Assembly: GCF_015732285.1 (NCBI RefSeq)
Contig: NZ_WIQU01000045.1
Coordinates: 1-43,556 of the forward strand
Reading direction: 5' to 3'
DNA length: 43,556 nt
Source: Pectinatus frisingensis
Lineage (GTDB): Bacteria > Bacillota > Negativicutes > Selenomonadales > Selenomonadaceae
Shown: in pieces, positions 1-43,556 of the stretch
Layout of the letters: each line of letters begins with the position of its first letter
How positions within the stretch are numbered: position 1 is the first letter of the stretch
The notes under the pieces: model-generated
What the model saw: only the letters and a program-made list of their open reading frames with translations
Database searches by the model: none
Told to the model about the DNA's origin: nothing
Program-made: the position numbers and the translations under genes

Positions 1-93
1 TATAAACATTCTGCCCATTCCCACCTTGTTTACAAAAATCATCATATTATCTGTAATCAGGTTGAATCCATAAGGATAAATAAAACTAACTTA

Positions 94-798
94 TTATACA
101 TTACTTCTTTGCCCGTAATAGGCATGTGCACCGTGTTTGCGTAAAAAATGCTTATCTAAAAGCTCTTGCTGCATTTTTGTTTGTTTATTATTGAGAGTAA
201 CCGAATGATATGCCATAAAAGCTATTTCTTCAAGAATTACAGCCTTTTTTACAGCTGTCTTCGGGTCTTTTCCCCATGCAAAAGGTCCATGGGAATGAAC
301 TAATACCCCAGGTACTGCCATCATATCAATATCTCTGTCATGAAATGTTTCTACTATAACTTTTCCTGTTTCTTTTTCATATTTTCCCTCAATTTCAACA
401 TGTGTCATTGCCCTGGTGCAGGGAATAGCTCCATGAAAATCATCGGCATGTGTTGTTCCCAGTGCCGGAATATCTTCGCAGGCCTGTGCCCAAGAGGTTG
501 CATAACGCGAATGGGTATGCACTATACCTCCTATATAGGGGCAGGCCTTATAAAGTTCAATATGTGTATCTGTATCAGAAGACGGCGCATAATTTCCTTC
601 CACAACATTGCCATTCATATCAACAACCACCATGTCTTCCACTCGCATTGTCCTATATTCTATACCTGATGGTTTTATTACAATCAAGTTTCTTTTTTTA
701 TCAATACCTGATACATTTCCCCATGTGAATGTGACCATTTTATATTTAGGCAATAATTCATTTGCCTCAAAAACTGTTTTCTTCAATTCTTCCAGCAT
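94..798 (-). CDS. araD: L-ribulose-5-phosphate 4-epimerase (AraD/UlaF/SgbE family)
   Basis: Class II aldolase-fold enzyme interconverting L-ribulose-5-phosphate and D-xylulose-5-phosphate in the cytoplasm. The 234-residue length is normal for the family. Metal-binding histidines are visible in HTHS (H94, H96) and in [10 protein letters not shown] (H168, H170), and the N-terminal TWGNVSG and the KPSG phosphate-site motif are present. AGGAG lies just upstream of the ATG. It is the last gene visible of a minus-strand operon with a PTS and an AraM-like dehydrogenase, so it probably feeds the product of that dehydrogenase into the pentose phosphate pathway. UlaF or SgbE specificity cannot be separated from AraD by eye. 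Confidence 0.93.
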
Positions 799-861
799 AT
801 CATTATTCTCCTATAACATCCGTCTTTCTTATCTTCATGCCATTAATTCAACAGCTAACTT

Positions 862-2211
862 CTACTTCAGGTTCATGACCTGTTCACCCACTATATCCGC
901 AGCTTCTTCTAATTGACCAAAATCATATAATAATTGCAACAATCCATATCTGTTTCGTAACTCCTTAGCATATACAATAGCTATTTTCAGCATATCGATC
1001 GTTATTCCGACTTGATCAGGCCGATACGGTTCATCAATCTTTTTCATCCGGTGTACAGTTTCTTCTATTGTCGGCAGTTTACTAATCAGTTCTTGAATCT
1101 TGCTGCTATTTTTAATTACAGCCTTTCTTCGTCTTTGTACATTAATATCACTATTTTTATTTACCTTTTCCTCCAATGCTATTACACTTGGACCAGCCGG
1201 ACCATATATTTCAAGCATCTTATTATTCCATGCGGTTTTATCAAATAACGGTGATGGCAACATTTCCAAATCATCCTTGGACAGCATTTGAGCCGCATAT
1301 TTATACAGATGCAATGCCACAACTGTCCCTATACCTACTTTAGTTCCATGCAATACCCCATGTTTTCCCTGCTGGAGAAATTTCATTTCCCAATAATGCG
1401 ACATATGGTGCTCACTCCCAGAAGCCGGACGTGAATTACCACTGTAACTCATACCCACACCAGCCAATATCAAAGCTTCCATCACTGCTCCTATAGCATT
1501 ACCATTACGTTGTGCAATACCTGAATCGGCAGCTTTTGCGACTTCACTGACAGCATCTTTCATAATCTGCGCAATAAAATTACAATAATATTCACCCGTA
1601 ACTATATGTGCCAGCTGCCAATCAGTCAAACATATATACTTACCAAAAATATCACCGGCACCAGAAGTTATCATATGAAGCGGTGCATCTTTCAATATGT
1701 CCGTATCCCCAATAATAGCTGCCGGGCGGCCAACTTTCTCATAAGTAGTTTTTAGATTATTTATTATAAGCGGTGCCACGTCAGAAGCATATCCATCCAT
1801 AGAAGGAGCAGTTGCTATTATAAAGTAATTATTTTTTAATTTGTGAGAACAAAATCTGCATAAATCATTAATCGTACCTGAGCCAATACCGACTATCAAA
1901 TCACAATCATCAGGAATATGCGTCATTATCCGCCCTATTGCCTTTTCGTCAGGTATAAGATCAACATCATCAAATATAAACTTACTATATTCGATATTTG
2001 CATTATTTAATGCCTTATATACCGGTGCTCCGGCTATCTTTTCCGTATTCACGTCCGCAACTATACATATATGCTTATAATTATCCGTTTTAATATAGTC
2101 CGGCAGCCTGTCAATCACATTTTTTCCAACATCAATATGTCGTATATCACATTCATGTTCACGACCACATGTACAAGAAATTTTTTTGTTTAAATATTTA
2201 TTCCAATCCAT
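862..2211 (-). CDS. AraM/EgsA-type sn-glycerol-1-phosphate dehydrogenase family protein
   Basis: Metal-dependent NAD(P)-linked alcohol dehydrogenase of the iron-containing/dehydroquinate synthase superfamily, closest to AraM/EgsA. Visible are the nucleotide-binding GIGSGTINDL segment, the metal-ligand aspartate in APSMDGYASDV (about residue 135) and the histidines in SEHHMSHYWE and HGVLHGTKVG (about 265-290). I prefer the ATG at 2211, preceded by GGGGG at a 6-base spacing, over an ATG at 2235. Known AraM makes glycerol-1-phosphate from DHAP, but it also occurs in arabinose operons. Here it lies between a PTS and an L-ribulose-5-P epimerase, so a pentitol-phosphate substrate is plausible. That is inference from context. 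Confidence 0.85.
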   Translation of the reverse strand: MDWNKYLNKKISCTCGREHECDIRHIDVGKNVIDRLPDYIKTDNYKHICIVADVNTEKIAGAPVYKALNNANIEYSKFIFDDVDLIPDEKAIGRIMTHIPDDCDLIVGIGSGTINDLCRFCSHKLKNNYFIIATAPSMDGYASDVAPLIINNLKTTYEKVGRPAAIIGDTDILKDAPLHMITSGAGDIFGKYICLTDWQLAHIVTGEYYCNFIAQIMKDAVSEVAKAADSGIAQRNGNAIGAVMEALILAGVGMSYSGNSRPASGSEHHMSHYWEMKFLQQGKHGVLHGTKVGIGTVVALHLYKYAAQMLSKDDLEMLPSPLFDKTAWNNKMLEIYGPAGPSVIALEEKVNKNSDINVQRRRKAVIKNSSKIQELISKLPTIEETVHRMKKIDEPYRPDQVGITIDMLKIAIVYAKELRNRYGLLQLLYDFGQLEEAADIVGEQVMNLK

Positions 2212-2252
2212 CATTTTCCCCCATGCATAAATCATTTACCAAACATGTTTTT

Positions 2253-2391
2253 GGGGTTGTCGTATGTCCCTATTTTCATCTATAAATGTGCAACATTTCA
2301 CCATCTTTATTCCTTTAAAAGAACAAGAAATCGTGCCGTATTGGTATAACTTACACCTTTATGAGTTCAATACTGTCAATACAACAACCCC
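2253..2391 (+). repeat. Dispersed structured element, copy A
   Basis: First of three related non-coding elements. The ends pair: GGGGTTGTCGTAT at 2253-2265 matches ATACAACAACCCC at 2379-2391 with one C-A mismatch. Blocks shared with the other copies are TTTTCAT..ATAAAT near 2273-2287 and ACCTTTATGAG near 2355-2365. An internal imperfect hairpin lies near 2304-2328. It fills the gap between two minus-strand operon genes, so its plus-strand form is antisense to the operon transcript. This copy has no U-run after the closing stem. Confidence 0.6.
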
Positions 2392-2408
2392 GATCAAATC
2401 AAAACTTA

Positions 2409-3830
2409 TCAAGCTGCCATTTCATCATTTTCAGCGCCTGCATTTTTCATAGCCTGTTTTTGTAAGTAATCATTTATCTTACTATTATTCTTTCTAAATA
2501 ATAGCCACAAAACAAAATATACGCCTGTTGCTATTCCGATAAACAAAGGATTAGCTGTAAGAAAAGCTAAAAATACTAATCCAATTAACGGTTTACCCAA
2601 AATATTAAAACTTGTTATAAGTAAAGCTCCGGCAGGAATAGCAACTCCCACCCCCACTGCCATGTCAGTAAATAATGGTGCTGTATAAGTACATACATAA
2701 AGTCCTAACCCAAACCAAATAGTTCCTGATATCAATATTTTAGCAATATTTCCATTATGCACAGCAACAAGTCCCTGAACCATATATGGCAGTGCCAATA
2801 AATCCACCACAGGCAGAACACTATTTCCCGGCAGGATCATCGCTACTACAAGCATTATCGGTATAAGAAGCAAACCGGAAATAAGTGTTGCCGGTTCACC
2901 ATAACCAACAGCATCATTCACAGCAATATACCACTCCCTATTGCCGCTTTTTTTCATAAATACACGTGCTGCTTCCGTAATCGGAGCAAATGCCTGTGCA
3001 AACATACTGGCAATTTTAGGGAAAATGGCCATAATTGCACTTGTTGCAATAGCAACTTTTAAAATCTGTCCCCATGCAGCCATAGTAAAAATATCATGTA
3101 TATTCCCTAGTATTCCAATGAAAGCTCCCAAAAAAAGCCCTAATGTCATTGGTTCACCTAAAAACCCAAATTTTTGCTGTAAATACGCCGGATTTAACTT
3201 CACTTTGTTCAATCCCAGCATATTATATATAGGATCTGCCACTACTGCAAAGATTGATGCTTCGACATTGTGCATCGCAATAATAGTACAATTAGGATAT
3301 TTATAATAAGTGGACCATCTTTTCGCCACTAGTTCAGAAATAAGTAATGAATATAAATTCAAAAGAACCATACATGCTATTCCCAATACAAAATTACCGG
3401 TAACACCTATCACCATTGCGCCCCAAACCATATAAGAATAGTTATTCCATAAGTCTGATGGTTGAAAAATATTTGTCCATTTGACAAGGAACAATATCGT
3501 CTGAAGTGCTATGCCCAATCCTAAATAAATCATTCCGGCAGTAGTAGAAAAGCCTACCAATGCCGTTGCCTGCCAGCCAACATCAAATACCGGAAGATGT
3601 ATTCCCGATGAATTAACCATTTGATTTATCACCGGAGTGATAATTGGTGTAAAGGAATTTAATATAAGTGTAAATCCTTGTAAACCTACACCAGCATAAA
3701 CAGCTGATAAAAATGATTTCTGTGTTGTAACTTTAAATATTCTGGCAATGACAAAAATAATTATTGGCACAATAATGGCAGGACCAAAATTATCAATAAT
3801 AGTTTTCATCATAATCAATATTGAATCCAT
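2409..3830 (-). CDS. PTS system galactitol-type EIIC permease (GatC family)
   Basis: Integral membrane component that moves the sugar alcohol across the cytoplasmic membrane for phosphorylation by EIIB. The 473 residues are largely hydrophobic with roughly ten to twelve membrane segments. The N-terminal IIDNFGPAIIVPIIIF stretch and the motifs GLGIALQTILFLVKW and NDAVGYGEPATLISG are typical of the GatC/SgcC family. The ATG at 3830 follows AAGGAGG. It is encoded right after the IIB gene and a 25-codon ORF. Substrate is probably a pentitol or hexitol; the downstream epimerase and dehydrogenase favour a pentitol. Confidence 0.92.
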   Translation of the reverse strand: MDSILIMMKTIIDNFGPAIIVPIIIFVIARIFKVTTQKSFLSAVYAGVGLQGFTLILNSFTPIITPVINQMVNSSGIHLPVFDVGWQATALVGFSTTAGMIYLGLGIALQTILFLVKWTNIFQPSDLWNNYSYMVWGAMVIGVTGNFVLGIACMVLLNLYSLLISELVAKRWSTYYKYPNCTIIAMHNVEASIFAVVADPIYNMLGLNKVKLNPAYLQQKFGFLGEPMTLGLFLGAFIGILGNIHDIFTMAAWGQILKVAIATSAIMAIFPKIASMFAQAFAPITEAARVFMKKSGNREWYIAVNDAVGYGEPATLISGLLLIPIMLVVAMILPGNSVLPVVDLLALPYMVQGLVAVHNGNIAKILISGTIWFGLGLYVCTYTAPLFTDMAVGVGVAIPAGALLITSFNILGKPLIGLVFLAFLTANPLFIGIATGVYFVLWLLFRKNNSKINDYLQKQAMKNAGAENDEMAA

Positions 3831-3836
3831 AATAAA

Positions 3837-3914
3837 TTACTGCCTCCTTTTTAGTTGCTCATAATAATCTTCAATCTTTAATATATCCTTTGCCGATTCA
3901 ATTACTGGTATCAT
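3837..3914 (-). CDS. Candidate 25-residue ORF coupled to the IIB gene
   Basis: The ATG (3914-3912) overlaps the IIB stop codon as ATGA, and the ORF ends at a TAA at 3839-3837. The predicted peptide begins MIPVIESAKDIL and ends YYEQLKRRQ, with no signal peptide or membrane segment. The ribosome binding site of the IIC gene (AAGGAGG) lies inside its last codons, so translating it would carry ribosomes onto the IIC start. It may be a coupling device rather than a functional peptide. I know no family for it. Confidence 0.35.
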   Translation of the reverse strand: MIPVIESAKDILKIEDYYEQLKRRQ

Positions 3915-4219
3915 TTATCAGCAGATATTTTTTCAATGGTTTTTAATACATTATCTAAAAATTCTTCTTCCCCAATACCTGTAAGACAAGCAAACGCATT
4001 AAGTGTAGGGATTCCATAATCACCGGGAACTAGCGGACTTGTATAGGTAATTAAATCAAATCGTCCCGATTTTGCCAAATTCAATGCTTCAGTAGGTCTT
4101 GATTCAGTAGTAAAAACATCATAGCCTTTTTCCCTTAATTTTTCCTTCAGCTTTCCTGCCACCATAGATGATGTAACTGTTCCAGAACCGCAAACTGATA
4201 AGATGCTTACTTTTTTCAT
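3911..4219 (-). CDS. PTS system galactitol-type EIIB
   Basis: Small cytoplasmic phosphocarrier that takes phosphate from EIIA on a cysteine and passes it to the incoming sugar at EIIC. The 102-residue length fits GatB-type IIB proteins. The phospho-cysteine lies in SVCGSGTVTSSM (Cys10), the lactose/galactitol IIB P-loop. GGAGG precedes the ATG. Order is IIA, IIB, short ORF, IIC in the direction of transcription. Confidence 0.92.
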   Translation of the reverse strand: MKKVSILSVCGSGTVTSSMVAGKLKEKLREKGYDVFTTESRPTEALNLAKSGRFDLITYTSPLVPGDYGIPTLNAFACLTGIGEEEFLDNVLKTIEKISADK

Positions 4220-4316
4220 TGTGTTGCCTCCAAATCATAATATATTAATCCTGCAAGATTAAAAACATAATAATAATTTAACCAAATCTGTCAAACGAAC
4301 TATAATTAATCGTCTC

Positions 4317-4763
4317 TTAACAAATTACCCTGTCAATTATTGCTGCAATGGTTTCCTTATTTGCAGCAATCTCAATTTGTTTTAAAACGCTGATATTCTG
4401 AAATAATGCCATTAATTTAGTCAAAAGATCAACTTGTTCTTTTGGATTTTTAACTGCTAATAGAAAAACTAATTTCACATCTAATTCCTGTATAGGATCT
4501 ATCATGCTATGAAATTTTACCGGTGTATTTAAACGGGCAACAGCAATAGCCGCATCATTAACATGAACAGGATCCGTATGCGGAATAGCAACACATGTTC
4601 CTCCTATGTTCAATCCGGTAGGTAATTTTTCCTCTCGCTTAAGTACAGCTTCCACATAACTTTTTTTTACATAATTTTTCTTTTCCATTAGTGTGCCAAG
4701 TTCTTTTATTACAGCCCTATCCGTAAATAAATTTAAATCTATTTTTATCAAGTCCAAGTCCAT
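4317..4763 (-). CDS. PTS EIIA, fructose/mannitol/galactitol type
   Basis: Cytoplasmic EIIA domain protein (148 residues) that receives phosphate from HPr on a histidine. The active-site motif is GGTCVAIPHTDPVHV near residues 54-68, with the histidine after IP. The downstream segments KLVFLLAVKNPKEQVDLL and LTKLMALFQN are typical of the PTS_EIIA_2 fold. The ATG is preceded by AAGGAG. It lies 35 bases after the PRD regulator gene and shares its orientation, so it probably supplies phosphate both to the IIB protein and, through HPr competition, to regulation. Confidence 0.92.
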   Translation of the reverse strand: MDLDLIKIDLNLFTDRAVIKELGTLMEKKNYVKKSYVEAVLKREEKLPTGLNIGGTCVAIPHTDPVHVNDAAIAVARLNTPVKFHSMIDPIQELDVKLVFLLAVKNPKEQVDLLTKLMALFQNISVLKQIEIAANKETIAAIIDRVIC

Positions 4764-4798
4764 ATTTCATATTTCTCCTTTTGCGTATATTCCAATCA

Positions 4799-6718
4799 TT
4801 AAAACATATCACTGAATTCATGTAGAAAAATATCGTACGACTTATTTTTAAGCATTGATTCCACACCTTTTTTATATCTGATATAATCGTTTAATTTTAA
4901 AAAAATTGTTTCCCATAATTCGTTATCTCCCCTTTTTATACTTAATAAAAATACTACCTGCACCAAAAAAGTTCCCCACATAATCGGTTTATTTAAAATG
5001 AGTACAGATATAAAAGAAATATCACCATCATTGTATATGGGGTGTGGTACAGCTACCATATTACCTATTGCTGTTGAAGATACCCTTTCCCGTTCAAAAA
5101 CCGACTCTTTAGTTCTATGGCTAATTAAATTCTTTTTTACGGCATTTTCTGTCAAAAATTCCATGCATTCTTCTTTATTTATAAAATCTTTATCAACAAA
5201 AAAATCTTCTTTATTTAAAAATTCCTTTAAATAAGATAAACTTATATTTTTATCGTTGAAGACAATCTTGTTTATTTTTTCTATATCTTCATTTTTTAAT
5301 ATGCTGTTTATCATAATAATTTTATTTGAATCCATATGTTGTATAGGCACTGTTGTAAATACATAGTCAACCTTAGCTAAAATTTTTTCATCGATATCAT
5401 AAGCCGGAAGAACTTTTAAAACTTCTATACGTTTTTGAAACTGCTCCTCAATCTTTGCCTTAAGCAAAACAGCAATACTTAATCCGGCAGCACATGCAAT
5501 CACAACCTTTTTAATTGAACTGCTCTTTTCCGTCATTCCTTTCCTGCTTAATGCCGCACCAAAATGTAATGCAATATAGCCTATTTCATTTTCATTAACA
5601 TTTATTTTAGCGATATTTTCCACTACTTTTCCAGCAATCACTCCCATCTGAAAGGCCAATGGATAGTCATTTTTTATTGTTTCCAAAAGTTCATTGCGTA
5701 TATTCATATGAAATTGTATTCGATTTATGGCAATATTCAGATGTAAAACCAACCCGTCTATAAGATACTCATCATCTGCAAAATTTATTAATAATTCCTT
5801 TTTAATCTTTTCAAAAATTGCATATACAATTTTTTTTGCTTCCATATTTTCATGAGAATTAGCAGTGTTGAAAAATTTCCTACTTGTTAAAAGGCACTGC
5901 GTAATATAATATACTTCACTATAGGCTATATCTATTCCCAAAACAGCATACATATATTCCAGAATATCTTTTGCCACATTATATTCAAATGTTTTATCTA
6001 TCCTTTTAACAAGGCTCACAGAACAGCAAATACTTTTGCCATGCTTCGCCCGCGAAACAGCAACCGCAGTATGATGGCACAAACTTATCTTGTCTGTATC
6101 AGGAATTTGCAGTTTCTTTTCCCGCAAGACTTTACTTATCACTTCATCTATGGAAATCACATTCAATCCGGTGAATACTTTTTGCCGAAAATTTTCACTT
6201 TTATCAATAAAATCGCATATGCAATTACGTATCTGATACTCACTACCAATCAATTTCAATCCATTTTTCTTATAATGAACTATTTTCATATTATATTTTT
6301 CAAAAATTTTTTTACATTTATTGAAATACATTTTTAATGTAGAAATACTCACATACAATTCATCTGCCAGACGTGTCTGCGTCACTGTCACATCAAAATA
6401 ATCATCACTGAGCAACCGACAAATTATATATTCTACCGGTGCTATAGCAACGTCAGCTTTATCATCTTTTTTATTGAAATATTCTCTGATGAACTTATCC
6501 GGTGAAATAAATTTCCCGTATTTCAATGTATACCCCTTGCGGGGAGCTGATTCTACTGTCATTTCATATTTTACAATTATCTTTTGCAATCTTTTTATAT
6601 CTGAGCGAACAGTTCTGGACGAGACACCAATCTGTCTCGAAATAGATTCTCCACTTATACCATCCGGGTAAGTTTTTAATATTTCAAATATTTTTTTTAT
6701 CCGTTTCTGATTATCCAT
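4799..6718 (-). CDS. PRD-domain transcriptional regulator with EIIB and EIIA domains (MtlR/LicR type)
   Basis: Multidomain PTS-controlled regulator of 639 residues. Order: N-terminal HTH_11 helix-turn-helix (about 5-60, ISGESISRQIGVSSRTVRSD), a second helix-turn-helix of the Mga type (about 85-160), two PRD modules (about 190-390, with histidines in LSLCHHTAVAVSR and LVLHLNIAI), a IIB-like domain with a cysteine in IACAAGLSIAVLL, and a C-terminal IIA-like domain with VAVPHPIYNDG. Phosphorylation of these residues by HPr and the local PTS should set activity. It leads the PTS operon, so self-regulation together with the operon is likely. Confidence 0.93.
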   Translation of the reverse strand: MDNQKRIKKIFEILKTYPDGISGESISRQIGVSSRTVRSDIKRLQKIIVKYEMTVESAPRKGYTLKYGKFISPDKFIREYFNKKDDKADVAIAPVEYIICRLLSDDYFDVTVTQTRLADELYVSISTLKMYFNKCKKIFEKYNMKIVHYKKNGLKLIGSEYQIRNCICDFIDKSENFRQKVFTGLNVISIDEVISKVLREKKLQIPDTDKISLCHHTAVAVSRAKHGKSICCSVSLVKRIDKTFEYNVAKDILEYMYAVLGIDIAYSEVYYITQCLLTSRKFFNTANSHENMEAKKIVYAIFEKIKKELLINFADDEYLIDGLVLHLNIAINRIQFHMNIRNELLETIKNDYPLAFQMGVIAGKVVENIAKINVNENEIGYIALHFGAALSRKGMTEKSSSIKKVVIACAAGLSIAVLLKAKIEEQFQKRIEVLKVLPAYDIDEKILAKVDYVFTTVPIQHMDSNKIIMINSILKNEDIEKINKIVFNDKNISLSYLKEFLNKEDFFVDKDFINKEECMEFLTENAVKKNLISHRTKESVFERERVSSTAIGNMVAVPHPIYNDGDISFISVLILNKPIMWGTFLVQVVFLLSIKRGDNELWETIFLKLNDYIRYKKGVESMLKNKSYDIFLHEFSDMF

Positions 6719-7117
6719 TCTGTTTCCCCTTCTACCTTTTTCATTTTAACAAACCATTTTTTCCCAACATAGATTAACTTTTTTCCTCATATTATCCAAT
6801 ACTGTTTTTAATACTTTCTTATTTAATAAACTTTCCGTAAAATATTTTAAATTACGGAAAGTTTATATAGTTATCATTCAATATCGACAATTTATTTGAT
6901 ATTATTATTTGTGCCTTAATGGTATCATACAAAAGTCATATTATATTTTGCTTCTTCTATATATAACTTTTATTTAACAAATATCAGAATTATGCAAAAA
7001 TACTCCATAATATACCGTACACTACAATTTAAAGTAGATTTTTACTTTGTAATCTTGTATAATTAAGAATATTAATTCATATACTACCAATCAAATTTAG
7101 GAAGGTGCGGCTATCAT
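6719..7117. promoter_or_regulatory. Divergent intergenic region with promoters for the PRD regulator and the ABC importer
   Basis: This AT-rich 399-base gap separates two divergent genes. On the plus strand a TATAAT at 7058-7063 lies 55 bases before the importer start; its -35 match is poor. The minus-strand promoter is not clear to me. The only strong structure is the inverted repeat at 6826-6866, listed separately. I looked for a T-box motif, which often controls tryptophan importers in Firmicutes, and saw none. Confidence 0.4.
6826..6866. promoter_or_regulatory. Perfect 15-bp inverted repeat
   Basis: ATAAACTTTCCGTAA at 6826-6840 is repeated inverted at 6852-6866 around an 11-base AT loop. 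It lies about 110 bases upstream of the PRD regulator and 250 bases upstream of the importer, where no terminator is needed, and there is no U-run on the plus side. An operator for one of the divergent genes is one reading. Confidence 0.45.
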
Positions 7118-8125
7118 ATGTTCATAACAAGAAAATGGAAGAATACGGCTTTAACTTTCACAGCCCTTTTGGCAATAGGTCTTATTGCCGGCTGTGGTTC
7201 CCAAAAAGCCAACAACGACACCAGTGACAAAAAAACTTTTAAAATAGGCGTTGTACAGCTAGTCGAACACAATGCATTAGATGCTGCCAATAAGGGATTT
7301 ATTGACGGATTAAAAGAACGTGGCTATGTAGAAGGCCAAAACATTACCGTAGATCAGCAAAATGCCCAGGCTGACCAATCCAATCTCAAAAACATTGCCG
7401 AACGATTTGTATCTGATAAAGATGATCTGATCTGTGCTATTGCCACTCCGGCAGCACAAACTGTTGCCAACGCTACTAAAAATATCCCCATTGTTGGAAC
7501 AGCCATTACAGATTACAAAAGTGCAAAACTCGTTGCTTCCAACGAAAAACCGGGGGGAAACATAACCGGGACCAGCGATATGAGTCCTATTAAAGAACAG
7601 ATAGATCTACTCATCAAATTATTTCCTAATGCCAAAACAATCGGCACAGTTTATTCCTCAAGTGAAATAAATTCTGAAATACAAGTAAATCTCATGAAAG
7701 AATATGCCGAATCAAAGGGTCTCAAAGTTGAAACAGCAACCGTATCAACCGTCAATGATATTCAGCAGGCAGTTCAAAGTCTGACCGGAAAAGTTGATGT
7801 TTTCTATGAACCCACCGACAATGTGATAGCCTCGGCAATGCCGACACTCACTTCAATAACTGACCCTGCCAAAATCCCAGTTATCTGTGGCGAACCAAAT
7901 ATGGTTAAACAGGGCGGTCTCATTACGTATGGCATAGATTACTATAAACTAGGGATCCAAACCGGCCACATGGCAGCAGATATATTAGACGGTAAAACGA
8001 AACCTGCTGACATGCCCATCGAAACAGCCAAAGATCTTAAAATAACAGTAAATAAAAAAGATGCAGCAACACTAGGTATTACCATTCCTGATGATATTCT
8101 CAAAGGTGCTGACATCATAGAATAA
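7118..8125 (+). CDS. ABC transporter substrate-binding lipoprotein (TrpX family)
   Basis: Periplasmic or surface-anchored binding protein of the ABC_sub_bind family (335 residues). A lipoprotein signal is visible: basic N-terminus, hydrophobic stretch and lipobox LIAGC with the cysteine near residue 26. The mature part begins FKIGVVQLVEHNALDAANKGF and has GYVEGQNI and two-lobe segments typical of the family. AGGAAGG precedes the ATG. Permease and ATPase genes follow directly. Relatives bind tryptophan, tyrosine or other small ligands, and the ligand cannot be told from sequence alone. Confidence 0.88.
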   Translation: MFITRKWKNTALTFTALLAIGLIAGCGSQKANNDTSDKKTFKIGVVQLVEHNALDAANKGFIDGLKERGYVEGQNITVDQQNAQADQSNLKNIAERFVSDKDDLICAIATPAAQTVANATKNIPIVGTAITDYKSAKLVASNEKPGGNITGTSDMSPIKEQIDLLIKLFPNAKTIGTVYSSSEINSEIQVNLMKEYAESKGLKVETATVSTVNDIQQAVQSLTGKVDVFYEPTDNVIASAMPTLTSITDPAKIPVICGEPNMVKQGGLITYGIDYYKLGIQTGHMAADILDGKTKPADMPIETAKDLKITVNKKDAATLGITIPDDILKGADIIE

Positions 8126-8147
8126 AAATGAACTAGGAGAATCTAAT

Positions 8148-9029
8148 TTGGATCTTATTATTCCTACTATATCCCAGGGCCTTTTATGGGCAGTAATGGC
8201 CATCGGTGTCTATATCACATTCAGAGTTCTTGATATTGCTGACCTCACAGTAGAAGGTAGTTTCCCATTGGGAGCCGCTACCGCGGCGGCACTTCTGACA
8301 GGTGGTCACAATCCTATCACAGCTATAGTTGCCGCCTGCTTCGCTGGTATGATCAGTGGTACAATCACAGGTTTTTTACACACAAAATTAAAAATACCGG
8401 CTCTATTAGCCGGCATCTTGACTATGATTGCTCTTTATTCAATAAATTTGCGGATTATGGGTAAAGCTAATATTTCATTATTACAGGTCGATACTATTTT
8501 TACAATATTCCCTGTTTCATTTGATGTCCAATCCATAGTATTGATTGTCGGGTTGATTGCCGTATCGATTGTCGGACTGGTTAGTTATTGGTTTTTTGGT
8601 ACAGAAATAGGCGCCGCTATTCGTGCTACCGGATTCAATCAACATATGATTCGTGCTAATGGAATCAACACCGATATCACAATAATGCTTGGCCTTTTAT
8701 TGAGCAACGGTCTTGTTGCCATATCCGGTGCACTTGTGGCACAAAACAATGGTTTTGCCGATGTCGGAATGGGAGTGGGTACAATCGTCATTGGTCTGGC
8801 TTCCGTCATCATTGGTGAAGTATTATTTGGCACCAAGAGTTTTAAGAACTGTCTTATATCAGTAGTATTAGGTTCCATTGTTTATCGTGTAGTCATTGCT
8901 GTCGTTCTGCAAATGGGTATGCCACCCAATGACTTAAAGTTATTTACAGCCGTACTGGTGGCTCTTGCACTTTCTCTGCCGTTATTTCAGGCAAAATTAA
9001 ATAACAGAAAGCGGAGGATGGCAAAATAA
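8148..9029 (+). CDS. ABC transporter permease (TrpY-like, LivH-type fold)
   Basis: Inner-membrane permease of 293 residues partnering the preceding lipoprotein. Segments such as GVYITFRVLDIADLTVEGSF and the GAAIRATGFNQHMIRANGI coupling loop are typical of this branch of the branched-chain permease superfamily. Translation appears to start at a TTG at 8148, with AGGAG nine bases upstream. The stop codon overlaps the ATPase start (TAATG), indicating translational coupling. Confidence 0.88.
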   Translation: MDLIIPTISQGLLWAVMAIGVYITFRVLDIADLTVEGSFPLGAATAAALLTGGHNPITAIVAACFAGMISGTITGFLHTKLKIPALLAGILTMIALYSINLRIMGKANISLLQVDTIFTIFPVSFDVQSIVLIVGLIAVSIVGLVSYWFFGTEIGAAIRATGFNQHMIRANGINTDITIMLGLLLSNGLVAISGALVAQNNGFADVGMGVGTIVIGLASVIIGEVLFGTKSFKNCLISVVLGSIVYRVVIAVVLQMGMPPNDLKLFTAVLVALALSLPLFQAKLNNRKRRMAK

Positions 9030-9823
9030 TGCTCAAAGTGGAAAATGTATCTAAAACCTTCAACCCTGGGACCATAACTGAAAAAATTGCTCTCAGTGAT
9101 GTTTCGCTGCATTTGCTGCCCGGTGAATTTGTCACTGTAATCGGTGGAAACGGCGCCGGTAAATCAACACTTATGAATTCCATCGCAGGAACGTTTTTCG
9201 TTGATACGGGAAAAATAGTCATTGATAACTATGACATCACAAAATGGCCTGAGCATAAGCGTGCCAAATTCATTGGCCGCGTATTTCAGGATCCGATGAT
9301 GGGTACGGCTGCCGGCATGATGATCGAAGAAAATCTGGCAATTGCTGCCCGCCGTGGTAAAGCTCCTTCTTTACGCTGGAGTGCCCCAAAAAGCGACCGG
9401 GAGCATTTTCGTCAATTGTTATCTACATTAAATCTGGGACTTGAAAACCGTTTAGAAAGCAAGGTAGGCCTTTTATCCGGCGGACAACGCCAAGCACTGA
9501 CACTACTCATGGCAACAATGGCCAATCCTAAACTCCTTCTACTTGATGAACACACAGCGGCTTTAGATCCCAAAACAGCCGAAAAAGTATTGACTATTAC
9601 TAATAGTATCATCAATAACCGCCGCCTCACAACATTAATGATCACACACAACATGCGTGATGCCTTGCGATTTGGCAATCGTTTGGTAATGATGTTTAAC
9701 GGTAGAATCATCATCGACGTAAAAGACGCAACAAAACAAAACCTTACCGTAAAAGATTTATTAGCGATGTTTGAAGAAGCTTCCGGCAGCGAAATTGACA
9801 ACGATCGCATGCTACTGAGTTAA
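9029..9823 (+). CDS. ABC transporter ATP-binding protein (TrpZ-like)
   Basis: Cytoplasmic ATPase of the importer (264 residues). Walker A is GGNGAGKST (about 36-44), the signature is LLSGGQRQ, Walker B is LLLLDEHTAALDP, and the switch histidine is in MITHNMRD. Its ATG overlaps the permease stop codon. The three genes form a complete importer operon that ends at the hairpin at 9853-9897. Confidence 0.93.
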   Translation: MLKVENVSKTFNPGTITEKIALSDVSLHLLPGEFVTVIGGNGAGKSTLMNSIAGTFFVDTGKIVIDNYDITKWPEHKRAKFIGRVFQDPMMGTAAGMMIEENLAIAARRGKAPSLRWSAPKSDREHFRQLLSTLNLGLENRLESKVGLLSGGQRQALTLLMATMANPKLLLLDEHTAALDPKTAEKVLTITNSIINNRRLTTLMITHNMRDALRFGNRLVMMFNGRIIIDVKDATKQNLTVKDLLAMFEEASGSEIDNDRMLLS

Positions 9824-9852
9824 TGATTTAAATAAAATAACAGCACGATTTA

Positions 9853-9897
9853 AAATGAGACTATATCATCTGTGATGCAGACAATATAGCCTCATTT
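9853..9897. terminator. Bidirectional terminator between importer and dinB
   Basis: AAATGAGACTATAT (9853-9866) pairs with ATATAGCCTCATTT (9884-9897) with one mismatch. It sits between convergent genes, is followed by a T-rich stretch on the plus side, and overlaps the stop codon of dinB. Confidence 0.7.
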
Positions 9898-11028
9898 CTT
9901 TTCAATAAGCTGTGCCTTTGTTATCGACTGACTGCCGAATTTCATTTTTATAGCATCAATCGTCTTATATAATTTTATTTGTTTTTCGTCATTAACAAAC
10001 AATGACATCTCTTCGATATGAACAAGCCCGCTGCCAGTGAGCCCCAGCAAGCGCACTTTACCAACAAAATGCAAATCTTTAAATAACTTTTTGGCCGTAT
10101 CATACAAAACAGCATCAAAATTTGTTGCTTCCGTCAAGGTAACGCTTCTTGTATAAGTTACGAAATTATTGGTGCGAACTTTTATACTTACAGTTCGCGC
10201 TTTCAATGCTTTACTGCGAAGCCGCCAGCCGACTTTACCGGCCAATGCCAGAAACTTTCGTTCAATTACTGCTTTTCCCTCTATATCCTCATCATAAGTT
10301 TCCTCGTTACCAATAGATTTTATACTGCGTTCCGATTCTACTTGACGCTCATCGATACCATTTGACAACTGCCATAAGTGTGTTGCTGTTTTTATACCAA
10401 AATATTTTTTAAGCACGGCAATGGTGGTTTTTGCTATATCACCAATCTCACGGTATCCCAAAGCATTGAGTTTCTCTGCTGTCTTAGTACCCACACCCCA
10501 TAACCTGCTAATCGGTAAATGCTCCAACAGTTGCCTTTCCCTGCCATATTCCACAATAACCAAACCATCAGGTTTTTGTAGATCAGATGCCAATTTTGCC
10601 AAAAATTTATTAGGTGCTATACCTACAGATGCATGGATACCAGTCTGCTGCAAAATACGTTTTTTTAATCTACAGGCATAATCCGGCAGTGTTTTATAAA
10701 TTTTTTCCATGCCGGTTATATCAAGAAAAGCCTCATCTATAGACAATGGTTCTACTATCGGTGAAAATTCTGCAAAAATAGTAAAAATTTTTTTTGATAC
10801 TGCCCTGTACCGTTCATGCCTTACTGGTAAAAATATTCCCTGTGGGCAAAGCTTATGAGCCTGCAGTGCTGGCATTGCTGAATGAACACCATATTTTCTA
10901 GCCGCATAAGAAGCCGTACAAACTACGCCACGATTTTTTATTCCGCCGACAATAACAGGTTTACCTGCTAATGCGGGATTATCGACCTGTTCTACTGAAG
11001 CAAAAAAAGCATCCATATCAACGTGCAT
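9892..11028 (-). CDS. dinB: DNA polymerase IV (Y family)
   Basis: Error-prone translesion polymerase. The catalytic motif HVDMDAFFASVEQ is at the N-terminus, SIDEAFLDITG near residue 97, the helix-hairpin-helix segment (RLWGVGTKTAEKLNALG) near 180, and the little-finger domain follows. The ATG at 11028 gives 378 residues but begins inside the first beta strand and lacks a nearby ribosome binding site. Extending to a CTG at 11043 adds LRRYI, restores the usual family start, and sits eight bases after AAGGGGGT. A UvrC-like or UmuC role is unlikely given the full DinB architecture. Confidence 0.93.
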   Translation of the reverse strand: MHVDMDAFFASVEQVDNPALAGKPVIVGGIKNRGVVCTASYAARKYGVHSAMPALQAHKLCPQGIFLPVRHERYRAVSKKIFTIFAEFSPIVEPLSIDEAFLDITGMEKIYKTLPDYACRLKKRILQQTGIHASVGIAPNKFLAKLASDLQKPDGLVIVEYGRERQLLEHLPISRLWGVGTKTAEKLNALGYREIGDIAKTTIAVLKKYFGIKTATHLWQLSNGIDERQVESERSIKSIGNEETYDEDIEGKAVIERKFLALAGKVGWRLRSKALKARTVSIKVRTNNFVTYTRSVTLTEATNFDAVLYDTAKKLFKDLHFVGKVRLLGLTGSGLVHIEEMSLFVNDEKQIKLYKTIDAIKMKFGSQSITKAQLIEKK

Positions 11029-11068
11029 TATATAGCGTCTCAGTCAATTCACCCCCTTGACTCAAAAC

Positions 11069-13462
11069 CTATAATTTATAAATATATGTGAATAATAATT
11101 TTTGCAATAAATTTAACTTGATATAAATATTATTACGCATTTTTTGAACTGTTGTCAACATATCCATAACAGCTTTCCTGTTTAATCCAATGTTCTCGCC
11201 AAATCGCACGGCAAGGACTATTTCAACAAAATGTCTGATATCTATATCGTGCCAATTTTTTTCATTTTGCTGCAAATAATCAGCATAAACCAGATAGTCC
11301 ATATGGACCGGTCTCATTAAACCGTTGTAATTTGCCAATCTTTCCATATAACCATATATTTCTTTTGTTCTTGCTGCCTGATTGGCCGCATTGATATCAC
11401 AGGCAAAACATTGCTGCAAATCATTACGGCATTTACGCTGCCAGACAACGGCTGCTGTGATACCGCTTATAACGACTAGTACCACAATTGTCCATCCTAT
11501 TGGGGTATGTGTCAAAGCACTATTATGCTGTTCACTTTTTCCATTATCCTGATGCTGCGTCGTCCGCGGTTTATCAATATTCTTATTGGGGTTTTGTTGC
11601 TGCTGTTTATCAGACTGCTGCTTTGTTTGGCCTCCCATTTCCTTATCCTGAATTGGTGAAATAAATCCTGGCGTAAATTCCACTGGCCGCCAACCCCAGC
11701 CATTTTCATAAATTTCAACCCATGCATGCGCTTGTTTGTCTACTACAGTAAAATCATGAATTGGTTTACCGGCATCACTGCCAATAACCGCTCCATTATT
11801 TATCGTTTCTACCGGAATGGCATACCCTACAACATAACGTGCCGGTATTCCCGCCTGCCGTAAAATCAAAGTAGCTGCCGAAGCAAAATATGTGCAATAT
11901 CCTTCATGAGAATCATCCAGGAAATACTCTACAAAATCTCTACCCTGTGGTACTTTGCCTGGTGCAGTAGTATAGTGATAATTTTTCTGGAAATATTGCT
12001 GCAGCTGTGCAATAAGCTCGTCCCGTTCCTGATCAGTCCTAACCTGTCGTATTGGAAAATGTTCTGAAAATTCATCCAGATCACCTTTAGGTACCTGCAA
12101 ATAATTATTATATACGAATGCACGATAATCTTTTTCTTCATAAGCATAATACAATAAATATTTATTATACTGACCATATTCTTCAATGAATGCATCTATC
12201 CCACCATAATTTGCCGGCATATTATACGCTGATGCCTTATACAGTTTCGTACCGGTTTCTTGCGCTGCCCTGTCATATTTAAAGGCCGGACTTGATATAT
12301 CCATATTATAGGGAAAAAAATACTGTTCCTTTTCTGAAAACATTTTTTCTATCTTAAACTGTCTTGCAGTAAAAAAATCAGCATAGCCGGTATTGCCCGC
12401 CATATATTTCATAAGTTCGTTTTGTCCTTTGCGATCTTCTTTCAGAGCCTCAAAAATAATAACACTTTGATCATACCATGCGCCCGGTGAATAGGCTGCA
12501 AATAATTTATTATATTGTCTATAAGCTTCTTCTGGTAAATCATTCCAAGAATTATTTTGATATACTGCACCAAAATAATTACGCAGATATAAATGATCCT
12601 TCGTCTGCAGCGATGTACTAACCTGCATTATTTTACGACCTGTTTGTGTCAGATTATCCATATCACCCAACTGTCCTTGTCCATTCATTCCGTGCCGAAT
12701 ATCATCCATGGCTGTAGCCCTGTCCGCCGGTGACAAATAATCATTTAAAAGATCTTTTACTCCTTGCGGCAAATATTGCATAAAATGCGATGGCACGTAG
12801 GATGACTTCGGTTCCGCCATCTGAATAACCGTGCCCGAAAGGAATACCATAAGTACTATTATTCCTACTCTTATAGCCGCTGACCCCGGCCGTTTCCTAT
12901 TATCATATGCATACACAGCCATTCCAAAAGCAAATATTCCCATGATACTATGATAATCGGGCAATACACCAAAATAGAGTCCCACTATGCATATTGGCAG
13001 CGTCATTAATAATAACAACATCCGCCCTTTGTTTATTTTAAGTAAAAAGCTAAGACCTGTCACTGCCAAAAATATAAATAGCCATATTATCGGCCGTTGA
13101 CTTATCATATAATTAACTGTTGGCAGTTTAAACAAGATAATATTGAGATGATAGGGCTGCTTTAAAACCTCTATGAACCCATTTCCAATATATAATAGAC
13201 TGGAATATAAGAGTACCCGATATTGGCAGGCAATATATAACCCCGAACCAATAAATAAAAGACGGCAATATATACTGCCAATTCTTTTATCAATATATAT
13301 TGATAAATATAATATACTACTCAATATTATTGAAAAAATCACATCACTAATTAAAACGGTAAATTTTGTATATGCTAAAATGCAATTCAATAACGCTAGT
13401 ACACCTAAATTTATTAAAACAAACCAGCCTGCCGCATCAACACATTTTCTGATAAATTTCAT
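11069..13462 (-). CDS. Membrane transglutaminase-like protein (TgpA family)
   Basis: Large membrane protein of about 797 residues. Five or more membrane segments lie in the first 220 residues, followed by an extracytoplasmic transglutaminase-like domain with catalytic Cys in GYCTYFASAATLILRQAGIP (about 525) and His in HAWVEIYENG (about 580). A glutamine- and lysine-rich linker, one membrane segment near 663 and a cytoplasmic DUF4129-like tail follow. The acidic residue of the triad is glutamate in WRPVEFTPG. I choose the ATG at 13462 because it overlaps the DUF58 stop as ATGA. It belongs with MoxR and DUF58 genes; the substrate is unknown. Confidence 0.9.
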   Translation of the reverse strand: MKFIRKCVDAAGWFVLINLGVLALLNCILAYTKFTVLISDVIFSIILSSILYLSIYIDKRIGSIYCRLLFIGSGLYIACQYRVLLYSSLLYIGNGFIEVLKQPYHLNIILFKLPTVNYMISQRPIIWLFIFLAVTGLSFLLKINKGRMLLLLMTLPICIVGLYFGVLPDYHSIMGIFAFGMAVYAYDNRKRPGSAAIRVGIIVLMVFLSGTVIQMAEPKSSYVPSHFMQYLPQGVKDLLNDYLSPADRATAMDDIRHGMNGQGQLGDMDNLTQTGRKIMQVSTSLQTKDHLYLRNYFGAVYQNNSWNDLPEEAYRQYNKLFAAYSPGAWYDQSVIIFEALKEDRKGQNELMKYMAGNTGYADFFTARQFKIEKMFSEKEQYFFPYNMDISSPAFKYDRAAQETGTKLYKASAYNMPANYGGIDAFIEEYGQYNKYLLYYAYEEKDYRAFVYNNYLQVPKGDLDEFSEHFPIRQVRTDQERDELIAQLQQYFQKNYHYTTAPGKVPQGRDFVEYFLDDSHEGYCTYFASAATLILRQAGIPARYVVGYAIPVETINNGAVIGSDAGKPIHDFTVVDKQAHAWVEIYENGWGWRPVEFTPGFISPIQDKEMGGQTKQQSDKQQQQNPNKNIDKPRTTQHQDNGKSEQHNSALTHTPIGWTIVVLVVISGITAAVVWQRKCRNDLQQCFACDINAANQAARTKEIYGYMERLANYNGLMRPVHMDYLVYADYLQQNEKNWHDIDIRHFVEIVLAVRFGENIGLNRKAVMDMLTTVQKMRNNIYIKLNLLQKLLFTYIYKL

Positions 13463-14580
13463 AGCCGCCATACCTCTGATAGACTATTAGTAAGATCATT
13501 TTTGTTGATAAATATTCCCTTACCGCAAATTTGGGTACAATCAACGCCGATAAATATTACCGTCATGTGCGAATATAATTTACTACAAGTATTTATTATT
13601 GATTCTTCAATAGCATCCGTTACATAAAATATATTACTATACTGCTGTTTTATTGTACTACTGATAGCTTTTAAATTTATTAATTGGGAAAAATCATGTT
13701 CAATTTTTATATACTCAATAATCGCCCGGTCAAAATCAGCCATATTATTAATATTACTAAACTTTGCCCTATCATCTGCCAATGCATAAGCAAAGGTAAA
13801 ACCGCCATATTTATTAAGTAATTGTGCCCCTATTACATAAAAAACTTCATAAACCGCATTGCGGGAATCTTTATCGGCCAGCTCAGTTACATCAAAGAAC
13901 AAAATACTACCGCTTTCGGATTGTTGATAAAATTCTTTCACATAAATTTCATCATGAGCTATACTCGCCTTCCAATGTATATATCTGCCATTATCTCCTT
14001 GTTGATAAAGTTTCATACCATACATTTCGCTGCCATTTCCAATATTAAATAACTTTTTGTCATCGACTGTCACCGCAGCAAAGCTTTTATACAAACGTGG
14101 CAATACCAAAATAACATTTGTCCCTGAAGAATTTTTTCGGCAAGAAAACAGTCCCAGCAGATCGTACATTTTAACAAAGCCAATACTCACAGCTACTCTG
14201 CCGCAATATTTTAGACGACAAGCATAATGAACCGGTTCAGCCGCAAAAAATGACTGATTAATACTAAGCAGCTGTTCTGCCATAATTTGACCGGTTTCAG
14301 TTTTCTCCTGAATTTTTACATACACATCCATAAAAAGGAAAATCATACGCTGCATCACAAACAGCGGTAAATTTATTGTTTCACCATAAGTACCGACAAT
14401 CACCGTATTTGACAGATCCACTCTCAAAAAAAATCTTCCCAGTAACAGCAGCAGCAACGATATGAATGGCAGGACACAAATCAAAACCAACAGAAAAAAA
14501 GCTTCATATTGATCATATAAAGTATAAATTGAAACACCGGAAAAAAACACAAATATATATATCAGCCTATGCCATGTCAT
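13459..14580 (-). CDS. DUF58 domain protein
   Basis: Membrane-associated protein of about 373 residues: two hydrophobic segments at the N-terminus (about 3-50), then a cytoplasmic part. The DUF58 signature is seen in GSEMYGMKLYQQGDNGRYIHWKASIAH (about 190-215), followed by a VWA-like fold region beginning SILFFDVTEL. The ATG at 14580 has GGAG at a suitable distance and starts one base after the MoxR stop. A TTG at 14595 is less likely. DUF58 proteins are usually found with MoxR ATPases and may be their targets. Confidence 0.88.
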   Translation of the reverse strand: MTWHRLIYIFVFFSGVSIYTLYDQYEAFFLLVLICVLPFISLLLLLLGRFFLRVDLSNTVIVGTYGETINLPLFVMQRMIFLFMDVYVKIQEKTETGQIMAEQLLSINQSFFAAEPVHYACRLKYCGRVAVSIGFVKMYDLLGLFSCRKNSSGTNVILVLPRLYKSFAAVTVDDKKLFNIGNGSEMYGMKLYQQGDNGRYIHWKASIAHDEIYVKEFYQQSESGSILFFDVTELADKDSRNAVYEVFYVIGAQLLNKYGGFTFAYALADDRAKFSNINNMADFDRAIIEYIKIEHDFSQLINLKAISSTIKQQYSNIFYVTDAIEESIINTCSKLYSHMTVIFIGVDCTQICGKGIFINKNDLTNSLSEVWRL

Positions 14581-14581
14581 T

Positions 14582-15526
14582 TTATCGCTCCGCAATTTTA
14601 GGCAGTGGTAATGCCTTTACTAATGAAGCAAAAATATCATCTGGCGAGTCATGTTCAAAACGAGCCCGATTATTGAGTATCAGCCGATGCTGCAATGTCG
14701 GCTTTAAAATTGCTATTACATCATCCGGGCGGGCGTAATTTCTGCCAAAGAGCATTGCCCTGGCTTGAATCATTTTTACTGCCGCAATGCTGCCGCGCGG
14801 ACTCACTCCAAGTTCGATCTGTTCTGATTGTCGTGTTAATTTAGCCAGTTGGGCAATATATTCATAAATGCTGTCATCAATATAGACCTGATGGGTTTTT
14901 TCCTGTAAAGTAACTAAATCTGCGGAATTTATCACACTATTTATAGCCGATAACGATTTATTCTGCGACCCCTTTAATATTTCAATTTCTTCTTTTACAT
15001 CAGGATAACCGATAGACAGTCTTATTAAAAATCTGTCTGCCTGTGACTCTGGCAATTCCTGTGTACCAATTGATCCTGCCGGATTTTGTGTTGCAATAAC
15101 GATAAAAGGTTTTGGTACATCCCTGGTTACACCATCTACAGTGATACAGCCCTCTTCCATAACCTCTAATAATGCTGATTGTGTACGTGGTGACGTACGG
15201 TTAATCTCATCCGCCAGTAAAATATTGGTCATAGCAGCTCCCGGTACATAATGAAAACTGCCTGTATTCTTATCATACATAGAAAACCCTGTTATATCCG
15301 ATGGCAGCACATCCGGAGTGAATTGCAGACGTTTCTGCTTCAATCCTAAAGCCTTGGCAAATGCAACCGACATTGTTGTTTTCCCGACGCCAGGAATATC
15401 ATCTATAAGGACATGCCCTCCTGCTAAAATAGCCATCATGATTTTTTCTAAAACGTCTCTTTTTCCGATAATTACCTTTTCTACTTCATTTAGTATAGAA
15501 TCTATTACCATAACTGCATCGGCCAC
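14582..15526 (-). CDS. MoxR-family AAA+ ATPase
   Basis: Chaperone-like ATPase of 314 residues. Walker A is DDIPGVGKTT (about 40-48), Walker B is ILLADEINRTSPRTQSALLEVMEE, sensor 1 is VIATQNP, and the C-terminal lid has GVSPRGSIAAVKM. The start is a GTG at 15526 with AGAGGTGG six bases upstream. It leads a three-gene operon with the DUF58 and transglutaminase genes. Such sets are thought to act on cell-envelope or metal-insertion substrates, but the target is unknown. Confidence 0.93.
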   Translation of the reverse strand: MADAVMVIDSILNEVEKVIIGKRDVLEKIMMAILAGGHVLIDDIPGVGKTTMSVAFAKALGLKQKRLQFTPDVLPSDITGFSMYDKNTGSFHYVPGAAMTNILLADEINRTSPRTQSALLEVMEEGCITVDGVTRDVPKPFIVIATQNPAGSIGTQELPESQADRFLIRLSIGYPDVKEEIEILKGSQNKSLSAINSVINSADLVTLQEKTHQVYIDDSIYEYIAQLAKLTRQSEQIELGVSPRGSIAAVKMIQARAMLFGRNYARPDDVIAILKPTLQHRLILNNRARFEHDSPDDIFASLVKALPLPKIAER

Positions 15527-15719
15527 TGTTGTCCACCTCTAAAATTAAATATTCTTCACTTAAAATCTGAATTATATTGTACCATCATTAATTTCATTTT
15601 TATAGCCTTATTTATTCAATAACCTATTCCCTGCAGCAATACTAATTACCATATTCTTCACATTAGCTAATTATCCAACATCTTTTACTAACAAACGCAA
15701 AATACGGCATTACAAAACG

Positions 15720-15761
15720 CTCCGGCACCGGTAATAACTATTACTATCACCGGTGCCGGAG
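15720..15761 (-). terminator. GC-rich terminator after the secreted protein gene
   Basis: A perfect 13-bp inverted repeat, CTCCGGCACCGGT at 15720-15732 and its complement at 15749-15761, lies 13 bases past the stop of the minus-strand gene. The minus strand continues with GCGTTTTG, a short U-run. Confidence 0.8.
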
Positions 15762-15773
15762 TTATTCTGATGA

Positions 15774-16940
15774 CTACTTATTATTCAGTCCAGACTGATT
15801 TATCAAATTTTCAGGTTTTACCTCCACAGCCGTATTGCGAACTTCTTGTGGTACTGCCAGCTGCATAACATCATCAAGTGGTTTTATTGTTATCGTAAGA
15901 TGCGCCTGCAAGCTGTTGATAAAATCATCAACGGATGAACTATCCATAATTCCATTTATATCACCTGCACCATTACCCAAGCCAGTATTGTTTTTAGGTT
16001 GACGCGTTGACAATGCTGCTGACATCGGTACCATTGCCATTGATGCTGACTGAGCTTTCAACTCTGGTGTCGAACTCAAAACAACCCTTATGACCGCTTT
16101 TAATTGTTCAGTAATATCTGAGTCGACACTGACAATACGATGTGTAGTTTTATCAATCAGCATTGTACTAACAATATCCCTGCTATTTCCTAATGAATCT
16201 AACATATTTCTCACCATTTTAATAGTACCAGCCCTGTCAGTCATTGGAATCCCTGAAAATACAGCATTACTATCTTTTAAAATTTTATTGCTGTCAAATA
16301 ATTTTTTATTGTCGAACTTTACTCTTAATATCTGTCCATTATCCGTTTCTTTATCAATATTTATAGCATCTACCGCATTTATTGTATCCCGCATCTGCTG
16401 GGCATAATCAAAATCTGTTGCCCCCAACAATTTTTTTAATTCCGGATCAAGCTGTTGCCTTTTCACATACCACTGTTGTTTTTTCTTATTGTCATCCTTG
16501 AGCATGTAATAAATTTGTTCCTCATTATTTACCAATTGCATATATTGCGTAATATTAAAAATCGGCTGAGATTGCTTATCTGCAGTTATTGATTGCCCAG
16601 TCAACACACTCTTAGCCAATAACGGACTTTTTTGACACTTGATATCATCAGTCACAGCAAAATTCCCCATTGAGGTATTTAATGACAGATGTACAGCATA
16701 ATCGGCATTAGGCATATTCATATTGCCAAGTGCTTCTTTATAAATACTAATCGCCCTGTCTGAAACAATATCAGCCCGATGATACGCCGTGGGCGCCTTC
16801 CAGCGCGTTTCGACTACTATTATTTTGTCTGAAACAATATCAGTCCGATGATACGCCGTGTCCTGAGCCATTACTTTTTCTGTAAACAAACATGCTGCCA
16901 CTGTAAAAATGCATAAAATCTGTATCATTTTCTTTTTCAT
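15774..16940 (-). CDS. Secreted protein of unknown function with an N-terminal internal repeat
   Basis: Predicted exported protein of about 388 residues. A signal peptide is clear (MKKKMIQILCIFTVAACLF, cleavage probably after VMAQ). The rest is soluble with patterns such as FNITQYMQLVNNEEQIYYML and QQWYVKRQQLDPELKK that resemble the lipoprotein-like DUF6612/LppX-type fold; this is only a resemblance. I choose the ATG at 16940 because GGAGG lies seven bases upstream. Right after the signal peptide the 11-residue unit TAYHR-DIVSD occurs twice, encoded by two 33-base repeats. It is monocistronic with its own terminator. Confidence 0.65.
   Translation of the reverse strand: MKKKMIQILCIFTVAACLFTEKVMAQDTAYHRTDIVSDKIIVVETRWKAPTAYHRADIVSDRAISIYKEALGNMNMPNADYAVHLSLNTSMGNFAVTDDIKCQKSPLLAKSVLTGQSITADKQSQPIFNITQYMQLVNNEEQIYYMLKDDNKKKQQWYVKRQQLDPELKKLLGATDFDYAQQMRDTINAVDAINIDKETDNGQILRVKFDNKKLFDSNKILKDSNAVFSGIPMTDRAGTIKMVRNMLDSLGNSRDIVSTMLIDKTTHRIVSVDSDITEQLKAVIRVVLSSTPELKAQSASMAMVPMSAALSTRQPKNNTGLGNGAGDINGIMDSSSVDDFINSLQAHLTITIKPLDDVMQLAVPQEVRNTAVEVKPENLINQSGLNNK
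16758..16859 (-). repeat. Two 33-bp direct repeats with a 69-bp period
   Basis: The 33-base units at 16758-16790 and 16827-16859 differ at one base and are separated by 36 bases of different sequence. Both lie in frame within the secreted protein gene. The layout suggests a recent in-frame duplication. Confidence 0.8.
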
Positions 16941-17127
16941 CCGTATTCCTCCATTTGTTGCCATATTCTAATCTGCCATACCTCAAATTTTATTGCTATG
17001 TAATTATATCCATTTTATACAAAATAATCTATTTCTCAACAACTATAGCTGAACCATCCTTTCTCTGGACTAAATGTCACATTATATGCTATGCTAAGTT
17101 ATAATATAGTTATTCGAGGGATATATC

Positions 17128-17433
17128 ATGAAACTAAAACTTTCCGGTTACTATCAACTGCCTTTTTTGGCGCAACCAATAATATTTGATTTTGAAGATG
17201 TATTTGACAATACCTTCATGAAAAAATACACCCATTATAAAAATTTTGAACGCTTTTTAAACAATGGCAAATTTACTATCAACTGCCAAAAAGATTTTGA
17301 AAATTTACCTGAGGATATAATGGATTCTCATGTTGCTAAAAACACCAAATTTTCTTCCTGGCAGGAAATGCTTGACTTCGCCACTGATCGTTACATAAAA
17401 AAGAACGTAACTAAACCTTCGGTGCAAGATTAA
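17128..17433 (+). CDS. Small protein of unknown function (101 residues)
   Basis: I do not recognise a family. The protein is soluble and slightly basic, beginning MKLKLSGYYQLPFLAQPI, with an aromatic-rich middle (YTHYKNFERFLNNGKF) and no signal peptide or cysteine motif apart from a single cysteine. CGAGGG precedes the ATG and a TATAAT at 17100-17105 could be its -10 element. A second small gene starts 38 bases after its stop, so the two probably form an operon. Confidence 0.6.
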   Translation: MKLKLSGYYQLPFLAQPIIFDFEDVFDNTFMKKYTHYKNFERFLNNGKFTINCQKDFENLPEDIMDSHVAKNTKFSSWQEMLDFATDRYIKKNVTKPSVQD

Positions 17434-17471
17434 CATTATTAGTCATTTTCATTATTAGGAGATAATCTTTT

Positions 17472-17960
17472 ATGTGGGATAAACTATTTTCAACTATTTC
17501 ACATGTCACTCTGCATGACGGTAAATTAAGTACATATACTATTAAAGATATTCCCAGTGATATGTACACTCACATTTTACCCCTTCTGCCCGCGGCATTA
17601 AAAAGTTCAGGTATAACAACTAATTTCATGAACAAACAATATCGCATTACCTCTACTTATTCTCACGATGGCGGCATTACAAAATTGTATATAAAAATGA
17701 AAAACCCCGCATGGGCAGAAGCCCATCTCATGACTTGCGGATACAGCCGCACTAATCACAAAATATTTCAAACTATACTCAATAACCGAATGGGAGAAAA
17801 ACAGACTGTTATACCACCTGCCCTACCCTATCTTGTCAGTAATGTAGAACCAGGTATAATAATGGATAAAGAGTGCCTGACCTGGCTTTCGCCTTTTGCC
17901 CGCTGCATTGCTTGGGCCGCACTCGATCCACAAAATTATATGTTATTTATGAAACAGTAG
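17472..17960 (+). CDS. Protein of unknown function (162 residues)
   Basis: I do not recognise a family. The protein is predicted cytoplasmic with a hydrophobic C-terminal stretch (LSPFARCIAWAALDPQNYMLF) that is too short and polar to be a sure membrane segment. AGGAG lies ten bases before the ATG. It follows the 101-residue gene closely in the same direction and is followed by copy B of the dispersed element. The two genes stand alone on the plus strand among minus-strand genes. Confidence 0.6.
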   Translation: MWDKLFSTISHVTLHDGKLSTYTIKDIPSDMYTHILPLLPAALKSSGITTNFMNKQYRITSTYSHDGGITKLYIKMKNPAWAEAHLMTCGYSRTNHKIFQTILNNRMGEKQTVIPPALPYLVSNVEPGIIMDKECLTWLSPFARCIAWAALDPQNYMLFMKQ

Positions 17961-17990
17961 TATGAATCACATGCCGGCCTTGTAAATATA

Positions 17991-18132
17991 AAAGTGGCTG
18001 CCACCCATAAACATTTTCATTCATAAATATGCTCTTTCGCCATTCTTGTCTCCATTTAAAAGCACAAGGAACTGTATCGGCCGGAGTGGAGTATCTTTAT
18101 GAAGTCAGTGTCATTCGTGTGACAGCCTTTTT
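17991..18132 (+). repeat. Dispersed structured element, copy B
   Basis: Second copy, between convergent genes. The closing stem pairs GGCTGCCAC (17996-18004) with GTGACAGCC (18119-18127) with one C-A mismatch, followed by TTTTT. Shared blocks are ATTTTCATTCATAAAT (18013-18028) and TATCTTTATGA (18092-18102). The internal hairpin pairs TTCTTGT (18043-18049) with ACAAGGAA (18064-18071). Its 3' end reaches the end of the minus-strand zinc-ribbon gene and may terminate the plus-strand transcript. Confidence 0.6.
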
Positions 18133-18133
18133 A

Positions 18134-18424
18134 TTATTTATCTTTCTTTATATATGTACCAATTTTATAAATACTTATCCGCCTGCATTCATCATTATGG
18201 CACGTACACTTTAATACACTATATGGCCCAATGTTGGCATCCCGGCTTACAACCACATCACCCTCATCGAACGGTGTTCCACACAATGGACACTGCCCAA
18301 TAAATTCATTTACCAATGGAGTAAAATATTTATAATAATTTGTATGTTTACAACCAGCACAAGGATAAGTATATTTAGGATAAGCTTTATATTTGCATTT
18401 ATCGCAAATAAGAAATTCACTCAC
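18134..18424 (-). CDS. Small zinc-ribbon protein of unknown function
   Basis: About 96 residues with three cysteine pairs: CDKCKYK and CAGCKH form one ribbon, CPLCGTP pairs with the later CTCHNDEC. This is the layout of a double zinc-ribbon protein that may bind nucleic acid or a protein partner. An ATG at 18436 is directly next to AAGGAG, too close to be used, so I choose the GTG at 18424. It is encoded just downstream of MqnA on the same strand. No further function can be read. Confidence 0.6.
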   Translation of the reverse strand: MSEFLICDKCKYKAYPKYTYPCAGCKHTNYYKYFTPLVNEFIGQCPLCGTPFDEGDVVVSRDANIGPYSVLKCTCHNDECRRISIYKIGTYIKKDK

Positions 18425-18462
18425 GCTACACTTCATCTCCTTTTAACGCATGACAATCTTTT

Positions 18463-19302
18463 TCAACTATTTAATGCTGCTATTTCACAAACAGGCAGCT
18501 TTGCCAGAAAATTATATTCATAAGCCAATTGGTAAAAAGTCTTCAAAGCCAGCAGTTCTTTTTCACCGATATCATATTTTATAACATCAAAATACATCCA
18601 TAACTGTTGATATGAAAATGGTTTTTTATTCAGTACCATTTCAATTATTTTACCTCTGGATGCAATTCCATTGTCAAATCCGGTACGGATACTATTATAC
18701 ACCCGGTTTAATTGAGTGGGATATTTTTCGGCAAAGCTGCGTGTTACCGCCCATACTGCGTAAACCATTGGCAAACCGGTCATTTTTTTCCACTCTGCTC
18801 CCAAATCGTAGTAGTATATTCCATTCTGGTGATGATAATTAACATATAATGCATCATCTCCTATCAACAAATCGGCAACTTCATCATTTGCAAATAAATT
18901 TAACGGATCAATTTTCTGAGTCGAATATACTGGTACACAATTGTATTCTCTACGCAAAATTATCTTTAGCAGACAATGTGATGTTGCCGATTGAGCTGTT
19001 AAAAGTATTTTTTCGCCGCTTAATCGTTCAATAGATTTTTTTGCTGCTAAGATGATACTTTGAACCTTACCATCAGAAACAATTCCCAGATTTGGCAGCA
19101 TTAACAGTTTTTCGCTCATTTCTCCAAAAGCAAATGATGACATCGGACTTATATTCAATTCATTTTTTTGCATTGCCCGATTAAGTGATGAAGGAACAGC
19201 AGATACCAATGAAAGTCCCTTATGATAACCACATTTATATAAGCTATATGTCAATGGTAAACAATTTAGAAAATTTATATGCCCTACACGCGGCTGTCGC
19301 AA
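18463..19302 (-). CDS. mqnA: Chorismate dehydratase MqnA, futalosine menaquinone pathway
   Basis: First enzyme of the futalosine route, dehydrating chorismate to 3-enolpyruvylbenzoate. The N-terminal RVGHINFLNCLPLTYSLY is the family signature, and the periplasmic-binding-protein-like fold follows with LTAQSATSHCLLKIIL and LLIGDDALYV. The 279-residue length is normal. The start is a TTG at 19302 with GGGAG eight bases upstream. Other mqn genes are not in the window. Its presence suggests menaquinone made without the classical MenF-MenD route. Confidence 0.85.
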   Translation of the reverse strand: MRQPRVGHINFLNCLPLTYSLYKCGYHKGLSLVSAVPSSLNRAMQKNELNISPMSSFAFGEMSEKLLMLPNLGIVSDGKVQSIILAAKKSIERLSGEKILLTAQSATSHCLLKIILRREYNCVPVYSTQKIDPLNLFANDEVADLLIGDDALYVNYHHQNGIYYYDLGAEWKKMTGLPMVYAVWAVTRSFAEKYPTQLNRVYNSIRTGFDNGIASRGKIIEMVLNKKPFSYQQLWMYFDVIKYDIGEKELLALKTFYQLAYEYNFLAKLPVCEIAALNS

Positions 19303-19334
19303 TAGCCTTACTCCCTTTATAATAATCTAAATCT

Positions 19335-19913
19335 CTATTTCTTACGATATTCTTCAGCTTTAGAATGGCTATCATAAGATTTTTTTTCCGGTGGCGGTGT
19401 TATGTCAATGATCTTCGTTTCACGCTTCTGTTGTGCTATATCACTGCGGTAAGGATTTTCTTGTTTATTTCTTTTTGTCAATTTTCGCCAAATGTTGATT
19501 GCCAACATAATCAACAGCAAAAGTATAGCAATATTGGCAACTGTCCCCAGTATACCGCCCATAAATCCACCCCAGCCGAATAAATGCGACAAAAGTCCGC
19601 CTAAGAACATTCCTCCTGCAAAAATACTTGCATTCCTTAGAATACCACCCCACCGTGATGAAGTTGTATTTGTAGTATTTTTATCGATGGTATTTTTTGC
19701 TGCCGGATTTTTTTCACTAAGTGACGCTGCATTTTTTGACGGTTCATATGCTTTTTCTGTTCCGGTTGAATTTTTTGGTGCAGTTGTCTTAGGTGCGGTC
19801 ACAGCCGGTGCCTTAAACGAAGGTGCACGGGCCCCACCTCTGGCTGCAAAAGAAATATTGCTCAATGTAAGCATCATTATCAACAAGATAGCACTGATTT
19901 TCTTTATATTCAT
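19335..19913 (-). CDS. Exported membrane protein of unknown function
   Basis: About 192 residues. A signal peptide (MNIKKISAILLIMMLTLSNISFA) precedes a low-complexity Ala/Thr/Pro/Lys region, then a glycine-rich hydrophobic segment (FAGGMFLGGLLSHLFGWGGFMGG) and a membrane helix (VANIAILLLLIMLAINIW) with a basic tail. The pattern recalls the N-terminal half of Tim44-like membrane proteins lacking the globular domain. AGGAGG sits ten bases before the ATG at 19913, better than an ATG at 19937. Confidence 0.65.
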   Translation of the reverse strand: MNIKKISAILLIMMLTLSNISFAARGGARAPSFKAPAVTAPKTTAPKNSTGTEKAYEPSKNAASLSEKNPAAKNTIDKNTTNTTSSRWGGILRNASIFAGGMFLGGLLSHLFGWGGFMGGILGTVANIAILLLLIMLAINIWRKLTKRNKQENPYRSDIAQQKRETKIIDITPPPEKKSYDSHSKAEEYRKK

Positions 19914-19933
19914 TATATTATATCCTCCTGATG

Positions 19934-20209
19934 TCATTCTTTATAAGCTTTTATATCCTCAGGAAAAGCGTATATTTCCGCTAATGTATCCAGTTCTCCT
20001 GACAAATAACGATCAATATCGTCAACATCTATATATATTTTACAATCAACGTCCAAATATCCCTGCTCAGCAGCATGGCTGAGGTCGCGTATTGCCATTA
20101 ATTTTTCCCGTAACTTCAAACATTCATCCCGTGTGGCATGGATATCAAGTTTTATCTGCGGCACACCGTTTTCCCGTAAAACTTCCTGTAAACTCATTCT
20201 TTTAGACAT
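19934..20209 (-). CDS. Small protein of unknown function (91 residues)
   Basis: I do not recognise a family. The protein is acidic and predicted cytoplasmic, with an N-terminal helix, a DECLKLREKLMAIRDLSHAAEQG helical stretch and a C-terminal acidic part with CKIYIDVDDIDRYL. AGGAGG precedes the ATG. It lies 12 bases after the 64-residue gene and before the exported membrane protein, so the three probably form one transcript that starts in the DnaA-box region. Confidence 0.6.
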   Translation of the reverse strand: MSKRMSLQEVLRENGVPQIKLDIHATRDECLKLREKLMAIRDLSHAAEQGYLDVDCKIYIDVDDIDRYLSGELDTLAEIYAFPEDIKAYKE

Positions 20210-20221
20210 AGTGCCCTCCTG

Positions 20222-20416
20222 TTATATTTTTTTATCGTCAATACTTTTATTGCCTTTATCTAATATTTTTTGCAAATCCCGCATGGCATGCAGGTGTGTT
20301 TCATATTCCAAATCATTCGCATCATAATTCATACGCCTTTTTAATGCATCAATTTGATTTTGAATTTTAAATTTTACTTCATCAGTCATGTCTGCACCGC
20401 TTTCTGGTTTTCCCAT
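20222..20416 (-). CDS. Small helical protein of unknown function (64 residues)
   Basis: I do not recognise a family. The sequence MGKPESGADMTDEVKFK followed by NQIDALKRRMNYDANDLEYE is charged and helical, possibly coiled coil. The start is uncertain among 20464, 20416 and 20389; I choose the middle one, with AGGA about twelve bases upstream. It is the first gene downstream of the DnaA-box cluster. Confidence 0.5.
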   Translation of the reverse strand: MGKPESGADMTDEVKFKIQNQIDALKRRMNYDANDLEYETHLHAMRDLQKILDKGNKSIDDKKI

Positions 20417-20464
20417 GGTGTTAACTTTAGTCCTAATTATAACAAATAGCTTTTTACCATACAA

Positions 20465-20862
20465 GCAGGTCTAAAAGCTAAATTACTTAAAATCATCACT
20501 ATTAAAATCATTTTATATTTCCTTAGTTTAATACATAATCAACTGTGACAACAATGTATAAATATACGTATTGTGTTATCCACAAAGTTATCCACAATTA
20601 CCGTTAAAATGTGGATAACTCTTAAATCTTTTGTGTTTATTAATCTGTTTATGCACAGGCTAAAATGCGTTTATCCACAAGCTTTTTAATTTATCACTTT
20701 TATTTATATTATTATCAGTAATACCCGACCCTTTATTTATAAGTCTTTATCCCTTTATAGAAAAAATCAAGGCACTAAATATAGTGTCTTGATTTTTTTC
20801 ACCACAATATACCCCTGTGGATAACCTTTGAAATAAAAAATTATTAGGTCATTGCATCTTTA
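20465..20862. other. DnaA-box cluster with AT-rich DNA, oriC-like
   Basis: TTATCCACA occurs at 20576-20584, 20588-20596 and 20671-20679 on the plus strand; its complement occurs at 20610-20618 and 20816-20824. A one-mismatch box, TTATGCACA, is at 20649-20657. An AT-rich stretch at about 20683-20760 adjoins them. Five perfect nonamers in 250 bases is far above chance. No gene is visible here. It could be the chromosomal origin, a DnaA-titrating or reactivating site, or a DnaA-controlled promoter; dnaA and dnaN are not in the window. Confidence 0.7.
20761..20798. terminator. Bidirectional terminator inside the DnaA-box region
   Basis: AAAAAATCAAGGCACT (20761-20776) pairs with AGTGTCTTGATTTTTT (20783-20798) around a 6-base loop, with one G-U pair. 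It has A/T tracts on both ends and should end the minus-strand transcript of the FakA-like gene. Confidence 0.85.
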
Positions 20863-22149
20863 TTACTTTTCAGCACGAAATTTTACCAATGCATTTTCCA
20901 TCTTTCTGACGTTATCTTCCAAAGTAATATCTGCATTATACGCCTTTACTGCAGCCATCTGTTCCATAAAACTGCTACTGTATATTATTTCAACACGCTT
21001 TCCCAACAGACATTTTGTTTGACGCATTACAAGATTCATATTAGCATTATTGGGTAAAAGAATATATTTTTCCGCGATATCACTATGTACCGTATTAATA
21101 AAATTGCCAACAGCCAGTCCTTTTTCCCTATCCACCATCAAGACCAGGGCTCCGCAATGCTGAAGCTTTATGGCATCGGCATCATTTTCTGCCACTGCCA
21201 ATACACTCAGCTTACTCAGCGGCCGTCCCAGCACAAGCGGTTTATGGTACTCAGCCATATTATCGACGCGTATATCATAGGAATTGCCCCAGCCGGTTAT
21301 TTTTTCAACAATTACTCCCGGCCTTTCCACGTGCAAATGAATTCGCACATCGTGCATTTTCTTTTCCACCACAATCATTTTACCGTATTTAGCCAAAGCT
21401 TTTTTCATATTCTCGACAGCTGCCTTACAATTATAAATAGTCATTTGCACGCAATATGGATAAACAATGTCATTTATCGGCTCCGGTACAGTGTGTGAAG
21501 TTTTCGTTCCTGAAGAAAATATTAACGCCGGTGATACAAAATTTCCGTCCAGTCCGGACTGACATCCTTCTAACAGCACCATTAACGCTTTAGCTCCCGC
21601 ATCAACACACCCGGCTTTTGCCTCAAACTCTTTCAGCGCCTGTGTACCGGCGTCAATAGCCGCTGCCAGTATTTCAGAGATTGGTCGATTATTGCGTACT
21701 GCGCCATGTGCTCCTTTTGCTACTGCTTTTGCCGTTATTATTATTGAACGCTCCGTATCTTCATCAGAAGTCCGCTGCGCATATAAAATTCCGTATTGAA
21801 ACGCTTTACCCAAAACGGATGAATCCACATCATATTTACCGGCAAGTCCCTTTGCTATACCGCGAAAAATCTGGGCTAAGAGGACACCGGAATTCCCCCG
21901 TGCCCCCAAGATTGCACAATTGCTTACCGAACAGGCTATTGCCCCAATTCCGTCATTATTACTGTTTCTTATTGACATAGCTGCTGCAGCCATAGTCCGA
22001 AGCATATTGGTTCCGGGACAAACCAAATCGGCAAGCGACGTTCCATCCAGACTATTTATATTTTCATATTCTAATAAGAAGGCACTATATGCACCAGCTA
22101 TCATTCTCTTAAAGTCACTGCCGGTTATTATTTCTTTATTGCCATCCAT
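20863..22149 (-). CDS. FakA/DAK2-like protein with degraded kinase motif
   Basis: Related to the fatty-acid kinase subunit FakA (YloV), which phosphorylates fatty acids held by FakB. Kept are the ITGSDF N-terminus, GTNM, the ILGARGNSGVLLAQIFRG motif and the middle-domain zinc ligands (PYCVQM and VRIHLHVERPG). The family DGDTG motif, which binds Mg-ATP, reads DLVCPG here, so the second aspartate is gone. Length is about 428 residues against about 550 usually; the C-terminal part ends early. The start is uncertain (22149, 22164 or TTG 22173). It may be a non-catalytic paralogue. Confidence 0.75.
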   Translation of the reverse strand: MDGNKEIITGSDFKRMIAGAYSAFLLEYENINSLDGTSLADLVCPGTNMLRTMAAAAMSIRNSNNDGIGAIACSVSNCAILGARGNSGVLLAQIFRGIAKGLAGKYDVDSSVLGKAFQYGILYAQRTSDEDTERSIIITAKAVAKGAHGAVRNNRPISEILAAAIDAGTQALKEFEAKAGCVDAGAKALMVLLEGCQSGLDGNFVSPALIFSSGTKTSHTVPEPINDIVYPYCVQMTIYNCKAAVENMKKALAKYGKMIVVEKKMHDVRIHLHVERPGVIVEKITGWGNSYDIRVDNMAEYHKPLVLGRPLSKLSVLAVAENDADAIKLQHCGALVLMVDREKGLAVGNFINTVHSDIAEKYILLPNNANMNLVMRQTKCLLGKRVEIIYSSSFMEQMAAVKAYNADITLEDNVRKMENALVKFRAEK

Positions 22150-22340
22150 AAATATCGCCCCCATTATTATCAATTCAATTTTACCCGATTACCTGATAAA
22201 TTACAATCTCCTATCATACAATGGCTTTTCCAGTAAATTTATATAACAAATTTAAAAGCTTATAATATTATAGCAATTTTTTATTGATTGTTATATAATT
22301 AAAAAATGAATATCATTCGTAAATAGAAGAGGTGTGCTTC

Positions 22341-22973
22341 TTGTATCCAATAAATTTAATTCTTGACAATAAACCTTGTGTTGTTATCGGTGGAGGAATG
22401 GTAGCCTGCCGAAAAATAAAAGGCCTCATCGACGCTAACGCCAAAATCACAGTTATAGCCCCGAAATTAAATGATGAACTTCAAATTCTGCAAGCTGAAA
22501 ATTTATTTGTCTGGTTGAAAAAATCTTATGAATATGGCGATATCAAAAATTACATTCTGGCTATTTGCGCAACAGATGATGAAGAAATAAATCATCTGGC
22601 TGCCAATGAAGCAAAAACAGAACATATCTTGATAAATGTTGTCGACAGATTACCTTTATGTGATTTTGCCATGCCGGCTGTCATTCGTCGCGGCAATCTG
22701 CTCATAACATCGTCTACCAACGGAAAAAGCCCGGCAATGGCCAGAGAAATCAAGCGTGAATTGGAAGATTTCATCGACAGGGGATATGCCCCGTTCATCG
22801 AAAAATTGGCTGTACTGCGTCAAGAAGCGGCATCGGTAATCCCTACTTTTCGTCAACGCGAGGATTTCTGGCGAAAAGTTCTCAATAGGGATATAATGAT
22901 TTTAATTCATAAGGGTAAGGTAAAAGAAGCGGAGGATAAAATTCGTAATGCAATTAGCAGTTTTAGGGCTTAA
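22341..22973 (+). CDS. Precorrin-2 dehydrogenase / sirohydrochlorin ferrochelatase (CysG N-terminal / Met8 type)
   Basis: NAD-dependent oxidation of precorrin-2 to sirohydrochlorin, on the way to siroheme and cobalamin. The Rossmann motif is VVIGGGMVACRKIKGL, with VIAPKL after it, and FAMPAVIRRGNLLITSSTNGKSPAMAREIKRELE is the family core. About 210 residues. I prefer the TTG at 22341, eight bases after AAGAGG, over a GTG at 22332 that lies inside that site. It leads the tetrapyrrole cluster, and its end overlaps the hemA start by 26 bases. Confidence 0.9.
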   Translation: MYPINLILDNKPCVVIGGGMVACRKIKGLIDANAKITVIAPKLNDELQILQAENLFVWLKKSYEYGDIKNYILAICATDDEEINHLAANEAKTEHILINVVDRLPLCDFAMPAVIRRGNLLITSSTNGKSPAMAREIKRELEDFIDRGYAPFIEKLAVLRQEAASVIPTFRQREDFWRKVLNRDIMILIHKGKVKEAEDKIRNAISSFRA

Positions 22974-24264
22974 TCATAAGACGACACCCGTAAATATCCG
23001 TGAAAAATTTTCTATCAGCTCAGAAAGTGTTATTGAGGGACTGCATCATATCGACGATTATGGCAATATATTGGAAGCTGTTGTCTTATCAACCTGTAAC
23101 CGCAGCGAAATATATGCCGTTCTTGATGATGGAAATGAAGGCCGTGATACATTAAAAAGATTTTTGTTCGATCTTACCGGCAACGAAGACGATATTGACT
23201 ATTATTTGTACTATTATCCTGATCACGCTTGTATTCAACACTTGTTTCAAGTAGCCTCCAGCCTCGATTCGTTAATAATCGGGGAAGGACAAATTTTAAG
23301 TCAGGTAAAAAAGGCTTATACTATAGCCAGAGAAAATGGTGCCACCAGCACCGTTTTAAACACGTTGTTTCATCGTGCAATTTCCACGGGAAAGAGAGTA
23401 CGCACTGAAACCCATATAGCTTACAATGCTGTATCGGTCAGTTATGCTGCAGTAGAACTTGCCCGCACTGTATTTAAGGGTGATTTGAGCAATTCTTCCG
23501 CTCTGATTTATGGTGCCGGTGAAACAGCTGAATTAACGGCAAAAAATCTTTTAGGTAAAGACATCAAAAAAATATACATCGCCAATCGTCACATTGAAAA
23601 AGCCCGCTTACTCGCTGACAAATTTGACGGAAAAGCCGTTCCTTTTGACAAAGCCTTCACCAGTACAGAAGATATTGATATAGTAGTCACATCTACTGGT
23701 GCTCCGCATTATGTAGTAAAAACATGGGAAACCCAGCAGTTCATGGCCAGAAGAAAGGGAAGGCCACTAATTTTTATTGATATTGCCGTGCCACGCGATG
23801 TCGACCCCGATGTAGCTAAAATAAAAGGGGTTCTTTTATATAATATCGATGATTTAAAAGCTGTCGTTGAAGACAATATAAAACGTCGCGGACAAGAAGC
23901 AAAGATTGCCTATAAAATCATCGGTGAAGAGGTAGATGAACTCATTGAACGTTTCCGCTATCTTAGTTTTCGTCCGGTAATGGTCCTCCTGACCGATAAG
24001 GCTGATCGCATACGCTGCCGTGAAGTAAAACGAGCGATGAATAAGCTTGAAAATATTACACCGGCACAAGAACGCGTTATTGAAAATATGTCAAAAATGA
24101 TTGTACGAAAACTGCTCCGCGAACCAATGACTAAACTTAACAGCTCTGCCGGAACATCGCAGGAAAAATTCTATATTGACGCTATGAAAAAATTATTTAA
24201 ACTCGATGTCTTAAAGGAGAAAAACAGTGAAAAGCAAAATAGTTATCGGTACGCGCAACAGTAA
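22948..24264 (+). CDS. hemA: Glutamyl-tRNA reductase
   Basis: First committed step of the C5 pathway: reduces glutamyl-tRNA to glutamate-1-semialdehyde. The start MQLAVLGLNHKTTPV, the catalytic cysteine in LSTCNRSEIYAV (about 50), SSLDSLIIGEGQILSQVKKAY, the NADPH-binding GAGETAEL and the C-terminal dimerisation helices are present. The 438 residues are normal. GGAGG is 12 bases before the ATG, inside the upstream gene. The end overlaps hemC by 38 bases, so translation is probably coupled. Confidence 0.97.
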   Translation: MQLAVLGLNHKTTPVNIREKFSISSESVIEGLHHIDDYGNILEAVVLSTCNRSEIYAVLDDGNEGRDTLKRFLFDLTGNEDDIDYYLYYYPDHACIQHLFQVASSLDSLIIGEGQILSQVKKAYTIARENGATSTVLNTLFHRAISTGKRVRTETHIAYNAVSVSYAAVELARTVFKGDLSNSSALIYGAGETAELTAKNLLGKDIKKIYIANRHIEKARLLADKFDGKAVPFDKAFTSTEDIDIVVTSTGAPHYVVKTWETQQFMARRKGRPLIFIDIAVPRDVDPDVAKIKGVLLYNIDDLKAVVEDNIKRRGQEAKIAYKIIGEEVDELIERFRYLSFRPVMVLLTDKADRIRCREVKRAMNKLENITPAQERVIENMSKMIVRKLLREPMTKLNSSAGTSQEKFYIDAMKKLFKLDVLKEKNSEKQNSYRYAQQ

Positions 24265-25162
24265 ATTAGCTTTATGGCAGGCTGAATATGTGGCTAATTG
24301 TATCCGACAGAAATATCCGGAAAAAACTGTAGAATTACTACATATCACTACCAAAGGTGATAAAGTTCTGGATGTACCGCTCGCCAAAATAGGTGGCAAG
24401 GGATTGTTTACCAAGGAAATTGAAACTTTCATGCTTGATGGAACTATCGACATTGCCGTGCACAGTCTTAAAGATATGCCTACTGCTTTACCCTCAGGCC
24501 TTATACTTGCAGCAATAACTAAACGGGCTGATGTCAGCGATGCCTTTGTCAGTACAAAATACAACAGCTTTACCGCTCTGCCGCCGGGAGCAAAAATAGG
24601 TACATCAAGTCTGCGCCGCAAAGCACAGTTGCTCAACGCCCGTCCTGATTTACAGATTTGTGATTTGCGCGGCAATGTCAATACCCGCCTCGACAAATTA
24701 AACCAGGGCCAATATGACGCGATAATATTGGCCGCAGCCGGCTTAAAACGACTTGGCTTAAGTGATAAAATCACCGCTTTACTATCCCCTGAGCTTTGTC
24801 TGCCGGCTGTTGGACAAGGTGCATTGGCAATTGAGGCCAGAAAAAATGATACCGAAATGCTCAGTTTATTGGCATTTTTGCATGATAAGGCAACAGCCAC
24901 TGCAACAACTGCTGAAAGAGCTTTTTTATCCAGGGTAGAAGGCGGTTGTCAGGTACCGGTCGGTGTGTATGCACAGACAAAGAAAGACCGTATTTCAATC
25001 GAGGCGGTCATTGCTTCATTAGACGGTAAACAACTGCTGCGTGACAAAGCTGTCGGTCCCATTACTGAAGCTGCAGATCTTGGCAGACAAATCGCCAATA
25101 AACTTCTCGACGCTGGTGGTTTAGCAATAATGCAGCAGATCGGCTTACTAATGGAACAATAA
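24227..25162 (+). CDS. hemC: Hydroxymethylbilane synthase (porphobilinogen deaminase)
   Basis: Polymerises four porphobilinogens into hydroxymethylbilane. The start VIGTRNSKLALWQAEYV, the HSLKDMPT motif with the catalytic aspartate, TSSLRRKAQLL and the dipyrromethane-cofactor cysteine in RVEGGCQVPVGVYA (about 243) are all present. The start is a GTG at 24227 with AAAGGAG six bases upstream, inside hemA. The 311-residue length is usual. Confidence 0.97.
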   Translation: MKSKIVIGTRNSKLALWQAEYVANCIRQKYPEKTVELLHITTKGDKVLDVPLAKIGGKGLFTKEIETFMLDGTIDIAVHSLKDMPTALPSGLILAAITKRADVSDAFVSTKYNSFTALPPGAKIGTSSLRRKAQLLNARPDLQICDLRGNVNTRLDKLNQGQYDAIILAAAGLKRLGLSDKITALLSPELCLPAVGQGALAIEARKNDTEMLSLLAFLHDKATATATTAERAFLSRVEGGCQVPVGVYAQTKKDRISIEAVIASLDGKQLLRDKAVGPITEAADLGRQIANKLLDAGGLAIMQQIGLLMEQ

Positions 25163-25211
25163 TTATCAACAATCAAACTTTAATATTTTATTGTAATAAT
25201 CAGGAGGAAAT

Positions 25212-26732
25212 ATGGCAGGGATTGTTTATCTTATTGGAGCAGGTCCTGGTGATACAGGTTTATTAACAATAAAGGGAGCTGAATGCATAAAAAAAGCTGA
25301 TGTAATAGTGTATGATTATCTGGCTGATAATAAACTTCTTACCCTGGCTGACAAACACGCCCAGTTTATTTATGTCGGCAAAAAAGCAAGTCAGCACACT
25401 ATGCAGCAAGAAGAAATAAACCAGCTTTTAGTAAATAAAGCCAGGGAAGGTAAAATAGTTGCCCGCCTTAAAGGCGGTGACCCATTTGTTTTTGGCCGCG
25501 GTGGAGAAGAGGCTCTTGCCCTAAAAAATAATAGTTTACCCTTTGAAATAATTCCCGGTGTGACTTCTGCAATCGCAGCAGCTGCTTATGCTGGTATTCC
25601 TGTTACCCACCGTAAAATTGCATCATCTTTTGCCGTAGTCACCGGCCACGAAGACCCCACCAGAAAAGAGTCAGGACTTAACTGGTCACATTTGGCAACA
25701 GGTGTAGATACCTTAGTGTTTTTAATGGGTGTAGGCAAGCTTCCCTATATAACCGAACAGCTTATGAAAAATGGTCGAGCTGCCAATACTCCTGCAGCCT
25801 TGATTCGCTGGGGTACAAAACCACAGCAGGAAGTACTGCTTACAACAGTCGAAAATGCAGCACAGGATACCAAACTTCATGGTTTAAAACCACCGGCAAT
25901 ATTTGTTGTAGGAAATGTGGTGAAACTGCGTGATTCACTTAAATGGTTTGACAATAAAATACTTTTTGGCAAAAACATACTAATTACTCGTTCACGCGAA
26001 CAAGCTTCTAAACTTACTAATCAATTGGAACAACTTGGAGCAAACTGCCTGGAAGCACCAACAATAAAAATAACGGATCCAGATGATAATTATGCCGGAT
26101 TGGATAAATCCATTGATAACATTCACACATATGATTGGTTAATATTTACCAGTGTTAACGGTGTCGAAAAATTCTTTGACCGCCTCTACTGCAAACATCA
26201 TGATACAAGAATATTAAACCACGCCAAAATTGCCGCTATTGGAGGAAATACTGCTGAAAAGCTTCTCACTTATGGCATAAAAGCTGATTGCGTCCCCGAA
26301 GAATTTCGTGCTGAAAGTTTATTAACCAAGCTTCAGCCTTATATAAATAAAAACAGCCACATTCTCTTAGCACGAGCTAAAGAAGCACGTGCTATACTGC
26401 CGGAAAAATTGCACCAGGCAGGTGCGACTGTGGATGTCATACAATGTTATCGCACGGTTACAGCCGATTTTGATTATAGTGCTATTATTGACAAACTCAA
26501 AGCTGGAAAGATCGACTTAATAACTTTTACCAGTTCATCTACTGTTATAAATCTACTAAAATTGATTAATGGTAAGACCGAACTGTTAAATGACGTCCTA
26601 ACAGCCTGTATTGGTCCTATCACTGCCGCGACCTGCCAGGCACATGGACTAAAATCCAATATTATCGCACAAACATATACAATTGACGGCTTAACAAATG
26701 CAATCAAAAACTTTTATCAGCCAGACAATTGA
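25212..26732 (+). CDS. cobA-hemD: Fused uroporphyrinogen-III C-methyltransferase / uroporphyrinogen-III synthase
   Basis: Two enzymes in one 506-residue chain. Residues 1-245 are SUMT (VYLIGAGPGDTGLLTIKG, RLKGGDPFVFGRGGEE, PGVTSAIAAAAYAGIPVTHR), which methylates uroporphyrinogen III to precorrin-2. Residues 250-506 are HemD (ILITRSREQASKLTNQLEQLG, WLIFTSVNGVEKFF), which closes hydroxymethylbilane to uroporphyrinogen III. The fusion is common in anaerobic Firmicutes. AGGAGG precedes the ATG. With the first gene of the cluster it sends flux toward sirohydrochlorin. A strong promoter starts at its stop codon. Confidence 0.96.
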   Translation: MAGIVYLIGAGPGDTGLLTIKGAECIKKADVIVYDYLADNKLLTLADKHAQFIYVGKKASQHTMQQEEINQLLVNKAREGKIVARLKGGDPFVFGRGGEEALALKNNSLPFEIIPGVTSAIAAAAYAGIPVTHRKIASSFAVVTGHEDPTRKESGLNWSHLATGVDTLVFLMGVGKLPYITEQLMKNGRAANTPAALIRWGTKPQQEVLLTTVENAAQDTKLHGLKPPAIFVVGNVVKLRDSLKWFDNKILFGKNILITRSREQASKLTNQLEQLGANCLEAPTIKITDPDDNYAGLDKSIDNIHTYDWLIFTSVNGVEKFFDRLYCKHHDTRILNHAKIAAIGGNTAEKLLTYGIKADCVPEEFRAESLLTKLQPYINKNSHILLARAKEARAILPEKLHQAGATVDVIQCYRTVTADFDYSAIIDKLKAGKIDLITFTSSSTVINLLKLINGKTELLNDVLTACIGPITAATCQAHGLKSNIIAQTYTIDGLTNAIKNFYQPDN

Positions 26733-26733
26733 A

Positions 26734-26762
26734 TTGACAAGCAAAGTATGCATTGCTATAAT
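26734..26762 (+). promoter_or_regulatory. Consensus sigma-70 type promoter for the amino-acid ABC operon
   Basis: TTGACA at 26734-26739 and TATAAT at 26757-26762 are both perfect matches, spaced 17 bases. The -35 box starts directly after the cobA-hemD stop codon. It should give a strong separate transcript for the transporter genes. Confidence 0.85.
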
Positions 26763-26822
26763 AAAAAAATATTATAAAATTGTAAAATAAGAATGTTATT
26801 CAAAAGGGGTGGACAAAGTTTT

Positions 26823-27665
26823 ATGAAATTGACACAAAAACTGGCAGCAATAATTGCCATATGTGTTTTAGCTATTGGAACAGCAGTAATTGCAGGCTGT
26901 GGTTCTTCCGCCGACTCCGACAAAAAAGTCTTGCGTGTCGGCATGGAATGTGCTTATGCACCGTTTAACTGGGCACAAAATGATGACACCAATGGTGCCG
27001 TTAAAATTGCCGATTCAGATCAATATGCAATGGGTTATGATATTCTCATGGCCAAAAAGATTGCTGACGGTATGGGCTATAAATTAGAAATACATAAAAT
27101 GGATTGGGACGGACTTATCCCTGCTGTCAATACTGGCAAAATTGATGCAGTAATCGCCGGTATGAGCATTACCGACAAACGCAAGCAAACAGTTGATTTT
27201 TCTGATGTCTATTACAATGCTTCTATTGTTGCTCTCGTCAAAAAAGATGGGAAATATGCCAATGCTCAAAGCGTTGCTGATTTAAATGGGGCCATTGCTA
27301 CTTCTCAACTCAATACTGTCTGGTATGACATGATTGACCAAATTCCTAATGCTGATAAACAACCAGCTATTGATAATGTTCCCGGCATGATTGTCGCTCT
27401 TACTTCTGGGAAGGTTAACGTTCTTGTCCTTGATAAACCCACTGCTATGGCCGCAGTATTCGCCAATCCTGATTTAAAAATGCTTGATTTTACTGGTGAT
27501 GGTACATTCAAAGCTTCTAAGGAAGACGTTGAAATGGGCGTCGCCGTAAAAAAAGGTAACAGTGATTTACTCAAAAAAATCAATGAACAACTGGCGAAAA
27601 TTAACGATGATGACCGCAATAAAATGATGGAAGATGCTATAAAGGTTCAACCTTTATCTAAATAG
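26823..27665 (+). CDS. Polar amino-acid ABC transporter substrate-binding lipoprotein
   Basis: Family 3 solute-binding protein of about 280 residues. A signal peptide ends in the lipobox VIAGC, with cysteine near 22. The mature part begins VLRVGMECAYAPFNW, followed by GYDILMAKKIADGMG, WDGLIPAVNTGKIDAVIAGM and the hinge with TDKRKQTVDFSDVYYN, all typical of glutamine/arginine/histidine-type binders. I choose the ATG at 26823 after AAGGGG. An attenuating terminator follows before the permease gene. The ligand cannot be told from sequence. Confidence 0.92.
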   Translation: MKLTQKLAAIIAICVLAIGTAVIAGCGSSADSDKKVLRVGMECAYAPFNWAQNDDTNGAVKIADSDQYAMGYDILMAKKIADGMGYKLEIHKMDWDGLIPAVNTGKIDAVIAGMSITDKRKQTVDFSDVYYNASIVALVKKDGKYANAQSVADLNGAIATSQLNTVWYDMIDQIPNADKQPAIDNVPGMIVALTSGKVNVLVLDKPTAMAAVFANPDLKMLDFTGDGTFKASKEDVEMGVAVKKGNSDLLKKINEQLAKINDDDRNKMMEDAIKVQPLSK

Positions 27666-27702
27666 TTCCAGCCATGAAATAAATACAGCACAAAGATGTG
27701 AT

Positions 27703-27733
27703 GGGGTGGCGAAAGCCACCCCTATATTTTTTG
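27703..27733 (+). terminator. Strong hairpin between binding-protein and permease genes
   Basis: GGGGTGGC, a GAAA tetraloop and GCCACCCC form a perfect 8-bp stem at 27703-27722, followed by TATATTTTTT. In this position it should lower permease and ATPase expression relative to the binding protein, as is common in such operons. Confidence 0.88.
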
Positions 27734-27746
27734 TGGTCTATTCAGA

Positions 27747-27770
27747 CTAAACATAGTATAATATGTTTAG
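27747..27770. promoter_or_regulatory. 9-bp palindrome over a TATAAT box
   Basis: CTAAACATA (27747-27755) and TATGTTTAG (27762-27770) flank GTATAA; together they contain TATAAT at 27757-27762. It could be an operator on a second promoter for the permease gene. A T-run follows, so an AT-rich terminator is the other reading. Confidence 0.4.
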
Positions 27771-27811
27771 TTTTTGTAAATTTCGTAACATATTCAAGGG
27801 AGAGTGGTTTA

Positions 27812-28612
27812 ATGGCAGCGGATATGCCAACAACCTTTTTAGGTTGGGTTATGTTTATCATCAACCAATATGGCACTGCTTTATTACAGGGAGCGGGTGT
27901 GACATTATTACTGGCCCTATTTGGTACACTCATTGGTTGTATCATTGGCCTGTTTGTGGGCATTGTCCAAACTATCCCGGTAACTGACAGAACCAATTCG
28001 GGTTTTAAGTTTTTAAATAAAATCATTCAATTCATTTTCGCCGCTTACGTGGAAATTTTTCGCGGCACACCAATGATTGTTCAGGCAATGGTTGTTTATT
28101 ATGGTTCAATGGCGGTATTCAATATTGACATGTCGGCCATGGTAGCCGGTTTCTTAGTTGTTTCCGTTAATACCGGTGCATACATGGCAGAAACAGTCCG
28201 TGGCGGCATTATTTCTGTTGACAAAGGGCAGACCGAAGCCGCTATGGCTATAGGCATGAACCATATCCAAACAATGTACACCGTAGTACTGCCACAGGCC
28301 TTGCGGAATATTATGCCACAAATTGGCAACAACTTAATCATTAACATAAAAGATACATCAGTATTAAATGTTATCTCAGTGACCGAGCTGTATTTTGTCT
28401 CAAAATCCGCAGCTGGTGTTTATTACCGCTATTTCGAAGTATTTTTTGTCACCTGCGTCATTTATTTCATCATGACTTTTACCGCTTCACGGATTCTCCG
28501 CTATATTGAGCACCGTATGGCTGGCTCAGCGGACTATCAACTGGTCAATGATCCGATGGCTGATCCTACCGGTATCTTCCCTAATAATTCAAATCAGGGA
28601 GGAAAACAATGA
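27812..28612 (+). CDS. Polar amino-acid ABC transporter permease
   Basis: HisM/GlnP-type membrane permease of about 266 residues. Membrane segments begin with [22 protein letters not shown]; the coupling EAA loop reads [46 protein letters not shown] is a family signature. I choose the ATG at 27812 after AAGGGAGAG. Longer in-frame readings begin inside the terminator and are not credible. The end overlaps the ATPase start as ATGA. Confidence 0.93.
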
Positions 28613-29364
28613 ATACCACAAAAAATACACCTATCTTATCAGTCAGACATTTAGTAAAATGTTTTGGACAACGAGAAATCTTAAAGGATATTGATTTTAG
28701 TATCGACCACGGAAACGTCATCAGCATAATCGGTGCTTCAGGATCCGGTAAATCGACTATGCTGCGCTGTATTAACCTTCTGGAAACACCCACCTCCGGT
28801 GAAATAATTTTTGAAGGCAAAAACATACTTGATATCAGCAATAACATACCCTTATATCGGACAAAAGTAGGAATGGTTTTTCAGTCTTTTAATTTATTCA
28901 GCAACATGTCTGTACTGCAAAACTGTATGGTCAGTCCGGTAACTGTCCTAAAACATCCTAAAAAGGAAGCTCGACAAACCGCCATGCAATATCTGGAAAA
29001 AGTAGGCATGGCGCAATATATAAATGCCCGTCCCGACCAATTATCTGGCGGACAAAAACAACGTGTAGCCATAGCCCGTGCCTTGGCTATTAAACCTCAA
29101 ATTTTACTTTTCGACGAACCGACATCCGCTTTAGATCCCCAAATGGTCGGTGAGGTATTAAGCGTAATGAGTGACCTGGCTAATGAGGGCCTTACTATGA
29201 TAATAGTAACACATGAAATGGCATTTGCCCGTGATGTATCAAATCGGGTAATTTATATGGCCGATGGTGTTATAGTTGAAGACGGTACTCCTCAAGATAT
29301 TTTTGGTAATCCACAAAATAAGAAAACCCAGGAATTTTTGGCACGATTTACTAAAAACATATAA
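28609..29364 (+). CDS. Polar amino-acid ABC transporter ATP-binding protein (GlnQ/HisP type)
   Basis: ATPase of the amino-acid importer, 251 residues. Walker A is GASGSGKST (about 38-46), Q-loop is VFQSFNLF, signature is LSGGQKQR, Walker B is [13 protein letters not shown] and the switch is [13 protein letters not shown] precedes the ATG. It completes a three-gene importer inserted between cobA-hemD and hemB, and is followed by a strong hairpin. Confidence 0.95.
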
Positions 29365-29374
29365 ATTAACAGCA

Positions 29375-29421
29375 AAAATATCCTTTGATTTAGTAAAAAT
29401 ATACTAATCAAAGGATATTTT
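29375..29421. terminator. Long inverted repeat after the amino-acid transporter operon
   Basis: AAAATATCCTTTGAT at 29375-29389 pairs with ATCAAAGGATATTTT at about 29407-29421, extended inward by TTAGTA/TACTA. Flanking A and T tracts make it a likely bidirectional terminator. Confidence 0.8.
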
Positions 29422-29495
29422 ACTTAATATTCGGGCTCATAATTTACATATTTTTTATCAAAAAATCTCTCCATACATGAAAAAACAGGTCACTG

Positions 29496-29523
29496 TTGAA
29501 CAGCAGTTATTTTATGTTATAAT
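29496..29523 (+). promoter_or_regulatory. Promoter of hemB-hemL
   Basis: TTGAAC (29496-29501) and TATAAT (29518-29523) with a 16-base spacer. The implied leader is about 55 bases and contains the hairpin described at 29551-29588. Confidence 0.65.
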
Positions 29524-29550
29524 ATGAATCAGATTCAATTTTTATAAAAA

Positions 29551-29588
29551 GAGGTGACAAAGAGAGTATATACACTCTCTTAATTATG
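29551..29588 (+). promoter_or_regulatory. Ribosome binding site separated from the hemB start by a hairpin
   Basis: GAGGTG (29551-29556) lies 29 bases before the ATG at 29586, too far for normal initiation. Between them is an 8-bp perfect hairpin, AAGAGAGT (29560-29567) and ACTCTCTT (29574-29581). Folding it leaves 7 bases of spacing, the usual optimum. Confidence 0.65.
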
Positions 29589-30578
29589 TACAAAAATACT
29601 TTTCCACAAAAACTTCGTCCACGCCGCATGCGTATCTCTCCTGCAATTCGTTCAATAGTCAGAGAAACCATTTTATCAACTAAAGACTTTATTTATCCGA
29701 TTTTTGTTATCGCCGGCAAAAATATAATGCAGGAAATTCCCAGCATGCCCAATTGTTACCGTATTTCGATTGACAATGCCGTAAAATTAGCCAGGGAAAT
29801 ATGGGCACTCGGCATTCCGGCTGTAGAAATCTTCGGCCTTCCGGAATATAAAGATGAAATTGGTTCTTCTGCCTGGGACATGAAAAGTCCTGTCCAATGT
29901 GCAATAACCGCTATAAAACAAGCTCTTCCTGAAATGGTCATTGTCGGTGACGTCTGTCTTTGTCAATATACAACACATGGTCACTGCGGTAAATTGTGTG
30001 GTCACTATGTCGATAATGATGCAACTCTTGAACTCTTGCAAAAAGTTGCTGTCAGCCAGGCTAAAGCCGGAGCCGACATCATCGCACCATCCGATATGAT
30101 GGATGGACGTGTAGCAGCTATCAGACAAGCTCTTGATGATGAAGGTTACATTAATACTTCAATAATGTCCTATGCAGTAAAATACGCTTCTGGTTATTAT
30201 GGACCATTTAGAGATGCTGCTGATTCAACACCTTCCTTTGGCGACAGACGCGCCTATCAAATGGACCCAGCCAACGCTCGTGAGGCTATCAAGGAAGTTG
30301 ATCTTGATTTGCAGGAAGGCGCTGATATGATTATTGTCAAACCGGCACTCGCCTATCTCGACATCGTCCGCAGAGTAAGGGAACATATGAACTTACCACT
30401 GATTACATATAATGTAAGTGGTGAATATGCTATGGTCAAGGCCGCAGCTCAGAATGGCTGGATTGATGAAAAACGTATCGTTTTGGAAACCCTGACCAGC
30501 ATGAAACGGGCTGGTGCAGACAGTATTATCACCTATCATGCCATCGATGCTGCTAAATGGCTGCGGGAATTGGAATAA
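29586..30578 (+). CDS. hemB: Porphobilinogen synthase (delta-aminolevulinate dehydratase)
   Basis: Condenses two 5-aminolevulinates to porphobilinogen. The start [20 protein letters not shown] is characteristic. The zinc-site cysteines lie in [14 protein letters not shown] (about 121-133), Schiff-base lysines in [15 protein letters not shown] and [11 protein letters not shown]. The 330 residues are normal. The ATG is fixed by the family N-terminus; no in-frame alternative exists nearer the ribosome binding site. It starts a second tetrapyrrole transcript with hemL. Confidence 0.97.
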
Positions 30579-30613
30579 ACTCATCAATAACAGCAAGGAA
30601 AGTTGGGGAATAT

Positions 30614-31927
30614 ATGCTTCATCTGGAAAAATCACAGGCTGCTTTCAACGAAGCCAAAATGCTGATGCCTGGCGGAGTCAATAGTCCTGTGCGTTCATAT
30701 AAAAATGTCGATTGTGATCCGCCGTTTATTGATCATGCCAAAGGAAGTAAAATTTATGATATAGACGGCAATGAATACATTGATTATGTCGGATCCTGGG
30801 GACCTATGGTGGTTGGTCATGCACATCCACAGGTAGTTGAAGCACTAAGACAAGCGGTAGAAAAAGGCACCAGCTACGGTGCTCCGACTCTGCTCGAAAG
30901 TGAACTGGCAAAATTGGTCATGTCAGTTTACCCTTCTATAGAAAAGATACGTATGGTAAACTCCGGCACAGAAGCAACAATGAGTGCCTTACGCGTTGCC
31001 AGAGGATACACTGGACGCGATAAGATTGTTAAATTTATTGGCTGTTACCATGGGCATGGGGACAGTCTTTTAGTTAAAGCCGGTTCAGGAGCGGCTACCT
31101 TTGGTGTTCCAGACAGTCCCGGTGTTACAAAAGGAACGGCACAGGATACTATCACTGTACCATATAACGACTGCGACGCCATAACAAAAGTATTGCAGGA
31201 ACAGGGGACGAAAATAGCCGCGGTTATCGTTGAACCGGTTGCCGGCAATATGGGTCTGGTTCCTCCGAAACAAGGTTATTTACGACATTTACGTAATTTG
31301 ACACAACAATATGGCATTGTTTTAATTTTTGATGAAGTAATGTGCGGATTTCGGGCCTCATTAGGCGGAGCGCAGGCTGCATACGGTATTACTCCTGATA
31401 TGACTTGTCTTGGTAAAATAATCGGTGGCGGTCTTCCCGTTGCAGCATATGGCGGAAAAAAAGAAATCATGGATATGATTGCACCAATCGGCCCAGTATA
31501 TCAAGCTGGAACATTGAGCGGCAATCCTTTAGCGATGACTGCCGGGATTGCCACACTTTCTCTGCTTACTGCTGACCCTGAACCAGGGCAGCCTGACTAT
31601 AGCCGTACATTGACCTTAAAAACAAAAAAACTGCTGCTTGGAATACAAGCCGCTGCTAAAGACGCAGGCATCAAAATACAACTGCATCAGGCAGGTTCTA
31701 TGTTTGGGATATTCTTCAATGAGAAGGATGTCTATGACTATGAAACATCCGCGGCATCAGATCAGGAAGCTTTTAAAGTTTATTTTCAATCAATGCTCGA
31801 ACAAGGCATTTATATTGCCCCATCACAATTTGAAACACTTTTTATGAGTGGTGCCCATACTGATGCCGACATTGAAAAAACAATACTCGCAGCTAAGAAT
31901 GCTTTTAGTTGTGTAGCTGAATTATAG
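30614..31927 (+). CDS. hemL: Glutamate-1-semialdehyde 2,1-aminomutase
   Basis: PLP enzyme making 5-aminolevulinate from the HemA product. The start [40 protein letters not shown], the DEVMCGFR aspartate and the PLP lysine in [17 protein letters not shown] are present. About 437 residues. I choose the ATG at 30614, preceded by GGAAAG, over earlier in-frame codons that would overlap hemB. With hemA, hemC, cobA-hemD and hemB it completes the route from glutamyl-tRNA to uroporphyrinogen III. No hemE, hemN or hemH is nearby. Confidence 0.96.
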
Positions 31928-31938
31928 ATTTATAAATA

Positions 31939-32090
31939 CGGGGTTTTTGCACATATTCATTTTCATTCATAAATACGCAATATCTCACTTGTTTCCCCGC
32001 CTTCAGAAGAGTGGGAAAACACATAGCAGTGAAGGGTTGCATCTTTATGAGGTCAATGCTGTTCATGCAATGGCCTCGTATTATTTTTTT
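31939..32090 (+). repeat. Dispersed structured element, copy C
   Basis: Third copy, 11 bases after the hemL stop. The closing stem pairs CGGGGTTTTTGCA (31939-31951) with TGCAATGGCCTCG (32066-32078), using several G-U pairs and one mismatch. The internal hairpin pairs TGTTTCCC with GGGAAAACA. Its 3' strand can instead form a hairpin at 32049-32077 (GAGGTCA/TGGCCTC plus TGC/GCA) followed by TATTATTTTTTT, a good intrinsic terminator. The two folds exclude each other. Confidence 0.62.
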
Positions 32091-32111
32091 GTCTATTATT
32101 TTAGAAATTTT

Positions 32112-32159
32112 ATTTCATTTATGTTTTTAAAAAATAACAATTTTAAAAATAAATGAAAT
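32112..32159. terminator. Long AT-rich inverted repeat upstream of nanE
   Basis: ATTTCATTTATGTTTTTAAA (from 32112) pairs with TTTTAAAAATAAATGAAAT (32141-32159), with a single bulged G. T-tracts follow. It separates the tetrapyrrole genes from the amino-sugar operon. Confidence 0.55.
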
Positions 32160-32189
32160 TTTATTGCTTATTTTTTTAATTCATGTTAT

Positions 32190-32195
32190 TATAAT
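32190..32195 (+). promoter_or_regulatory. Likely -10 element of the amino-sugar operon
   Basis: TATAAT lies 31 bases before the nanE start. The best -35 candidate, TTGCTT at 32164-32169, is 20 bases away, longer than usual, so an activator may be needed. Confidence 0.4.
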
Positions 32196-32225
32196 TTTAA
32201 AATAATTCGCAAAAAGGAGTTAAAA

Positions 32226-32891
32226 ATGTTAAATGAATTAAAAGGTAAATTAATTGTCTCCTGTCAAGCTCTGCCAGATGAACCCCTGCATAGCTCTTTT
32301 ATAATGGGACGCATGGCCAATGCCGCAAAGATGGGCGGAGCCGCAGCTATACGTGCACAAAGCACGGCAGATATCATCGAAATAAAAAAGGTCACCGGTC
32401 TGCCTGTCATTGGCCTTATCAAAAAGAAATACGCTGATTCGGAAATATACATAACTCCGACTTTATTAGAGGTAAATGATCTCTTATCATCAGGCTGTGA
32501 AATTATTGCCCTGGATATGACTAATCGTATCCGTCCCGGCCATATCGATATCCAAATATTACTGGATCATATTCATGCAGCCGGCAAACTTATTTTAGCC
32601 GACATTTCCACCTATGATGAAGGTATGGCAGCACAAGCTTTAGGTGTTGATGCTATCTCAACTACAATGTCTGGTTATACACAGTATTCCAGACAATTAT
32701 CCGGTCCTGATATCGGATTAATAGAGGAATTATCTGCTAATGCTTCTATTCCCGTGTTTGCTGAAGGTAAAATCAATACCCCGGATGATATAAAAAAAGT
32801 GATGGCTGCCGGTGCTTTTGCCCCAATCGTCGGATCCGCAATCACCAGGCCTCAGCTTATAACAGCAAAATTTGCTGCCGCATTGTGTTAA
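32226..32891 (+). CDS. nanE: N-acetylmannosamine-6-phosphate 2-epimerase
   Basis: TIM-barrel enzyme converting ManNAc-6-P to GlcNAc-6-P. The 221 residues include the start GKLIVSCQALPDEPLH, the catalytic-lysine region GLIKKKY, ALDMTNRIRP, the ISTTMSGYT loop and FAEGKINTPDDIKKVMAAGAFAPIVGSAITRP. AAGGAG precedes the ATG. It leads the amino-sugar operon. Because no NanA or NanK gene is present, the ManNAc-6-P probably comes from PTS import of ManNAc. Confidence 0.95.
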   Translation: MLNELKGKLIVSCQALPDEPLHSSFIMGRMANAAKMGGAAAIRAQSTADIIEIKKVTGLPVIGLIKKKYADSEIYITPTLLEVNDLLSSGCEIIALDMTNRIRPGHIDIQILLDHIHAAGKLILADISTYDEGMAAQALGVDAISTTMSGYTQYSRQLSGPDIGLIEELSANASIPVFAEGKINTPDDIKKVMAAGAFAPIVGSAITRPQLITAKFAAALC

Positions 32892-32926
32892 TAATTATAA
32901 AATGTAATTAAAAAAGGAAGGATAAA

Positions 32927-34510
32927 ATGAGTATTTTTGACAATACCACATCCAAAGGGACTTTTTTTGAAAAGGCTCAACGCTTTGGTAAATCGTTTAT
33001 GCTGCCAATAGCTGTCCTACCGGCTGCCGGTTTACTACTAGGAATAGGCGGTGCCTTTTCAAATCCAAATACTATAAGGGCTTATCCTTTTTTAAATATT
33101 ACCTGGCTACAAAATATTTTTACAATTATGGCCGATGCCGGCAGTATAGTGTTTGCTAATCTGGCCATTTTATTTGCAGTCGGTATAGCTGTCGGTCTGG
33201 CGCGCTCTGATCGGGGTACGGCCGGATTAGCTTCTCTATTAGCATTTCTGGTCATGAATTCTACTATTCATTCCCTGTTAAAAATCACTGACACCTTAGC
33301 AAAAAATAATCTGGCACAAGCAGGCCAAGGGATGAGTTTAGGAATACAAACATTAGAAACTGGTGTTTTTGGCGGTATTGTTGTTGGTATTATGACCTAC
33401 TACCTGCATAATAAATATAATAAAATTGAACTGCCACAGTTTTTGGGATTCTTTGGTGGATCACGTTTTATCCCCATCATATCTTCATTTGCTGCAATAT
33501 TCCTTGGGGCAATAATGTTTGTAATCTGGCCACATTTTCAAAAGATTATTTTTGGCATAGGTTCCATTGTCGGCAGTACAGGTTATATTGGCACATTAAT
33601 TTACGGTTTTATACTGCGCATGCTTGGACCATTTGGTCTTCACCATATCTTTTATCTGCCTTTCTGGACAACGGCCTTGGGAGGCAGTGCCATAATAAAT
33701 GGTCAGCTCGTCGAAGGGACTCAACGAATATTTTTTGCCCAATTAGGTGATCCTTCAACTACTCATTATTATATTGGCATATCTCGTTTCATGTCTGGCA
33801 GATTCATAACCATGATGTTTGGTTTAATCGGAGCTTGTCTTGCAATGTACCAAACAGCCCGTCCGGAAAAGAAAAAAATTGTCGGTGGATTATTATTATC
33901 AGCTGCCCTAACATCATTCCTGACAGGCATTACCGAACCCATAGAATTTTCATTTCTATTTGTTGCTCCTGCTTTATACGTTCTTCATGCCTTTTTTGAC
34001 GGCTGCGCTTTTATGATTGCTCATATGCTGCAGATAACCGTGGGCCAGACTTTTTCCGGTGGATTCATTGATTTTATTTTATTTGGAGTGCTTCAAGGTG
34101 TTTCTAAAACAAATTGGATTTATATTCCTATGGTAGGTATTCCTTGGTTTTTCCTTTATTATTTTTCCTTCAAATTTTGTATTTTAAAATTCAATTTGAA
34201 AACACCCGGCCGGGAAGACGAGACGGATGAAATTTCTATTTTAACCCAAAATAACACACCCGCTTCAGCAAACCAAAATCGTGTCGACTGTATTATTAAC
34301 GGACTTGGCGGCAAAACCAATATCATCGAACTTGACTGTTGCGCCACACGTCTGCGAATTACAGTAAAAGATGGTAATCTAGTAAGAGAAAGTTTATTAA
34401 AAAAAAGCGGGGCCCGTGGTGTCTTAAAAAGTGGCAATGCTGTGCAGGTTATTTACGGGCCACAGGTTACAGTTATAAAAAATGAATTAGAGGAAACATT
34501 AAATTTATGA
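32927..34510 (+). CDS. PTS IICB permease, glucose/GlcNAc family
   Basis: Membrane transporter and phosphotransferase of 527 residues. The IIC domain (1-420) starts KSFMLPIAVLPAAGLLLGIGG and contains FLTGITEPIEFSFLFVAP; the IIB domain (about 445-527) has the phospho-cysteine in LDCCATRLRITVKD. It has no IIA domain, so the IIA-Glc protein at 38921 is the likely donor. Being placed between nanE and the RpiR regulator suggests ManNAc, MurNAc or a related amino sugar. The ALGGSAIINGQLVEG insert resembles PtsG/MalX proteins more than NagE. Confidence 0.9.
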   Translation: MSIFDNTTSKGTFFEKAQRFGKSFMLPIAVLPAAGLLLGIGGAFSNPNTIRAYPFLNITWLQNIFTIMADAGSIVFANLAILFAVGIAVGLARSDRGTAGLASLLAFLVMNSTIHSLLKITDTLAKNNLAQAGQGMSLGIQTLETGVFGGIVVGIMTYYLHNKYNKIELPQFLGFFGGSRFIPIISSFAAIFLGAIMFVIWPHFQKIIFGIGSIVGSTGYIGTLIYGFILRMLGPFGLHHIFYLPFWTTALGGSAIINGQLVEGTQRIFFAQLGDPSTTHYYIGISRFMSGRFITMMFGLIGACLAMYQTARPEKKKIVGGLLLSAALTSFLTGITEPIEFSFLFVAPALYVLHAFFDGCAFMIAHMLQITVGQTFSGGFIDFILFGVLQGVSKTNWIYIPMVGIPWFFLYYFSFKFCILKFNLKTPGREDETDEISILTQNNTPASANQNRVDCIINGLGGKTNIIELDCCATRLRITVKDGNLVRESLLKKSGARGVLKSGNAVQVIYGPQVTVIKNELEETLNL

Positions 34511-34547
34511 TTTTATCATATCTACAATTTTTAGGAGTGAATATCCT

Positions 34548-35393
34548 ATGAAATTATTAGAGCAATTAGAAAATCCAAATTTTAAATTATCCAAATCCGA
34601 CAAAAAATTTATGGATTATATAAAAAAAAATATAGCCAATATTTCCCATACCGCTATTGCCAAATTAGCGGATGAATCAGGAATCGGTGAAGCTACTATT
34701 ACACGATTCGTCAAAAAAATGGGGTTTTCCAGCCTCCAGGAATTTAAATTAACCTTAGCCGGTGAACTAAAAGAAAAATGTAATCAATATATTATAAACA
34801 ATCATATAAATCGTAATGAATCTGCTTTAACCACAGGACGAAAATTAATTGATATATCTATTGGGACTTTAGAGAAAACATTAAATTCAATGCCTGATAC
34901 ATTAATTGAAAAATGTTCAGCTGTTATAAGGCAGGCAAAACATTTATATTTCATTGGTTTAGGCAACTCCGGTTTTACCGCACTCGATTCCGCCTACAAA
35001 TTTTATCGTATCGGTTTCCAAAGCAGTGGTTTTGATAACAGCCATACCATGATAATAACAGCATCTCTTGCCCAGAAAGGTGATGTATTGGTTGCTATCT
35101 CACATGCCGGCTATTCTCCTGAAATAATCCAGACCATCAGGCTGGCTAAAAAGAACGCCGTTACGGTAATTCTAATAACTTCAAACAAAGAAAAACAAAC
35201 CAAATATTTAGCCGACTTTATTATCACTTACGAGGCTAAAGAATCATTACTGGAAACTGGCTCAATTGTTGTAAAAATGGCTCAATTTTTCGTCATGGAT
35301 TTGCTTTACACTCAAGTAGTGAAAGAAATGGATGAAAAGGCAGTCACTAATAAACAAAAGACTACTAAAGCTATCCAGCTGCTGCACAATTGA
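34548..35393 (+). CDS. RpiR/MurR-family transcriptional regulator
   Basis: DNA-binding regulator of 281 residues: N-terminal HTH_6 (about 1-75, IAKLADESGIGEATITRFVKKMGF) and a SIS sugar-phosphate-binding domain (about 120-250, FIGLGNSGFTALDSAYKF and VAISHAGYSPEI). It probably senses a phosphorylated amino sugar such as GlcNAc-6-P, ManNAc-6-P or MurNAc-6-P and controls this operon. AGGAG precedes the ATG. It is followed without a gap by nagB. Confidence 0.93.
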   Translation: MKLLEQLENPNFKLSKSDKKFMDYIKKNIANISHTAIAKLADESGIGEATITRFVKKMGFSSLQEFKLTLAGELKEKCNQYIINNHINRNESALTTGRKLIDISIGTLEKTLNSMPDTLIEKCSAVIRQAKHLYFIGLGNSGFTALDSAYKFYRIGFQSSGFDNSHTMIITASLAQKGDVLVAISHAGYSPEIIQTIRLAKKNAVTVILITSNKEKQTKYLADFIITYEAKESLLETGSIVVKMAQFFVMDLLYTQVVKEMDEKAVTNKQKTTKAIQLLHN

Positions 35394-35410
35394 AGGGAGA
35401 AAATCTTAAT

Positions 35411-36151
35411 ATGCGTATTATTGTTACAAAATCCTATGATGCTATGAGCATGACCGCTGCTAAAATTATTGCAGGGCAAATCTATCTCAAACCAAACAGT
35501 ACCTTAGGACTTGCTACTGGCAGCACACCGCTTTTAATGTATAAAAAACTTATCGATATACACAAATCTATAGGGCTCGATTTTTCCGCTGTTACTTCAT
35601 TTAATTTAGATGAATACATTGGTATCAACCCGGAAAATCCGGAAAGTTATCATTATTTCATGTACAATAATTTTTTCAAATATATTAATATCATGCCGAA
35701 AAATATTTATATTCCCGATGGTATGGCTGCAGATATTAATAAAGAATGCCATGACTATGATCAATTAATAAAAAATAACGGCGGTATAGATCTACAAGTG
35801 TTGGGGATTGGTAAAAATGCCCACATTGGTTTTAATGAACCCGATATAAAATTTGAAACGACAACTCACAAGGTAAAACTTGATGATGAAACTATTGAAG
35901 CAAACTCCCGTTTTTTTGCCGATGCAAAGCAGGTACCGCGTTATGCCATAAGTATGGGTATAAAAACAATCATGTTCGCTAAGAAAATAATTTTACTGGC
36001 AAACGGTAAAAATAAGGCTGAAGCAGTATTCAAGGCTGTCACTGGTAAAATAAGCCCGGCAGCTCCTGCTTCTATTCTGCAACTGCATCAAGATGTTATA
36101 GTTATCGTCGACAAAGAAGCAGGAGCAATGCTGCCACATGTAGAAAATTAA
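35411..36151 (+). CDS. nagB: Glucosamine-6-phosphate deaminase
   Basis: Converts glucosamine-6-P to fructose-6-P and ammonia. The 246 residues include LATGSTPLLMYKKL, the catalytic region SFNLDEYIGI and GIGKNAHIGFNEP; the last is normally KNGHIGF, so glycine has become alanine. I choose the ATG at 35411, preceded by AAGGGAG, over a TTG at 35390. The C-terminus is short compared with the hexameric E. coli enzyme, as is usual for monomeric Firmicute forms. Confidence 0.95.
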   Translation: MRIIVTKSYDAMSMTAAKIIAGQIYLKPNSTLGLATGSTPLLMYKKLIDIHKSIGLDFSAVTSFNLDEYIGINPENPESYHYFMYNNFFKYINIMPKNIYIPDGMAADINKECHDYDQLIKNNGGIDLQVLGIGKNAHIGFNEPDIKFETTTHKVKLDDETIEANSRFFADAKQVPRYAISMGIKTIMFAKKIILLANGKNKAEAVFKAVTGKISPAAPASILQLHQDVIVIVDKEAGAMLPHVEN

Positions 36152-36177
36152 ACAGCATATGTTGCTAAAATCTTGTA

Positions 36178-36189
36178 CTGCTGCAGCAG
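36178..36189. promoter_or_regulatory. 12-bp palindrome between nagB and the second permease gene
   Basis: CTGCTGCAGCAG is a perfect palindrome in the 137-base gap after nagB. It could be an operator, but it stands alone and no clear promoter accompanies it. Confidence 0.25.
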
Positions 36190-36288
36190 CAATTATCTAC
36201 TTTAAATTATCTTTAGAATGTTTTCTTATTCTATAGCCGTAGACAGTATAAGTACAAAAATAATTTATTTTTATGGAGGGTTACAACA

Positions 36289-37671
36289 ATGAATAATTGG
36301 TTCGAAAAATTACAAAGTATTGGTAAAGCACTGATGCTGCCAATAGCTGTACTACCCGCTGCAGCATTATTACTGCGTTTCGGTGCACCGGATTTACTCA
36401 ACATTCCGTTTATTACTAAAGCCGGTGGTGCCGTCTTTGACAATCTGGCTTTAATATTTGCCATTGGTATTGCCGTTGGTCTGGCTCGTGACAACAATGG
36501 AGCTGCCGGACTTGCCGGTGCAATCGGTTATCTCATCTTGACCGCCGGTCTAAAAACTATTAATCCTGATTTGAACATGAGTGTTCTTGCCGGGATTATC
36601 AGCGGAATTGAAGCCGGTTATCTCTACAATCATTTTCATAACACAAAACTCCCGGAATTTTTAGGATTTTTCGGTGGCAGACGTTTTGTTCCTATTATAA
36701 CTGCAGTAGTATCAATCATTTTAGCCGGAATCTTTGGTGTAATATGGGGACCATGCCAAGCTGTCATCTTAGCAGTTGGTGAATGGATTATCGGTGCTGG
36801 TGTTGTCGGTACTTTTGTATATGGTGTACTCAACCGCCTGCTCATTCCTTTTGGTCTTCATCATATTTTAAACAGTTTTATCTGGTTCGTATTCGGCAGT
36901 TACACCACACCAAGCGGTGTAGTTGCTACCGGTGATTTAAACAGATTCTTTGCCGGAGATCCACACGCCGGCATGTTCATGGCCGGTTTTTATATAATGA
37001 TGATGTTTGGTATGCCTGCAGTAGCCCTGGCAATGTATCGCTGTGCCAAACCAGAAAATCGTGCCAAAATCGGCGGTGCTCTTTTCTCAGTTGCCTTTAC
37101 TTCATTCTTAACCGGTATTACTGAACCAATAGAATTTATGTTTATGTTTTTGGCTCCGGCACTTTATTTTGTACATGCTATTCTCACTGGTTTAGCTTTA
37201 TCGGTAGCCTATGGTTTCGGCATATTGCACGGATTTGGATTTTCAGCTGGTTTCATTGATTATGTTTTAAATTGGGGTCTCGCTACCAAACCTATTTTAA
37301 TAATACCTATAGGTTTAGTATTTGCTGTAATTTATTATGTTATATTCAGTTGGTCCATACGTCACTTTGATATTCCTACCATTGGCCGTTATGATGAAGA
37401 AATAGCTTTACCGGAAGATACCGACATGAGCGAGTATACTATTTCAATAACTGAAAAATTAGGCGGCATTGTCAATCTTAATGATGTCAGTTCCTGTATT
37501 ACCCGTCTCAGACTTACCGTAAAAGATCCTGATAAAGTCGATGATGCGGCACTAAAAGCTTTAGGCGTAAAGGGTGTTATAAAAAAAGGCTCTTCCGTTC
37601 AGGTAGTCGTTGGCACACATGCTGAATTTATCGCTGATGAAATGAATCGATTAATGAAAAATCACAATTAA
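36289..37671 (+). CDS. PTS IICB permease, N-acetylglucosamine type
   Basis: Transporter of 460 residues in the NagE/PtsG superfamily. The IIC domain starts GKALMLPIAVLPAAALLLRFG and contains NSFIWFVFGSYTTPSG, GDLNRFFAGDPHAGMFMAGFY and FLTGITEPIEFMFMFLAP, which are typical of GlcNAc permeases. The IIB domain (about 380-460) has SSCITRLRLTVKD. There is no IIA domain. TGGAGGG precedes the ATG. With NagA and NagB around it, GlcNAc is the likely substrate. Confidence 0.93.
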   Translation: MNNWFEKLQSIGKALMLPIAVLPAAALLLRFGAPDLLNIPFITKAGGAVFDNLALIFAIGIAVGLARDNNGAAGLAGAIGYLILTAGLKTINPDLNMSVLAGIISGIEAGYLYNHFHNTKLPEFLGFFGGRRFVPIITAVVSIILAGIFGVIWGPCQAVILAVGEWIIGAGVVGTFVYGVLNRLLIPFGLHHILNSFIWFVFGSYTTPSGVVATGDLNRFFAGDPHAGMFMAGFYIMMMFGMPAVALAMYRCAKPENRAKIGGALFSVAFTSFLTGITEPIEFMFMFLAPALYFVHAILTGLALSVAYGFGILHGFGFSAGFIDYVLNWGLATKPILIIPIGLVFAVIYYVIFSWSIRHFDIPTIGRYDEEIALPEDTDMSEYTISITEKLGGIVNLNDVSSCITRLRLTVKDPDKVDDAALKALGVKGVIKKGSSVQVVVGTHAEFIADEMNRLMKNHN

Positions 37672-37697
37672 AGTTTACTATATACACAGGAGGAAAA

Positions 37698-38870
37698 ATG
37701 AAAGCAATTATAAATGGCAGAATTATCGTTCCTGATATTAATGGTAATTTTAAAACATTAAATAATCATATGCTCATTTTTGATAACTATATACAAGATA
37801 TACTGCCAATGGACGATTCATATATTGCTACTGATATCATTGATGCCAAAGGCTGTTATGTAGCACCGGGTTTCATCAATATCCATATTCATGGCTGCGG
37901 TGGCGCCGATACAATGGATGATAATCTGCAATCCCTAAGCACTATCAGGATTTATCAAGCAAAAACCGGCGTCACTTCCTTCCTGCCCACAACCATGACT
38001 TATGATTTACCTCGTATTTACCGGGCATTGGAACGAATCCGTGCTGCCCGACAGACACAAGAAGGTGCTGCTATATTAGGCTGCCATATGGAAGGACCTT
38101 TTATCAATGCCGCCCGCAAAGGTGCGCAATCGTCACAAAACATTATTAATGCTGATTTTTCTCTGATAGAAAAATACAAAGATATTATTCGTCTCATTAC
38201 ACTGGCTCCTGAAACATTGTCCGGTAATTACAACTTTGTCGAACAATGTCAAAAAAATAATATAACCGTATCTATTGGTCATAGCTCAGCCAAATATTCT
38301 GTAGCTCAAGATGCCATCAAAAACCACCATATAACCCACATAACTCATTTATTCAATGGTATGCCGCCGTTTCACCATCGCCATCCTGGAATTGTAGGCG
38401 CAGCCCTAGATAATGACGTTTTTTGTGAATTAATAACGGACAATGTTCATGTTCATCCTGTAGTCCAGCGAATGGTATATCGGTTAAAAAACCGCGGATA
38501 TATTATATTGATAACCGATTCTATGCGTGCCTGCCTACTTGGCAACGGAATATCCGAACTTGGCGGCCAGAAAGTTTATGTCAACGGCCAGACAGCAACA
38601 TTATCGGATGGTACTATAGCCGGCAGCGTCTTGACCATGGATCGTGCTATTGCCAATTTTATGAATGCCAGCGGTGCAAAATTACCGGAAATAATTGAAA
38701 TGGTTACAAAAAATCCGGCAAAAGAACTTGGTATCTATCAGCAAATCGGCTCAATAGAAAAAGGCAAACGAGCTGATATAACGATTTTTGATGATACCAT
38801 AAAAATTAAAACCGTATTAGTCAATGGGCGTTGTGTATATACACATCATAAAAATAATTCATCTGACTAA
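37698..38870 (+). CDS. nagA: N-acetylglucosamine-6-phosphate deacetylase
   Basis: Amidohydrolase removing acetate from GlcNAc-6-P. The 390 residues show the metal-site HIHGCGGADTMD (about 62-73), HMEGPFINAARKGA, GHSSAKYSVAQDAI with a ligand histidine, THLFNGMPPFHHRHPGIVGAA, and the catalytic aspartate in LITDSMRACLLGNG (the family usually has TDAM). AGGAGG precedes the ATG. It supplies glucosamine-6-P to NagB. Confidence 0.95.
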   Translation: MKAIINGRIIVPDINGNFKTLNNHMLIFDNYIQDILPMDDSYIATDIIDAKGCYVAPGFINIHIHGCGGADTMDDNLQSLSTIRIYQAKTGVTSFLPTTMTYDLPRIYRALERIRAARQTQEGAAILGCHMEGPFINAARKGAQSSQNIINADFSLIEKYKDIIRLITLAPETLSGNYNFVEQCQKNNITVSIGHSSAKYSVAQDAIKNHHITHITHLFNGMPPFHHRHPGIVGAALDNDVFCELITDNVHVHPVVQRMVYRLKNRGYIILITDSMRACLLGNGISELGGQKVYVNGQTATLSDGTIAGSVLTMDRAIANFMNASGAKLPEIIEMVTKNPAKELGIYQQIGSIEKGKRADITIFDDTIKIKTVLVNGRCVYTHHKNNSSD

Positions 38871-38920
38871 ATAAAATATTCACTGTATATTATCAGCAAT
38901 TATTGAAAGCGAGAAATTTT

Positions 38921-39391
38921 ATGTTTAATTTATTTGGGAAAAAAGAACTCCATATTGACGCTCCTGTTCAAGGAAAAATATTCGATATAGACAAAGTGCC
39001 CGATGAAGTTTTTTCTTCTAAAATGATGGGCGACGGCTTTGCTGTCGAACCGGAAAACGATACTATAACCGCACCATGCGATGGTGTTATAGCCGTGCTG
39101 GCAAAAACCAAGCACGCCATAGCTATACAATCAAAAGAAGGCGTACAAATTCTAATTCACATTGGTCTTGATACCGTTGAGCTCAATGGCAGGGGATTTA
39201 CCGCATATGTAGAACAGGGCGCTGGAGTAAAAAGAGGTGACAAACTAATTACATTCGATCGCGATTACATCAAAAATCAAGGCAAACCTTTGACTACCAT
39301 GTTAGTCCTCACCAATATGGACGAAAAAATAAAGAAAATCGAAAAAAATCTATCTGTTTCCAAAACTGTATTACGATTAGACATCAAATAA
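38921..39391 (+). CDS. PTS EIIA, glucose type (Crr-like)
   Basis: Stand-alone IIA-Glc domain of about 156 residues that accepts phosphate from HPr. Family motifs are GKIFDIDKVPDEVFSSKMMGDGFAVEP, ITAPCDGVIAVLAKTKHAIAI and the active-site histidine in QILIHIGLDTVELNG (about 84-88). I choose the ATG at 38921 over a TTG at 38903. It is the probable phosphate donor for both IICB permeases, which lack their own IIA. Confidence 0.94.
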   Translation: MFNLFGKKELHIDAPVQGKIFDIDKVPDEVFSSKMMGDGFAVEPENDTITAPCDGVIAVLAKTKHAIAIQSKEGVQILIHIGLDTVELNGRGFTAYVEQGAGVKRGDKLITFDRDYIKNQGKPLTTMLVLTNMDEKIKKIEKNLSVSKTVLRLDIK

Positions 39392-39424
39392 ATATTAAAT
39401 TTACCGTAAATGAGATGATCTTCC

Positions 39425-40348
39425 ATGATAAAACGTCTATTAAACTGTACTGCCAGTGATATCGCGGCAATGGACAAGCTTTCTCTATTGGAAGCCATCG
39501 CCCGTAGTGAAGGCCGTGTTATGGCCTGTGAAACCATTGGTGCCGTTGCACCTTATCTTGAAACCGTTACCAATGCGGAATTTGCCGCTGGCATGGGGGC
39601 TGATATTCTTGTCTTAAACATGTTTGATGTTAACAATCCGGATATTCAGGCATTGCCAAATGTTGATAAACAAGATACTATTCGTGAACTAAAGCGTTTG
39701 ACGGGAAAAATCATTGCTGTTAACCTAGAACCGGCTGAATATAGTTCGTCTATTCTTCAGAATGAAGGCTGGCCTCTGACTGATGGACGCATTGCCACTG
39801 CCCAAAATGCCCGCACTTTAAGCACCATGGGCGCAGACATGATTATATTGACCGGCAATCCGGGAAATGGCATTAAAAATGAAGCTATTTTTCAATCGCT
39901 AAAATCTATTTCTCAGGAATCAGGCAGTAAAATTATTTTGGCGGCTGGAAAAATGCATGCAGCCGGTGTACTTACCGAATCGGGTGAATCTATAACCACA
40001 ACACGAGATATTGATGCATTCATCTCCGCCGGTGCCGATATAATATTATTACCGGCACCGGGAACTGTCCCGGGACTTACTTTGGACTATGTTCACAGTT
40101 TAATTAAACATATTCATAAATCACGTGCCTTAGCTATGACAACAATCGGCACTTCACAAGAAGGTGCCGACCGGGATACCATCCGCCGTATTGCTCTTTT
40201 ATGTAAAATGGCCGGTACCGATATACATCATATTGGAGACTCTGGTTATGCAGGCATGGCCCTGCCTGAAAATATCATGGCTTATTCAATAACCATAAGA
40301 GGTGTCCGCCATACTTATCGCAACATGACTCAATCAATAAATCGCTGA
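39425..40348 (+). CDS. TIM-barrel protein of unknown function (phosphonomutase-like label, DUF7916 type)
   Basis: Cytoplasmic protein of 307 residues. The start RLLNCTASDIAAMDKLSLLEAIARSEGR and alternating strand/helix segments (ADILVLNMFDVNN, KIIAVNLEPAEY, ADMIILTGNPGNGI, ADIILLPAPGTVPG) fit a TIM barrel. I recall relatives annotated as PEP phosphonomutase or DUF7916 beside PTS genes, but the phosphonomutase catalytic motif is not visible. It closes the amino-sugar operon 33 bases after the IIA gene, with only a weak ribosome binding site, and may act on a phosphorylated amino sugar. Confidence 0.7.
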   Translation: MIKRLLNCTASDIAAMDKLSLLEAIARSEGRVMACETIGAVAPYLETVTNAEFAAGMGADILVLNMFDVNNPDIQALPNVDKQDTIRELKRLTGKIIAVNLEPAEYSSSILQNEGWPLTDGRIATAQNARTLSTMGADMIILTGNPGNGIKNEAIFQSLKSISQESGSKIILAAGKMHAAGVLTESGESITTTRDIDAFISAGADIILLPAPGTVPGLTLDYVHSLIKHIHKSRALAMTTIGTSQEGADRDTIRRIALLCKMAGTDIHHIGDSGYAGMALPENIMAYSITIRGVRHTYRNMTQSINR

Positions 40349-40390
40349 CCCGGTATCGCTCCTGTATAAAAATGACGGTGATGTAAAATG

Positions 40391-40440
40391 AAAAGGATTA
40401 TCGCTGAATTTGTTCTCTTATCTTCAACGATAATCCTTTT
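40391..40440. terminator. Bidirectional terminator between convergent operons
   Basis: AAAAGGATTATCG (40391-40403) pairs perfectly with CGATAATCCTTTT (40428-40440); TGAA/TTCA extends the stem inward. It lies between the amino-sugar operon and the convergent mgtC-like gene. I see nothing else in the rest of this 275-base gap. Confidence 0.85.
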
Positions 40441-40623
40441 ATCAAAAATTCCTACTATATCGATGTATCTTTTTTGTATTATTACCAAATATCACTACAA
40501 ATTATAATAAATACGCTTTCCCCTTGGTCTAAAAAATATTTATCAATTCCATATTCCGCATCAGTCATTCTTTATGATAAAAACTACAATGCGTTTTAAT
40601 CAAAAAGATGAAATCGTTCTTAT

Positions 40624-41382
40624 TCAGTTTACCTCTACATCCACAACATTATTTATCTGAGATAGCTTATTTACTATATCAGCACGTTTAAGCTTATTTT
40701 CATTATATACTATAAATTCCATTTTTATCATACCACTGGCTACAGCTGTAATCTGAATGTTTTTAATTATAATATGGTTCAGCTGTAAGCATCTGTGAAT
40801 GCTCAAAACCTGCCCTGGCCTGTCTTCGGTAATTATAGAGACTATCAAATTATCATAATGTGTTATCAATTCCATATGAGATAATGAAACCAATACCAAA
40901 AACACAATGGCCGACGTAACCGCTGCTCCCAGATAATATCCGGCACCAACAGCCAGCCCCACCCCCGAAACAACCCAAATACAGGCCGCCGTGGTAAGTC
41001 CTATGATATTTACGCCTTCCTTTATTATTGCACCGGCACCTAAAAATCCAATACCGCTGACAACTTGCGCCGCTAGTCTGGCCGGATCTGCATTCGTTCG
41101 TCCTTCTACACTGCCATATAAGACCTGAGATAAAAGCATAATAAGACATGAACCAACACAAACCAGAATATTCGTTCTCAGTCCTGCCGACTTATGTTTA
41201 TACTGCCTTTCATATCCGATTATTCCACCCAATACTGCCGATAAGACAAGGCGCAGGCAAGCTTCCCATTCCGATGGCACAATTTCCACTTCCCAAAACT
41301 TTTTATTAGCAGATAAAATCCACTTTCCCAGAAAATCGATTATCATAAATATAATCAATTTCTGACAAGCATAAACTATCAT
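40624..41382 (-). CDS. MgtC/SapB-family membrane protein
   Basis: Inner-membrane protein of 252 residues. The MgtC domain shows RLVLSAVLGGIIGYERQYKHKSAGLRTN, GSCLIMLLS, PARLAAQVVSGIGFLGAGAII and GLTTAACIWVVSGVGLAVGAGYY. A soluble C-terminal ACT-like domain (about 165-252) follows. Relatives affect Mg2+ homeostasis or ATP synthase control, but the function of non-pathogen homologues is unclear. The start is uncertain; a second ATG at residue 13 is possible. Confidence 0.9.
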   Translation of the reverse strand: MIVYACQKLIIFMIIDFLGKWILSANKKFWEVEIVPSEWEACLRLVLSAVLGGIIGYERQYKHKSAGLRTNILVCVGSCLIMLLSQVLYGSVEGRTNADPARLAAQVVSGIGFLGAGAIIKEGVNIIGLTTAACIWVVSGVGLAVGAGYYLGAAVTSAIVFLVLVSLSHMELITHYDNLIVSIITEDRPGQVLSIHRCLQLNHIIIKNIQITAVASGMIKMEFIVYNENKLKRADIVNKLSQINNVVDVEVN

Positions 41383-41432
41383 TTACCAGTCATAAGCAAA
41401 TATAAAATGTTATTTATATTATATACGATTTT

Positions 41433-42278
41433 CTACATTTGCGGCAAAAAATATTTAGCAGCGGCTTGATATCCCTTTTCAGCTATAATTGTGCCAACTT
41501 TTTCATAAGTAAAACGTGAACCCAGATACACTCTTAAATAATTCTTCATTCTCATATCATCTTTTACCAGCATTCCCGCCAGCGACTCGGTTTGTCTTTG
41601 CATTTGTCCGCTCCAATACCAGTCACTGTCTGATAAAAAAGCGATTGTATGTTCCGGTCTTATACTGTCTGCCGTGTATTTTAACCCCGTTTGTCCAATT
41701 GCAAGATAATGATTCACCACAGCAAATTTTTTTATCCCCTGCAATGATACATCATCAATTCCGTGAATGGCCGCAACCGAAAGAATAAGTTTTTTATCGC
41801 AGCCCTGCCTCTTCATTTCCTTCAACACTAAAGAATGATGATCAGCTGCCTTAGCAATAAAATCATCTTCACTTTTCTCCAACACATAATTATCATCAAA
41901 TTTGTAAATAAATCGTTTCATTGTGTCATGCAACACTATTGTTGTATACAATAAATCATAATCTATACATATACCTCGTTTTTCGTATACCCTGGCAAGT
42001 GCATCTGCATACTCCAAATCCTGCAATACATGCACCGCCAATCCGCCAAAATGAGCTTGATGCGCCCCTGAACCCGGAGCAACAGAAAAATCCCACCTTG
42101 CTAAAAAATTATATTTATAGGAACTTTTCGGTTTAGTCATTGTCAAAAACAGCTGTATATATTCTCTCCAGTTTTTATCCACTATCTTTTCAATATAATT
42201 TTCCTGTATTATTTTATAAGCTTTTTTCCCTTGAAATTCAGCCAAATCAGCTGGACTTTTATAATCTATATGCAACAT
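41433..42278 (-). CDS. HD-domain-like protein of unknown function
   Basis: Cytoplasmic protein of 281 residues. Histidine motifs follow the HD hydrolase order: HFGGLAVHVLQDL, VLHDTMKRFIYKFDD (about 117-131), ADHHSLVLKEM and AAIHGIDDVSLQG. The residues could bind two metal ions. AGGAAG precedes the ATG. It lies 20 bases after an MFS transporter gene on the same strand, so the two may act on the same compound. No substrate can be named. Confidence 0.6.
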   Translation of the reverse strand: MLHIDYKSPADLAEFQGKKAYKIIQENYIEKIVDKNWREYIQLFLTMTKPKSSYKYNFLARWDFSVAPGSGAHQAHFGGLAVHVLQDLEYADALARVYEKRGICIDYDLLYTTIVLHDTMKRFIYKFDDNYVLEKSEDDFIAKAADHHSLVLKEMKRQGCDKKLILSVAAIHGIDDVSLQGIKKFAVVNHYLAIGQTGLKYTADSIRPEHTIAFLSDSDWYWSGQMQRQTESLAGMLVKDDMRMKNYLRVYLGSRFTYEKVGTIIAEKGYQAAAKYFLPQM

Positions 42279-42298
42279 AATTACACTTCCTGATTATA

Positions 42299-43525
42299 TC
42301 ATGTGTGCTGGACTATACCACCAGTCATTTCCCTGCCAATCCATACAATGATTGCTCCCAGTATATATGAACCGATATAAATATTCATTGCCATCCCCAG
42401 CCCCATGGAGTTGGCTACTATTCCTGCGATAATAGGTGTAACAAAAGCACCTACTTCAGCACCCATAATGCCAAAGCCACTGGCCGCAGATGTTAAATTA
42501 GGCGGTACACAATCGGTCATCCATGATAATATTGTTGGATACAGTCCTGTTATGAAAAATCCCGATATAGCTGCCCAGCACAGTGTCTGCGTAACAGTAA
42601 CAGAATTAAGCACACCATACCATGTAATTCCGGCGGCAGCATAAAACAAGGAAATCCCGGTACGTCTGCCGAATTTATCAGAAATTACACCTGATAATAA
42701 TGAACCTAACGTACCGGCTATCAGCATGACGGCCAATAAAGAACCTGACGCTATAAATGAATAACCCTTGACTTCTTTAAAATATAATGGTGTAAATGTA
42801 TTAATAGACCAATATCCAAAATTAGCAATAAATTGCAGGGAAAAAATTATCCATGCATTTCTAATTTTCAAAATATCTTTAAATACGCCCTGTTCTTTTC
42901 CACCAGCGTCTAACGTTTCCTGATATGCCGGCATATCTTCCTTTTTTATCTGAGGTACATATTTCCAAAACCAAGCTGCAACAAGCAACGTAGGAATAAT
43001 CATAAATATCCACGGACTACGCCAGCCATATTCAGCCCCCATAAAAGTGGCAAAAAATATACCGACCATGCTGCCTAGTGTCCACCCTGTTTCATAAACG
43101 GCAACTGCCCTGCCACGATTTTTTTTAGGAAATACAGCTGATACATACCCCACAGCTGTTGAATAAAATGACCCTTCGAACAATCCTGTTACACCTCGTG
43201 TTATTGCTAAACTTACCGGATTTTTTACAAAAGCTGTAAAAACAGTAACGATCCCAAATCCGATTACGCTTGGTATAATGACCTTCTTTGCCCCGAATTT
43301 ATCAGCTAAATATCCACCCGGAACAGGTGTAATAGTGTATCCAATAAAAAATGCCGTCGTTAAAAAGCCTATTCCCAAATACCCCAAATTCATTTCATCT
43401 TTAATCAATGGCAGCAATGGCGATAATAATGATCTATCCGCAAAATTAAGAAACCAGCCCAGCCAGCATCCCAATAAAACCAGCTTAGCACGCTTATTAT
43501 TTTGTCTACACTCTCCTAATAACAT
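42299..43525 (-). CDS. Major facilitator superfamily transporter
   Basis: Twelve-helix transporter of about 408 residues. The first helix FLNFADRSLLSPLLPLIKDEM, the helix 2-3 loop GGYLADKFGAKKVI and the second-half copy GVISDKFGRRTG are MFS signatures. The overall pattern resembles the anion:cation symporter group that carries organic acids and sugar acids. I choose the ATG at 43525, eleven bases after AAGGAG; a GTG at 43534 is too close to that site. The following HD-like gene is probably cotranscribed. Confidence 0.9.
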   Translation of the reverse strand: MLLGECRQNNKRAKLVLLGCWLGWFLNFADRSLLSPLLPLIKDEMNLGYLGIGFLTTAFFIGYTITPVPGGYLADKFGAKKVIIPSVIGFGIVTVFTAFVKNPVSLAITRGVTGLFEGSFYSTAVGYVSAVFPKKNRGRAVAVYETGWTLGSMVGIFFATFMGAEYGWRSPWIFMIIPTLLVAAWFWKYVPQIKKEDMPAYQETLDAGGKEQGVFKDILKIRNAWIIFSLQFIANFGYWSINTFTPLYFKEVKGYSFIASGSLLAVMLIAGTLGSLLSGVISDKFGRRTGISLFYAAAGITWYGVLNSVTVTQTLCWAAISGFFITGLYPTILSWMTDCVPPNLTSAASGFGIMGAEVGAFVTPIIAGIVANSMGLGMAMNIYIGSYILGAIIVWIGREMTGGIVQHT

Positions 43526-43556
43526 AGTATACACTTCTCCTTATATAATATATTTA

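Follow-up and report, generated by a model that had tools for sequence, protein, structure and literature searches.

The window, i.e., the whole 43,556-nt stretch of DNA analysed here, contains three copies of a dispersed element of approximately 150 letters. The initial annotation had placed copies at 2253-2391, 17991-18132 and 31939-32090; all three are real, and their extents in our covariance model are close to these coordinates. Copy 3 stands in tandem context, with a gene for a HemL-like class-III aminotransferase upstream, whose stop codon is located 6 nt before the element, and a NanE-family epimerase gene downstream (neighbours assigned by Pfam; the name HemL is taken from annotated tblastn matches). 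Copy 2 is flanked by two convergent ORFs, 17472-17960 (+) and 18134-18436 (−), both without a Pfam match. Copy 1 lies between an EIIC-GAT gene (2409-3830, −) and an Fe-ADH family gene (862-2235, −), antisense to both and with the next ORF start 11 nt away. The copies and the parts of copy 3 are as follows.

2247 to 2396, + strand: copy 1 (covariance model, 95.6 bits)
17988 to 18134, + strand: copy 2 (covariance model, 105.8 bits)
31934 to 32082, + strand: copy 3, whole element (covariance model R1, 126.7 bits, E 8e-25)
31940 to 31953, + strand: copy 3, left arm of the outer (terminator-like) stem, predicted to pair with the right arm
31958 to 31973, + strand: copy 3, conserved core block CATTTTCATTCATAAA (block conservation 0.90 over 131 copies)
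31984 to 32036, + strand: copy 3, variable inner hairpin (predicted fold; conservation 0.61)
32041 to 32058, + strand: copy 3, right core block ATCTTTATGAGGTCAATG, pairing with the left block (predicted fold; conservation 0.83)
32064 to 32077, + strand: copy 3, right arm of the outer stem (sequence and predicted fold)
32078 to 32091, + strand: copy 3, T-rich tract after the outer stem (sequence)

Between copy 3 and the NanE-family gene, a long AT-rich inverted repeat (AAATTTTATTTCATTTATG ... ATAAATGAAATTTTATT) is found at window positions 32104-32170, which is possibly an operator of the NanE-family operon.

The element is one long imperfect hairpin, in which an A-tract is followed by a 14-bp GC-rich stem (GGGGCTGTCGCACG), a near-invariant AT-rich core, a variable inner hairpin, the complementary arm and a T-tract. 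Its consensus reads AAAAAA-GGGGCTGTCGCACGT-AANCATTTTCATTCATAAATATGCAATATT-(inner hairpin)-GGATTGCATCTTTATGAGGTCAATG-CTGTTCRTGCGACAGCCCC-TTTTT and is predicted to form a single hairpin at −73 kcal/mol (z −9.9). For the 131 individual copies, folding z averages −5.2 and −5.1 on the two strands and is below −2 in 92% and 86%, respectively. The + strands of copies 3, 2 and 1 fold at −49.4 kcal/mol (z −5.3), −39.7 kcal/mol (z −3.6) and −31.5 kcal/mol (z −2.8); in the prediction for copy 1 the outer stem is kept, but the core not in full. The − strand of this copy, which is the transcribed one, folds at −40.9 kcal/mol (z −4.4). Indeed, the strand called + in the initial annotation is not privileged, and either strand can be transcribed. 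The two sequence blocks named there as shared are exact in copy 3, whereas copy 2 has an exact left block with ATCTTTATGAAGTCA on the right and copy 1 carries variants of both. Mean conservation over the 131 copies is highest in the left (0.90) and right (0.83) core blocks, lower in the outer arms (0.69 and 0.72) and lowest in the inner hairpin (0.61; alignment columns 50-104), which is partly or wholly lost in shortened copies. The copies are old. Median identity to the nearest neighbour is 74% in the genome containing the window (G000) and 70% in a congener, G004; the consensuses of both genomes are near-identical except for the inner part.

The expectation that many copies exist genome-wide held. 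With copy 3 as BLAST query, 42 matches were obtained in its own genome; 37 of the 42 aligned copies went into alignment A1, on which the covariance model was built. At E ≤ 0.01, the model gave 127 matches in the 2.92-Mb genome G000; 32 of these represent the opposite strand of one and the same near-palindromic place, which leaves 95 places, counted by hand (a partial BLAST copy, C19:437, is absent from the model's list). Applied to 41 genomes (G000 and 40 relatives, E ≤ 0.001), the model gave 51 matches at 48 places in G004, a single 49-nt match in the congener G001 and one match in G018, but none in the congeners G002 and G003 nor in the other 35 genomes. The set analysed below comprises 83 copies from G000, 12 of the 95 places having been left out, and the 48 from G004. 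Nothing in the window reached the gathering score of an Rfam family; for six further loci searched at E ≤ 1, three miRNA-model matches were found, all in locus L199 and all below gathering. Copy 3, as the sole query, had no match in plasmid and phage collections (blastn, E 1e-5), and a gapped exact pattern was absent from named genomes and viral contigs. A 20-mer of the core was likewise absent from viral contigs and matched once in each of three unrelated organisms among the named genomes, which we judge to be chance. A literature search by title found nothing describing the long-hairpin family, and the accessible parts of ncRNA discovery papers do not mention it.

Gene contexts were assigned with a simple ORF caller, and 129 of the 131 copies were classifiable, with one convergent label (the nifH junction of G000) being wrong. 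Convergent genes surround 62 copies, 29 are in ++ tandem, 36 in −− tandem and only two are divergent; in the background (20 sampled 20-kb stretches, two genomes), convergent regions account for 14% of the gaps and 18% of the intergenic nucleotides, and divergent ones for 14% and 24%. Not one of the 131 copies lies inside any ORF longer than 350 nt. A stop codon is found within 30 nt of 89 copies and within 60 nt of 108, so the copies stand downstream of genes and not upstream only, as terminators do. Both stops are within 40 nt in 38 of the 62 convergent copies, leaving little space for any second terminator. On the other hand, 25 of 65 tandem copies are located at most 60 nt from the next predicted start, some in likely operons, and these count against a terminator, since a strong one would be harmful in an operon.

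Covariation, already suspected in the initial annotation, was confirmed for the outer stem by several tests, the tree-based one excepted. Using a tree-simulated null, no pair fell below E 0.5; we judge this null to be inflated by unresolved deep branches, and the diagonal-window, contrast and slide controls were added after it. The top 16 of 8515 eight-pair covariation windows all fall on the outer-stem diagonal, and the best single pair scores 58, a value that 30 permutations of the columns never brought above 28. In 65 disjoint nearest-neighbour contrasts over outer-stem pairs 7-20, both sides changed 119 times versus 89.6 expected (none of 2000 permutations reached 119), and compensatory changes, with canonical pairs before and after, amounted to 79 versus 11-21 in slid controls. 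A counting tool applied to A1 found 113 cells changed on both sides; shuffling gave 67.7 ± 7.5 and sliding 33-52. Complementarity extends to the base immediately flanking the stem in 26 of 39 copies (14 expected).

A pairing that serves an RNA should tolerate G·T over A·C solely on the strand that is transcribed. In ++ copies, G·T and A·C stand at 64:35 for pairs 7-20; the corresponding ratio is 32:75 in −− copies and 82:81 where the genes converge. The direction is alike in G000 and G004 taken separately (pairs 4-20), and none of 10000 label permutations reached the observed difference for these pairs. Both GC-type pairs (50:25 in ++ vs. 25:56 in −−) and AT-type pairs (12:4 vs. 3:11) contribute, but one mixed pair (19-133) shows no context effect (2:6 vs. 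4:8). The clear bias emerged only once copies were split by gene context; pooled over the whole structure in 37 copies, G·T and A·C were counted 239 and 178 times. A general G+T bias of coding strands looks too small to account for the asymmetry, as G+T makes up a fraction of 0.511 across 137 tandem 3′ regions and of 0.515 at fourfold sites. Nevertheless, six unpaired columns beside the stem have a G+T skew similar to that of the stem and, given also the lack of effect at pair 19-133, the wobble may in part be due to strand-biased mutation. Folding energy follows the transcribed strand as well: of the 65 tandem copies, 50 have their lower MFE on this strand (p 3e-5), and 42 have their lower z there after correction by shuffling (p 5e-4).

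The tracts beside the stem were compared between contexts, too. An earlier unweighted count of T-tracts and A-tracts was not significant (p 0.14 and p 0.36), after which a weighted U-tract score with finer groups was devised. This score is 0.67 in convergent copies, 0.60 in tandem copies with a distant next start, 0.55 in those near a start and 0.54 for antisense; three tandem copies with the next start 61-100 nt away stand outside both tandem groups. Convergent copies differ from antisense (p 9e-6) and from near-start copies (p 0.003); the difference between near and distant starts is not significant (p 0.10), and that between tandem sense and antisense is borderline (p 0.07). A GC-rich stem with a U-tract on the transcribed strand is therefore a property of the family, but not of every copy, as the transcribed strand of copy 1 lacks a U-tract (tail AAAAACATG).

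The outer stem is not confined to the element. As a simple short hairpin (loop 3-33), it is found in 38 of 101 genomes of the bacterial family and 21 of 30 genera, the reversed control pattern in one. These simple GGCTGYCGCA hairpins share the outer stem with the element, some of them including flanking A- and T-tracts, but are without its long upper hairpin and core. Three whose flanks were read, all in G001, have both tracts; they (L194:1501-1534, L195:1501-1534 and L080:1501-1549) carry similar AT-rich loops (e.g., CACATATTTAT) and may form a separate small repeat family. Our original model matches 14 of 189 genomes, G000 and G004 included, and most of the matches read in other genera are hairpins of 76-139 nt in which this outer stem carries a different upper part. 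In genus g40, hairpins of 137-139 nt (L196:1501-1637, L198:1501-1639, L207:1501-1639) have the same outer stem and another core (AAATATGCAAAA ... TTGCATATTTATTT), the one in L196 folding at −84 kcal/mol with 12-nt flanks. A second model, built from eight hairpins of other genera, has matches in 83 of 189 genomes and 24 of 30 genera, and many of the listed matches are simple forms of 45-55 nt. The high-copy element of this genus thus seems to have arisen by expansion on a terminator-like stem that is found across the bacterial family.

Orthologous junctions lacking the element were inspected by eye, and unrelated terminator-like hairpins were seen at nine of 13. At the copy 1 junction one is present in G001, but none in G002 or G003. 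The copy 2 junction is element-free in G001-G004, with other terminator-like hairpins in G001, G002 and G003, and with no hairpin and a 17-nt gap between the aligned flanks in G004. For copy 3, such hairpins are found in G001, G002 and G003, not in G004, and for two further copies they occupy both element-free G004 junctions. A long near-perfect palindrome of unrelated sequence (L244:5920-5985) was noticed at a G004 junction which holds the element in G000; there may be other long palindromic terminator-like families in the genus.

Six junctions are syntenic between G000 and the stretches retrieved from G004, with the element in both genomes at three and not at the other three; this ratio is biased towards sharing, as the three shared junctions were fetched as element-bearing, one other was chosen and the two unselected ones are element-free. 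An earlier count by flanking proteins had given two shared junctions. Copies at shared junctions are not clearly more alike than others (ranks 9, 48 and 12 of 48). Relative to the genes, whose families were assigned by Pfam, the element is flipped at the purH-like/purD and the nifH/P-II gene junctions and not flipped at the third (PRD regulator/HAD hydrolase), suggesting that the copies arrived independently at favoured slots or were inverted inside them. At the nifH-family/P-II-family junction the copies (L136:1518-1655, +, and L045:1511-1640, −) lie in opposite orientations in G000 and G004, with flanking proteins 93-94% identical. The copies of the purH-like/purD junction (L013:1556-1705, −, and L145:1538-1684, −) are near the purD ORF start; the purH-like ORF of 197 aa contains an MGS domain and the first part only of an AICARFT domain.

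Two known routes of mobility were considered. A REP/RAYT system was rejected, because Y1 transposases do not follow the element: Y1_Tnp is present in all five congeners (one, partial, in G000, four in G004, three in G001, three in G002 and two in G003). Terminal repeats of a transposon were rejected as the sole account of the stem, given the simple hairpin in much of the family and the missing direct repeats. A search around 39 copies for flush direct repeats of 2-14 nt gave no consistent one; the copies may be too old for a target-site duplication to remain.

In our reading, the element is probably a dispersed long-hairpin 3′-end element which acts mainly as a bidirectional intrinsic transcription terminator and is leaky inside operons. 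Read from either side, it would present a hairpin made of an A-tract, a 14-bp GC-rich stem and a U-tract, the “loop” being a further hairpin of approximately 110 nt instead of the short loop of a terminator. RNA polymerase leaving a gene would transcribe the element, the outer stem would close behind the polymerase and the U-tract would release the transcript; the long hairpin might also shield the 3′ end of the mRNA. Copies in probable operons (window copy 1, purH-purD, nifH-P-II gene) would be leaky, serving as 3′-end stabilisers or partial terminators. The element was probably once mobile, and its copies would have spread by insertion, or been recruited, into terminator positions and then been kept by selection on pairing of the transcribed strand. 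The data show directly the location at gene ends, the covarying outer stem, the dependence of wobble and folding energy on the transcribed strand, the simple hairpins with this stem elsewhere in the family and the unrelated hairpins at most element-free junctions read; actual termination, 3′-end protection, mobility with its route and the role of the core are inferred. A terminator does not require the near-invariant core, which counts against this reading; the core is probably a protein-binding site or a mark of the mobilising machinery.

The strongest competitor, although we regard it as unlikely, is an ERIC-like non-autonomous mobile palindrome (MITE) without host function, which inserts between genes, survives best downstream of them and resembles a terminator as a by-product limiting harm. 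Its mobility step is common to the terminator reading, so that the probabilities of the two overlap. Like a MITE, the element is short, has terminal inverted repeats and many copies, and is without a conserved ORF. It is patchy in the genus (95 and 48 copies in two species vs. 0-1 in three other congeners), its median pairwise identity is low (64% in G000, 57% in G004), and SPRITE and ERIC, as described in the parts available, set precedents. Thus, the MITE-like repeat proposed in the initial annotation is partly upheld: past mobility is suggested by the distribution and by the reversed orientation of the element at two of the three shared junctions, but neither a target-site duplication nor a transposon ending in these sequences was seen. 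Seven exact GGCTGTCGCA sites of G000 outside the listed copies form no inverted pair on one contig (exact sites only). Further, neutral decay predicts neither compensatory changes in independent contrasts nor wobble following the transcribed strand, nor a core conserved at 0.90 amid 0.61-0.72 elsewhere.

Somewhat less credible still is an mRNA 3′-end stabiliser or RNase-processing site instead of a terminator. The copies probably situated within operons (nifH-P-II gene, purH-purD and window copy 1) and their U-tract score, which is lower near the next start than in convergent copies, would fit such a role, as would the altered transcript levels caused by ERIC insertions in Yersinia, according to the parts available of the publications (PMC2267715, PMC10969869). 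However, the best U-tract scores belong to convergent copies, where both strands need an end, and element-free relatives have other terminator-like hairpins at most of the junctions read.

A function at the level of DNA, i.e., a palindrome forming a cruciform or serving as an uptake or segregation signal, appears very improbable. The element is near-symmetric and its wobble is balanced in convergent copies, but there is no evident reason why a DNA function should follow the transcribed strand in tandem copies. Uptake signals are abundant, whereas exact GGCTGTCGCA, a 10-mer, is rare, with 19 sites in G000 and few in each congener.

Least likely of all is a stand-alone structured ncRNA or protein-binding RNA family, which the many copies and the near-invariant core within a structured RNA would suit; it was rejected, as orientation to the neighbours is inconsistent (29 ++, 36 −−), and no Rfam match reached the gathering score. 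Of the new structured RNA family postulated in the initial annotation, the many-copy repeat with conserved, covarying structure and without an Rfam match survives, but a discrete 140-nt ncRNA is unsupported, since most copies closely follow a stop codon, whichever way they are oriented, and their pairing is better kept on the transcribed strand. A conserved peptide, against which the annotation had already argued, was rejected as well: both anchors could be located in 70 of the 131 copies, and in these the distance between the blocks, modulo 3, is mixed (0, 1 and 2 in 17, 23 and 30 copies); 41 have one or more of the six frames open, but any single frame is open in at most 23.

Within the terminator reading, it is conceivable, if improbable, that the core inside the hairpin is the receptor of a trans-acting factor (an RNA-binding protein, a ligand or an RNase) which opens or strengthens termination. 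If this were true, some 95 gene ends would share one switchable terminator, and a mobile, regulated, genome-wide system of 3′-end control would stand in place of ordinary terminators. The near-invariance of the core makes this idea of a regulated shared terminator directly testable. The family offers a natural example of a repeat occupying terminator positions genome-wide, with a signature of selection on RNA readable from sequence only. The wobble and folding-energy test is applicable to any intergenic palindromic repeat, in order to distinguish junk from a working 3′ end.

Known systems were compared by their descriptions in those parts of the publications that were available. Inverted DNA uptake sequences form terminators in Neisseria and relatives (PMC3049150, PMC2267715); there, as here, one stem sequence is reused in many terminator-like hairpins, but the element's exact 10-mer is rare per congener and a long upper hairpin is included. 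ERIC, at approximately 127 nt, is likewise predicted to be a single long stem-loop, is mostly intergenic and has tens to hundreds of copies, but occurs in another taxon and is not described as a terminator in the parts available (PMC2267715, PMC10969869). SPRITE, a pneumococcal repeat with 30 copies, consists of an 18-bp duplex followed by a U-rich tract and is less tightly folded than BOX or RUP (PMC3049150). By its description, it shares with our element the dispersed occurrence, the AAAA/TTTT ends, the terminator-like stem, the enrichment between convergent genes and near gene 3′ ends, and the high frequency in one species plus a close relative; in both cases, a target duplication could not be established and no similar IS ends were seen, which for our element refers to exact stem ends (for SPRITE, PMC3049150). 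The element departs from that description in several respects: it occupies 95 places, its outer stem of 14 bp closes over another long hairpin, it has a near-invariant core, it shows covariation and a wobble that follows the strand, and its stem recurs in simple hairpins throughout the bacterial family. Set beside the element in this way, SPRITE and ERIC are its closest precedents.
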